A DNA stretch of 48,405 nucleotides, taken from Verrucomicrobiia bacterium (GTDB taxonomy: Bacteria; Verrucomicrobiota; Verrucomicrobiia; Limisphaerales; DSYF01). Positions 1-48,405 of the stretch are shown one piece after another. The stretch's first letter is position 1. The number at the start of each line of letters is the position of its first letter. The stretch covers positions 1-48,405 of the forward strand of contig DASTWL010000094.1 of the NCBI GenBank assembly GCA_035765895.1. Reading direction: 5' to 3'. The position numbers were made by a program, and so were the translations under genes. Under the pieces are notes generated by a model that saw only the letters and a list, made by a program, of their open reading frames with translations, made no database searches and was not told the DNA's origin.

Positions 1-1609
1 GCACCTGATGGGTTCCGTGACCGGACACCGGCATGCCGCTCAACTGCCGGTCGGAGATGTAATCGAATTGATACCCGGCGCCCCAGAGTTGCTGGGCGGT
101 TTTTCCGATGGGCTGCTCCTCAAACCAGTCGCGCGCGTGGACGGTCAGGTTGCGCACCGTTCCCTGCGGATCACTCCAGAAATCATGAAGCGGCCAGTAG
201 AGCAGAATGTCGTTGTCGGGCCGGCCGCGCTGGAGCACGGCCTGGCACCGCGCGGCGTAGGCGTTGAGCGCGGGCACATCGCGCCAGATCGAGTTGCGCG
301 GATTCATTTCGAAGCTGGCGTAAAAATGCCAGCCCGGCCAGCCGGCCTCGTCCGGCGAATAACACGTGCCGTGGTAGAACACGTGGTTCACCCCGCTCAG
401 AAACATGTCGTCCAACAGGAATTTCATTTCGCCGAGGGTCTCGGTGAAATGTTCGTCCAGCCACGTGCCCGTTTCCGCGCTGACCAGCGGCTTGCCGGCG
501 ACGTGCGCCGCGGACGAAGCGAACTTCGAGATGAGCCTGTTCCGGTCGCGGTAGAACATTTCCGTCTCGGGAATGTCCGCGTCCGCGTAGAGATCGAGCC
601 AGTTGCCGGGCGAACCGTGCGCTTCATTGCGGGTGATGAAGCCGTGGGCATGCGACCATTCCACCCATTGAGGAATGGTTTCCTCCGCCATGATGTCGGA
701 AACCGTCTCGCGATAATCGCACTTCACCCGGGCGGCACGGTCGGCCGGCCGGCCGGTCAAAAAAACGTCGAGCTCATCCTGCAAGCGATAGCCGCGGCGC
801 TTTTCAAATTCGGCGAAAAACACCGGCGACCAGTCCATCTTGTATTCGTAGGAATCGTGGTATTGCGCCCGCGGCTTCGGCCCCTCGTAGTGCGCGAACG
901 CCGCGTCAAACCAGCGCAGGTAATTGGTCATCGCCTCGGGATGGTCCAGGTTCAGCATCCACCCCTCTCCGCCGGGCGCCGCGCGCTTCACCTTTTGTCC
1001 GGACGGTTTTTGTGAGATGGCGTAAACGGTCCAGCTTCCCGTCGGCGCGCGCCAATTGACCGAGCCGTCGGCTTGCATCGCACCGGTCAAATCAACCTTC
1101 TGGCCGTCCGGTCCGAACGCCATCAACGCCTGGATCAGGGTTGGATCGAACGACGCCGGCAATTTGCCTCCCGCTGCCACGTTGAACTTGCGGCTGACCA
1201 TGATCGCGTTGGCCTCTTCATCCGTGACGTGCGGTCCGCCAAAACACCAGCCTGTTCCCGTGGTCATGTCCACGTCCATCCCCAGCCGCCGCGCCTCGCT
1301 CACGGTGAAGCTGAGCATCGCCATCCATTTGGGGCTGAGGTATTCGATGTAATTCGACTCCCAGCCTTTCGCGCCGTAAATCGGAATGATGTGGACGCCG
1401 CCCAGCCCCGCGGCGTGGTAACGGGCGAGTTCGCGGGCGATGTTGTTCGTGTCCACCGCGCTGCCCATCCACCACCAATACGTGTGCGGCCGGGCTTGCG
1501 TTTTGATTTCCGGCCATGCGAAAGGGTTTTCCGCCGCGCCAGCCGGACAACCACCCGCCACCAATGCTGCCAGCAAAAGGACGGCCGCCGTCTTCACCCA
1601 GGAGTTCAT
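1..1609 (-). CDS. GH106-like glycoside hydrolase (alpha-L-rhamnosidase type), 3' end cut by window edge
   Basis: Seen: an uninterrupted minus-strand frame from an ATG at 1609 to the window edge, about 535 codons with no stop. An in-frame ATG at 1618 is the alternative start. The N-terminus is a Sec or lipoprotein signal (hydrophobic run, then VAGGC), followed by PHTYWWWMGSAVD and AAGLGGVHIIPIYG. A later segment reads SYEYKMDWSPVFFAEFEKRR and then GYRL. Known: the aromatic YWWWMG stretch followed by a GLGG(V/I) strand, and the E/D-W-x-FxxxFxxRRGY segment, are typical of GH106 alpha-L-rhamnosidases and close relatives, which are usually 900-1100 residues. About half the protein is therefore missing here. 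Inferred role: periplasmic or surface release of rhamnose from plant or algal polysaccharide. The substrate cannot be read from sequence. It diverges from the TMEM175-like gene at 1771. Confidence 0.75.
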   Translation of the reverse strand, partial: MNSWVKTAAVLLLAALVAGGCPAGAAENPFAWPEIKTQARPHTYWWWMGSAVDTNNIARELARYHAAGLGGVHIIPIYGAKGWESNYIEYLSPKWMAMLSFTVSEARRLGMDVDMTTGTGWCFGGPHVTDEEANAIMVSRKFNVAAGGKLPASFDPTLIQALMAFGPDGQKVDLTGAMQADGSVNWRAPTGSWTVYAISQKPSGQKVKRAAPGGEGWMLNLDHPEAMTNYLRWFDAAFAHYEGPKPRAQYHDSYEYKMDWSPVFFAEFEKRRGYRLQDELDVFLTGRPADRAARVKCDYRETVSDIMAEETIPQWVEWSHAHGFITRNEAHGSPGNWLDLYADADIPETEMFYRDRNRLISKFASSAAHVAGKPLVSAETGTWLDEHFTETLGEMKFLLDDMFLSGVNHVFYHGTCYSPDEAGWPGWHFYASFEMNPRNSIWRDVPALNAYAARCQAVLQRGRPDNDILLYWPLHDFWSDPQGTVRNLTVHARDWFEEQPIGKTAQQLWGAGYQFDYISDRQLSGMPVSGHGTHQV

Positions 1610-1770
1610 GGCCGACATTCTGGAAGCAAACCCGCAGCCAGACAACCCTGCCCTGCGCATGGCCCTGTCGCCAAAAATGGGGACCGCTGCCGGCTGCCGT
1701 GCCGTCTTTCGCCGCCGGGCGTTGACCACAAGATTGCGGCGCGAACGTCGGCCGCGCTATCATGCGCGTC

Positions 1771-2364
1771 ATGGAAAAGAACCGGCTCGAAGCCTTCAGC
1801 GACGGCGTGCTGGCCATCATCATCACCATCATGGTGCTGGAGTTGAAGATGCCGGAGGGAGCGGACTGGGCCGCACTGAAACCCCGGCTGCCGGTGTTCC
1901 TGACCTACGTGCTGAGTTTCATCTATGTCGGCATTTATTGGAACAACCACCATCACCTCATCAAGGCGGTGCGCAAGGTCAACGCGGCGATGATGTGGGC
2001 CAACCTGCATCTGCTCTTCTGGCTTTCGCTGTTTCCCTTCGTGACCGGCTGGATGGGGGCCAACCATCTGGCGCCCATCCCCACGGCGCTTTACGGCGCC
2101 GTCATGTTGCAGGCGGCCATCGCCTATTACATTCTGCAGAACACCATCGTGGCGGAACTGGGACGCGACTCGAAACTGGCTGTCGCAATGGGCCGCGACT
2201 TCAAAGGGAAATTGTCGCCCATCCTTTACGCCCTCGCTGTCGGGCTTGCCTTTGTTAACCCGATCCTTTCGGCGATCATCTACATCCTGGTTGCGCTGAT
2301 ATGGTTCATCCCGGATCGCCGCATCGAGCGGGTCGTTCACGAGGACGAACATTCGCAAGTTTGA
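1771..2364 (+). CDS. TMEM175-family (DUF1211) potassium channel-like membrane protein
   Basis: The 197-residue hydrophobic protein opens with RLEAFSDGVLAIIITIMVLE. This matches the RxxxFSDGVxAI signature in the first helix of bacterial TMEM175 channels, which forms the selectivity filter in the tetramer. About six membrane segments can be read (near residues 10-27, 42-60, 75-95, 100-120, 150-170 and 172-190). The length is normal for the single-repeat bacterial form. I chose the ATG at 1771 (MEKNRLEAF) because family members usually start just before this motif. The ATG at 1762 adds three residues. No convincing Shine-Dalgarno sequence is visible for either start. Potassium leak conductance is inferred from family membership. 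No functional partner is evident nearby. Confidence 0.85.
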   Translation: MEKNRLEAFSDGVLAIIITIMVLELKMPEGADWAALKPRLPVFLTYVLSFIYVGIYWNNHHHLIKAVRKVNAAMMWANLHLLFWLSLFPFVTGWMGANHLAPIPTALYGAVMLQAAIAYYILQNTIVAELGRDSKLAVAMGRDFKGKLSPILYALAVGLAFVNPILSAIIYILVALIWFIPDRRIERVVHEDEHSQV

Positions 2365-2537
2365 ACGTTGTGCCAGGCGTGGCGCGGCCGTCATTCATCG
2401 CCCACCGTTGAATCGTTGCTCAAATCCGGCCCCCGGCGGCCCGGTTTTGCATTTGTGCCGTGGCACGGTTCGCGCTTTCTCGAAACTTCGACAGCCCAAG
2501 CGATTGCATGTGGCCGTCAGTGGACAAATCAACTCGC

Positions 2538-4088
2538 ATGAAAACAATCCGCCTGAACCATTCCCTGCTTGTGCTTGCCGTTTGCGCGGCCCAAACCGTC
2601 TCAGCCAGCAACCTCGTCGTCACCAGCCCCGCGGATGATGGCAGCCCCGGCACGCTGCGCGCCACCCTCGCGGCCGCGGCCGATGGCGACACCATCGATC
2701 TGACCGGCATCACCGGCACCATCGCCCTCGACGGTGAACAACTGGAGGTGGACAGCAGCGTGACCCTTCTGGGCCCGGGACCAGGCCAGTTGATTATCGA
2801 CGCGCAACAGGCCAGCCGCGTGTTCTACATTGCCCCGGCCACCACCGTAACGATTTCCGGTCTGACCATCGCGAACGGATACGATTCCGTGTTCAGTGAT
2901 GCGGCCGGCGGCGGAATCCTGAATGAGCTGGCCAGCTTGACGCTGACCAACTGTGTGTTGCTCGACAACTCGGCGGAACTGGGCGCTGGCATTTTCAACG
3001 ATGCCGGCCTGTTGCTCTTCGGCCAGCCGGGCGCCGCAACCCTCACGCTGATCGACTGCACGTTGGACGGGAACATCTCCGAGAACGGCGCGGGCGGCGC
3101 GATTCTGAACGCCAGCCTCTATACCGCCCCCGCGTCACTCGTCGTCCAGCGTTGCACCTTGAGCGGCAACTCGGCCGCGCATGGCGGCGGCATTTTCAAC
3201 ATGGGCAACGCCACGGCGCAGATCGTGAACTCCACATTGAGCGGCAACCTTGCCACCAGCCAGGCCGGCGGCGGCATCGACAACAGTCAAGGTGGTGTCG
3301 TGCGCCTCGACGGTTGCACCTTGAGCGGCAACAACGCCGTCAACGGCCAGGGCGGCGGCATTGCCGTGCAACAGGCCACGCTGCAAATCCGGAACACCCT
3401 GTTGAGCGCCGGAACCGCCGGAGCCAATTTGTGGGTGGATCCCGCTGTCGCCAGCACCATTCAATCCTTCGGCTACAACCTCAGCAGCGATGACGGCTCC
3501 GGCTGGCTCGCGGCAACAGGTGACCGTGTCAACACCGATCCGCTGCTCGGCCCGTTGCAGGACAATGGCGGCCCGACGGCCACGCACGCCCTGCTGCCCG
3601 GCAGCCCGGCCATCGACACCGGTGCAGCCACGGACATCGCCGGCTCTCCAATTGCAACCGACCAGCGTGGCCTCGCGCGACCGCAGGGCATCGCCGTCGA
3701 TGTGGGCGCGTTCGAAGTGGAACAGGCGCCCGCGCAACAGCACCAATATTCCTGGTCCGGCGTTCTGCAACCGCTCAACAGCGACGGCTCCTCGGTCGTC
3801 AAGGCGGGCAGCACCGTGCCGGTGAAGTTCATGCTCACCGGCGAGGATGCCGGCATCACGGATTTGACGGCCACCTTGAGCTTCGCCAACGTCAGCGGCA
3901 GCGGCGTGGGGGACCTCAATGCCGCAAACACCAAAGTTTACGGTGGCGGCAGTCAGTTCCGGTTCGACCCGGCCTCGGGGCAATACCTCTTCAACTGGAG
4001 CACGAAGGGCCTGGCCGCCGGAAGCTATCGGCTCTTCATCGACCTGGGCGACGGCGTGGAGCGCAGCGTTGACGTCACGTTGCGCTAG
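2538..4088 (+). CDS. Secreted parallel beta-helix protein with C-terminal PxKF domain
   Basis: A 516-residue exported protein. Residues 1-23 (MKTIRLNHSLLVLAVCAAQT...) form a clear Sec signal peptide. The start of the mature protein, LVVTSPADDGSPGTLRATLA, resembles the CSLREA-type leader of secreted pectin-lyase-fold proteins. Residues ~60-400 carry imperfect beta-helix rungs with recurring (C)TLSGN and GGGI(F/D)N motifs. The region ends in GPLQDNGGPTATHALLPGSP and DQRGLARP, which are hallmarks of choice-of-anchor/polymorphic outer-membrane-like repeats. The last ~115 residues, with VVKAGSTVPVKF, form a PxKF domain, an Ig-like module of unknown function. Polysaccharide binding or adhesion is only inferred. 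No catalytic residues are identifiable. The ATG at 2538 is preferred over an upstream in-frame start at 2460 because it places the signal peptide at the very N-terminus. Confidence 0.8.
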   Translation: MKTIRLNHSLLVLAVCAAQTVSASNLVVTSPADDGSPGTLRATLAAAADGDTIDLTGITGTIALDGEQLEVDSSVTLLGPGPGQLIIDAQQASRVFYIAPATTVTISGLTIANGYDSVFSDAAGGGILNELASLTLTNCVLLDNSAELGAGIFNDAGLLLFGQPGAATLTLIDCTLDGNISENGAGGAILNASLYTAPASLVVQRCTLSGNSAAHGGGIFNMGNATAQIVNSTLSGNLATSQAGGGIDNSQGGVVRLDGCTLSGNNAVNGQGGGIAVQQATLQIRNTLLSAGTAGANLWVDPAVASTIQSFGYNLSSDDGSGWLAATGDRVNTDPLLGPLQDNGGPTATHALLPGSPAIDTGAATDIAGSPIATDQRGLARPQGIAVDVGAFEVEQAPAQQHQYSWSGVLQPLNSDGSSVVKAGSTVPVKFMLTGEDAGITDLTATLSFANVSGSGVGDLNAANTKVYGGGSQFRFDPASGQYLFNWSTKGLAAGSYRLFIDLGDGVERSVDVTLR

Positions 4089-4110
4089 TTCGCAACCGGT
4101 CATCTTGCAA

Positions 4111-4155
4111 CACGGGCGTGGCTCCGGCTGGCGGACCACGCCCGTGACGTTTTTT
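4111..4155 (+). terminator. Rho-independent terminator after the beta-helix gene
   Basis: A perfect 11-bp stem, CACGGGCGTGG (4111-4121) with CCACGCCCGTG (4136-4146), encloses a 14-nt loop and is followed by ACG and six T (4150-4155). It lies 22 bases after the stop codon of the beta-helix gene and also separates it from the convergent LOG-family gene. Confidence 0.85.
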
Positions 4156-4188
4156 CGGAGGATTTGTCCGGCCCGCGCTGAGGCGAGG

Positions 4189-5289
4189 TCAATTGGCCGC
4201 CGCAACGGGCTGGTCACCGGAATTCCTGACCGTTCGCCGCTTCAATCCGCGCCGGATCGCCGGCAAGATGTCCTCAAGCTCATTCGCGACGGTGAACTCG
4301 TCAGGCGCACAAAACCCGCTAAGCAAATTAATCAAGGGATCCCAAAACCGCAGCCCCGCAGTATCCCGCCGGTTGAAGATGACGACCGGCTTGCCGTCCA
4401 TCAGCGGATTTTTCTGCCGCTTGAAAATCATCAAGGCCAGCAATTCCTGCACGGTGCCGGCGCCGCCCGGAAAAATAACGAAGGCACCCGAGTTCTCGAT
4501 CATCACCTCCATGCGGGTATAAATGTCAGGCCGGAGCCAGAAGTGCGCGAGACCGTCGGGCAGCCCTTCCAACTGGATGATGTGCGGCACGTTTGAACCG
4601 CCTGCCCAGCCGCCTGCTTCGACGGCGCCTTTCACCACCGCCCCCATGATGCCCGACCGGCCGGCTCCCGACACGCAGCCAATCCGGTTTTCGGCCAGCG
4701 TCCGCCCGATGGCTTCGCCGTCAGCAAGGTAATGCGGGTCTTCCAGGCTCGCGGAGCAAAACACACATGCGCTGCCATGGTAATCATCCGGCAAGGGGCG
4801 TTCCGCCACCGGCATTTCGGTTGTGCCCGCGTGGTGGCGCCCGGTTTCGGCCGGGCGCTGTGTTTTGGCCCGTTCCAGCGTGGTCAGCACTTCCTCCGGT
4901 GATTCCACCGTGAGAAGCACCTGTTCAAAGTCCTGCCGGATGGTGCCCAGCCGGCGCAGATGCGCGAGCACCGAAAAGAAAGGCGTCCATGAAGCGTCTT
5001 CGTTCAGGATGAGGGTCGGCTTGCCAATCAGGTGGCGGTCCAGGGTTTGAAAGCCTACGAAAATCGAAATGGCCTTGAACATGTCCTCCAACGTCGCGCC
5101 CGGAGTAAACACGAAGGCGTCCGACTCGACGATTTTGCGCTCGATGTTGGACAGCGTAATCCGCTGGTCACCGTTCGAATTGTAAATATCCCATCCGTTC
5201 GCGAAGAGCAGATAGAGCAACCGCGCCCGGGATGCGCGGTGCGGGTCGTGCGGTCCAACGACCGTTCCAGACAGTCTGATTTTTGCCAT
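4189..5289 (-). CDS. LOG-family (TIGR00730-like) Rossmann protein with two tandem domains
   Basis: A 366-residue protein. The C-terminal half (~190-350) carries CVSGAGRSGIMGAVVKGA and PGGAGTVQE. These correspond to the nucleotide-binding loop and PGGxGTxxE motif of LOG/YvdD proteins, which hydrolyse nucleoside 5'-monophosphates such as cytokinin ribotides and were historically misannotated as lysine decarboxylases. The N-terminal ~130 residues (GTVVGPHDPH..., ITLSNIERKIVESDAFVFTP) look like a second Rossmann domain of the same type that lacks the PGG motif. A typical single-domain LOG is ~190-220 residues, so this is a fusion or duplication. The ATG at 5289 is supported by AAGGA about six bases upstream. 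An open frame reaches 5424 but has no better start. The substrate is unknown. Confidence 0.8.
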   Translation of the reverse strand: MAKIRLSGTVVGPHDPHRASRARLLYLLFANGWDIYNSNGDQRITLSNIERKIVESDAFVFTPGATLEDMFKAISIFVGFQTLDRHLIGKPTLILNEDASWTPFFSVLAHLRRLGTIRQDFEQVLLTVESPEEVLTTLERAKTQRPAETGRHHAGTTEMPVAERPLPDDYHGSACVFCSASLEDPHYLADGEAIGRTLAENRIGCVSGAGRSGIMGAVVKGAVEAGGWAGGSNVPHIIQLEGLPDGLAHFWLRPDIYTRMEVMIENSGAFVIFPGGAGTVQELLALMIFKRQKNPLMDGKPVVIFNRRDTAGLRFWDPLINLLSGFCAPDEFTVANELEDILPAIRRGLKRRTVRNSGDQPVAAAN

Positions 5290-5402
5290 TGAAATCCTTG
5301 CCGTCCGCCCACCTTGCAACAGCCGGCGAGAAAAATCCAGCCCCACACCGGACGCCACCGACGCGGACAAGACCGGAACGCCGTCACCAAAGCGTTGCCG
5401 GC

Positions 5403-5434
5403 AAAAAAGGCGCCAGGGCATCAACCCTGGCGCC
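5403..5434 (-). terminator. Rho-independent terminator of the PfkB sugar kinase gene
   Basis: A perfect 10-bp stem, GGCGCCAGGG (5409-5418) with CCCTGGCGCC (5425-5434), has a 6-nt loop. Read on the minus strand the hairpin is followed directly by six T (A-run at 5403-5408). It sits 26 bases past the kinase stop codon. Confidence 0.88.
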
Positions 5435-5459
5435 CGTGGGAAGGATTTCGACGTGGAGG

Positions 5460-6542
5460 CTAACGTTGGATGCGGGCCGACCCGCCTTTGGCAAACGCTT
5501 TCACCTGCTCCACCGTCGCCATCGTTGTGTCGCCCGGGAACGTGGTCAGCAACGCGCCGTGCGACCAGCCGAGGTTGACCGCTTCCTGTTCCGAAGCACC
5601 GGTCAACAGGCCGTAGAAAAACCCCGCCGCGTAACCGTCGCCGCCGCCGACGCGGTCCACCACGTCCAGCTCACAGGTGGGCGATTGAAAGGTGTTGCCG
5701 TTCACCCACGCCACCGCGCCCCAGGTGTGGCGGTTCGTCGAATGCACCTCGCGCAGCGTGGTCGCCACGGCCTTCACATTCGGGAATTTTTTCACGGCCT
5801 TCTCGATGACCGCGTAGAACGCCGAAGGATCGAGCTTGGACTTGGCTTCGACGTCCTGACCTTCGATGCCAAGGCCCTTCTGCAAATCCTCCTCGTTGCC
5901 GACGAGCACGTCCACGTGCTGCACGATGCGACCCAGCACGTCGAGCGCCTTGGCCTGGCCACCCCAGATGTCCCAGAGCTTCTGGCGGTAGTTGAGATCA
6001 AACGACGTCACGGCGCCATGCGCCTTGGCCGTTTTCATCGCTTCGACGATGAGTTCACCGGTCGTCTCCGACAACGCGGCAAAAATCCCGCCGCTGTGGA
6101 ACCAGCGGACGCCCGCGCCAAAAATTTCCGGCCAGTTGAAATCCCCCGGCTTGAGCTGGCCGGCCGCTTCGTTGCTGCGGTTGTAAAACACCACCGGGGC
6201 GCGCACGCCCTGGCCGCGGTCGGAATACACCGTTGCCATGTTCGGGCCGCGCACGCCGTCGTGCTTGAACTTCCGATAAAACGGCTTCACGCCCATGGCC
6301 CGCACGCGTTCGGCGATGAGGTCGCCGATGGGATAATCCACCATCGCGGTCGTGATGCCGGTGTTCAGGCGGAAACAATCGGCCAGGTTCGCGGCCACGT
6401 TGAATTCGCCGCCGCTGACGTGGATGTCGCAGTGGTTCGCCTTGCGAAACGGGATGATGCCGGGATCCAGACGATGAACGAGCGCGCCGAGGGAGAGAAA
6501 ATCCAGCGCGCCGTTCGAGGGAATGTTCAAGCCAATGCTCAT
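5460..6542 (-). CDS. PfkB-family sugar kinase, probably 2-keto-3-deoxygluconate kinase
   Basis: A 360-residue ribokinase-fold enzyme. The N-terminal substrate region has GGEFNVAANLA near residue 45, the usual PfkB motif 1 region. The catalytic signature VVDRVGGGDGYAAGFFYGLL lies near residue 300 and contains the anion hole and general-base Asp (GGGD). FDLNYRQKLW near residue 185 is a common strand in KdgK-type members. Known: this subgroup phosphorylates keto-sugars such as 2-dehydro-3-deoxygluconate, feeding KDPG aldolase in uronate breakdown. The exact substrate here is an inference. The gene is single, with its own terminator immediately downstream. The ATG at 6542 begins MSIGLNIPSN. A longer open frame extends upstream, but residues before this ATG do not resemble the family and no Shine-Dalgarno sequence is visible. 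Confidence 0.8.
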   Translation of the reverse strand: MSIGLNIPSNGALDFLSLGALVHRLDPGIIPFRKANHCDIHVSGGEFNVAANLADCFRLNTGITTAMVDYPIGDLIAERVRAMGVKPFYRKFKHDGVRGPNMATVYSDRGQGVRAPVVFYNRSNEAAGQLKPGDFNWPEIFGAGVRWFHSGGIFAALSETTGELIVEAMKTAKAHGAVTSFDLNYRQKLWDIWGGQAKALDVLGRIVQHVDVLVGNEEDLQKGLGIEGQDVEAKSKLDPSAFYAVIEKAVKKFPNVKAVATTLREVHSTNRHTWGAVAWVNGNTFQSPTCELDVVDRVGGGDGYAAGFFYGLLTGASEQEAVNLGWSHGALLTTFPGDTTMATVEQVKAFAKGGSARIQR

Positions 6543-6714
6543 TTGTATGACGATTATTTTGGTTGCCGCCGGCGGGCTGACGAATGGCACAAGCGCTTTG
6601 CCCGGGCCATCAACGCATCCGGCGAACGCAGGAATTGTTATCAGAACGGGCGGCTTTGTCTTTCCTAATTCGTGCACCACATCCCCGGTTTTGTGCACGC
6701 CAGCCGGCCGGGCT

Positions 6715-9006
6715 TCAGTTGGCCTTCGCAGCGGCCACAGGCGGACCGGCACGCGGCTTGAACGGCTCAATGTTTCCTGCCTCGTCCAGCCACGGGAACC
6801 AGCGCCGCTGGTCCGCGGCTGCACCCAGTGCCGTCTGCGGACAACGGCGCACCAAGGCCTTGTAGAAAACATCGGCGGCCGGCGGAGCGGCGTATTTTAT
6901 CCACGTGCCCGCCTGCCACAACACCCGCGCCGTAGCGTCCGTGTTGTCGGGCATCAACTGCGCCGCCTCCCACGCAAGGCGCGTTGCGATGAAACGCCGA
7001 TACCAGCTCCGGTCCGGATACGCCGCGGAAGCGGCGACGCGTTCCCGCTCGTCGGCGCTCGTGGGCAGAGTGACCTGTCCCGCCGGCTGCAACCGGGCCG
7101 GCGGCGTGTCCGCGTAGGTAAACAACCCGCTGCAAATGCTCCAATCGGTTTCCGCTGGCGCCGCAAAAAAGTCGCCCTCATTCGTGAAAGCGATTTGCGC
7201 GGCCGTCCACAATGCGGCCGCGCGTTGCGCTTTTGAATTCGCTGGATTGTGGCCGACCGCGAGGCTGGCCAGATAAGCATCCAAATTCGTCCGGGTGGCG
7301 GATGCGAAGTAGGCTCGCGCCGCCGCCAGTTGCCCGGCGCGCACCAGGCGCGTGGCGAGCACGTGCCGGATTTCCGCGCCGAGGGTGGCGGCATCGTCTT
7401 CGGTGAAACCGTGAGCAGCATCAGCCGCGGCGCCCGCCGACGGCTCGGGCCAGTTGGCATCCACGTAACGTTTGAGTTCGTCGAGCGTCAACACCCGGCC
7501 TGCAACATACAAGGCATCCTCCACGTAACTGGAACGCAGCAGTGCGTCGAGCGCTTCGGTGTATTCACGCCGCGCCAGATGCAGCGCCCCCCATTCGCCC
7601 AGCAACTGGGTGCTCGCCGGGATCAAGCGAAAGCTGGAATGTTCCACCATCAACCGCTCCGGAAGCGCGGCGGCATGCGTCAACGGAACCACTTCGGATT
7701 CGCCCGGCGGAAACTGCCGCACGAGGCCGGCCAGCAGCGCGGCCGCCGGTTCCACCTTGCCGTCACGCAGCAGCAACTTCGCCTTGAGCCACTGGGCCGT
7801 CGGTGATTCGGGGGCGCGATCGATCCACCGTTGCGCGACCGCCCACTCGCCCGATTGATAGGCCGCCAGGGCCAGTTTCTCCGCCGAAGCCACGTCCCGC
7901 ACATTCGCGGCCTCAACCGCTTGCAGCCACAGGACCGCGGGCGATTCGACGTGATGCCATCCGCCCGCCGGTGCGACAAGGAAGCTCTGCCGCGCGAGTT
8001 GCCGGACCACCGGCTCCCAAAGCCGTCCGTCCACATCAACCGCCGGCTGCCGCCAGCCGCCGGACGTGAGGTAGGTGGTAATCACCCGCTGCGTGAGCGG
8101 ATTCTTCGCGAGCGGCGTCAGCCGGGTTGCCTGCTGCCGCAACGCCAAGGACGCGGTATAGCGCAAGGATTCGAACGCCGAAGAGTCGCCCGTCGCGGCT
8201 TGTTGGAGATAGAGCTCGATGGCGCGGTTAAAATCCTCGCGCCGCACCGCGAGCTGCGCCTCCCAACCCAGACTCGCCGCCGCCAGACCAAATCCATCCG
8301 CGAAGCCCGCCGCCGCCAGGGTCCGAGTCTCCTGAAAATACGCCACCGCCCGATCCGGTTGTGATTCACGACAGGCTTTGCCGAGCATGAACGCGGCCCA
8401 CGTGGAACGATAATGGCGCTCGGCCGGCGGACGTTTCAGCAGCGCCTGCCATGCGGCCATCGCGCCGTTGGTGTCGCCACCGGCCCAGGCCATCGCGCCG
8501 CGGAAGTAATCCGCAAATTCTCCGGGCAGACCGGCAGGAATCTGCACCTGGCCCGGCAAGAGTTGTGGCGGCGGATTGGTAAGGCTCGGCGCGTTCGTTG
8601 GCACCCAGGGAAGCTGCGTGCGTTCCCAGGCTCTACGTTGCTCGGCGAACTGCTGCAACGCGCGACGCTGGGTTTCATACTGGCGAAGCAATTGCAAGGC
8701 GCTTGCCAGCGGCAGGTCGCTCGCAGCCAGAGCCTGTTCCAACTCGGCCAAGTCAGCCCGCACCGTTGCGGCAGCCGGATCGTTGGTGGTGATCACCGCC
8801 CGGCCGATGGGCGCAGCCCGTTCCAGCGCGATGATTTCCCGTGTGAACATCGTTTCCGGCGCCACCAGCAGGCCGGCGCCGCCGCCGGGCAGGAGCCGGT
8901 TGGGAAAATCCGGCCCGCAGGCAAGCGCCCGCGCAACGCCGAGCAACAACGCCACGGCAGCGGCAAGCGGCCTAATTCCTTTGCAGTTCAAGTTGCACCT
9001 CGCCAT
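6715..9006 (-). CDS. Secreted helical-repeat (TPR-like) protein of unknown function, partner of the DUF3142 gene
   Basis: A 763-residue protein. An N-terminal signal peptide ends at about ALA|CGPDFPNRLL, so the mature protein would start with Cys, although the preceding residues are a poor lipobox. The rest is Ala/Leu/Trp-rich and predicted helical, with TPR-like segments (for example AVAYFQETRTL, AAAYQSGEWAVAQRWIDRA, LARREYTEALDALL) and no enzyme motif that I recognise. The start overlaps the end of the upstream DUF3142 gene by 35 bp in another frame, which implies a two-gene operon and possible translational coupling. The ATG at 9006 was chosen over 9030 because it gives a compact signal peptide. 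An internal GTG further downstream is also possible. A scaffold or envelope role is conceivable but not shown. Confidence 0.7.
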   Translation of the reverse strand: MARCNLNCKGIRPLAAAVALLLGVARALACGPDFPNRLLPGGGAGLLVAPETMFTREIIALERAAPIGRAVITTNDPAAATVRADLAELEQALAASDLPLASALQLLRQYETQRRALQQFAEQRRAWERTQLPWVPTNAPSLTNPPPQLLPGQVQIPAGLPGEFADYFRGAMAWAGGDTNGAMAAWQALLKRPPAERHYRSTWAAFMLGKACRESQPDRAVAYFQETRTLAAAGFADGFGLAAASLGWEAQLAVRREDFNRAIELYLQQAATGDSSAFESLRYTASLALRQQATRLTPLAKNPLTQRVITTYLTSGGWRQPAVDVDGRLWEPVVRQLARQSFLVAPAGGWHHVESPAVLWLQAVEAANVRDVASAEKLALAAYQSGEWAVAQRWIDRAPESPTAQWLKAKLLLRDGKVEPAAALLAGLVRQFPPGESEVVPLTHAAALPERLMVEHSSFRLIPASTQLLGEWGALHLARREYTEALDALLRSSYVEDALYVAGRVLTLDELKRYVDANWPEPSAGAAADAAHGFTEDDAATLGAEIRHVLATRLVRAGQLAAARAYFASATRTNLDAYLASLAVGHNPANSKAQRAAALWTAAQIAFTNEGDFFAAPAETDWSICSGLFTYADTPPARLQPAGQVTLPTSADERERVAASAAYPDRSWYRRFIATRLAWEAAQLMPDNTDATARVLWQAGTWIKYAAPPAADVFYKALVRRCPQTALGAAADQRRWFPWLDEAGNIEPFKPRAGPPVAAAKAN

Positions 9007-10267
9007 CGTGCGCCAGACGCAGCCAGCCAATGGTTCGCGTCTCGCCGGCCCGCAACGGAGTCACGGGCAAATCTTGTTGGAAACGAATCTGGGAAGGCTC
9101 CTCGTCGAGGAGGGAAAAACCTTGAACGGCATCGCCGGCAATCAAGCGTCCCCCATCCGCGCGGGACCAATGCACTTCCACAGCGAGCCGGGAGGAAATG
9201 TCGAGGTCACCATCGTTGATCAGGCTGATTTCCACCAACCCGGCCTCGACCCGGCGCGATTCGGCCCGCACATGGTCACGGAACGAACGCGACGCCACTA
9301 TGGCGGCGAGCGTGGGCCAGCGCCAGTTCAAGTTATCCACCACGACCGGCAAGCGATACCAAATCACGCCGCGCAAGGCCGCCGGACGGTCCGCCCTCCA
9401 ACCCCGCACCAGGTCCGCCATCGCCACGGGATCGGCCCGCACTTCGCGCACTTGCGCCCCAGACGGCCACGTTCGGGCCGGACCGTCCGCCGCCAGGCCG
9501 ATGAGTTTGCCAGCCGGATCGAAGGCGAGTTCATAACCATACGTGGGCAGCGCGACGCGAAAGGGAATGCCGATTCGGCCCGCCCGCTCCACCGCGCGCC
9601 GGGCCACCGGCGGATCGCACAAGGCAAATGGCGCATTCACCCCCCGCGGACGGGCGAGCGAATGCACTTGCAGCACGTAGTTCGTGGCGTGCGCGGCGAG
9701 GCGCCGGAAGGCCGCACGATCCAGCCAGCTGGGCAGCGCCGTAATGGTGACCGGCACCGGGGCGACGCGCTTTTGAATGGCCCCGAGCCACACGGCGTAG
9801 CCGTCCAGCCTGGCTTCGGCACAGTCGAAATCAATTTGCAGTTCAGCCGGTGCAACCGCATTCGTCCGGGCGGCGTCGAGCACGCTGCCGGCCAGATTGG
9901 AGAGGAACTGCGCGGTGACATCGTTTTCCGCGAAGGGGCCGGTGAAGGGTCCAATCCGCAGCACCAAGCCCAAGCGCACACCGGCTTGCCGGAGCGCAGT
10001 GTAATCGGGAACGACGCGGGCGACCGTTGGTTGGCCATTCTGCCATGCCACCTCGGCGGCCAGCACCGCCACTTCAGCGAAATTGGTTCCGTGCTCGCGG
10101 ACGGCATCGACGACCGGCTCATTCCAGACGCGTTGCCACACGTAAACATCATGCGGGAGCGGCCCGGCAACCCGCGGCGCCCGGGGACGCAGCCACAGCG
10201 CGCCAGCCAGCGCCAACAGCCCGAGCAGGCCAGCCACAAAACCCGCCTTGGTGGGAAAACGCGGCAT
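8972..10267 (-). CDS. DUF3142 family protein, membrane-anchored or exported
   Basis: A 431-residue protein with an N-terminal hydrophobic segment at residues 8-27 (GFVAGLLGLLALAGALWL), which is an uncleaved anchor or signal. It is followed by HDVYVWQRVWNEPV, the DUF3142 opening. The strand ELQIDFDCAEARLDGYAVWL near residue 143 is the most recognisable family motif. Its acidic (DFDC) residues, with LPTYGYELAFD later on, look like a TIM-barrel active-site rim similar to glycosidase-fold proteins. The family has no established function that I know of. The gene is first in an operon with the overlapping helical-repeat gene. It diverges from the DUF167 gene, whose start lies 84 bases away. The ATG at 10267 is the only start that includes the whole hydrophobic segment. 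Confidence 0.8.
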   Translation of the reverse strand: MPRFPTKAGFVAGLLGLLALAGALWLRPRAPRVAGPLPHDVYVWQRVWNEPVVDAVREHGTNFAEVAVLAAEVAWQNGQPTVARVVPDYTALRQAGVRLGLVLRIGPFTGPFAENDVTAQFLSNLAGSVLDAARTNAVAPAELQIDFDCAEARLDGYAVWLGAIQKRVAPVPVTITALPSWLDRAAFRRLAAHATNYVLQVHSLARPRGVNAPFALCDPPVARRAVERAGRIGIPFRVALPTYGYELAFDPAGKLIGLAADGPARTWPSGAQVREVRADPVAMADLVRGWRADRPAALRGVIWYRLPVVVDNLNWRWPTLAAIVASRSFRDHVRAESRRVEAGLVEISLINDGDLDISSRLAVEVHWSRADGGRLIAGDAVQGFSLLDEEPSQIRFQQDLPVTPLRAGETRTIGWLRLAHDGEVQLELQRN

Positions 10268-10351
10268 GCGATTTCAGGCTGAAGCGCGGCGCCCGTTTAC
10301 GGAAAGAAAGAGATTCATTTTTGCGCGGCATTCTGGGCAAGCTCCCGGGAA

Positions 10352-10696
10352 ATGCACGGCCAGAGTCATTCGTGCGACCGCCAGGCCTCCCAACCGGCCG
10401 GTTTGCCGCCCTTTCTCACGGCGCTGGCCGATGGCGTCCTGCTCGCGGTGAAAGTGCAGCCGCGCGCCGCCAGGAGCGAAATCGCCGGCGTGCTCGGTGC
10501 CGAGTTGCGCATCAAGGTGACGGCCCCGCCCGTGGATGCCGCCGCCAACGAGGCCCTGCTGCGTTTGCTTGGCGAAACCCTGGACTGCCCGCGCAACCGC
10601 ATCGAACTGCTGCGCGGCCACACGTCACGGCACAAGGTGCTCAAATTGCATGGCGCCGACGCCCGCGTCGTCGCGGCCCGCCTGACGGCCGGCTGA
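10352..10696 (+). CDS. DUF167 (YggU/UPF0235) family protein
   Basis: A 114-residue protein. From residue ~22 it reads as a full DUF167 domain: VKVQPRAARSEIAGV, then LRIKVTAPPVDAAANEAL, then RIELLRGHTSRHKVL. The family is small, widespread and structurally known, but has no agreed function. The N-terminal 20 residues (HSCDRQASQPAG) are not typical and could mean that translation starts later, although no good internal ATG exists. No operon partner is apparent: the next gene on this strand starts 73 bases downstream from a TTG. Confidence 0.8.
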   Translation: MHGQSHSCDRQASQPAGLPPFLTALADGVLLAVKVQPRAARSEIAGVLGAELRIKVTAPPVDAAANEALLRLLGETLDCPRNRIELLRGHTSRHKVLKLHGADARVVAARLTAG

Positions 10697-10769
10697 ACAC
10701 GCGCCACGCTTCGCAAATTTTCCGCGGAAGCTTGGCGGCCGTCACCCGTCCTGCTTAACTCTGCGCCCA

Positions 10770-11786
10770 TTGAAATCGTTGGTTGCACAATTCATTGCCG
10801 GCATTGAACGCACCGGAGCCTGGGCGCCGTGGTTGTTTTTGCTCATGTTCGTGGCCGCCTCGATCCTGATGATCTGGCGGCTGGAGGCCATGAGCGACGA
10901 CGGCTTTGAGGGCACGGTGCTGGGCACGCTGGTGATGCCGTATTGCTCCGGCATCGGCAATCTCCTGTTCGCCGTTCTGCTCGGCCTCAATCACGGTTCG
11001 GGCTCGGGCGCCGCCGTCGTCGAGAACTGCTTCGTCAACAACGTCACAAACATGACGCTGCTCATCGGCCTGCCGGCCATCATCTGGAGCCTGAACGTGA
11101 CGGGCAAACCCGCCGGGAAAAAAAGCGGCGGCAAATCCGCCGGCGGCCGGAAGGCACAGGAATTGAACCGGCTCTCCCTGTTGCTGACACTGACCGCGGG
11201 GCTCTTTTTCACCGGCGCCACCTGGGCGCTGGCGCGTGACGGCCGGCTGGATTTTGGCGACGGCCTGGTGCTGGTCGGGCTGTTCCTGTTCTGGCAATGT
11301 TTCCATGTCTTCGAAGTGTTGAAGACCAATGTCCGCCAAGGCCGCTCGTTCAGCTGGATGCTGCCCGTGGACCTCGCCCTGCTCGCGGTCGGCGCAGCGG
11401 GAATTTATGTGAGCACGGACTGGCTGGTGAAGTGGTCCGGCCACAGCCCGTTTGTGAGCCAGCACCTCGGCTGGTTGAGCGGCTGGTTGATGGTGCTGCC
11501 CAACGCGCTGCTGGCCTTTTACTACGGCTGGCGCGGCAAGCCGGAAGTCATTTACAGCTCCCAAGTCGGCGACGGCCACATCTGCATTCCGCTCTGCCTC
11601 GGTGTGTTTGCCCTTTGCCAAACGCTCCAGGTGCCGCCGATTTTTCAGATGGGGGTGCTGATTCTGACCGGCGCCACCGTGCTGCACCTGGTGTTTGTCG
11701 CCCTCTTCGGCACGCTGCCGCGCATGGTTGGCTTCGCCCTGGTCGGCGCTTACCTGGTCTTCCTGGTCAAGGGTTTCAAGGGGTAA
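10770..11786 (+). CDS. Divergent CaCA-superfamily cation exchanger (Na+/Ca2+ antiporter-like)
   Basis: A 338-residue polytopic protein, ~10 hydrophobic segments, in two halves joined by a hydrophilic Lys/Gly-rich loop near residues 112-128 (GKPAGKKSGGKSAGGRK). The first half contains MPYCSGIGNLLFAVLLG and VENCFVNNVTNMTLLIG, matching the alpha-1 repeat (GN...N...N..L.G) of Na_Ca_ex proteins. The second half has VLPNALLAFYYGWRGKPEV and SSQVGDGHICIPLCLGVFA, corresponding to alpha-2. Known: the two alpha repeats form the ion-binding site. Ion specificity is not predictable here. The start codon is TTG at 10770, with no obvious Shine-Dalgarno sequence. The gene ends 11 bases from the convergent GH5-like gene. 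Confidence 0.75.
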   Translation: MKSLVAQFIAGIERTGAWAPWLFLLMFVAASILMIWRLEAMSDDGFEGTVLGTLVMPYCSGIGNLLFAVLLGLNHGSGSGAAVVENCFVNNVTNMTLLIGLPAIIWSLNVTGKPAGKKSGGKSAGGRKAQELNRLSLLLTLTAGLFFTGATWALARDGRLDFGDGLVLVGLFLFWQCFHVFEVLKTNVRQGRSFSWMLPVDLALLAVGAAGIYVSTDWLVKWSGHSPFVSQHLGWLSGWLMVLPNALLAFYYGWRGKPEVIYSSQVGDGHICIPLCLGVFALCQTLQVPPIFQMGVLILTGATVLHLVFVALFGTLPRMVGFALVGAYLVFLVKGFKG

Positions 11787-11797
11787 CCCCCAGATGC

Positions 11798-12919
11798 TCA
11801 GTGCTTCATTCCGACCCCGGTCACGCTGCGAATGTATTCCACTTCGCCCGGGACCAGCGGCGTTCCGTCCGGCCGGTAGATGTCGTGAAAGAGAACGGGC
11901 GGCTCGCCAGTATATTGTTTGCGCCAGGAATCCCACGGATAAATCGTCTGCGTTTTGCCCGCGACAAATCCCCAGTTGTAAGCGCCGACGCGCTCGTGTT
12001 TGAACCATCCGAGAATGGGATCGAACGTGCTGCCGGCCGGGCGGGCCATGTATTCGGTGCAAATCACCGGACGATGGTAGCGGCGCAGGTTCGCGACGCA
12101 TTGCTGAACGTCCTCCAGCTTGCTGTAATTGTGGAAGGTGATGATGTCGGACTGGCCCAGTTGAACCCGCTCCATCGGCGACAGTTTGCCTTCGTCACCC
12201 CAGTTCCCCAGCCAGACGCCCGAGGACAGCGGCTGCGAGGGATTCATCTCTCGCGCCCAAGCGAACGTCTTCTCCAGCAGCAGCCGCGCGGAATCCCGCT
12301 TGTTGGCCGGCTCCTCACGGACATAGGCCGGGTCGTTCACATTGTCCGGTTCATTGTAAACGTCCCAGAAATGAATGCGCGCATCGTCCCGAAAATGCCC
12401 CACCACGCCTTGCACGTAAGGCTTCAATTCATCCAGCCGCTCCGGATGCGCGAGGTAGTCGTAACCCGGCGATTGCACCCAGCCGGAGTTGTGAACGTGC
12501 AGGCGCGGCGCCCGCTGCGGTCCCAGCTTCGGAAACGGATCCCAGCAGGAATCGAACAGGACAAACATCACGCCGAGGTGATGCTTTTGCGCCAGCGACA
12601 AAAACTGGTCCATCCGCTTCAGCAAGCCTGCGGAATCCTGCTGCCAAAGCAGGTTGTGCAGGAACACCCGCACGCTCGTGAAACCAAGGCCCTCGGCGAG
12701 CCCCAGTTCGCGATCAATCGTGGCCGGGTCCCAGGAGTCCGCCTGCCACATCTCCAACTGGTTGATGGCCGTGCTTGGTCCAAAATTACAGCCCGCCAGC
12801 CATGGCTGCCGGGCATACCAGGCATTGGCCTGTTGCGGCGTCCACTGGTCGCGCCCCGGCACGTTCAGCGCCGCAAGCGTGACGGAAAGAACCACGAGCA
12901 AAAATCCCTGGCGTATCAT
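11798..12919 (-). CDS. Secreted GH5-like (clan GH-A) glycoside hydrolase
   Basis: A 373-residue enzyme with a signal peptide (residues 1-22, MIRQGFLLVVLSVTLAALNV). It has a TIM-barrel pattern: GFTSVRVFLHNLLW near residue 80, LGVMFVLFDSCWD near 115, HFWDVYNEPDN with acid/base Glu190, SDIITFHNYS near 258, and RPVICTEYMAR with nucleophile Glu289. The NEP and TEY motifs are the two catalytic glutamates of clan GH-A, in the spacing expected for GH5-type enzymes. Such proteins are often labelled cellulase-family or beta-1,4-xylanase-like, but the substrate is not determined by sequence alone. The ATG at 12919 gives the signal peptide. Upstream in-frame residues are not conserved-looking. It diverges from the ExoD-like gene. 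Confidence 0.82.
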   Translation of the reverse strand: MIRQGFLLVVLSVTLAALNVPGRDQWTPQQANAWYARQPWLAGCNFGPSTAINQLEMWQADSWDPATIDRELGLAEGLGFTSVRVFLHNLLWQQDSAGLLKRMDQFLSLAQKHHLGVMFVLFDSCWDPFPKLGPQRAPRLHVHNSGWVQSPGYDYLAHPERLDELKPYVQGVVGHFRDDARIHFWDVYNEPDNVNDPAYVREEPANKRDSARLLLEKTFAWAREMNPSQPLSSGVWLGNWGDEGKLSPMERVQLGQSDIITFHNYSKLEDVQQCVANLRRYHRPVICTEYMARPAGSTFDPILGWFKHERVGAYNWGFVAGKTQTIYPWDSWRKQYTGEPPVLFHDIYRPDGTPLVPGEVEYIRSVTGVGMKH

Positions 12920-13089
12920 AAAGTAGTATGGGTTCGCCGCCGAACGACCGTCGCTTGGCGGAAATGTTCCCCGGTTTATCGGGTTTGCAGGAAACAGGCA
13001 ATACACACGAACATGCGACAGCCCCGGCCATAATGTCGTTGACACCGAACGGCGTGCGGCTAAGCAGCAAGTGGCCGGGCGAATCACCC

Positions 13090-13815
13090 ATGAACGCGGC
13101 TTCCAACAACGAACAAAACGTGGCGCAAACTCCGCCTGGAGAAGCGTGGAATGACCCGCCGCGCCCTGAACGGCAGCCGCGCCTCTCGGAGGAACTCGCC
13201 TTTCTCATCGGCGAGTTCAAGGGCGGCCCGGTGCGGTTGAGCGAGGTCATCGCCGTGTTGCATGGACGGGCGTGGATCATGTTGTTGTTGCTGCTGTCGC
13301 TCCCCTTTTGCACGCCCATTCCCCTGCCCGGCTTTTCCACGCCGTTCGGTTTTGTGATCGCCTTGGTGGGCTTCCGGCTCGCGCTGCGGCGAAAACCCTG
13401 GCTGCCGGACTGGTTGTTTCACCGGCCGTTGCCGGCGCAATTCTTCCCGCGCCTGCTGGCGGCGGCCCGGCGCGTGGTGAAGCTGCTGGAGTTCTTCCTC
13501 CGTCCGCGCCTGACGTGGCTGCTGGACGTGGGCGTGCTGCACCACCTTTACGGCGCGATGATTCTGGCCGCCGGGCTGTTTTTGCTGCTGCCGCTGCCGG
13601 TTCCCTTGTCCAACACCCTGCCGGCATTGACCGTCGTGTTGCTCGCAGGCGCGATGCTGGAACGGGATGGCTGGGCGGTTTTGGCGGGCACCGCGATGTT
13701 CCTCGTCACGCTCATTTTCTTCGCCACCCTCGCCTTCGGCGGCGCCGGCGCGCTTCACTGGCTGACGCATGGCATGGGCGATTTGTTTCCAGCTGATCCC
13801 GATCCGGCTCCGTAA
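13090..13815 (+). CDS. ExoD-like membrane protein
   Basis: A 241-residue protein. After a polar N-terminus comes LSEELAFLIGEFKGGPVRLS. Four or five membrane segments follow, beginning LLLLLSLPFCTPIPLPGFST, the conserved Leu/Pro-rich signature of the ExoD family. Further signatures are RRKPWLPDWL and PLPVPLSNTLPAL. Known: ExoD was named in Sinorhizobium for an exopolysaccharide and alkaline-tolerance phenotype, but its biochemical role is unclear. Start choice: the ATG at 13090 is used. ATGs at 13033 and 12928 are in frame but encode atypical residues. The gene ends 14 bases from the convergent large PEPCK-like gene. Confidence 0.75.
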   Translation: MNAASNNEQNVAQTPPGEAWNDPPRPERQPRLSEELAFLIGEFKGGPVRLSEVIAVLHGRAWIMLLLLLSLPFCTPIPLPGFSTPFGFVIALVGFRLALRRKPWLPDWLFHRPLPAQFFPRLLAAARRVVKLLEFFLRPRLTWLLDVGVLHHLYGAMILAAGLFLLLPLPVPLSNTLPALTVVLLAGAMLERDGWAVLAGTAMFLVTLIFFATLAFGGAGALHWLTHGMGDLFPADPDPAP

Positions 13816-13829
13816 GCCAGCGGTCGGCT

Positions 13830-16800
13830 TCAGGGCGAGGCCGGCGTGCGGGACGCCCCGCTTGAAGCAGTTGTTGCCAGGCGCTGCACGCCGATGGTGC
13901 CGACCAGTGTCCGGGCGTAGTCGGCGCCGGAAACGCGGGCGAGTGTCTGCCGCGCCTCCTGCAACCGGCCGGCAATGCCCAGACGCGCCGCCTCGTCAGC
14001 GTAGTTCGTCTTGCTCAGGAATGATTCGAGGTAATGCACGTGACGCCGCCAGAGCTGCACATCGCCTTCCTGCCGGGCTTTGAGCCGGTCGGCATACCAG
14101 TCGCTTTCCATCAAGGCCGCGCGGGTGAAGAGCCCGCGGATGCCCGGATGCTCCACGCCTTTGCCCTCGAATTGGCCGTCGCGCATGATGTGCAAGAGGG
14201 CGCGCAACGGCGGGCACGCCATGTCAATCGAGCCGTCGGCAAAATAGCTTTGTGCCACGCGACGATGCGTTTCGATGATGTTGTTCATGCCGTCAACGAA
14301 CACGTCCATGCCCTGCAATTCCGGCTGGAGCATCTCCCTGGGGAAAACCAGATGTGGGCCGTTGAACAGGCGGCCAAAGTATTCGCCGGCAAACGCCGCC
14401 GTCATGCGGTAACCGAGACGGCTGGCCATGACGGTCTTGCCCTGATGCTCAAAATCGGCACAGCGCTCGAAGTAGCCGTTCTGGATGAGATAGGCCGGGT
14501 CGCGTTCGCTGGGCAGCAGCCGGCACCACAATTCGGGCACCAGCAGGCTGATGTCGTGATCCACCCGATACTTCGGCCCGACGTAGCCGGCGGCGGAAAG
14601 GAACACGGGATATTCCGTGAGCAGATACGAAACCAGCGCGGCGTTCAGGTCAATGATCGGCGGCAGCGCATTGAACGGCCCCTTGGTCAGGGCGCCTTCC
14701 GAGCCGGCGCCCGTCGTCGAGGGCGACTTGCCGGTCATGCTGGAGATGAACTCCATGAACGCCTCGGGCAGTTCGAGGTAGTGCAGCGGATTGAAGACTG
14801 CCAGCGAACGCACGCCGGCTTCCGGCGGATTGTTGCGACGGCCGGGCACCACGGCGTTCACCGGTGTGTAGAGCTTCTCGCTTGCTGGAATGCGCCGCAC
14901 CAGCCGCGTGCACAGTTCGGCCAGATACACCTCCCGCGGCATTTTCAAATCCGGCCGCACCTGGAGATAACGCGGATTCTTGGTCGGTTTGCCGTCCACG
15001 ATGCGCGGGTGCGCCGAGGAGACGAAATACGCCGGCCGGCCGCCCGCCGCGGCGGAGCGAATCAGCTTCTGCATCGGCTCCGTGAACTGCGAGAAGCCGA
15101 TCGAGTCTTCCACCAGTTCCTGCGCCTCGAGCCAGGTCAGCGGCGCGAAGTTGGAGATGAAATTGTCCGGCCCGGCAAGGTCCGCCTCGGCCTGCTTGTC
15201 ATAGCCGCGATGAATGGCGTCGTCGGGCCGTTGGAACAGCCGCGCCTCGGCGTTGCCGACGAACTTGACCGAGGGATGTGGATCCACGGGATTCAGATTC
15301 CGCAATTGATCTGCCGGCACCACCACGGAAGCCGAGATGTCGTCCTCCGTTTGAATCTTGAAGGAAGGATGGAAATCCTTGCGCAGGCCGAACACGCGCC
15401 AGGAGCCATCGCCCGGCTCAAAGCCGACCCGCAGGTAGTTGGACACCAGCACGCGCCCGTCCATTTTAAGTTCGTTGCCGGGCAGGCCGTCACGGATGTC
15501 CACGCTGAAATGGTCACGCCAGTTGCCGTTCCACGCCGGTTCGTAGAAGCGTTTCACCACGAAGACCAGCTCCTTGATGTGCTGCGGAATGGATTGCAGC
15601 CACGCATTGTATTCAGGCGTGTAGTTGGTGTCCGAAGGGGACAACAGTTTGATGACCGAGCCCAGTGAGCGCTCCGCGCACAGGATGGAGCGCTTGTCCT
15701 CGCCGCACCGGGCCGGGTCCTTGAACCGGTCGGAGTAATCGTGGTCGAGCAGTTCGGCCACGCGGTCAAAGTCCGCCTTGAAGTCCGCCACGAAGACCGG
15801 CCCCTGGATGATGGCATCCGCGATGGGCTTGGAGATTTCCGATTTGCCGCCGCCCGACACGGTGCAGGGTTTGTGGCAGAGCGTTCCTTCCGCGGCCGTG
15901 CCCACCAGCCGCCAGGCCCGCTTGCCCGGCGGCTTTTCCATCACCACGCGGTAACCCGAAGGCCGGATGTAAATCTTGTCCGGCAGCAGTTTCAGAAACT
16001 GCTCCCGGCCGTCGCGCTGCCATTGCACCCGCTGCACCCGCAGATCAAATTTCGCATCTTCCGGCACCAGGAAAATTTCCGGATACCGCCGGTCCACGGC
16101 ATAGCCTTCGGGCTTCACATCGAAGTCGGCCCCGCACAGCGTCGCGGCCTCCTCAAACGTGTGTCCGCGCGCCCGCACGTGAGACGTGCCGTCGTAGGCC
16201 TCGCCCAGATCAAACCGCGGATACACCAGTGCGCCGCCGGCGTGTTCCTCCTCCGCCAGCCCAAACAGATTCGCCGCAAAGCTGATCTGCGTTTTGACCT
16301 CCTTTTTGCAATAGCCGAAATAGTTGTCGGCAATGAGCGTCACGATGACGCCCGCCGCGTCGCGCGCGGTCAGCTTGAAGGCCGAACCGTTGTTGTAACG
16401 CTCGTCCGGCGACTTCCAGCACATGCCGTCGCGGCGCTGCCGTTCGGTGGCCTGATCCCAATGCGGGAGGCCCAGGTCCTGCTTGGTGAGCTGCGTCAGG
16501 TGCGGCGCCAGCACCACGCAGCCGGTGTGCCCGCTCCAGCCCTCCACATCGAGCGCCGCATCGTTCTCGGGCAGGAACGGATCACCACCGTTGCCAAAAA
16601 TGGTCTCCACGAAATCGAGGTTGGCCACCATGCTCGCCGGCGCGAAGAAGCGCACCTCCATGCGTTTCTCCTTGGTGAAACCGGGCACCGCCGGGCACAC
16701 CAGCGGCCGCAACAACAGCGACACCCAGCAGTGCGCCGGCGCGGACTGTTTCGCCGTGTAAGGCAGCAGCAGCAAATCGTCGGGCGGCTGCATGGCGGCC

Positions 16801-17279
16801 CGCATCATCCGGCCGAACACGTCCACCGGCACGAGTTTCTTGTCATCCGGCACGGGCAAGCCACCATCCGCCACGTGAAACACACCCTGCGTCGTGCGCC
16901 GGTCGTGCGTCGGATTGTGCAGCACACCTTGGCGCAGCCGGTAGGATTTGATCAGCGACGACGAGAACTCATCGCCATCCATCGGCAATGACAGCAGGCG
17001 GGCCAGCCCGGGCCGGTCGAGCACCAGCGTCCAGGTCGGCAATCGCGGAGCTTCCACTTCCTGCATGTAGTCGAACAAGAAAGACTGGATGCGTTGATCC
17101 GCGGGATTGAGGTAGTTGGGCAGCAGCCGCGCCGTCTGCCGGGCGCGCGCCACCAGCGGGGCGGCCAGCTTGAGCCATTCGCCCGAACCGCTCTCCGCCG
17201 GAGCGTCAAAGCCCAGCAAGGCCAGCTTGATTTGTGCGTGCGCGCTCAAACTCTGTTCCGTTGCCATTTGCGAAGTCAT
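13830..17279 (-). CDS. Large protein, probable PPi-dependent phosphoenolpyruvate carboxykinase
   Basis: An 1149-residue cytosolic protein with no signal or membrane segment. Distinctive features are DNYFGYCKKEVKTQISFAAN near residue 318, a glycine-rich loop CTVSGGGKSEISKPIADAI near residue 472 in place of a classical Walker A, HFSVDIRDGLPGNELKMDG near 610, and a long C-terminal half. The length and the SGGGKS loop fit what I recall of PPi-type PEPCK (Entamoeba, Propionibacterium; ~1100-1150 residues), which interconverts oxaloacetate + PPi with PEP + CO2 + phosphate. Recognition is from motif memory and was not aligned, so it is tentative. The enzyme would link glycolysis to C4 acids without nucleotide use. 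The start is the ATG at 17279. A GTG at 17291 and an ATG at 17267 are alternatives, and none has a clear Shine-Dalgarno sequence. Confidence 0.6.
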   Translation of the reverse strand: MTSQMATEQSLSAHAQIKLALLGFDAPAESGSGEWLKLAAPLVARARQTARLLPNYLNPADQRIQSFLFDYMQEVEAPRLPTWTLVLDRPGLARLLSLPMDGDEFSSSLIKSYRLRQGVLHNPTHDRRTTQGVFHVADGGLPVPDDKKLVPVDVFGRMMRAAMQPPDDLLLLPYTAKQSAPAHCWVSLLLRPLVCPAVPGFTKEKRMEVRFFAPASMVANLDFVETIFGNGGDPFLPENDAALDVEGWSGHTGCVVLAPHLTQLTKQDLGLPHWDQATERQRRDGMCWKSPDERYNNGSAFKLTARDAAGVIVTLIADNYFGYCKKEVKTQISFAANLFGLAEEEHAGGALVYPRFDLGEAYDGTSHVRARGHTFEEAATLCGADFDVKPEGYAVDRRYPEIFLVPEDAKFDLRVQRVQWQRDGREQFLKLLPDKIYIRPSGYRVVMEKPPGKRAWRLVGTAAEGTLCHKPCTVSGGGKSEISKPIADAIIQGPVFVADFKADFDRVAELLDHDYSDRFKDPARCGEDKRSILCAERSLGSVIKLLSPSDTNYTPEYNAWLQSIPQHIKELVFVVKRFYEPAWNGNWRDHFSVDIRDGLPGNELKMDGRVLVSNYLRVGFEPGDGSWRVFGLRKDFHPSFKIQTEDDISASVVVPADQLRNLNPVDPHPSVKFVGNAEARLFQRPDDAIHRGYDKQAEADLAGPDNFISNFAPLTWLEAQELVEDSIGFSQFTEPMQKLIRSAAAGGRPAYFVSSAHPRIVDGKPTKNPRYLQVRPDLKMPREVYLAELCTRLVRRIPASEKLYTPVNAVVPGRRNNPPEAGVRSLAVFNPLHYLELPEAFMEFISSMTGKSPSTTGAGSEGALTKGPFNALPPIIDLNAALVSYLLTEYPVFLSAAGYVGPKYRVDHDISLLVPELWCRLLPSERDPAYLIQNGYFERCADFEHQGKTVMASRLGYRMTAAFAGEYFGRLFNGPHLVFPREMLQPELQGMDVFVDGMNNIIETHRRVAQSYFADGSIDMACPPLRALLHIMRDGQFEGKGVEHPGIRGLFTRAALMESDWYADRLKARQEGDVQLWRRHVHYLESFLSKTNYADEAARLGIAGRLQEARQTLARVSGADYARTLVGTIGVQRLATTASSGASRTPASP

Positions 17280-17291
17280 GCCATTTTGCAC

Positions 17292-17966
17292 GCGCGGAGG
17301 ATAACGCCTGACACACCAAGGGCAATTTCGGACCGCAGGAAAAATGTGTCGTCACCGTCGTGAGTCGGGAAATTGTTTTCGCATTGAGAAGCAGGAATCG
17401 GGCGATTGAGACCGGTTAAATGGCTGCGAGTCGGAAATTTCTGCCCATCCGTCGCAACGGCCAACCGCAGGGTGCGCGGCTCGGACCGGCTGAAAAATGA
17501 AGGGCGCGGGGGCTGGGTTCCCCACCAACCAACCCCCGCGCCCGGAACGCCGCTGCAACGGTTATGGACCGGAGCGGCACAAACCCACCTCCCTGGCTGG
17601 TTTGCAAATTGACATTCTCAGCCGACTTTGCGCCGCAGATTCCACGCAGCGTTGCCCCGCATCAGCGTTTCAGCCGGAGGCGTGCGCTTGCCATCTCCGA
17701 CGGCATGGCTGCAACTGAGCAAACTACATACCAGCGTAAACAGCCGGATGAAAAAAGCCTGCCCTTCACGGCTATTTCTCTTTTGCCCGCGGGTTGTGCC
17801 GGCAAATCGGAACCGGATGGCTGTCACTTTGTGACCGGTTTGCGAAAAGCCCGCCAGCGGCCGACAGCAAATGCAGGAAACGTCAGTGGTGCCGCCGCCG
17901 GTTTCGACAGGCCAGCCGCGCCGGTGTAGAGTGAGGCAGCCAGACTCAGCAACCACCGGAGGAAGC
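17292..17966. other. Gene-free 675-base stretch between the PEPCK-like and RMD1 genes
   Basis: This is the longest stretch without a believable gene. Short open frames exist on both strands, but none has a ribosome binding site, a recognisable domain or consistent codon usage. It contains one strong GC-rich inverted repeat (17502-17543, listed separately). A TTGACA at 17609-17614 has no matching -10. The last bases hold the GGAGGAAGC ribosome binding site of the RMD1 gene. It should also contain the promoter of the minus-strand PEPCK-like gene, which I could not place. Confidence 0.5.
17502..17543. repeat. GC-rich inverted repeat (11-bp perfect arms) in intergenic DNA
   Basis: GGGCGCGGGGG (17502-17512) pairs perfectly with CCCCCGCGCCC (17533-17543) across a 20-base loop that itself contains a short TGGG/CCCA repeat. 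There is no T-run on the plus strand. On the minus strand the stem is followed by TTCATTTTTCAG, which gives it weak terminator character. No minus-strand gene ends here, so it could instead be a small-RNA terminator, an mRNA leader structure or a protein site. Confidence 0.6.
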
Positions 17967-19085
17967 ATGAGCGAATCAACCGGCGCCCGCTATCGCGGCG
18001 AAGTGGTTTACCTGTTTGCCTACGACGTGGCGGACGAATTGACCCGCGGACCGGTGCGTGAGCTGCTGGGCCAGCCGGTGGCGCAGTTTGCCGTGGACGC
18101 TTCCAAGCGCAGCCCCAAGCAGTTGTTTTTCTACCGTCCCCAAATGGTTCGCCTGCCGCCGCAGGAACGCATCGGGCCGCGCGGACCGGTCCGCATGGAA
18201 CGCATCGTCAAGCTGCTCCCGGTCGGCGCCATCAGCATCACCATCCGCGTGCCCTTTGAGGCCGACCACATCGAGGATCTCGTCCACTTTCACGACCTCC
18301 AGTTCTCCAACGGTTCGCTCAGCGATGAAGTCCGGCGCCTCGCTGAAGAGGTCCACCACGAACTGGCGCCACACTACGTCCGGCCGGTCCAGCAACTGGC
18401 GGACGAGGAAGCCTACACCGTGTTCTGCCTGAAGGCGCCGCTGCACAACGCCGACGGCTCCCCGACCCGCGCGGAGGACTGGCTGAAGGCACACCGGCGC
18501 GCCGTGGCAGCGCTGCTCACGCAGGAAACGGACATCGACCGGCTCTCGCACCAGGAGTTCATCGAGTCCACCGACCGGTTCCTCAGCTATTACGAGAACG
18601 ATCTGGTGGTCATCGACTGGGACGCGGCCCTGCTCGTGGACGAACCGAAGAACTTCGAGGAAACCCTCTACATTCTCGAACTGGCCAACCTCCAGCTCGC
18701 CGAACTGGAAGCCTACGACCGCGTCCTCGACGACGCACTCGAACGTGCCTATCGCGACGTCAGTTCCCGGCCCACGCGCGGCCAGAGCCGTGCCCTGCGC
18801 GAATTGCGCGCCATTCGCATCGACCTCGAACGCTTCAGTGATGAGCTTTCCAATATCACCAAATTTTTTGGCGACTGGCATCTGGCGCGAATCTACGAGA
18901 ACGTCGCCGCGCGATTTCACCTCGCTGACTGGCATCGGACAATCGACGCCAAGCTGAAGACGCTCGCGGATCTCTATCAGCTTCTGAGCCAGGACCGCAC
19001 CAACCGCTGGATGCTGATCCTTGAAGTCACCATAGTGCTGCTGTTTATCATTGACCTGATTGTGCTCGTGCTCGCGGCCAAATGA
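17967..19085 (+). CDS. RMD1/SIF2-family (DUF155) membrane-tethered protein
   Basis: A 372-residue protein. The N-terminal soluble part starts RGEVVYLFAYDVADEL. The C-terminal half is long and helical (ITKFFGDWHLARIYENVAAR, DRTNRWMLILEVTIVLLF). A single membrane helix at ~350-369 is followed by a very short tail (LAAK). The helix-TM arrangement and the final W-M-x-L-E-(V/I) segment are characteristic of RMD1/DUF155 proteins. In eukaryotes these are mitochondrial division or MIOREX-associated factors. The bacterial role is unknown. The start is well supported: GGAGGAAGC lies directly before the ATG at 17967. The gene ends 17 bases from the convergent dabA. Confidence 0.75.
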   Translation: MSESTGARYRGEVVYLFAYDVADELTRGPVRELLGQPVAQFAVDASKRSPKQLFFYRPQMVRLPPQERIGPRGPVRMERIVKLLPVGAISITIRVPFEADHIEDLVHFHDLQFSNGSLSDEVRRLAEEVHHELAPHYVRPVQQLADEEAYTVFCLKAPLHNADGSPTRAEDWLKAHRRAVAALLTQETDIDRLSHQEFIESTDRFLSYYENDLVVIDWDAALLVDEPKNFEETLYILELANLQLAELEAYDRVLDDALERAYRDVSSRPTRGQSRALRELRAIRIDLERFSDELSNITKFFGDWHLARIYENVAARFHLADWHRTIDAKLKTLADLYQLLSQDRTNRWMLILEVTIVLLFIIDLIVLVLAAK

Positions 19086-19102
19086 GCATGCCGCGGCGCG
19101 CC

Positions 19103-21721
19103 CTAGTTAACGGCTGCCACGACGGCAGCAGCGGATCGCGGGGACCGCGCGGCGGGATCTTGCGTTTGCAGCGGCCGCCCGGCCGGGGCCGTGGCCATCG
19201 GCACGGCAGCCCACATTTCCGCCGCAATGCACCGCCAGCACGAACCGTCACCCGGTTCACGGGCGAACAAATTGACCCAGCCATTTTCCACCAGTTCGCG
19301 CACGCCGCCGTGTTTCTGCAACACCCCGTCAATTGCCGCCCGGGACGCTTCAATGATTACGGTCAGCCGCAACGGCTCGTGCCGCCAGCGCACGCCATCA
19401 TGCAACGATTGGAGCGGCAGACCGGTTTGCAAATCGCCACCGTTGCCTTCCCAGATGCCGAAGGTGCCAACCACGTTGTGCAGCACCTTGTTGCCGCTGC
19501 CAAACAACCGGTTGTTCACCGTGGACCCGTAATATTGCAGATTGATCCAGCTCGCCACGACCATCGGCGCCGTCAGAATCAATTCGAGCACGGAAGCGTC
19601 CGCATCGCGTCCGGCGTCGTAATTGTGCAGAAACACGCGGCCGCCAAGATTCACGCCCGAAGTGCGTGCGCGTGGCGCGGCAATGAAGGCCGCATTGCCC
19701 GCCAGTCCCCATTCCGGCCGGACCTGGGCCCAATCCCGGCTCCGCGAGAACACGGCCGCATCCACCTGGGCGTCGGGCACGTCGCCCAAGCCGAGCGAGG
19801 CGGCGCGCTCCCGCCGGGCCCGTTGCGAAGCGGCCGCCAGCCACGCCTGACACTGATGCAGCGCGGCCGCCTGATCTGCCGTCAATTTCTCCGCGTCATA
19901 AATCACGACCTCATCCGTTGTCGTGTTGTGCAACCCCGCGACGAAGACGGTTTCCGCTGGAATCGCAATGCCCCGGGTGCGCAGCGCGTCGCGCACAGCC
20001 GGCTCATTCAAAATCGCCGCCGCCACCCGCGCATTGGCATCGCCGGCGTGTCCGCCGCACGCGCCACAATCCAGTGCCGAGGCGTAGGGATTGTTGGTTG
20101 TGGCGCTGCCGTGACCGCAAAGGAGCACCACCTTGGCGAAGTTGGTGGTAAGGCCCGTGTTTTTCAGGGCGCCCGCCGCCAGTTCAACCCGCTCGGCCAG
20201 CGACCAGCCCGTTTGCCCGCTGTGCCCGCAGGAACTGGCGTCCTCCGTGACGCGGACGAAACGCGGCCCGAATCGGACCCGTCCGTGCGCGGGCGCCGAA
20301 GCCGTCTCCGGTTGGGACAGGCCCAGCCCATCTTGGGCCAGCTTCACGCCAAACCAGAGTCCGGCCGTCTCGACGAACGAAAAACAGGAAATCGCCGAGG
20401 TCTTGAATGCGTTCCAGGCGCTGCCGACGGACCGCCGGAAGTGCAGGCCGCGCCACAAGCGCGCTTTCTCAACCGGCGCTCCCGACTGCGGCGTTTCGCA
20501 TACGGTGACTTTGGGATGGAGCAGCACCGGACAGCGTGCCGTCCCCTCTTCCTGACCAAACCGCCGATAGGCGAAGGCCACGCCAAAAAATCCCGCAAAG
20601 CCGAGCGTTTCAATGGCGGGCGACTGCGCTTCCAGCGCGCGGCGGAACACTTCCGAGCGCACGTCGATGCAAAAGATGGCCTGCAACATTTTCGGCTCGG
20701 TCAAAGCGGCGGTTCGCCCCGGGCTGGCCGGCAACGGGGCCAGCAGTAGGCGTTGGTAACTGGATTCCAGTGCCAGTTGGGCGACGAAGCGCGCCAGCAG
20801 GTCGGCTGAAAATCCCTCGGCCGTGGCCACGACTTCGTGCTGCTGCGCCCGCCAGAGCGAAAGCATTCCCGGCGCGCCGCCGAATTGCCGCCAAAGTGCA
20901 AGATCGTAGGCGAGCCGGACGGCCAGCAACTGCGTGAGCGAGTCATCGGTCGTTCCAGCCGCGCGTTGCTCGCGCACGCGAAACTGCACGTGCCCGCTCC
21001 AGCCGGCAATGCTCAGGAGCTGCCGGTGCAGAAAATCCGTTCGCGCTTGGGCAGGAATGCCAAGTTCATCCAGCGCGCGGGCAATCAAACCGGCCGGATC
21101 GTTAGACAGATTTCCCACCAGGGCCCGGAAGCCGCGCAGCCCGCTGAGTTCCGGATTGGCATCCAGTTGGGCGGCCGCCCGCCACGCGGACAGGAGCGGC
21201 CGGTCGCGCCACGGCATGCGCCAGGAAGACTGGCCCGCATCGTAATACGCCGAGCACCACTTGGAGACTTCCTCCCGCACGAACCCCGGCCAGTCCGGCA
21301 TTTTGTGCGCCGCGAGAAAATCGGCGAACGTCAACACCCGCACCTGCCGTTCGGCCGCCGAACCGGATGCGAGCGCGTGATTCAACGAGCTGAGGCTGGT
21401 GAAATCGAGCTGCTCCTTCCACATCGGCGGCAGGGTTCGGCCCGCCAGTTCGATGGCCGCGCGGAAATCGTCCTCCTTGATCCGGCCGGCGGCGATTTGT
21501 TCGCGGTAATGCGCCGTGGGCATCAAAACGTCGCCATGCCCCACGCGCTGCAGCAGGCGCGCAGCCTCGATGAACGGCCGGTCTGTCAAACCCAGAAACG
21601 GGTTCACAGCGACGAACCGTTGCAGGGGCCAGAGCGGCGGCACACGGCGGCAGGCGTCTTCGATGGTCGCAAGCAAAACAGGATCGGCGGCATTCATGTC
21701 GTTTGACGGCGAGGGTTGCAT
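19103..21721 (-). CDS. dabA: DabA, inorganic carbon (DIC) uptake protein, beta-carbonic-anhydrase-like subunit
   Basis: An 872-residue UPF0753/DUF2309 protein. The zinc ligands expected from Halothiobacillus DabA are present in FCIDVRSE (Cys351, Asp353) and LCGHGSATTNNPYASALDCG (His537, Cys552). The Cys-x-Asp and His-(14)-Cys spacings are exact. Further family motifs are VNPFLGLTDRPF near residue 40 and VLHNVVGTFGIWEGNGGDL near 770. Known: DabA with DabB is a vectorial, cation-gradient-driven carbonic anhydrase that traps CO2 as cytoplasmic bicarbonate. It starts four bases after the dabB stop codon, so the pair is one transcript. The ATG at 21721 was chosen for this spacing. An ATG at 21697 would also work. 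Confidence 0.93.
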   Translation of the reverse strand: MQPSPSNDMNAADPVLLATIEDACRRVPPLWPLQRFVAVNPFLGLTDRPFIEAARLLQRVGHGDVLMPTAHYREQIAAGRIKEDDFRAAIELAGRTLPPMWKEQLDFTSLSSLNHALASGSAAERQVRVLTFADFLAAHKMPDWPGFVREEVSKWCSAYYDAGQSSWRMPWRDRPLLSAWRAAAQLDANPELSGLRGFRALVGNLSNDPAGLIARALDELGIPAQARTDFLHRQLLSIAGWSGHVQFRVREQRAAGTTDDSLTQLLAVRLAYDLALWRQFGGAPGMLSLWRAQQHEVVATAEGFSADLLARFVAQLALESSYQRLLLAPLPASPGRTAALTEPKMLQAIFCIDVRSEVFRRALEAQSPAIETLGFAGFFGVAFAYRRFGQEEGTARCPVLLHPKVTVCETPQSGAPVEKARLWRGLHFRRSVGSAWNAFKTSAISCFSFVETAGLWFGVKLAQDGLGLSQPETASAPAHGRVRFGPRFVRVTEDASSCGHSGQTGWSLAERVELAAGALKNTGLTTNFAKVVLLCGHGSATTNNPYASALDCGACGGHAGDANARVAAAILNEPAVRDALRTRGIAIPAETVFVAGLHNTTTDEVVIYDAEKLTADQAAALHQCQAWLAAASQRARRERAASLGLGDVPDAQVDAAVFSRSRDWAQVRPEWGLAGNAAFIAAPRARTSGVNLGGRVFLHNYDAGRDADASVLELILTAPMVVASWINLQYYGSTVNNRLFGSGNKVLHNVVGTFGIWEGNGGDLQTGLPLQSLHDGVRWRHEPLRLTVIIEASRAAIDGVLQKHGGVRELVENGWVNLFAREPGDGSCWRCIAAEMWAAVPMATAPAGRPLQTQDPAARSPRSAAAVVAAVN

Positions 21722-21725
21722 GGTG

Positions 21726-23342
21726 TCATTCGGGAGTTGCGGAAGATTTGACCGGCCAGACGGCGGCGATGGCGCGGTTGGCCACGGTGTTGAGATAAAA
21801 TCCATTGCGCGCATGCACGTAGAGCGTCTGGAAAAAGGGACGATTTGCCCATTGCGGTATTTCCGTTTGAACCAACAAGACGGCGAGAAACAAGCCCAGC
21901 ACGAGGGCGACAAGCACGGCGCCCGCCCAGGTGTTCAACTGGGTGTTTTGCCATGCCCCCTCACCCAACAATTCGTTGAAGCCGAGGTGCAACGTGAAAA
22001 GCCCGACCACGATGCCCGCCCCCAGCAACGTGCCGAACACAGCAAGGCGCGGCGTCAGTCCGTGGCCCCAGAACATCCACAACAGGTAGGCCAGCGCCAT
22101 GGCAAAGACGGTCGCCAGCACGAACTGGCCCGCATCGTGCCGCCAGCCCAGATGAAAGATCCAGGCGCCCCCCAGCACCAGCAATCCGGCCAACCCCAGC
22201 GCGGCCCCCAGAATGAAGGGGTGCGCCCCCGGCTTGTCAGTAGGTGTCCAGGCGGATTTGGCGAGCCGCACCACGCTGCCGGACGAGAGAAAGGCATGCG
22301 CCTTGTAGAGGGAATGCGCCACCAGGTGCAACGTCGCGAGGGCAAACGCGCCCAGGCCGCATTCCAGCATCATGAAGCCCATTTGCGCCACGGTGGAAAA
22401 GGCCAGCGAGCGCTTCACACTGGCATGCGTCAACATCACCAGCGAAGCAAACAACGCGGTGAACGCACCGAAGAAGGCCAGCACCGACATGGCCCCCGGC
22501 GACAGGGTGACGAGCGGATGCAGCCGGAGAATCAGATAGCCCCCGGCGTTGATGATGCCCGCATGCATGAGCGCCGAAACGGGCGTCGGTGTTTCCATGG
22601 TATCGGGCAGCCAGCTGTGAAACGGGAACTGGGCCGATTTCAACATGGCGCCGACAACGAGCAAAAACGCGATGGCCTGAATGCCCGCCCGGCCGCCTTC
22701 CACAGCCCCGCCCGGCCACTGCCGCGCGGCCGCGAACAAGGCCGCGAAATCCCAGGTCCGAAATTGGTGATACACCAGGACCATCACGGCCAACAGGCAC
22801 AGGTCGCCCAGCCGGCTGATGACGAATTTTTTCCGGGCTGCCAGTTGCGCCGCCGGACGCGCGGGATAAAAGACCAGCAGCCGGTGCAAGCCGAGGCTGG
22901 TTGCGCTCCAGGCCAGCGCGAATTGCAGCAGGTTGCCGGAGACCACGACCGTCAGCACCGCGCCGCCCGTGAAGCAGATCCATTTTGTGAATTCCCCCTG
23001 CCGCGGTTCGCCCGCGAGATAGTTCACCGTAAACCGCGTGACCACGGCCAGCAGGAAGGACACCAGCACCAGCACGATGACTGCAAGATTGTCAATCTGG
23101 AAGCCCAGTTCCAGCGGACCGGCGACGGTCCACGTCATTCGCGCCGGACCAAAGAGCGCGCGGCTGAGAACAGCCCCCACGGTTAGCCCGAGGCCCAGCA
23201 GCGCCAGAAGAGCGCCGGCGCGCGCGGCCCGGCGGGAATGACGGTTCAACCAGGCGCCGGGCAGCAGGCCGAACAGCAACAGCAACAAGGGGCCGGCAGC
23301 GGCCAGCCCCACGGTGATTTTCGAGAGTGATGCGTCGTTCAT
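21726..23342 (-). CDS. dabB: DabB, NuoL/MrpA-like membrane subunit of the DIC uptake system
   Basis: A 538-residue, ~14-helix proton-conducting-transporter (NADH dehydrogenase subunit 5 family) protein. Diagnostic stretches are KSAQFPFHSWLPDTMETPTP, VSALMHAGIINAGGYLILR and LTHASVKRSLAFSTVAQMGF. Key charged residues are the Lys of LKSAQFPFHSWLP, the His of MHAG and the Lys of SVKRSLAFST. It is shorter than NuoL, lacking the long C-terminal lateral helix, as expected for DabB. It supplies ion-gradient energy to DabA, encoded immediately downstream. The ATG at 23342 opens the divergent control region shared with the lysR gene 92 bases away. Confidence 0.92.
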   Translation of the reverse strand: MNDASLSKITVGLAAAGPLLLLLFGLLPGAWLNRHSRRAARAGALLALLGLGLTVGAVLSRALFGPARMTWTVAGPLELGFQIDNLAVIVLVLVSFLLAVVTRFTVNYLAGEPRQGEFTKWICFTGGAVLTVVVSGNLLQFALAWSATSLGLHRLLVFYPARPAAQLAARKKFVISRLGDLCLLAVMVLVYHQFRTWDFAALFAAARQWPGGAVEGGRAGIQAIAFLLVVGAMLKSAQFPFHSWLPDTMETPTPVSALMHAGIINAGGYLILRLHPLVTLSPGAMSVLAFFGAFTALFASLVMLTHASVKRSLAFSTVAQMGFMMLECGLGAFALATLHLVAHSLYKAHAFLSSGSVVRLAKSAWTPTDKPGAHPFILGAALGLAGLLVLGGAWIFHLGWRHDAGQFVLATVFAMALAYLLWMFWGHGLTPRLAVFGTLLGAGIVVGLFTLHLGFNELLGEGAWQNTQLNTWAGAVLVALVLGLFLAVLLVQTEIPQWANRPFFQTLYVHARNGFYLNTVANRAIAAVWPVKSSATPE

Positions 23343-23394
23343 GACAGTTTCGTCCCAACGCGGTCACGCTAGCGCCAGAATCCCAGTTCCATCC

Positions 23395-23432
23395 AATAGA
23401 TTGTTTTTACAAAATCGTTCTATTCTGTAAAA
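23395..23432. promoter_or_regulatory. Nested palindromes between dabB and lysR, candidate LysR operator
   Basis: This AT-rich patch in otherwise GC-rich DNA holds two overlapping inverted repeats. AATAGA (23395-23400) pairs with TCTATT (23419-23424). TTTTACA (23405-23411) pairs with TGTAAAA (23426-23432). The last arm ends two bases before the lysR ATG at 23435. LysR-type regulators typically bind imperfect dyads in the divergent promoter next to their own gene, so this is the likely control site for lysR and dabBA. Binding is inferred. Confidence 0.6.
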
Positions 23433-23434
23433 CT

Positions 23435-24328
23435 ATGGGCATGGCCTTTTTGAACTATCATCACCTGCGTTATTTCCGCGCCGTGGCCAACGACGGGAAT
23501 CTCACCCAGGCGGCGGCCCGGCTGCACCTTTCCCAATCGGCCTTGAGCATCCAGTTGCGGCGGCTCGAGGAGAGCCTAGGCCACGAGTTGTTCCGGCGTG
23601 AAAACAAACGGCTCAAACTGACCGAATCCGGACGGCTGGTGCTGGATTATGCGGAAACCATCTTTCGCACCGGCGAGGAGATGATGGCGGTGCTCCAGCG
23701 ACATTCCCCCGCGCGCCGGAAGGTCTTGTCCATCGGCGCCGTGGCGACGCTGTCGCGGAACTTCCAGATTGATTTGCTCAAGCCGCTGTTGAACCAGCCG
23801 GATCTGGAACTCGTGATCCGTTCCGGCAGTTTGCGCGAATTGCTCACCCAATTGGAGGCCCACACCATCGACGTCGTGTTGTCCAACCTGCCGGTGAAAC
23901 GCGAAGCCCACACCGGCTGGCACAGTCATTTGCTGGCCGAAGAGCCGGTAAGCCTCGTGGGCAGACCGCAGAAGGGGCGACGCACCAAGTTCAAGTTCCC
24001 CGACGATCTGAAACACATGCCGGTTATTTTGCCGAGCTTGGAAAGCAACGTGCGCGTGGCGTTCGATCTGCTGATGGAACAGGCCGGCATCCGGCCGGTC
24101 ATCGCAGCGGAGGTGGATGACATGGCCATGCTCCGCCTCGTCGCCCGCGAGTCCATGGCCCTGACTCTCGTGCCGCCGGTGGTGGTGCAGGACGAACTGC
24201 GCGAGGGCGTGCTGGTGGAACGCCACCGGATACCGCAGATCAAGAAAAGCTTTTATGCCATCACTCCCAGCCGCCGGTTCCCGAACGAATTCGTCCGCCA
24301 GCTGATCCAGCAACGGAAACCGTTCTAA
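23435..24328 (+). CDS. LysR-type transcriptional regulator divergent from dabBA
   Basis: A 297-residue LTTR. The winged helix-turn-helix spans residues ~8-65 ([44 protein letters not shown]). It is followed by a linker helix and a two-subdomain periplasmic-binding-like effector domain (~95-290; [29 protein letters not shown]). Some of the C-terminal features ([26 protein letters not shown]) resemble the NhaR-like LTTR subgroup. Known: DAB operons in several bacteria carry an adjacent LysR gene. The divergent position here suggests that it controls dabBA in response to CO2/bicarbonate status or ion stress. ATGs at 23435 and 23441 are both plausible starts. Its stop codon overlaps the convergent purE stop by a few bases. 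Confidence 0.9.
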
Positions 24329-24837
24329 GCCGGCCGCAAACCCGCGGCCAGCTTGGCGCCGCGCCGCCGGGATTCAGCGGCCAGCGATTTCATGTAGTGC
24401 TTCAGGCGTGTCCGCAGGGTGGCGTCGCCCGCCGCCAGAATTTTCACCGCCATCAGGCCCGCATTCTTGCCGCCCCCGATGGCCATCGTGGCCACGGGCA
24501 CGCCGCCGGGCATTTGCACGATGGACAACAGCGAGTCGAGCCCCTTGAGGCTTTTGCTTTCGACGGGCACGCCAATGACCGGGAGCGGCGTGAGACTCGC
24601 CACCATGCCGGGCAGATGCGCCGCGCCGCCCGCACCGGCGATGATCACCCGCAGACCGCGGCCTTCGGCGGCTTTCGCGTAACGCACCATGTCTTCGGGC
24701 GTCCGATGCGCCGAGACCACGCGCGCCTCAAATGCCACGCCAAATTCCCGGCAGACGTCCGCCGCCGCGGAAAGCGTTGGCCAGTCCGAATCGCTGCCCA
24801 TGATGATGCCGACCAACGGCGCATTTTTGGTTTTCAT
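24325..24837 (-). CDS. purE: PurE, N5-carboxyaminoimidazole ribonucleotide mutase
   Basis: A 170-residue enzyme of de novo purine synthesis converting N5-CAIR to CAIR. Motifs are [16 protein letters not shown] (phosphate/ribose loop), [13 protein letters not shown] with the catalytic His, [14 protein letters not shown] and [20 protein letters not shown]. The class I type is supported by purK immediately upstream. The ATG at 24837 overlaps the purK stop in an ATGA arrangement, indicating translational coupling. The 3' end overlaps the convergent lysR gene by 4 bases (24325-24328). Confidence 0.96.
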
Positions 24838-26027
24838 GCTTTGGCTCCAAATTGAATGCATTCAGCCGCCCGCCGCGCGGTCGCTTCGGCGGCGTCAAGA
24901 GTTTGCCCGAGCGCGGTGACGTGACCCATTTTGCGACCTACGCCGCTCATCGCCTTGCCATAAACGTGAACGTGCGCGCCGGGAACGGCGAGGGCCTCGT
25001 TCATGCCGTGCGGGGCGCCAGATCCCTTCGCCGCGCCCAGCAAATTGATCATCACAGCGGCCGGCGCGACCATGGCGGTGGACCCCAGCGGCCAGCCCAG
25101 CACCGCCCGCACATGGTTCTCAAACTGCGAACACACGCATCCTTCGATCGTGTAATGCCCGGAATTGTGCACGCGCGGTGCCAGTTCGTTGATCAGCACC
25201 TCGCCCTCACGCGTCAAAAACATCTCCACGCCAAAACTGCCGACGCCGTCCACGGCCTCGATGGCGCGGTGGGCCAGCCGGGCGGCCTTTTGGGCGATTT
25301 CGGCCGGCACCGGTGCGGGCGCGCGCACGATGTGGCAAATGTGATTGCGTTGCACGGTTTCCACCACCGGATACTCGGCCACCGAGCCATCAAGTCCGCG
25401 CGTGATGATGGTGGCCAACTCGCTGACGTAGGGACAAAACGCCTCGACGTAAAGCGCGTTCCGGTCGCCGCCGAGCGTCTTCCAGGCTTCGGCAATTTCA
25501 CCTTCGGCGCGGACGGTGAAGTTTCCCTTGCCGTCATAACCATTGCGACGGGTTTTCAAAACCACCGGCCAGCCGGCGCCCCGGGCGAAGTCGGCCAGTT
25601 CCTGCATGGCGCCGACCGCTGCAAACGCCGGCAACGCCAGTCCCGCCGCGGCAAGCGTTTGCTTTTGAATGAACTTGTCCTGCACGCGGCGCAAGGTGCC
25701 CGTGCCGGGATGCAGCGGGTGACCGGCCTTTTCGAGGACGGCCAAAGCGTCGGCATTGAGAAACTCGTTTTCGATGGACACCACGTCCACGTGCGCCGCC
25801 AGCTTCAGCAGGGCCTCGGGATCGTCCCAGTTGCCCACGAGCGAATGGGTGGCCAGTTGAGCGGCGGGGCTGTAATTGTTGCGTTCCAGCACGACCACCT
25901 CGCAGCCCAGCTCCAACGCGGCGAGCGCGGACATTTTGGCGAGCTGACCGCCGCCGATGATGCCGAGACGCGGATGGGCCGGGCGCGGACGCGCGGCGCG
26001 GATTTCACGATCGTAGGTTTCGTGCAT
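24834..26027 (-). CDS. purK: PurK, N5-carboxyaminoimidazole ribonucleotide synthetase
   Basis: A 397-residue ATP-grasp enzyme that makes N5-CAIR from AIR, ATP and bicarbonate. Motifs are [13 protein letters not shown] at the N-terminus (biotin-carboxylase-like N-domain), [16 protein letters not shown] (ATP-grasp loop), [20 protein letters not shown] (metal-binding acidic residues) and [15 protein letters not shown] (AIR-binding signature). It is first in a two-gene operon with purE. The start at the ATG 26027 ([10 protein letters not shown]) is favoured, but no Shine-Dalgarno sequence is evident. An upstream in-frame extension to 26102 is not family-like. Confidence 0.95.
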
Positions 26028-26217
26028 GCTTAACAAGGGCCCCGGTTGACGAACCGGGGCAGGCGAAAATGGCCGGGTGAAATTGCCCGATGAGTTGTCC
26101 ATGGTGCTGCGTGTGAATCTGGCTCATGCGCCGCGTCCGGGTAGTTTAAGCGGCGGCGGCGTGCAAGCAACTCCGGAGGCGCGGATAAATCTGCCGGGGC
26201 ATCGGTCGCACGCCGGC

Positions 26218-26922
26218 TCAAAAGAAAAACGTCACGCCGGCCATCCCCGCGATGGTGTTCAGACCGAGATTCGGCCGGTAGATGCGGGCGCTGGAAAGAT
26301 GCAGGTAACGCGCTTCCAGGGTGAGGGCCACATTGTTGCGCACAAACCATTGCACGCCGGCCGCCGCCTGGAGGTTGAATTCAAAAACGCCGCCCAGATC
26401 CGGTTCCCGGATGCTCGTGGCGGTGACACCCGCGCCACAATCCACGAACGGCACCCAGCGTGTTCCGGTGGCGAAATGATAACGCAGGTGCGGCGTCAAC
26501 CCCACCAGCCATGCGTGACTGGGTGAAAATTGGGAGCCGCCGAACAGTTCAAAACGCAGTTCCGTGTTTCCTTGAAACCAATGCCCGGCGCCGCGGAGCG
26601 GGCCAAAGACCTCGCCATAACTCAGTCCCACCAACGCCAGATCATGGACTTCCCTTCCGCCCAACAGGGCGATGCCGCACGTGGCCCCGGCATTGACGCT
26701 GAAGGATTGTGCGGCGACATCGAAACCACCGCCCACCGCGCCCGTCCAAATTTGTGGCGACCGGGATTCGAAGGCGAGGTTCGCCTGGATGCCGAGATCG
26801 GCCGTCGGCGTGGTGGTTTGCGCCAACGCCATCACCGGCGCAACAGTCGCACTGCCAAGCAGCATGAAAAAAAACCGCCGCCGCGCCCGACGTTTTTTCC
26901 GGACCGATTTCGCATCGTCCAT
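26218..26922 (-). CDS. PagL-like acyloxyacyl hydrolase-family outer-membrane beta-barrel
   Basis: A 234-residue protein with an Arg/Lys-rich start and signal peptide (FFFMLLGSATVAPVMALA). Alternating amphipathic strands follow, and the terminal phenylalanine (VTFFF) is typical of outer-membrane barrels. Near the C-terminus YLHLSSARIYRPNLGLN aligns with the PagL active-site strand (His-x-Ser-Asn-Ala). The His and Ser are kept. The position 14 residues after the His, where Pseudomonas PagL has its catalytic Glu, is Asn here. Known: PagL removes the 3-O acyl chain of lipid A. With the Glu absent, activity is uncertain, although Asn is common in divergent family members. It lies between the purK and kinase genes on the same strand but is probably separately transcribed. 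Confidence 0.7.
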   Translation of the reverse strand: MDDAKSVRKKRRARRRFFFMLLGSATVAPVMALAQTTTPTADLGIQANLAFESRSPQIWTGAVGGGFDVAAQSFSVNAGATCGIALLGGREVHDLALVGLSYGEVFGPLRGAGHWFQGNTELRFELFGGSQFSPSHAWLVGLTPHLRYHFATGTRWVPFVDCGAGVTATSIREPDLGGVFEFNLQAAAGVQWFVRNNVALTLEARYLHLSSARIYRPNLGLNTIAGMAGVTFFF

Positions 26923-27102
26923 ACCTCTAAGCAGGATTCCGATTTAACCGTGCGCCAGCGGGCATTCGAAGGAACCCCCCGCCGCACAGCGTCGCCTCCG
27001 TGTCGCCCAACTCGTGAACGTTGTCAATGCTCGCACCCCGAAATTTTTCCCATGCGGCAGAAATCCGGTCCGCCCGAGCGGCCGCCCCCGGACGAAAATC
27101 CG

Positions 27103-27957
27103 CTAAACATACAGCGCCGCCTTCAGGTCGTGCACGAGCACACTCATGAACAGATAGCGCCGGTTGGCATCGGTCTCGATGCATTTCACGATGGCCTTTT
27201 CCAGGGCCGCCGGAATGTCGGGATTCAACTGGCGCGGTGGAATAAACCGGGAACGGTCCAGTTGCGCGCGCAGGATTTCGTTGATGTCGTCGCCCGGAAA
27301 CGGCTTCTGGTTCGTCAAAAGCTCATAGGCCGCCACTCCAAAGGCAAAAATGTCCACCCGCTGATCAATGGGTTTGCCCTGCAACTGCTCCGGCGCCATG
27401 TAAGCGGGCGTTCCCGGATTCTTGGTCAGTTTGAGCGGCGCCTCGACGAGCGGCTGTGCCAGGTCGAAATCCACCAACCGCACGCCGGCATTGCGCGAAA
27501 CGAGCACATTCTCCGGCTTGAAATCCAGGTGCAGATAGCCGCTCTCGTGGACATGCTCCAGCCCTTCGGCCATGTCGAGGATGATCTGGGCCACATTTTC
27601 CGTCAGCACGGGATCGTGCTGGGCGTAAAGCTCCTTCAAGTTCGCGCCTTCGACGTATTCCATGAGGCAATACAACTGCCCCTCGATTTTGCCGTGCTCG
27701 AAATAGCCGATGACGTTGGGATGGCTCTGCACGCTGGCGAGAATTTCACAGCCGCGCTCGAAGCGTTTGCGCGCCGCCCGGTCGCCGCTGAATTCGGGCA
27801 GCATCAGGCGCAGGGCATGCGCCCGGTTGTGGGCGTCGGTGGCCAGCCAGATGTCCGCCATGCCGCCGCTGGCGACCAGTTCCTGCAAAATGAAACGACC
27901 GAACGGACCGGGACCGATCCGTTCGCTGACATCCCTTGTTTGAAACAGCCCAAACAC
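27103..27957 (-). CDS. Ser/Thr protein kinase-like protein with degenerate catalytic motifs
   Basis: A 284-residue, Hanks-type kinase fold without membrane segment or sensor domain. Recognisable landmarks are the glycine-rich loop SGGMADIWLATD (residues 30-41), MEYVEGANLKEL, the catalytic loop HLDFKPENV (143-151), VDFDLA (162-167), the APE motif in PAYMAPEQL (184-192) and VDIFAFGVAAYELLT. Departures from the consensus are clear: the beta-3 Lys (VAIK) is Arg50 in HALRLM, HRD is HLD, and DFG is DFD. Asp145, Lys147 and Asn150 remain. It could be weakly active or a pseudokinase scaffold. The start is a GTG at 27957 with no strong Shine-Dalgarno sequence, 139 bases from the divergent comF-like gene. 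Confidence 0.82.
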   Translation of the reverse strand: MFGLFQTRDVSERIGPGPFGRFILQELVASGGMADIWLATDAHNRAHALRLMLPEFSGDRAARKRFERGCEILASVQSHPNVIGYFEHGKIEGQLYCLMEYVEGANLKELYAQHDPVLTENVAQIILDMAEGLEHVHESGYLHLDFKPENVLVSRNAGVRLVDFDLAQPLVEAPLKLTKNPGTPAYMAPEQLQGKPIDQRVDIFAFGVAAYELLTNQKPFPGDDINEILRAQLDRSRFIPPRQLNPDIPAALEKAIVKCIETDANRRYLFMSVLVHDLKAALYV

Positions 27958-28096
27958 GGAGACAGTTTACTGGCAGACGCGGATGGCCGCCACTGTGGAG
28001 TTTGCGCAAGAACTTTGCACGACGGCTTGGCGCCCGCCGCTCCGGCAGCTATGCTCCCGTCCCGTGGCCGAACGCACCGCGAACGCCCGTGACTGG

Positions 28097-28807
28097 ATGG
28101 ATGCCCTGCTGGGCTTCGTTTATCCATCAGTGTGCCAACTCTGCAACACGGGCCGGGCAACCGCGGCCGAAGGATACGTGTGCGTCAGTTGCTTCCAACG
28201 GGTGCGCTTCATCAAGCCGCCGTTCTGTGAGCGCTGCGGGCTGCCCTTTGAAGGCGACCTCACCACGTCTTTCGAATGCAGCAACTGCCGTGACATGGAA
28301 CTGCATTTCACCTCGGCCCGTTCCGCCGTAATTGCCAAGGACGTGGTGCTCGAAGCCATTCACCGATACAAATACAGCCGCGCGCTGTGGTTCGAGCCGT
28401 TTCTGGGGGGATTGCTCATCAGTGCCGCTGCCGTGGAACTGAAACAATCCGGATGGCAGCGGATCGTGCCCGTGCCGCTGCATCCCACCAAGGCACGCGA
28501 ACGGGAATTCAACCAGTCGCAACGGCTCGCCCGCCAACTGAGCCGCGCCACCGGAATTCCTTTGAACGACCGGTGCCTCCAGCGCGTCCAACCCACCCGC
28601 ACCCAGACCTTGCTGTCGCGCCACGAGCGCGCGGCGAACGTGCGCAGCGCTTTTGCCGTCAGCCGTCGGGCGCAGTTTGCCGGCGAACGTATCGTGTTGA
28701 TCGACGACGTATTTACAACCGGCGCCACCACCAATGCCTGCGCCCGCGCCTTGCGGGCCGCCGGAGCCGGGGAAGTTTGCGTCTGGACAGTCGCGCGGGG
28801 AATTTGA
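28097..28807 (+). CDS. ComF-family phosphoribosyltransferase-like protein
   Basis: A 236-residue protein. The N-terminal cysteine-rich zinc-ribbon-like part has C13xxC16, C29xxC32, C44ERC47GLP and FECSNC. It is followed by a type I phosphoribosyltransferase domain ending in ERIVLIDDVFTTGATTNACA (PRPP loop). Other family motifs are IVPVPLHPTKAREREFNQSQ and RTQTLLSRHERAANVRSAF. Known: ComF/GntX proteins take part in DNA uptake or handling in competent bacteria. No other competence gene is visible here. The start is uncertain: the ATG at 28097 gives MDALLGFVYPSVCQLC, the usual family beginning, and in-frame starts reach back to 27983. Confidence 0.88.
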   Translation: MDALLGFVYPSVCQLCNTGRATAAEGYVCVSCFQRVRFIKPPFCERCGLPFEGDLTTSFECSNCRDMELHFTSARSAVIAKDVVLEAIHRYKYSRALWFEPFLGGLLISAAAVELKQSGWQRIVPVPLHPTKAREREFNQSQRLARQLSRATGIPLNDRCLQRVQPTRTQTLLSRHERAANVRSAFAVSRRAQFAGERIVLIDDVFTTGATTNACARALRAAGAGEVCVWTVARGI

Positions 28808-28881
28808 ATACTGCGAGCCGTCACACGATGCGCAAGCATGCGTGGCGCACGGCTGGCCAACAACCGCCGGAGCGAAGTATA

Positions 28882-29841
28882 ATGAACTCAATGGGAACAA
28901 CCTCGTTCACCAAAAAACTGCCAGGCACCGAAGGCCCGGAACCTGCCCTCACCCCGCCCAACTTGGAAGCCGCCGCCACGGCGTTCCCCAAGAAGAACAA
29001 GGTCAGCAGCGGCAAATCGCGCAAACGGGACATCCCGGAGGGGCTGTGGACCAAATGCCCCAAATGCGCTGAACTGGTTTTCGACAAGGAACTGGACGAG
29101 AACCTCAAAGTCTGCCCCAAGTGCCAGCACCATTTTCCCATCGGCGCCCGCGAACGCATTCACTCGCTCGTGGAAACCTGCACGTTCGAGGAAACCGACG
29201 CGGACATGATCAGCGTCGACGTGCTCAAGTTCACCGGCGCCGCCTCCTACATCGCCAAGCTCGAAACCTATCGCAAGAAATCCACCCAGTTGAAGGACGC
29301 CGTCGTCACCGGCATCGGCAAGATCGGCCCGCACCGCACCGCCCTGGGCGTGATGGACTTCAGTTTTCTTGGCGGGTCGATGGGCTCGGTTGTCGGCGAA
29401 AAGCTGACCCGCCTCATCGAAAAGGCGACCGAAGGTGGCCTGCCCCTCGTCATCATTTCCACCAGCGGCGGCGCCCGCATGTATGAAGGCATGTTCAGCC
29501 TGATGCAGATGGCAAAAACCTGCGCCGCCCTCGCCTATCACGCCAAGGAAAAACTGCCCTACATCAGCGTGCTCACGCATCCCACCACGGCCGGCGTGAT
29601 GGCGAGCTACGCCAGCGTGGGCGACCTCATCATCGCGGAACCACGCGCCATGATCGGCTTCGCCGGGCCTCGCGTCATCAAAGACACAACGCAGGCCGAG
29701 TTGCCGCCGGGATTCCAGACGGCCGAATTCCTCATGGACCGGGGTTTGATCGACGCCATTGTGCAGCGCCTGGAGATGAAGGAAACCCTCACCGAATACA
29801 TTTCCTTCCTGATGAACGGCAAGGCCGCGCAGCAGAAATAA
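28882..29841 (+). CDS. accD: AccD, acetyl-CoA carboxylase carboxyltransferase beta subunit
   Basis: A 319-residue subunit that transfers the carboxyl group from carboxybiotin to acetyl-CoA for fatty acid synthesis. It has the characteristic N-terminal zinc finger (Cys59, Cys62, Cys78, Cys81 in CPKC...CPKC) and the crotonase-fold core. The core motifs are MDFSFLGGSMGSVVGEKLTR, IISTSGGARMYEGMFSLMQM, LTHPTTAGVMASYASVGDLI and AEPRAMIGFAGPRVI. The ~50-residue N-terminal extension before the zinc finger is longer than in E. coli. It needs AccA, which is not in the window. A start at 28891 (MGTTSF) is equally possible and may be the real one given the position of a TATAAT at 28878-28883. Confidence 0.95.
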   Translation: MNSMGTTSFTKKLPGTEGPEPALTPPNLEAAATAFPKKNKVSSGKSRKRDIPEGLWTKCPKCAELVFDKELDENLKVCPKCQHHFPIGARERIHSLVETCTFEETDADMISVDVLKFTGAASYIAKLETYRKKSTQLKDAVVTGIGKIGPHRTALGVMDFSFLGGSMGSVVGEKLTRLIEKATEGGLPLVIISTSGGARMYEGMFSLMQMAKTCAALAYHAKEKLPYISVLTHPTTAGVMASYASVGDLIIAEPRAMIGFAGPRVIKDTTQAELPPGFQTAEFLMDRGLIDAIVQRLEMKETLTEYISFLMNGKAAQQK

Positions 29842-29895
29842 AAACCGCCCGCAGTCACGCGCGCCAACCGGCAGGTGAGCCCACAACCCAGTGGT

Positions 29896-30825
29896 TTACT
29901 GCGTGGCGCTGGCCAGGATGGTCTGAAAGTGCGGTGGCTCCTCTTCACGCGCCACCACGCTGATCTCAATCTGTTTGAAGTCCGCCTCCTCCAGCCAGCG
30001 GTGCAGGTCACTTTCGACAAAGCCGAGCCAGCGGTCGCCGTAAAGTTCGCGCGCCTTCTCGAAGTTGTGCTTGAGCAGGTCGAGAATCATGATCTGCCCG
30101 CCGGGCTTCAAAATCTTGTGCGCGCTGCGCAGCGCGGCGGCAGGTTCCTCCGCGTGATGCAGGGCCTGACTCAAAATCACCAGGTCCACGCAGCTGGCAT
30201 CAATCGGCGGGTTCTGCAAATCGCCCAAACGAAATTCCAGATTCTTCAATCCGTTCTTCTTCGCCTTGGCGGCGGCGAACGCGACGATCTTTTCCGAGTT
30301 GTCCACGGCAATGACCTTTTTGCAGCGGCGCGCAAGCAGTTCACTCAACAACCCTTCGCCCGCGCCCAAATCGGCCACCACCAGCGGCGGCAAAACGCGC
30401 AGCAGCAAATGTCCAAACGCCTGCCACGAACGACCCGGTCCATACACGCGGTCAAAACGGCCGGCTATCTGGTTAAAATAGACCTGCGCCTGCTCTTTGC
30501 GGCGCGTGAGCACACGCTTGAGGTTGATCTGGTCGTGGGAATGTTCCGGCAGTTCATGCGCGCCACGAATCGCGAGTTGGATGAATTCGCTGGCGACCTT
30601 GTCGGCCTGCGGATTGAGCTTGTAAAACGTCCGCTTGCCATCGCGTCGCGCGCACACGAGTTCGCAGTCGGCCAGCAGACCAAGATGTGTGGAGATGCGC
30701 GATTGGCCAAGCCGCGTGATTTCCTGGAGTTCGGCCACGGACAGTTCATCGCGTTCCAGCAACGCGACAATACGCAGACGCGTCGGGTCCGACAGCGCCC
30801 GCAAGGATTTAAGCGTGGAAGACAT
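29896..30825 (-). CDS. ArsR-type regulator fused to SAM/SAH-binding methyltransferase domain (SahR-like)
   Basis: A 309-residue protein. Residues ~5-85 form an ArsR winged helix (LRALSDPTRLRIVALLERDE, LSVAELQEITRLGQSRISTH). Residues ~125-290 form a class I methyltransferase fold with motif I VVADLGAGEGLLSELLAR, an acidic residue ending strand 2 (VIAVDNSE) and VDLVILSQALHHAEEPAAAL. No cysteine pair typical of metal-sensing ArsR proteins is seen in the DNA-binding helix. Known: SahR regulators of the SAM cycle in Proteobacteria are ArsR-family proteins that sense S-adenosylhomocysteine and control metK/ahcY. The gene is divergent from metK-ahcY, 218 bases away, which strongly suggests this role. 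A catalytic methyltransferase function is not excluded. Confidence 0.88.
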   Translation of the reverse strand: MSSTLKSLRALSDPTRLRIVALLERDELSVAELQEITRLGQSRISTHLGLLADCELVCARRDGKRTFYKLNPQADKVASEFIQLAIRGAHELPEHSHDQINLKRVLTRRKEQAQVYFNQIAGRFDRVYGPGRSWQAFGHLLLRVLPPLVVADLGAGEGLLSELLARRCKKVIAVDNSEKIVAFAAAKAKKNGLKNLEFRLGDLQNPPIDASCVDLVILSQALHHAEEPAAALRSAHKILKPGGQIMILDLLKHNFEKARELYGDRWLGFVESDLHRWLEEADFKQIEISVVAREEEPPHFQTILASATQ

Positions 30826-30968
30826 TCATTTGTTGTGCCCGCTCGAAGCGCGGTTTTGGCGCCGCTCAGCACGCACGTTTATGGAACCGTTGTTTAGCAC
30901 GGATGGACCCAACACTGCACAAGCCTGGGCCCGCATCCTGCCGGCCCGAAATTTTTTCGTAAAAGCGT

Positions 30969-30996
30969 TTGACGCGTTTGCCTGCTTTTATATCAT
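30969..30996 (+). promoter_or_regulatory. Candidate sigma70-type promoter of metK-ahcY
   Basis: TTGACG (30969-30974) and TATCAT (30991-30996) are spaced 16 bases apart and lie 48 bases upstream of the metK ATG. The patch is AT-rich relative to surrounding DNA. The -10 hexamer overlaps the palindromic operator listed next. The promoter was assigned by eye. Confidence 0.5.
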
Positions 30997-31008
30997 CAAA
31001 TCTTGATG
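30994..31008. promoter_or_regulatory. Perfect palindrome CATCAA-ATC-TTGATG, candidate SahR-like operator
   Basis: The 6-bp arms CATCAA (30994-30999) and TTGATG (31003-31008) are perfectly complementary around a 3-base spacer. The site overlaps the putative -10 box of metK and would block RNA polymerase if bound. A second dyad, GTCAA (31010-31014) with TTGAC (31022-31026), follows at once and may be a weaker half of the same operator. A short palindrome centred near the promoter is the usual ArsR-family arrangement. Confidence 0.62.
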
Positions 31009-31043
31009 CGTCAATATGTTGTTGACACAAAACTAAAGAACAC

Positions 31044-32255
31044 ATGAGCAACCGTTACATTTTCTCATCCGAGTCTGTTGGTGAAGGCCATCCGGACAAG
31101 GTCGCCGACACCATTTCCGATTCCATTTTGGACGCCTGTCTGGCGGTCGATAATACCAGCCGCGTCGCGTGCGAAACGTTTGTCAAAAGCAACCAGGTTG
31201 TTGTTGGCGGCGAAATTACGATTCCCAAATTGCAGGATCACGCCAAGGGCACCACGAAGCCGATCGACACGGTGATCAACGTCGGCCACGTCGTGCGCCA
31301 TGCCATTCGCGACATCGGTTATGTGAATGACGACGACGTGTTTCACGCGGACAGAGTGTTCATCAACAATTTCCTCACCGCGCAATCACCCGACATCAAG
31401 CAAGGCGTGGACGCCAAAAAGGCCAAGGGCAAAAAGACCGCCGAACAAGGCGCCGGCGACCAAGGCATCATGTTCGGTTACGCGTGTAATGAAACGCCTG
31501 AACTCATGCCGGCGCCGATCATGTATGCGCACCGCCTCGGTCGCGAGCTGACCAAGATTCGCAAGAGCGGCAAGGTGCCGTGGTTGCGGCCCGACGCCAA
31601 ATCGCAGGTGTCCGTGGAATACGTGGACGGCAAGCCGACCCGCGTGACCAACGTGGTCATCTCCACCCAGCACGCCGCGAGCGTGGAACATCGCGAGATT
31701 GAAAAGTTTTGCATTGAGAAAATCATCAAGCAGGTGCTGCCGGCGAAGATGCTCACCGCGAAACCGGAATTTCTCATCAATCCCACCGGCCGGTTCGTCG
31801 TCGGCGGACCGCAGGGCGACAGTGGTTTGACCGGCCGCAAGATCATTGTGGACACCTACGGCGGCATGGGCCGTCACGGCGGCGGCGCGTTCTCCGGCAA
31901 AGATCCGAGCAAGGTGGATCGCAGTGCCGCCTACATGGGCCGCTGGGTCGCCAAGAACATTGTCGCCGCGAAACTTGCCGCGAGGTGCGAAGTGCAATTC
32001 GCCTACGCCATTGGCCATCCGCGTCCGGTGAGCGTGCACATTGACACCTTTGGCACCGGCACCGTGAGCGACGACCGGATTTTGAAGGCCGTGCTGAAAG
32101 TGTTCAGCTTCAAACCGGCGGACATCGTGCAGCAATTGAATTTGCTCCGTCCAATTTATCGCAAGACCACCAACTATGGTCACTTCGGCAAGAACGACAA
32201 GGATTTGACCTGGGAAGCAACAGACAAGGTTCAGGCACTACGCAAGAGCATCTGA
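31044..32255 (+). CDS. metK: MetK, S-adenosylmethionine synthetase
   Basis: A 403-residue enzyme making SAM from methionine and ATP. Diagnostic motifs are [19 protein letters not shown] at the N-terminus (ATP-binding His and acidic metal ligand), [16 protein letters not shown] near residue 138 (signature 1), and [20 protein letters not shown] (signature 2 region) with [19 protein letters not shown] after it. A short Lys-rich insertion ([13 protein letters not shown]) precedes GAGDQG. It is first gene of the metK-ahcY operon, with ahcY starting 46 bases after its stop. The ATG at 31044 has only a weak AAAGAA upstream. Confidence 0.97.
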
Positions 32256-32267
32256 CGCGATGTCGAT

Positions 32268-32279
32268 TCAACCAGTTGA
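32268..32279. repeat. Short palindrome TCAAC-CA-GTTGA in the metK-ahcY spacer
   Basis: A 5-bp dyad with a 2-base spacer sits inside a wider imperfect dyad (GATTC at 32265-32269, GAATC at 32281-32285), between metK and ahcY. It resembles the CAA/TTG half-sites of the upstream operator, but it could be coincidental. Confidence 0.35.
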
Positions 32280-32300
32280 CGAATCAACCAATTAACAAGC

Positions 32301-33776
32301 ATGAGCAAAATCCAACTTTCACCCTCGCGCCGCGCCGTTTTGAAATCGCGCGGCAATGGCAACGGCAAATCCAAGCGCGACTTCGCGGTCCGCGATCTTT
32401 CGCTGGCCGAGTTCGGGCGCAAGGCCATCACGATTTCCGAGCACGAAATGCCCGGCCTCATGGCCATCCGCAAGAAATATGGTCCGAGCAAGCCGCTCAA
32501 AGGCGTGCGCATCACCGGCTCGCTGCACATGACCATTGAAACGGCGATTCTCATCGAAACGCTGGTGGAACTCGGCGCGTCCGTGCGCTGGGCGAGCTGC
32601 AACATTTTCTCGACGCAAGATCACGCCGCCGCCGCCATTGCCGCCGCCGGCGTGCCCGTGTTCGCGCACAAGGGCGAAACGCTTGAAGAATATTGGGACT
32701 TCACGCTGCGCGCGTTGACGCATCCCGGCAACCAAGGCCCGCAGCTCATCGTGGACGACGGTGGTGATGCCACGCTGCTCATTCACAAAGGCTACGAACT
32801 CGAGAACGGCAGCGACTGGGTCAACACGCCCAGCGACAACCACGAAGTCGCCGTCATCAAGGCGCTGCTCAAGCGCGTTGCGAAGGAACGTCCCGGTTTC
32901 TGGCACGAAGTCGTGAAGGATTGGAAGGGCGTTTCCGAAGAAACGACCACCGGCGTGCACCGCCTTTACCAGATGTTGGAGCAAGGCAAGTTGCTCGTTC
33001 CGGCGATCAATGTGAACGACTCGGTCACCAAGTCCAAGTTCGACAACCTCTACGGCTGCCGCGAATCGCTCGCCGACGGCATCAAGCGCGCCACCGACGT
33101 GATGATTGCGGGCAAGGTCGCGGTCGTCTGCGGTTACGGCGACGTCGGCAAAGGCAGCGCGCATTCGCTCCGCGGCTTCGGCGCGCGCGTCATTGTCACC
33201 GAGATTGATCCCATCAACGCGCTCCAGGCCGCGATGGAAGGTTTCGAAGTCACCACGCTCGAAGACACGCTCGGCACGGGCGACATTTACGTGACGACCA
33301 CCGGCAATCGCGACGTCATCACCCTCGATCACATCCTCAAGCTGAAGGACCAGGCGATCGTGTGTAACATCGGCCACTTCGACAATGAAATTCAGGTGGA
33401 CCGCCTGAACAACCTCAAGGGCGTGAAGCGCATCAACGTAAAGCCGCAGTATGATAAATACGTGCTGCCCAATGGCCGCACGATTTACCTGCTCGCCGAA
33501 GGCCGCCTCGTGAACCTCGGCTGCGCCACCGGCCATCCGAGTTTCGTGATGAGCAACAGCTTCACCAACCAGGTGCTTGCCCAGTTGGACCTGTGGAAGA
33601 ACCGCGAGACGAACAAGGTGGGCGTCTATCGTCTGCCCAAGCACCTCGATGAAGAAGTCGCCCGCCTGCACCTCGAACGCATCGGCGTGAAGCTGACCAA
33701 GCTTACGAAGAAGCAGGCCGAATACCTCGGCGTGCCGGTCGAAGGCCCCTACAAGGCGGAGCATTACCGGTATTGA
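32301..33776 (+). CDS. ahcY: AhcY, S-adenosylhomocysteine hydrolase
   Basis: A 491-residue NAD-dependent enzyme splitting SAH into adenosine and homocysteine, relieving product inhibition of methyltransferases. Motifs are [58 protein letters not shown] (catalytic Lys/Asp region) and [20 protein letters not shown] (NAD-binding Rossmann loop). The expected C-terminus, [10 protein letters not shown], is complete. The length and the ~40-residue insertion around residues 180-215 match the longer bacterial (proteobacterial-type) form. It is second in the operon with metK, followed 24 bases after its stop codon by a strong terminator. The N-terminal 45 residues ([14 protein letters not shown]...) are a polar extension. 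Confidence 0.97.
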
Positions 33777-33800
33777 ACAAATTCAAATCTGAAACACGCC

Positions 33801-33833
33801 AGGCGAACGGGCAACCGTTCGCCTTTTTGTTTT
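33801..33833 (+). terminator. Rho-independent terminator of metK-ahcY
   Basis: A perfect 10-bp stem, AGGCGAACGG (33801-33810) with CCGTTCGCCT (33815-33824), is closed by a GCAA tetraloop. A T-rich tail (TTTTTGTTTT) begins in the last stem pair. Confidence 0.93.
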
Positions 33834-33863
33834 CAAGGCGGCGCGTTTTGTCATCATGCGCCC

Positions 33864-34716
33864 ATGGAACACACGCCATCCAAGGGAAACGTCCTGCTGC
33901 GCGCGCTGCGCAAAGTGGTGTGGCTCGTCGGAATTCTCTACCTGGCGTTGTGCGCATTCATGGCACTGTTTCAACGCGCGTTGATTTATCATCCGACGGT
34001 CGTTCCGGCCGCGCGAGTGGATCAAATGGCTCAGGCCGCCCGGCTGGTGCGCTGGCATGATGCGGCTCACCGGATCATTGGCTTCCAACTTGCGGCCTCC
34101 ACCGCGCCACCGCGCGGCAGCGTTTTGATTCTCCACGGCAACGCCGGCTCCGCCACCGGCAGTTCCTTTTACGCAGAAACCCTCCGGCGCGTCGCCCCGT
34201 TTGACGCGTATCTGCTCGAGTATCCCGCCTTTCAAGATCGCCCTGGCTCGCCCAGTGAACAAAGCCTGTTTAAGGCCGCTGCCGAGGCGCTGCAAGCGTT
34301 GCCGACAAATGCACCGGTGTATGTGGTGGGTGAATCGCTTGGCTCGGGCGTGGCCGCCTATCTGGCCGGCACATTCCCCGACCGGATCGCCGGACTCCTC
34401 CTGCTGTCGCCGTTCAATGACCTGGCCAGCGTCGGCCAGTATCAATACCCCATGCTGCCGGTCCGCCTGCTGCTGCGCCGACCGCTTCCCTTCCGCGACG
34501 CTCCTCCGGAATTATCACGGCCCCGTCGCCGTCGTGGTGGATGGACGGGACACCGTGGTGCCGGAGCAATTCGGCCTCCGGCTTTACGAAGGCTATGCGG
34601 GCCCGAAATGGCTGTGGCGTTTTCCCAACGGTGTGCACACGCAGATCATGGCGCCTCCGGAAGTCTTCTGGAGCGAAGTCGTCGCCTTCTGGCAAAATCC
34701 CGGCGCGCCCCACTGA
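33864..34716 (+). pseudogene. Alpha/beta hydrolase (BEM46-like), interrupted by a one-base frameshift
   Basis: The N-terminal frame from the ATG at 33864 encodes a membrane anchor (VVWLVGILYLALCAFMALF) and a hydrolase core with ILHGNAGSATGSS (oxyanion loop), YVVGESLGSGVAAYLAG (nucleophile elbow Ser) and LLLLSPFNDLASVGQYQYPM. After residue ~205 the frame becomes Arg/Pro-rich and non-homologous. In the +1 frame the expected rest continues, LRNYHGPVAVVVDGRDTVVP (catalytic Asp) and FPNGVHTQIM (catalytic His), ending at 34716. Removing one C in CGCCGA at 34476-34481 joins the two exactly (LLLRDRFPSATLLRNYHGPV). It is either a true recent frameshift or a base-calling error. The intact product would be ~283 residues. 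Confidence 0.85.
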
Positions 34717-34756
34717 TGCCGGCCGCAGACTCGGCGACGCCGTTCCGCCCGCATCG

Positions 34757-37700
34757 CTACAACTCCATCTTCAAACTTTCCCAGCGTTGCTCCAGGCGCT
34801 TGGCCGAGACCGGCACAGCCGTGCCGAGTTCCTGCGCGAACAGCGAGACTTTGAATTCCTCAACCAGCCAGCGGAACTCCTCCGCGAGCCGGCGGCCCGC
34901 CGGCGATTTGGGCGGCGCGGCCTGCAATTGCTGCACCGCCACCTGAAACGGCGCCAACTGCCTGGCGCGTTCCTGATCTTTGGGTGGATTCACCGCCGCG
35001 CGTTCGATGCGCGTCAGCAATGCCTTCAAATAGCGCGGCAGCTCGACGAGGCGAACAAAGGAAATGGATTCCAAAAATCGGGCGGGCAACAACTGTTCCA
35101 GTTCCACCGCCAGGGGATGCCGCCGACTCTGCGCGGTTGGCTGGCCAAGCTGGCTCAGCTCATTCAACGTGCGCGGACGGGCCGGCGCCGGTGCGGCCGG
35201 ACCCAGCTTAGCCGCGATTTGCTGCCGCAGTTGCAGAACTGTGGTGAGACGCGCGGCGAGTTGTCCCGGCAACCCGCGCAGCCGTTCGCGCGCCTCCTCG
35301 ACCGTCGCTTCAAAGGCCGCCAGCGTGAGTGCCGGCAAACCCGCTTCCGGCAGCACGTGGCGTTTCAAGTGCGCAAACGCCGAGGCCTGCAATTCGTCGC
35401 CGGTGCCGATGGGCGCGTAGATCGCGTTCAATTGCTGGAGACTGCGCAAATCCTTTTGCAGCCAGGCGAAGTCCTTTTGGAGCGCCAGTTCGAGCAGCCG
35501 CCCCACGCCGGCCACGCTTGCCTCACGCGCCAGATCCGGGCTTCGGAACAGCCGCAGGCTGACATGCTGCTCCTCCAGCACCAGTCCGGGCCAGGCGTGC
35601 AACGCGGCCGGGCCGGCCGGCCGGCCGGGCTCGGACTCCACCACAATGCGCTCCGGCAAATCACCGAATGACCAGCTCGTGATGGCCGTGCGTTCCCATT
35701 GCGCGACGACCCGGCGCCACGCCTCGCTGCCGCCCGCGGGTGCTGCCGGCGCATCCTTCAATTGCTGCCGCAACTGCGCCAGGTTGCGTCCCGCCGCGAG
35801 CGGCCGGCGATTCCCGTCCACCACTTCCACGCGCGGGCGCAAATGTGCGGGCACTGTCTCCGTGCGCCATGCATCCGCCGGGATGGTGACGCCATAACGC
35901 TGCCGGATGAAGCGTCCCAAATCGGCCGTAAGCGAATCGTCGCGGGGTTGCAGGTCGCGGACGATTTCGGCGATCTTGGGTTCCAGCGGCTGCAATTCGC
36001 GCCGCAGCGACTTCGGCAACGAACGCAACAGCTCGTCCACCTGTTCGGCGCGCAGCCCCGGCACCGCCCAATCCACCTGCGCCGGCGAGAGTGATCGCGC
36101 GAGATCCACCGGCAGTTGCACGGTGACGCCATCCCATTCTTCACCCGGCGCGTAGGCGTAGCGCAACGGCAGCGGTTGTTGCGCGAGGGTCACCGCGTCG
36201 GGAAACGCCGTTGCGTCGTAGTCCAACTGCACTTCACCCAGCAGGTCCGCGTCCGCAGCGCAGAGAAATTTCTGGTCGGGGTGTTCGCGCAACAGGCGGT
36301 TCAACTCGTCGAGCGAGGAAACGTTTGCGAGGCGCCCCGCATAGAAATCACACAGCGCCTGATCCAAATCGAGCAGCCCGTGGTGGCGAGCCCGGGTTTG
36401 CAGGTTTTCAATCTTGGCGCGCACGCCGCGGTTGTGGGCCAGGAAACGGTATTGCGCCGGCAATTCTGGCCGGCCGGCCGGGTCGCCCGCGGATCTCCGG
36501 GCGCCGAGATTTTCCCGAATGTCCGCGCGCCAATTCCCCTGCTCTGCCGGACCCCCGCCAGTTTCCTCACGCCGCCGCCGGCCGCCGGGCACCACGTCCT
36601 CCTCCACCAGGGCGGAGCGGATGAAAATGGCCGTGGCCTCCTTGGGGTTCAGATTTCCGTAGGCCACTTTGCGGCGCTGCACTTCGAGTCCGTGCAAGGT
36701 GATGATTTCCTCGATCAACACGCGTCCGTGGCTGGCGCTCCAGTGCGGATTCTGATGCGTGACCTTGCAGCAATGCGGCGCAAGCTGGTGAATCCACTCC
36801 GGCTCGATGCCGGCCACGGTCCGGGCAAACAATTGTGACGTTTCCACGATTTCGCCGGCCACAATCCACTCCGGTTGGCCCGCCTTGGCCGCTGGCGATG
36901 GCATGGGTGGCTTGGGGCCGCGGCCTTTGACGGATTTCTCGGCGCGCTCGTAAAGCGCCGACCCGGGAAACATTGTCACCAACCGGTTCCCGGCGGCTTT
37001 GTAGGCATTGCGGTCCTCACGGCGCGCGACGTGGCCGATGAGCCCGGCCAGAATTGAACGATGAATCGCCTCGTAGGCGGCATTGCTCTCATTCAGCTTG
37101 AGCGTGCCCAGGTCGGCGAGCGCATCGTGCAGTTGCGCGTGCAAGTCCTGCCACTCGCGCAGCCGGACATAGGAAAGAAAGTGCTGCCGGCAGAATTTTC
37201 GCCGCTGAGTTTGCGTCCGCAACTGCTTCCACTGGTCGTGCACGGCGTTCCAAATGTTGAGCAGCGTCAGAAAATCCGAACGCGGATCTGCAAATTGCTT
37301 GTGGGCGGCGGCCGCGGCTTCCTTCTGATCGAGCGGCCGCTCGCGCGGGTCCTGGATGCTCAGGCCGGCGGCGATGATGAGCAGTTCCCGGGTCGCGTGC
37401 TCGCGTTGCGATTGCCACAACATGCGTCCCAGCGTCGGGTCGATCGGCAACCGCGCCAGATCGCGTCCCAGCAGCGTAAGTTCGCGCTGTTCATCCAAGG
37501 CGCCCAGCTCCTGCAACAAGGCGTAACCGCCCGCCACGGCCGCGGGCGTCGGCGGCTGGATGAAGGGAAACGTCTCGATGTTCCCGAGCCGGAACGCCTT
37601 CATGCGCAGGATGACTTCCGCCAGGTTGGCGCGCTGAATCTCCGGCGGCGTGAAGGCCGGACGCGTGTAAAAATCCTCCTCGGCGTAAAGCCGGATGCAC

Positions 37701-38920
37701 GTGCCGTCCTGCACCCGGCCCGCGCGTCCTTTGCGCTGATTTGCGCTGCTTTGCGAAACGGGCTCGATCGGCAGACGCCGGGTGCGCGTGCGCGGGTTGT
37801 AGCGGCTAAGGCGCGCCAGCCCGGCATCAATGATGAACCGAATGCCGGGAATCGTCAGCGAAGTTTCGGCGATGTTGGTGGCGACCACGATCTTGCGCCG
37901 TTCACTCGGGGCGAAGACACGCTGCTGCTCGCCAGCACTGAGCCGGCCAAAGAGCGGAATGATTTCCGCCTCGCGCGCCAGGCGTCCGGCCAGCTGATCG
38001 CTCGTTTCGCGAATGTCCCGCTCGCCCGGCATGAAGATGAGCGCGTCGCCAAAATTCGTCTCGTAAAACACCTGTTCGGTGGCCGCCACCGCCGCGTCCA
38101 CGTAGTTCGTTTCGCCGCGCTCCTCGGCGGCCGCATCGAGCGGCCGGTAAAGCACGTCCACCGGATACAGCCGCCCGGATACCTCAATAACGGGAGCGTC
38201 ATTGAAGTGCCGCGCAAATGCCTGCGTGTCGATGGTGGCGGAGGTGACGATGAGTTTGAGGTCCCCGCGGCGCGCCAGCAGGCCCTTGAGGTGGCCCAGG
38301 AGAAAATCGATGTTCAAGCTGCGTTCGTGGGCTTCATCAATGATGATGGCTTCGTAATCGGAAAGTTCCGGATCGCCCTGCGCTTCGGCGAGGAGAATCC
38401 CGTCCGTCATCAGCTTGATATACGTCTCCGGGCTGGAACGGTCGTCGAAGCGGATCTTGCAGCCGACCTGCCGGCCCCAGGTCACGTTCAACTCCTCCGC
38501 CAGGCGCCGGGAAATGGACAATGCCGCCACGCGGCGGGGCTGGGTGCAGCCAATCTTCGCCGCCACGCCCAGCCCGGCTTCCAGACACATCTTGGGCAGC
38601 TGCGTCGTCTTGCCGGAGCCGGTCTCGCCGGCGACGACCACCACCTGGCTTGAACGGATGGCCGCCACGATTTCATCTTTCCGGGCCATGATGGGCAGCT
38701 CCGGCGGATACGTGACGGGCGGCCGCAGCTGCCCGCGTTGTTCCCGCAGTGCCACCGAAGCCCGGGCCTGTTCCAGCAACCTTTCGAGGACGGCGTCATG
38801 CTTGTCGGGGTGCAACCGGTCGCGCACCAGCCGATTGGCCCGCAAGCCCAGGCGCACCCAGTCGGAGAGCATCGCCTGCGGGAGCAGCTGCCGGAGTTCG
38901 TTGAGCCGCGGATCGTTCAT
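34757..38920 (-). CDS. hrpA: HrpA-type DEAH-box ATP-dependent RNA helicase
   Basis: A 1387-residue protein. The order of motifs is Walker A VVAGETGSGKTTQ (Lys104), TQPRRVAALSISRRLAEEL (Ia), IIIDEAHERSLNIDFLLGHL (II), LIVTSATIDTQAFARHF (III), VVATNIAETSLTIPGIRFII (V) and SANQRKGRAGRVQDG (VI). The helicase-associated and OB-fold domains follow, and the long C-terminal DUF3418 region (residues ~760-1387) is specific to bacterial HrpA. Known: HrpA rescues stalled or collided ribosomes in E. coli. The length is slightly above the ~1300 of E. coli. The start at the ATG 38920 (MNDPRLNELRQLLP) fits the family, and the open frame further upstream is not similar. It runs convergent to the frameshifted hydrolase gene. 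Confidence 0.93.
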   Translation of the reverse strand: MNDPRLNELRQLLPQAMLSDWVRLGLRANRLVRDRLHPDKHDAVLERLLEQARASVALREQRGQLRPPVTYPPELPIMARKDEIVAAIRSSQVVVVAGETGSGKTTQLPKMCLEAGLGVAAKIGCTQPRRVAALSISRRLAEELNVTWGRQVGCKIRFDDRSSPETYIKLMTDGILLAEAQGDPELSDYEAIIIDEAHERSLNIDFLLGHLKGLLARRGDLKLIVTSATIDTQAFARHFNDAPVIEVSGRLYPVDVLYRPLDAAAEERGETNYVDAAVAATEQVFYETNFGDALIFMPGERDIRETSDQLAGRLAREAEIIPLFGRLSAGEQQRVFAPSERRKIVVATNIAETSLTIPGIRFIIDAGLARLSRYNPRTRTRRLPIEPVSQSSANQRKGRAGRVQDGTCIRLYAEEDFYTRPAFTPPEIQRANLAEVILRMKAFRLGNIETFPFIQPPTPAAVAGGYALLQELGALDEQRELTLLGRDLARLPIDPTLGRMLWQSQREHATRELLIIAAGLSIQDPRERPLDQKEAAAAAHKQFADPRSDFLTLLNIWNAVHDQWKQLRTQTQRRKFCRQHFLSYVRLREWQDLHAQLHDALADLGTLKLNESNAAYEAIHRSILAGLIGHVARREDRNAYKAAGNRLVTMFPGSALYERAEKSVKGRGPKPPMPSPAAKAGQPEWIVAGEIVETSQLFARTVAGIEPEWIHQLAPHCCKVTHQNPHWSASHGRVLIEEIITLHGLEVQRRKVAYGNLNPKEATAIFIRSALVEEDVVPGGRRRREETGGGPAEQGNWRADIRENLGARRSAGDPAGRPELPAQYRFLAHNRGVRAKIENLQTRARHHGLLDLDQALCDFYAGRLANVSSLDELNRLLREHPDQKFLCAADADLLGEVQLDYDATAFPDAVTLAQQPLPLRYAYAPGEEWDGVTVQLPVDLARSLSPAQVDWAVPGLRAEQVDELLRSLPKSLRRELQPLEPKIAEIVRDLQPRDDSLTADLGRFIRQRYGVTIPADAWRTETVPAHLRPRVEVVDGNRRPLAAGRNLAQLRQQLKDAPAAPAGGSEAWRRVVAQWERTAITSWSFGDLPERIVVESEPGRPAGPAALHAWPGLVLEEQHVSLRLFRSPDLAREASVAGVGRLLELALQKDFAWLQKDLRSLQQLNAIYAPIGTGDELQASAFAHLKRHVLPEAGLPALTLAAFEATVEEARERLRGLPGQLAARLTTVLQLRQQIAAKLGPAAPAPARPRTLNELSQLGQPTAQSRRHPLAVELEQLLPARFLESISFVRLVELPRYLKALLTRIERAAVNPPKDQERARQLAPFQVAVQQLQAAPPKSPAGRRLAEEFRWLVEEFKVSLFAQELGTAVPVSAKRLEQRWESLKMEL

Positions 38921-39030
38921 GCCGAAAGGCCGTATGAAGCCAAATCCAGGCGGCGGGGGAAATGCGCAAATTGAGGAGCCGCGCCGGCGAAGAACCATTT
39001 TTGGCCGCGGGGAAACCGGACGGTGAAAGC

Positions 39031-40032
39031 CTATTTGCCGAGGTGCAAGTCAATGCCCGGATACAACACCTTCGCACAGTCCGGACAAATACCGTGTGTG
39101 AAGTCGGCTTGGGAATGTTCGTGCACGTAAACTTCCACCGCTTCCCAGTGGCCATGTTCGTCACGGATTTTTTTGCAGTTGGCGCAAATCGGCAGCAGGC
39201 CGCTCAGCAGCTTCACTTTGGAAACCGCCTCCTGCAGGTTCTCAATCAGCTTCTGCCGTTCCCGTTCCAACCGCCGCCGTTCCGTAATGTTCCGGGCAAT
39301 GGCCGAGGCACCGATGACGGTGCGCTGCGCATCGCGAATCGGCGAAATGGTGAGCGAAACGTCAATCAGCGTGCCGTCCTTGCATTGGCGGACGGTTTCC
39401 AGGCGTTTAATTGGCTCGCCGCGCCGCAGTTGTTCCATGATCTTTGCCAGTTCACCGCGCCGGTCTGCCGGGATGATGCAGGCGATGTTTTTGCCGATCA
39501 TTTCCTCCGCCGCGTAACCGTAAATCCGCGCCGCCGCGGGATTCCAGCTCAGCACGGTGCCGTGCAAATCCTTGCTGAAGATGGCGTCGTCCGAGCTTTC
39601 CACAATGGCCGCCAGGTGCGCCGCCAGTTGGGCGGCCCGCCGCGCCTGTTTGCGTCCGTCGGCCGCGATGAGTTCGCGCTCCACCACGCCGGTCAGCCGT
39701 TCCAGATTGGATTTTGAAACAAACGCCTGCGCGCCGGACCGGATGAGTTCCGCCGCCTTTTCGTCGCCAATTTCGCCCGAGATGCAGACGAACGGAACCT
39801 CCGGGCGGCAGCGTTGGCAAATCTCCAGCGCGTCCTGGCCGGTGAAATCCGGCATCACGTAATCGCTGAGCACGATGTCCCACGTCCGCGTGGCGAGCGC
39901 CTTTTCGAGAGCCCCCGGAGCATCCACGACCAGACTCTCCAATTGGTAGCCGGCACCCGCGAGGAAGCGCTGCACCGCCGCCGCTGCAATGGGCGAATCT
40001 TCGATCAAGAGCACTCGCAACACCTTGCCCAT
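39031..40032 (-). CDS. REC-PAS signalling protein with C-terminal Cys-rich domain, no kinase or DNA-binding output
   Basis: A 333-residue protein. The receiver domain spans residues 1-~125, with acidic pair Glu11/Asp12, phospho-acceptor Asp57 in LSDYVMPDFTG, Ser85 and Lys107. The PAS domain with PAC spans ~145-265 (IVESSDDAIFSKDLHGTVLS, GKNIACIIPADRR, IARNITERRRLERERQK), followed by a coiled linker. The C-terminal module has LLPICANCKKIRDEHGHWEA and HGICPDCAKVLYP. This CxxC...CxxC tail is common on bacterial response regulators and PAS proteins and probably binds zinc or a cofactor, but its function is not established. The start is set by GGAGG nine bases before the ATG at 40032. An ATG at 40047 precedes that site. 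The cognate histidine kinase is not in the window. Confidence 0.85.
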   Translation of the reverse strand: MGKVLRVLLIEDSPIAAAAVQRFLAGAGYQLESLVVDAPGALEKALATRTWDIVLSDYVMPDFTGQDALEICQRCRPEVPFVCISGEIGDEKAAELIRSGAQAFVSKSNLERLTGVVERELIAADGRKQARRAAQLAAHLAAIVESSDDAIFSKDLHGTVLSWNPAAARIYGYAAEEMIGKNIACIIPADRRGELAKIMEQLRRGEPIKRLETVRQCKDGTLIDVSLTISPIRDAQRTVIGASAIARNITERRRLERERQKLIENLQEAVSKVKLLSGLLPICANCKKIRDEHGHWEAVEVYVHEHSQADFTHGICPDCAKVLYPGIDLHLGK

Positions 40033-40275
40033 AATCCAATCCTCCATGGTTGTTTCACTTGTTTTGGAATGCCCCGTGCGGAGGCTCATCAAGACTCCAC
40101 CAGGCTTGCTCCCGGCAGCGCAGCCCAGCCCACTTACCCTAACGGTTTCCGGCGGATTTTCAATCACCGGCCCGCACCGCACCGGGGCGCCACCAAATCC
40201 GACGCGCCACCACCGACGCAGCTTCAATAGAGCATGGACGTGGCCATCACGGGTCCTTAGATTTTCCCCGTTGTC

Positions 40276-41343
40276 ATGAATTACCGTGCGCCGGCTTTGG
40301 TCCGTGTTTCGATGTTTTTGCGTTGCTGCATCAGACTGCTGTTCACGCTGGTCGTGGTGACGGCGGGCGCAGCGACAAATCACGTTTTCCGTCCGGGCGA
40401 GGTCTGGCTGGATATGGACGGAAAGCCTATCCAAGCCCACGGCGGGGGCATTCTGGTCCACCAAGACGGGTATTTCTGGTATGGCGAGGACCGCACGCCG
40501 GGCGGCAGCGGCGCGGTGGCGTGCTATTCGTCCACCAACCTTTTCGACTGGCATCGGGCGGGCGTGGCATTGTCGCGCTTTGACCTGCCCCGCGTCAACG
40601 GCCGCCGCACATTCGTTGAGCGCCCCAAGGTGATTTACAATGCGCCGACCAAAAAATTTGTGATGTGGATGCATCTGGAAGCGGGGCGTTACACCTACGC
40701 GCGCGCCGGCATCGCCACCAGTGACACCCCGACAGGGCCGTTCACCTTCCTCCAGGCCATTCGCCCAATCACGAACGATTTCAATTTTGCCGACGCACCC
40801 ACCGAACAAAAGCAATTCGGCGGCACTTTCCGTGACATGAACGTCTTCGTTGATGACGACGGCGCGGCCTATGTGTTTTATGCCTCCGAAGACAACTGGA
40901 CCATGTATGTCGTCCGGCTGAACGCCAGTTTTACAGGACCGGCGGAACCGATCGTGGAGGGCAAAACCTGGGCGCGCATTCTGGTGCGCCAGATGCGCGA
41001 GGCGCCGGCCCCGTTCAAACACAACGGCCGCTACTACCTTATCACCTCGGCCTGCACCGGATGGCGACCCAACCGGGCCGCGTGGGCCGTGGCCGATCAT
41101 CTGCTGGGCCCGTGGCAGACCAACGGTAATCCCTGCACCGGCCCCGACGCGGAAACGACTTACGGCAGCCAAAGCACCTTCGTGCTGCCCCTGCCCGGCC
41201 AGCCAAACCGGTTCATCTTCATGGCCGACCGCTGGAAGCCCGAAGACCTGAGCGACTCACGTTACGTCTGGCTGCCGCTGACCATTGACACCGCCGGCGC
41301 TCCGGTCGTGACCTGGCAAGATCAGTGGAACATTGCCCGCTAA
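40276..41343 (+). CDS. Secreted GH43-family glycoside hydrolase
   Basis: A 355-residue protein with a signal peptide (LRCCIRLLFTLVVVTAGAA). The five-bladed propeller opens EVWLDMDGKPIQAHGGGILV and GYFWYGEDRT, the usual start of GH43 subfamilies with exo-beta-1,3-galactanase or related activity. Further blade motifs are FVERPKVIYNAPTKKFVMWM, FRDMNVFVDDDGAAYVFYAS and APAPFKHNGRYYLITSACTG, with the acidic residues expected of a GH43 active site (the Asp of FRDMNVF, the Glu of MREAPAPF). The substrate is tentative: galactan or arabinan side chains. It diverges from the REC-PAS gene (243-base spacer). The ATG at 40276 or 40312 could start it. Confidence 0.82.
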   Translation: MNYRAPALVRVSMFLRCCIRLLFTLVVVTAGAATNHVFRPGEVWLDMDGKPIQAHGGGILVHQDGYFWYGEDRTPGGSGAVACYSSTNLFDWHRAGVALSRFDLPRVNGRRTFVERPKVIYNAPTKKFVMWMHLEAGRYTYARAGIATSDTPTGPFTFLQAIRPITNDFNFADAPTEQKQFGGTFRDMNVFVDDDGAAYVFYASEDNWTMYVVRLNASFTGPAEPIVEGKTWARILVRQMREAPAPFKHNGRYYLITSACTGWRPNRAAWAVADHLLGPWQTNGNPCTGPDAETTYGSQSTFVLPLPGQPNRFIFMADRWKPEDLSDSRYVWLPLTIDTAGAPVVTWQDQWNIAR

Positions 41344-41404
41344 AAGGTCGCAAATGCGCCGTTAGCAACTGTGAGACGGCTTTCCTTCCGGTGGAAATTG
41401 GCAC

Positions 41405-41875
41405 GTGAGGCTCTTCCACGGCGCCGGTCGAAACCTGCACCCGAATGGCACAAGGCGCATTGCGCGCCGCCACCCGTGCAGTTACAAGGCCCGACTTTTT
41501 ATAAAAACTCAGCTGGCATCCCTCGGTCTGATTGCGGTCCTCGCCTGCGCAAGTTGCCGACGCGCTGACCGCGACGCCGATTTGCCGGGATCTTGGCGGG
41601 TGTCCGTGGACGGAGTGACGCAGACCTACCAGTTTGCGACCGACCACGCGTTTACCGCCACGCTCGCAAGTTCGAAAGACCTGCGCTATTTCGGGAATTG
41701 GGCGATAAACCGCGATGAACTCATCATCAACGTCCGATCCAATTCGTTTTCCCCCACCATCGTGAACCATCGTGAGACGGCCCACATTGCCAGGCTGAGC
41801 GCCACCACCCTGGTTCTGAAGGACCGGAATCGGAATGACCAACCGCGGGAGCGCGTCTTCAGAAAGCTGAACTGA
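41405..41875 (+). CDS. Small putative lipoprotein of unknown function
   Basis: The open frame of 156 residues begins with GTG at 41405. Residues ~36-51 read LASLGLIAVLACASCRRAD, a hydrophobic stretch ending in a lipobox-like ACASC. The following ~100 residues (GSWRVSVDGVTQTYQFATDH, FGNWAINRDELIINV) look like a small beta-barrel or lipocalin-like fold of alternating strands. The first ~30 residues (MRLFHGAGRNLHPNGTRRIA) are unlike a signal peptide, so translation may begin later from a non-ATG codon. No family was recognised. Confidence 0.6.
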   Translation: MRLFHGAGRNLHPNGTRRIARRHPCSYKARLFIKTQLASLGLIAVLACASCRRADRDADLPGSWRVSVDGVTQTYQFATDHAFTATLASSKDLRYFGNWAINRDELIINVRSNSFSPTIVNHRETAHIARLSATTLVLKDRNRNDQPRERVFRKLN

Positions 41876-42072
41876 AACAAGCGCAGCAACGCCACCCTCA
41901 CGAGGATGGCGTATCGACCAGGAACGCACGGCGTCATGGCATGTCTTTAGGTAACCCGCCAGTCAGAACCACGCATAACAGTCCCGTAAAAAAATTGAAT
42001 ACGCGCCCCGGGCAAAATGTCATTTTCTAAATGGCCTCAGAGTGTTAACCTGCATGACTTTCGAAATTGCGA

Positions 42073-43272
42073 ATGAAGAAATGGACTTTTCTAATTCTGG
42101 TCGTGGCGGTCGGCGCCGGCATTTACGCCTACTCGCACTGGCACAAGCGCAGCGAGCAAGGCGTTGACCAGGCCGTTCTGACAACCGCCACCGCCGGCCC
42201 GCGCACCATTACCCTCTCCGTCAAGGCGGCCGGTGACATTGGCCCCGATGACATGGTTTCCGTGCGGCCCGAGATCAACGGTCGCATCTCCCAACTGCCC
42301 GTGGACGTCGGGGACGCCGTCAAGAAAGGCGATTTGCTGTGCGCGCTGGACGATCGCGATCTTCAAACGGAGCGCTCCTCACGTTTAACGGACATTGAGG
42401 GCGCCAAGCTTCAGCTCGACCAGGCGCAACGGAACTACGAGCGCAACCAGCGCCTTTACGACAGCGGGCTCATTCCGCAGGAGACGTATCAGGATGCCGA
42501 AACGACCTACGAACTGGCCAAAAACGCGCTCGAGCGGGCGCAAAAATCCCTGAGCCAGGTCGAGGATCAATTGTCCAAGACGCGTATCGTGGCACCGTTT
42601 GACTGCACAGTGCTAACGCGTCCGGTGTCCGTTGGCCAGGCCGTTTCCGGTTCCGGCGGTGTGGGTGGCGGCACGGAGGTCATGACGGTGGCCAATCTCA
42701 AGCAGATGGTCATCAAGGCACACCTGAATCAGGCCGACGTCGTGGAGGTGAAGGTGGGCCAGGTGACCGACGTGCAAATCGAGGCTGTGCCGGGCCTGAA
42801 ATTGAAGGGCACCGTTGAACGTGTCGCCCCGCAGGCCACCATCAAGAACAACATCAAGGGTTTTGAAACCCAGGTGCGCTTGACGGAATTGGATCCGCGG
42901 GTGCGTCCAGGCATGACGGCGAACATGACCATTCCCGTGTTGTCGGCGGAAAACGTGCTAACGATTCCGCTGGCAGCCGTGTTCACCGAGGACGGCAACC
43001 GCTACGCCTACATCAAGCAGAGCGAGAACCAGTTCATTATGATGCCCATCGACGTTGGCGTTTCGGATTATCAATACGCGCAGGTGTTGAAGGGCGTGGA
43101 TAATGGCCAGGTCGTTTCGCTGGTGCGCCCCCCACTGGCGAACGTCGTGCGCCCGCCCGAACCCCCTTCGGCGAATGCCACGATCACGCCGCCGCAAAAG
43201 GTCGCGGAAGTGGCCGCGGCGGAAACGCCCGCCACCACCAACAACACCAAGGCCGCCACGGCAAACCCCTAG
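42073..43272 (+). CDS. MacA-like periplasmic adaptor (membrane fusion protein) of an ABC exporter
   Basis: A 399-residue protein. An N-terminal membrane anchor (WTFLILVVAVGAGIYAY) is followed by a lipoyl/barrel-sandwich half-motif (VRPEINGRISQLPVDVGDAV), a coiled-coil hairpin at ~100-170 (TDIEGAKLQLDQAQRNYERN and ALERAQKSLSQVEDQLSKTR), the second lipoyl half (IVAPFDCTVLTRPVSVGQAV) and beta-barrel/MP domains (PGMTANMTIPVLSAENVLTI). The C-terminal tail is Pro/Thr/Ala-rich and unstructured. It is first gene of the operon with the ATPase (15 bases downstream) and permease. Together they form a MacAB-type tripartite exporter, with no TolC homologue nearby. The ATG at 42073 was chosen over a TTG at 42067. 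Confidence 0.88.
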   Translation: MKKWTFLILVVAVGAGIYAYSHWHKRSEQGVDQAVLTTATAGPRTITLSVKAAGDIGPDDMVSVRPEINGRISQLPVDVGDAVKKGDLLCALDDRDLQTERSSRLTDIEGAKLQLDQAQRNYERNQRLYDSGLIPQETYQDAETTYELAKNALERAQKSLSQVEDQLSKTRIVAPFDCTVLTRPVSVGQAVSGSGGVGGGTEVMTVANLKQMVIKAHLNQADVVEVKVGQVTDVQIEAVPGLKLKGTVERVAPQATIKNNIKGFETQVRLTELDPRVRPGMTANMTIPVLSAENVLTIPLAAVFTEDGNRYAYIKQSENQFIMMPIDVGVSDYQYAQVLKGVDNGQVVSLVRPPLANVVRPPEPPSANATITPPQKVAEVAAAETPATTNNTKAATANP

Positions 43273-43286
43273 CCCCGTTCGCAGCC

Positions 43287-44015
43287 ATGGCGCTCATTGA
43301 GCTTCGCAACGTCAGCAAGATCTATGTTCTCGGCGGGGAGGAAATCCGCGCCCTGGACGGCGTGACGATGGATATCGACGGCGGCGAATTCGCCTCCATC
43401 ATCGGCCCGTCGGGGAGCGGCAAGTCCACGTTGATGCACATCATCGGCTGTCTAGACTCGCCCACGCACGGCACGCTGAAATTGGACGGAACGGAAATCC
43501 AGGCGGCCACCGCGAAAGAGCTCGCCCGCATTCGCAATCAAAAAATTGGCTTCGTGTTCCAGTTCTTCAATCTGCTGCCCAAGCTGAACGTGCTGCAAAA
43601 TATCGAGCTGCCGATGGTTTACAGCGGCCTTTCGACGGCCGAACGCCGCGAGCGCGCCATGAATGCCCTCGCGTTGGTCGGGCTGGAGAACCGCGCCAAG
43701 CATCGCCCCATGCAGATTTCCGGCGGCCAGCAACAACGCGTCGCCATTGCGCGGGCGTTGGTGAACAATCCCAGGATCATCTTTGCGGACGAGCCCACGG
43801 GCAATCTTGACACGCACACCGGCGAGGCGATTCTGGAATTGTTCCGCAAACTCAGCCAGGAAGGCCGCACCATCGTGCTCGTCACGCACGACCCTGAAAT
43901 CGCGGCGTTGACCCCGCGCCGGATTGAAATTCGCGACGGCAAGATCGCCCCCCAGGTCAATGCCCGGCTCGCCGGCCTCGATCGTCTTTCGCCCGCCCCC
44001 GTTGCCGCGTCATGA
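43287..44015 (+). CDS. MacB-type ABC transporter ATP-binding protein (LolD/MacB family)
   Basis: A 242-residue ATPase with Walker A IIGPSGSGKSTLMHIIGCLD, Q-loop FVFQFFNLLPKLNVLQNIEL, ABC signature ISGGQQQRVAIARAL, Walker B PRIIFADEPTGNLDT and H-loop LVTHDPE. IGCLDSPTHG and the DEPTGNLD motif are typical of the LolD/MacB/FtsE class, which powers export by mechanotransmission. Unlike E. coli MacB, ATPase and permease are separate polypeptides. The stop overlaps the permease ATG by 4 bases (ATGA at 44012-44015), so they are coupled. The substrate is unknown. Confidence 0.93.
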   Translation: MALIELRNVSKIYVLGGEEIRALDGVTMDIDGGEFASIIGPSGSGKSTLMHIIGCLDSPTHGTLKLDGTEIQAATAKELARIRNQKIGFVFQFFNLLPKLNVLQNIELPMVYSGLSTAERRERAMNALALVGLENRAKHRPMQISGGQQQRVAIARALVNNPRIIFADEPTGNLDTHTGEAILELFRKLSQEGRTIVLVTHDPEIAALTPRRIEIRDGKIAPQVNARLAGLDRLSPAPVAAS

Positions 44016-45358
44016 ATCTGCTCAACGCCATTCTGGTCGGTTTCAAGGAAATCTGGGCGCACAAGTTTCGCTCCGTGCTCACGATGCTCGGCATCATTCT
44101 GGGCGTCTCCAGCCTCATTGGCATGGCCGCACTGGTCAAGGGCATGGAAAACGGCATGCGCGAGGCGCTCATCGCCGTGGGCGGCGTCGAACGCGTGCGG
44201 CTGGAGGACGCGGACATTCCGCCGGATCAACAATACCGCGCCGACCAGGCCGTGGGCATCACGATGAACGACGTCTATGCCCTGCAGAACAACGCCCCGT
44301 TGATGCGGCTGATTTCGCCCGAAATGCGCGAACGCAACCTGCTCATGACCCACGCCGGCAAGAGCTACCGGCCCTTCATCTTCATGGGCACGTGGCCCAA
44401 CGCCCTGGAGATGAATGACCACGAAATCGGCTACGGCCGCATGTTCAACGAGATTGACGACGAAGGGGCGCGGCCCGTGTGCGTGATCGGCACCGGCGCG
44501 CGCGATGAATTGTTCGGCTCCCCCGAGGAGGTCGGCCGGGAGATCATTCCGATCGGCCAGACCGTGAACATTCAGGGCCAGGTGTTCACCATCGTGGGCA
44601 TGTTCAAGCACTACGAAAGCGAACAAGAACGCCGTGCGCGCGAGTATGTGGCCGACCATCCGCAGGCCACGAACATGCTGGCGCGTTTCCGCAACGGCCG
44701 TTCGGGCTGGGTGTTTCGCATGAAGAACAACACGGTTTACATTCCGCTCAACACCATGTGGCTGCGCTTTCGCGCCTCGGGCGGCTCAAACAACATTCCC
44801 GACCCGCGACTTTCCGGCCTGGCCGCCAAGGTGGCCAACGTCAACGAACTGAGTCAGGCCATCGAGCAGGCCAGCAAGGCCCTCCTGCGCGTGCACAACG
44901 GGATTGAAGATTTCTCCTTCGACACCCGCGAAGACTGGGCCGAAAACATCACCGCGGCGATCAAGAACGCCCGGCTCAGCGGCGGCATCATTGCGGCCAT
45001 CAGCCTGATCGTCGGCGGCATCGGCATCATGAACATCATGCTGGCAAGCATCACCGAACGCATCCGCGAGATCGGCATCCGCAAGGCCATCGGCGCCACG
45101 TCGGTGGACATTTTCATCCAGATTCTCGTGGAAAGCATCGTCATCGCCATCATCGGCGGAGCCGCCGGGTTGCTGACCTCCCTGGCGCTGGTGAATTTGC
45201 TGGGCTACATTTCCCCCACGGATAACACGCCCCAGATCACCGTTTTTGCCTGCATTGTGGCCTTCAGCTTCAGCGTCTGCGTGGGCGTTCTGGCCGGCCT
45301 GGTGCCCGCCTTCAAAGCCGCCCGCCTCGATCCGATTCAGGCGCTGCGCTACGAGTAG
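44012..45358 (+). CDS. MacB-type ABC transporter permease (MacB_PCD + FtsX domains)
   Basis: A 448-residue permease. The first TM helix (FRSVLTMLGIILGVSSLIGM) is followed by a large periplasmic MacB_PCD domain (residues ~45-320), then three TM helices near the C-terminus. These include GGIGIMNIMLASITERIREI and GIRKAIGATSVDIFIQILVE, the FtsX-domain coupling region, and the C-terminal PAFKAARLDPIQALRYE, the standard end of this family. The periplasmic domain carries a charged insertion around residue 190-235 (KHYESEQERRAREYVADHPQ). Third gene of the MacAB-like operon. It ends convergent with the GH2 gene, 94 bases away. Confidence 0.93.
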   Translation: MNLLNAILVGFKEIWAHKFRSVLTMLGIILGVSSLIGMAALVKGMENGMREALIAVGGVERVRLEDADIPPDQQYRADQAVGITMNDVYALQNNAPLMRLISPEMRERNLLMTHAGKSYRPFIFMGTWPNALEMNDHEIGYGRMFNEIDDEGARPVCVIGTGARDELFGSPEEVGREIIPIGQTVNIQGQVFTIVGMFKHYESEQERRAREYVADHPQATNMLARFRNGRSGWVFRMKNNTVYIPLNTMWLRFRASGGSNNIPDPRLSGLAAKVANVNELSQAIEQASKALLRVHNGIEDFSFDTREDWAENITAAIKNARLSGGIIAAISLIVGGIGIMNIMLASITERIREIGIRKAIGATSVDIFIQILVESIVIAIIGGAAGLLTSLALVNLLGYISPTDNTPQITVFACIVAFSFSVCVGVLAGLVPAFKAARLDPIQALRYE

Positions 45359-45452
45359 AACGCGGGCACCGATCAATCAAGGTGGCAATCAAGCCGATCA
45401 TGAACCGACCGGGCGCGCCTTCGGCAAAGGGGAATTTTCTCTCTGGCGGAAT

Positions 45453-47765
45453 TTAACGAAGGCCGATGATGGTCTTCGTGTCGCCTTGCGGTTCCACGAG
45501 CAGCGCCAGGTCTATGAACTGACCTCCGCCCGTCTGATGCGTGTGCACGGCGAGGGTGTTTTGCCCGGGCCGCAACGCCTGCTTCAGCGCGGCGGTCACC
45601 TCAAACGCCTCGTAGGCCGTGTTGAACCCGCCGCGTTGCCAGACCCGCTTTCCATTCACGTAAATCTCCGTGGTTTCGTCATGGAAAATCACGAGTGCCG
45701 CCGCGTTGATCACCTTGCCTTCCCAATTGAAATGCCGCCGCAACCAGATGTCCGGCGTGCGCCACTCGGTGCGGAACTGACTGATGGTTCCAAACGGTGC
45801 CCGGGCTTCGCTCCACCCGCTGTCATCAAACCCGGCATTCTCCCAGCCGGCCCCGGGCGTTGCCGTGGTGAAACGATACGGCCGGCACAGATCACCATCG
45901 GGCGCCGCCCCGACGAGCACCTGCCAGTCGTGCGCCCCCGCCGGATTCGGGATGGGTGCCGTCGGCCCGGTGCGTTCATAGGCCGCCTCGCGGGCGGTGA
46001 TGGCGTGGAGCCGCTTCAAGTCGAACTTCGGCCGCCGATCGTAGTAATACAAACCGTTCCGCTCCTGTTCCACGTCGGTCAGTTGCGTGTAGCAAAAGCC
46101 GAACAAATTCGGATTGTCGAGCTGCGCATCGACCAATCCCTGGTAGCGTGTGTAAAACTCTTCCTCGGACTTGGGGCCGCTGCCGTAACTCCAGCCGCCC
46201 TCCGTGCTCCAGCCAATACCGCCAAATTCGCTGACCATGAACGGCACACCCAAGTCGCGCGCGGGCGCGCCCACGCCATAGCGGGCAGGCACTGACACGC
46301 CACCCGCACCGCCAAAGAAATCCATCCAGCGCTTTTTGAAGCTGGCCGGATCCTGGTTGTAATCGTGATTGTCACGCACTTCCGGATTCCCCAGCGTGTG
46401 CCCCCATCCGCTCGTTTCGAGCACCGGCCGCGTCGGGTCGATGGCGCGCGTTTCGTGCCAGACGATGCGCTGGATTTCGCCCGCACTGTCGGGTGTTTCG
46501 TTGAAGGGACACCAGCCGACAATCGAGGGATGATTGCCGTCCCGCAGCAGAACCTCGGTCCACTCGTTGAGGTAGTTGGCGTAGTTTTCCGGTTGATAAT
46601 TGAAACCCCAGTTGGGGAATTCGCCCCAGACCAGGTAACCGAGCTTGTCCGCCCAGTAAAGGTAGCGCGGCTCGAACACCTTCTGGTGCAGGCGCGCGCC
46701 GTTGAAGCCGGCGGCAAGCGAACGCTCGATGTCCGCCTTCAATTCATCGTCCGACGGCGCCGTCCAGACGCCGTCGGGATAAAAGCCCTGATCCAAAATC
46801 AGCCGCTGGAACACACGCTTGCCGTTGATGAGGATGGCGCGGCCGTCAATGGTCACTTTGCGCAGACCAAAGTAGCTGGCCACCTCGTCCACCTTTTTCC
46901 GGCCGTGCGTGAGCGTGAATTTGAGATCATACAGGAAAGGCGCGCCCGGCTCCCAGAGCTTCTTCTGCTTCAGATTCACCACGAGACGATTATCGCGCCA
47001 CTGGGCCGGACAGGAATCCCGGCCGACGCTCCGGCCGTTGGCAAAGGCCTCCACGTTCAAGGTCAAATCCGGATCGGTGCCGTTGATGTTGGCGGTGACC
47101 AGCACACGCGACTTGTCCGGATCGGGGACGACGGAGAAATTTTCGACGTAGGACGAACCCACGCCTTCCAGCCACACGGGCTGCCAGATGCCGGTGGTGC
47201 GGGTGTAAACGCAACCTTCGCTGACAGTGTGCGTCTGCTTGCCCGTGGGTTGCCGGCCGCTCGCCGTGTCGTCAAACGCGCGCACGACCACCTCGTTGCG
47301 GCCGGGATGCACCAGACCGGTGATTTCAAACGCAAACGACACGTTGCCGCCCACGTGGGTTCCCGCCAGCACGCCGTTCACCCAAACCCACGTCTGGTAA
47401 TCCACGCCGCCGAAATGCAGCAGCAGGCGCCTGCCCTGCAACGCCGCGGGCACCTCGAAGTCCCGCCGATACCACACATTCTTCATCAAACCGTAGTGCT
47501 CCACGCCGCTGAGCTTGCTTTCAGGACAGAACGGAACGGTGATTTTGCCGGCCAGATCCCGGCCCGACGTCAAACCGCGCGCCACGCCATCGCCGGCTTC
47601 GTCGATTTCAAACTGCCATTCGCCGTTCAGAGTCATCCAGTCCGGCCGAAACGCATCGGGCCGCGGATGCTCCGGCCGCGGCACCGCCGCCCGGCAGGAG
47701 CTGTTCGCGCCGGTTGTCAGTGCCGCCGCGACGGCGACACACGTGATCAAAGTTTGGATTCGCAT
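45453..47765 (-). CDS. Secreted GH2-family glycoside hydrolase (beta-galactosidase/glucuronidase type)
   Basis: A 770-residue enzyme. A signal peptide (LITCVAVAAALTTG) is followed by a sugar-binding jelly-roll (LNGEWQFEIDEAGDG, YRRDFEVPAALQGRRLLLHF, GGVDYQTWVWVNG), an Ig-like domain and a TIM barrel. Acid/base Glu423 lies in WCPFNETPD and nucleophile Glu513 in FMVSEFGGIGWS, consistent with GH2. After ~residue 590, a further jelly-roll-like domain (TPDIWLRRHFNWEGKVINAA, HTHQTGGGQFIDLALLVEPQ) is extra compared with a minimal GH2 and probably binds glycan. The gene is preceded by a GH127-like gene ending ten bases upstream. GAGGAAA seven bases before the ATG at 47765 serves as ribosome binding site. 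Confidence 0.88.
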   Translation of the reverse strand: MRIQTLITCVAVAAALTTGANSSCRAAVPRPEHPRPDAFRPDWMTLNGEWQFEIDEAGDGVARGLTSGRDLAGKITVPFCPESKLSGVEHYGLMKNVWYRRDFEVPAALQGRRLLLHFGGVDYQTWVWVNGVLAGTHVGGNVSFAFEITGLVHPGRNEVVVRAFDDTASGRQPTGKQTHTVSEGCVYTRTTGIWQPVWLEGVGSSYVENFSVVPDPDKSRVLVTANINGTDPDLTLNVEAFANGRSVGRDSCPAQWRDNRLVVNLKQKKLWEPGAPFLYDLKFTLTHGRKKVDEVASYFGLRKVTIDGRAILINGKRVFQRLILDQGFYPDGVWTAPSDDELKADIERSLAAGFNGARLHQKVFEPRYLYWADKLGYLVWGEFPNWGFNYQPENYANYLNEWTEVLLRDGNHPSIVGWCPFNETPDSAGEIQRIVWHETRAIDPTRPVLETSGWGHTLGNPEVRDNHDYNQDPASFKKRWMDFFGGAGGVSVPARYGVGAPARDLGVPFMVSEFGGIGWSTEGGWSYGSGPKSEEEFYTRYQGLVDAQLDNPNLFGFCYTQLTDVEQERNGLYYYDRRPKFDLKRLHAITAREAAYERTGPTAPIPNPAGAHDWQVLVGAAPDGDLCRPYRFTTATPGAGWENAGFDDSGWSEARAPFGTISQFRTEWRTPDIWLRRHFNWEGKVINAAALVIFHDETTEIYVNGKRVWQRGGFNTAYEAFEVTAALKQALRPGQNTLAVHTHQTGGGQFIDLALLVEPQGDTKTIIGLR

Positions 47766-47775
47766 GCTGATTTCC

Positions 47776-48405
47776 TCATTTCAAACGCCATTCGAGAATG
47801 CCGCCGGAATAACCGGATTGCAGTTCCACCTCCAGCCGGAGGGCCGGGGTCTTGACCGGAGCAAACGAAAGCGTGTTCCAACGATCCTTCGTCAACGGCC
47901 CACTCACGGCCTCGGCCACCGGTTTCCAGCCGCCACGGTCCGCGTAATAAACCCGCCATGACTTCGGAACGCGGCACTCGCCCTTGCCGGTGTCGTCAAA
48001 CCAATACACGTCCACCGCGCTGACCTCCTTGGGCGACGTAAAGTCATACTGCACCCACTCGCGCGTGCCGCGGTGATCCCACCAGGTGAAACGCGGAATG
48101 GATTCGTCGCCCGAACGCGCCGGCACCAGGCCGTCCGCCAGCGCCGTCACCGTGTCGCCCGCGTAACAATGCGAGGCGGTGATGTGGTAAGGCGACGGTT
48201 TGGGGACCTGGGGCGCCACCCATTGATGCACTTCCGGACCGGTGCCAATGACGGGAAACGCTGAAATCCTCAAGCGCGCGGCGCCCATGGGAATCAACGA
48301 TACGGTCTCCACGGGCTGCGCCGATGCGACGGGACTGTCTTGCAGCACCGCGCACAACCCGAAGCGATCCACCGTCCATTCCGGGATGCGTTTCGCTTTC
48401 ACCGT
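47776..48405 (-). CDS. C-terminal part of a GH127-like (DUF1680, beta-L-arabinofuranosidase type) protein, 5' end outside window
   Basis: About 209 residues are visible with no start in the window. The segment RIPEWTVDRFGLCAVLQDSP, then VETVSLIPMGAARLRISAFP, is the usual C-terminal signature of long GH127/DUF1680 proteins. The final ~130 residues (HCYAGDTVTALADGLVPARS, FTWWDHRGTREWVQYDF, VSAVDVYWFDDTG, SWRVYYAD) form a discoidin-like (F5/8 type C) carbohydrate-binding domain. The catalytic barrel is missing because of the window edge. It lies in the same operon as the GH2 gene, suggesting joint action on an arabinose- or galactose-containing polysaccharide. The assignment rests on motifs recalled, not aligned. 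Confidence 0.72.
   Translation of the reverse strand, partial: TVKAKRIPEWTVDRFGLCAVLQDSPVASAQPVETVSLIPMGAARLRISAFPVIGTGPEVHQWVAPQVPKPSPYHITASHCYAGDTVTALADGLVPARSGDESIPRFTWWDHRGTREWVQYDFTSPKEVSAVDVYWFDDTGKGECRVPKSWRVYYADRGGWKPVAEAVSGPLTKDRWNTLSFAPVKTPALRLEVELQSGYSGGILEWRLK

What the first reader, a model, noticed from the sequence alone, without database searches (positions are those of the whole stretch)
6715..10267. Overlapping gene pair: DUF3142 protein and a secreted helical-repeat protein
Two uncharacterised envelope proteins are encoded with a 35-base overlap in different frames. The repeat protein has an unusual mature start CGPDFP. DUF3142 has a barrel-like fold with an acidic DFDC strand. 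Such tight coupling suggests a two-component envelope complex that has not been described.
Basis: partly seen in the sequence, partly recalled or inferred. Interest (0 to 1): 0.5.

Follow-up and report, generated by a model that had tools for sequence, protein, structure and literature searches.

The report
Chitinase-like enzyme plus dedicated helical partner
Two overlapping genes encode a chitinase-like exported protein and a helical-repeat protein that are found side by side in distant bacteria, so they very probably work together on a sugar polymer of the cell envelope, in a way we found no description of.

Summary
DUF3142 (gene B, 8972-10267, minus strand) overlaps the downstream gene A (6715-9006) by 35 bases, or 20 if the TTG at 8991 is the start. 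In 240 genomes of the phylum, 28 of 33 DUF3142 matches have an A-family gene directly downstream, 4 have a related ~1,130-aa protein there, and 1 lies at a contig end. Of 13 plasmid records with DUF3142, 11 carry a partner directly upstream and one downstream. No third neighbour is conserved. DUF3142 is a divergent GH18 (chitinase-like) barrel: a profile alignment sets its Q-x-D-x-D on the GH18 catalytic DxDxE. Its only named member found, Yersinia TfeC (PDB 8y6t/9vtv), is called a chitinase. A is an exported TPR-like solenoid; its Cys-Gly-Pro start is a family hallmark. Best reading: an envelope glycan hydrolase with a dedicated solenoid partner. Complex, activity and substrate are inferred, not shown. 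In this genome A departs from its family at 10 of 40 near-invariant positions, B at none of 24.

The parts
8972..10267 (-). Gene B: DUF3142 protein, 431 aa; N-terminal hydrophobic segment, GH18-like barrel, C-terminal beta domain
   Evidence: secondary structure of a low-confidence model
6715..9006 (-). Gene A: exported TPR-like helical solenoid, 763 aa from ATG 9006 (758 aa if it starts at TTG 8991)
8972..9006 (-). Overlap of the two genes in different frames: 35 bases from ATG 9006, 20 bases (8972-8991) from TTG 8991
8996..9001 (-). Shine-Dalgarno-like GAGGTG upstream of TTG 8991, inside gene B
   Evidence: Read; flagged
8920..9006 (-). Signal peptide of A (residues 1-29, by eye), ending ALA before Cys30-Gly-Pro-Asp-Phe-Pro
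10190..10243 (-). Hydrophobic N-terminal segment of B (about residues 9-26); a lipobox-like Cys occurs in 6 to 13 of 33 homologues depending on the pattern, none in the window protein
   Evidence: read
9824..9838 (-). Putative active-site motif Q144-I-D146-F-D148 of B; aligns with GH18 DxDxE
8978..9238 (-). C-terminal beta-strand domain of B (about residues 344-430)
   Evidence: low confidence
6787..7617 (-). C-terminal conserved module of A (about residues 464-740); the family's RFHYR and LARRL centre is altered here

Best explanation
A self-contained two-gene envelope module. B (DUF3142) is exported and probably stays anchored to a membrane (N-terminal hydrophobic segment; a possible lipid anchor in some relatives). 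It is a divergent GH18-superfamily barrel that cleaves a GlcNAc-containing glycan with a Q-x-D-x-D site in place of DxDxE. A is exported, cut before an N-terminal Cys-Gly-Pro, and folds as a TPR-like solenoid that is the dedicated partner of B, feeding, holding or placing the glycan or the enzyme. Closely packed or overlapping starts couple their translation so that both are made together. Shown: adjacency, overlap, co-inheritance, profile relation of B to GH18, relation of most partner types to each other. Inferred: enzymatic activity, glycan type, physical complex, cleavage and anchoring, exact role of A.
For: Linkage: 33 DUF3142 matches in 32 of 240 genomes; 28 have an A-family gene next to them downstream (window, L062-L087, and L099 whose B is disrupted; L069's A is cut by the contig end), 4 (L088, L089, L090, L096) have a 1,124-1,194-aa partner there, 1 (L098) is at a contig end. 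Genome table 29 both / 5 A only / 3 B only / 203 neither, counted by hand, Fisher 6e-29, relatedness not corrected. Second phylum: 6 of 8 above-cut-off DUF3142 loci have a partner, one of them only distantly related. Plasmids: 11 of 13 records have the partner directly upstream, 1 directly downstream. Partner types related to each other: hhalign 96.3 and 96.7; shuffles at most 12.6; two generic TPR proteins at most 1.4. 23 of 28 A genes have a candidate ATG start inside B. Mirror correlation 0.934, Mantel 0 of 5,000, 14 of 25 tree splits shared, no conflict between splits of 0.9 support or more. Enzyme: B profile vs GH18 from the same phylum, local probability 83.2 against at most 1.0 in 20 shuffles, motif on motif; TfeC titled chitinase. 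D146 in 33 of 33, D148 in 32 and Glu in 1.
Against: The catalytic Glu of GH18 is Asp here and the Asp before it in the motif is Gln. No GH18 Pfam hit for B. The AF2 models are poor because only two sequences were used. 5 of 34 A-bearing genomes have no DUF3142; G014 has a second A without B near; G474 has A with no B in the 4.86 kb upstream. Two distant DUF3142 loci (L114, L115) show no partner. The direct A2-A7 comparison is weak, 25.5. Nearest neighbours in A and B agree in only 13 of 28. A of this genome departs at 10 of 40 near-invariant positions. No direct evidence of binding.
Confidence: 0.57

Rival explanations
1. B is a dead GH18-like barrel: the pair is a glycan-binding or sensing module, not a hydrolase.
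For: GH18 catalytic Glu absent; D148 in its place and Gln for the Asp before. Chitinase-like proteins without known activity (e.g. the agglutinin 4uri, SI-CLP 3bxw; lack of activity recalled) appear among the structural matches of the rough model. In Xanthomonas the pair follows an ECF sigma factor, FecR, a TonB receptor and a TPR gene, a sensing/uptake type of locus.
Against: D146 is invariant in 33 of 33 and position 148 is Asp or Glu in 33 of 33. TfeC, whose printed stretch has the same QIDFD, is called a chitinase.
Confidence: 0.2
2. B is a weapon like TfeC (an exported antifungal or antibacterial hydrolase), and A is its chaperone, carrier or self-protection protein.
For: The only named family member found is a T6SS antifungal effector. 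A plasmid relative (Providencia, 60.6% identical over 132 residues) has the partner gene overlapping upstream.
Against: B and A have export-type N-termini and some B have a lipobox-like anchor, which fits a resident envelope protein. No secretion-system family was among the 25 commonest of 74 families in 61 neighbouring proteins (the other 49 were not shown).
Confidence: 0.12
3. The genes share an operon for regulation only; the proteins act separately in glycan uptake.
For: Xanthomonas locus with a TonB receptor.
Against: Opposite gene order with the partner kept, no other conserved neighbour, and close-packed starts are more than co-regulation needs.
Confidence: 0.11

Closest known systems
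TfeC, Yersinia pseudotuberculosis (PDB 8y6t, 9vtv; DUF3142 domain)
   Same: Named a DUF3142 domain protein; profile match E=6e-13 over 136 profile positions with the same QIDFD motif; structural match of the rough model.
   Different: TfeC is 262 aa against 431, so by length it lacks B's C-terminal beta domain, and it is described as T6SS-delivered (passages). The original article (Zhu et al. 2026) was seen only as a reference and is not held. Whether its gene has the partner was not looked up.
GH18 chitinases and spore-cortex glycosylases (e.g. YdhD 3cz8, SleL 4s3k)
   Same: Local profile alignment over residues 122-248; the DxDxE position and two later strand motifs line up; VIA-align Z about 10 from a low-confidence model.
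   Different: DxDxE reads QxDxD; no Pfam GH18 hit; extra C-terminal beta domain; a near-constant solenoid partner gene.
TPR superhelix proteins (OGT TPR domain 1w3b, IFIT, consensus TPR)
   Same: Helical superhelix in the rough model; profile A2 matches TPR chains weakly.
   Different: Export signal, CGP start, a conserved C-terminal R/H/Y/W-rich centre, no Pfam TPR above cut-off.
PgaA/PgaB and PelA/PelB (envelope hydrolase or deacetylase plus TPR protein; recalled, not tested)
   Same: Works-like analogy: a periplasmic glycan enzyme paired with a TPR scaffold.
   Different: No other gene, so no synthase or outer-membrane barrel, recurs next to this pair in the loci compared.

Membership tests
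DUF3142 (PF11340) | Score above Pfam cut-off (30 bits) | tested here: met
   116 bits, E=3.1e-33
GH18 | Pfam GH18 profile hit | tested here: not met
   No GH18 among Pfam hits at E up to 1; none in the whole own genome
GH18 | Catalytic DxxDxDxE with Glu (motif recalled, seen in GH18 stretches) | tested here: not met
   Reads Q144-x-D146-x-D148; Glu at 148 in 1 of 33
GH18 | Homologous (beta/alpha)8 barrel | tested here: inconclusive
   hhalign local 83.2 vs at most 1.0 in 20 shuffles; Foldseek/VIA matches to GH18 but model pLDDT 48.7
GH18 | Hydrolysis of GlcNAc-containing glycan | not testable with these tools
   Only TfeC, by PDB title and a review passage
TfeC-type T6SS effectors | Delivery by a T6SS; T6SS genes near | tested here: inconclusive
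   None among the 25 shown of 74 families in 61 neighbouring proteins; delivery itself not testable
TPR repeat proteins | Pfam TPR above cut-off | tested here: not met
   TPR_16 21.8 bits vs 32.7
TPR repeat proteins | Helical superhelix | tested here: inconclusive
   Rough model helical, best matches include TPR superhelices
Bacterial lipoproteins (window protein A) | Lipobox before the Cys | tested here: not met
   Window RALA|C fails a strict and a loose pattern (both recalled). Family mixed: strict 2 of 28, loose 13 of 28
A-family (partner of DUF3142) | Full-length similarity to the family | tested here: met
   Profile E=1e-195 (window included in the profile); 37-49% identity in the main matching stretches to five order relatives
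A-family (partner of DUF3142) | Conserved C-terminal centre (LARRL, RFHYR) | tested here: not met
   Window A departs at 10 of 40 near-invariant columns; a feature noticed here, so not a settled definition of the family

The most novel reading that the evidence does not exclude
A widespread two-protein envelope machine: a GH18-like hydrolase with a variant Asp-Asp site that needs a dedicated exported solenoid carrying its own conserved R/H/Y-rich site. It is found in the window's phylum, in Planctomycetota and in Pseudomonadota, in both gene orders, and moves as a unit. TfeC, described as an effector on its own, would belong to this pair system.
Probability: 0.35. Interest if true: 0.72.

Novelty: new variant of a known kind. 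Interest (0 to 1): 0.55.

Why it matters
It turns a domain of unknown function and a nameless repeat protein into a testable enzyme-partner pair with predicted catalytic residues, in bacteria whose envelope glycans are poorly known. The opposite gene order in other lineages says that the partnership, not just the operon, is selected. It also suggests checking whether the antifungal chitinase TfeC has a partner protein.

Tried and rejected
Viral-contig scans for relatives gave none. AlphaFold with two sequences gave poor models; matches from them are used only as support. Global hhalign of B to GH18 gave 92.0 but one of 20 shuffles gave 99.5, so only the local result is used. A2 against A7 alone is weak (25.5). 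SusC/SusD-like uptake was considered because of the Xanthomonas locus and dropped: no gene beyond A and B recurs widely and no TonB receptor is among the 25 commonest neighbour families. A DsbH/thioredoxin-like gene stands beside the stand-alone A C-terminal domain in L091/L092; for L092 it is not a hidden B nor a piece of A. For GH18, 23 stretches were translated and 6 with stops in the guessed frame were dropped, leaving 17. The neighbour tally scanned 61 of the 189 neighbour ORFs, some loci left out, and only 25 of 74 families were shown. Of 36 A-family sequences in the cluster, 32 went into alignment A2; L069, L091, L092 and L099, short or cut, were left out. In the second phylum the A2 profile matched 32 of 199 genomes at E up to 0.001; apart from the five with B and a clear A, the other 27 are weak (E 2.7e-7 or more), which I read as generic TPR stretches and did not examine.
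Full report
1. What is there. On the minus strand, gene B (8972-10267, 431 aa) is DUF3142 by Pfam. Gene A (6715-9006, 763 aa) starts inside it. A TTG at 8991 has GAGGTG in front of it, and the ATG was not flagged with such a site, so 20 bases is as likely. The genome has one match to each. On the far side of B lies a divergent DUF167 gene (10352-10696, plus). A is followed by a PfkB-kinase ORF on the same strand.

2. Are they really partners? In 240 genomes drawn from the phylum, P0001 (A) matches 34 and DUF3142 (B) matches 32 (33 places). I fetched the surroundings of all 33 places; the window itself is one. In 28 an A-family gene follows B directly on the same strand; of these, G217's A is cut by a contig end and G048's B is disrupted. 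In 4 places without an A-family hit (L088, L089, L090, L096) a 1,124-1,194-aa protein follows directly, with an export-type start by eye; three of the four open frames overlap B and three of the four have Cys-Gly-Pro after the signal. L098 ends with its contig, and the same genome's A stands at the start of another contig (L097). At genome level: 29 both, 5 A only, 3 B only, 203 neither (Fisher 6e-29; the genomes are related, so the figure overstates the evidence). A profile search with A2 gives strong matches (E below 1e-50) in the same 34 genomes; 18 further genomes have weak hits, two of them short C-terminal fragments (G006, G132, E about 1e-11), the rest mainly in the repeat region. It also shows a second A in G014 on C13, already.

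3. Elsewhere. In 199 genomes of the phylum of L002 (Planctomycetota by its record title; a draw with different handles from the window's phylum), 9 have DUF3142, 8 above cut-off. Four, L002 among them, have A (E below 1e-150); one has a distant A overlapping by 4 bases (L117, E=6e-14); one a long open frame directly downstream, related to the partner families at hhalign 54-76 from a start I chose (L116); L114 and L115 have none seen. The four strong A matches of that phylum lie with B. In plasmid records, 13 hold DUF3142. Xanthomonas sacchari has B then A. Eleven others (Burkholderia, Novosphingobium, Aeromonas, Providencia) have an A7-type protein directly before a short DUF3142 by the places; in the five I read closely the protein is 710-777 aa long. 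B. ubonensis gave only a DUF3142 fragment and no partner. The two Providencia records have identical A7-type proteins, so they count once. Among 40 relatives of the window genome, itself included, A is in 6 and B in 5; the one genus mate and two family mates lack both, so the pair is accessory. It is adjacent in own, G460, G477 and G458, on contig ends in G469, and G474 has A without B.

4. Are the different partners one family? hhalign A2-A8 96.3, A7-A8 96.7, A2-A7 25.5. Block-shuffled controls reach at most 12.6 and two ordinary TPR proteins at most 1.4. So they are probably one divergent superfamily; the direct A2-A7 link is weak.

5. Co-inheritance. For 28 pairs, distances in A and B correlate at 0.934 (0 of 5,000 permutations reach it). 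14 of 25 splits are shared and no splits with support of 0.9 or more conflict; nearest neighbours agree in 13 of 28. No third gene is conserved beside the pair: after A, B and ORFs on their opposite strand, the largest group covers 7 of 41 loci, at scattered places, and 61 neighbour proteins give 74 families, none in more than 2 proteins.

6. B. Secondary structure of a low-confidence model is beta/alpha followed by a beta domain. Foldseek and VIA-align match GH18 enzymes and TfeC (Z about 10, tied among many). By profile, B against 17 GH18 stretches from the same phylum scores 83.2 (local) against at most 1.0 in 20 shuffles and 0.2 reversed. In that alignment Q144-x-D146-x-D148 falls on DxDxE, YVLQVH on the strand-6 MxYD region, LPTYGY on the GxPxYG motif (motif names recalled); the tail GVIWYRLP meets the strand-8 Trp only in the global alignment, which I do not rely on. 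D146 is invariant in 33 of 33; D148 is Asp in 32 and Glu in L096, the GH18 letter. The window genome has no ordinary GH18 match. A lipobox-like Cys is found in 13 of 33 B proteins by one pattern (that of L002 doubtful), in 10 by a loose and 6 by a strict one.

7. A. The model is almost wholly helical (pLDDT 55.9), and many of its matches are TPR superhelices. Cys30 is kept in 28 of 32. Of 27 A proteins with Cys, -1 is Ala or Gly in 25 and -3 is Ala in 17, which suits signal peptidase I; only 2 of 28 fit a strict lipobox, but 13 of 28 fit a loose one, so the fate of the Cys is open except that the window protein fits neither. A conserved C-terminal centre (LARRL, PD, RFHYR, W736) marks the family. 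The window's A departs at 10 of 40 near-invariant columns (503, 552, 610, 613, 615, 620, 667, 669, 670, 675), while the five order relatives keep most of them, with scattered departures, and its B departs at none of 24. The frame stays open and alignable through this stretch, so this is divergence, not an obvious error. It may mean a changed role of A in this lineage.

8. Mechanism. I think B is an anchored periplasmic glycan hydrolase and A its dedicated solenoid partner, made together through closely packed starts: 23 of 28 A genes have a candidate ATG inside B, often four bases before its end. Activity rests on TfeC, known to me here only through PDB titles and passages of two papers (PMC13162877; PMC13008689, which calls it an antifungal chitinase). 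The source article (Zhu et al. 2026, Nat. Microbiol.) was seen only as a reference and is not held. Binding between A and B is inferred.

9. Literature. DUF3142 or PF11340 occurs in one paper of the library, a list of clusters linked to halotolerance in which the next cluster number is a hypothetical protein (PMC10040529, one passage). A search combining GH18 with TPR, periplasm, lipoprotein and operon gave two papers, of which I saw the listing only. In these searches and I found no description of the pair.

Noticed in passing
L100:5269-15331: Xanthomonas sacchari plasmid: ECF sigma factor, FecR, TonB-dependent receptor, TPR protein, DUF3142 and A in a row, an uptake-and-regulation type of context.
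   Followed up: partly
L091:9522-10478 and L092:9195-10172: Stand-alone C-terminal domain of A (about 320 aa) next to a thioredoxin-like protein and an epimerase, without DUF3142.
   Followed up: partly
L099:8816-10443: Disrupted DUF3142 gene (one in-frame stop) beside a short A in G048: the pair seems to decay together.
   Followed up: no
G014:C13:7014-8981: Second A-family gene (E=3.5e-93) on another contig, with no DUF3142 match there.
   Followed up: no
window 6787-7617: A's conserved C-terminal centre is altered in this genome but largely kept in five relatives of the order, while B is intact.
   Followed up: partly
window 11798-13087: Protein with a weak but above-cut-off GH10 match (24.0 bits against 22.1).
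   Followed up: no
window 2460-4088: Beta-helix protein above cut-off, with a below-cut-off match to the Chlamydia polymorphic membrane protein repeat.
   Followed up: no
L114:9175-11034: DUF3142 locus without a visible solenoid partner; the next gene looks like a secreted glycoside-hydrolase-like protein (read by eye).
   Followed up: no
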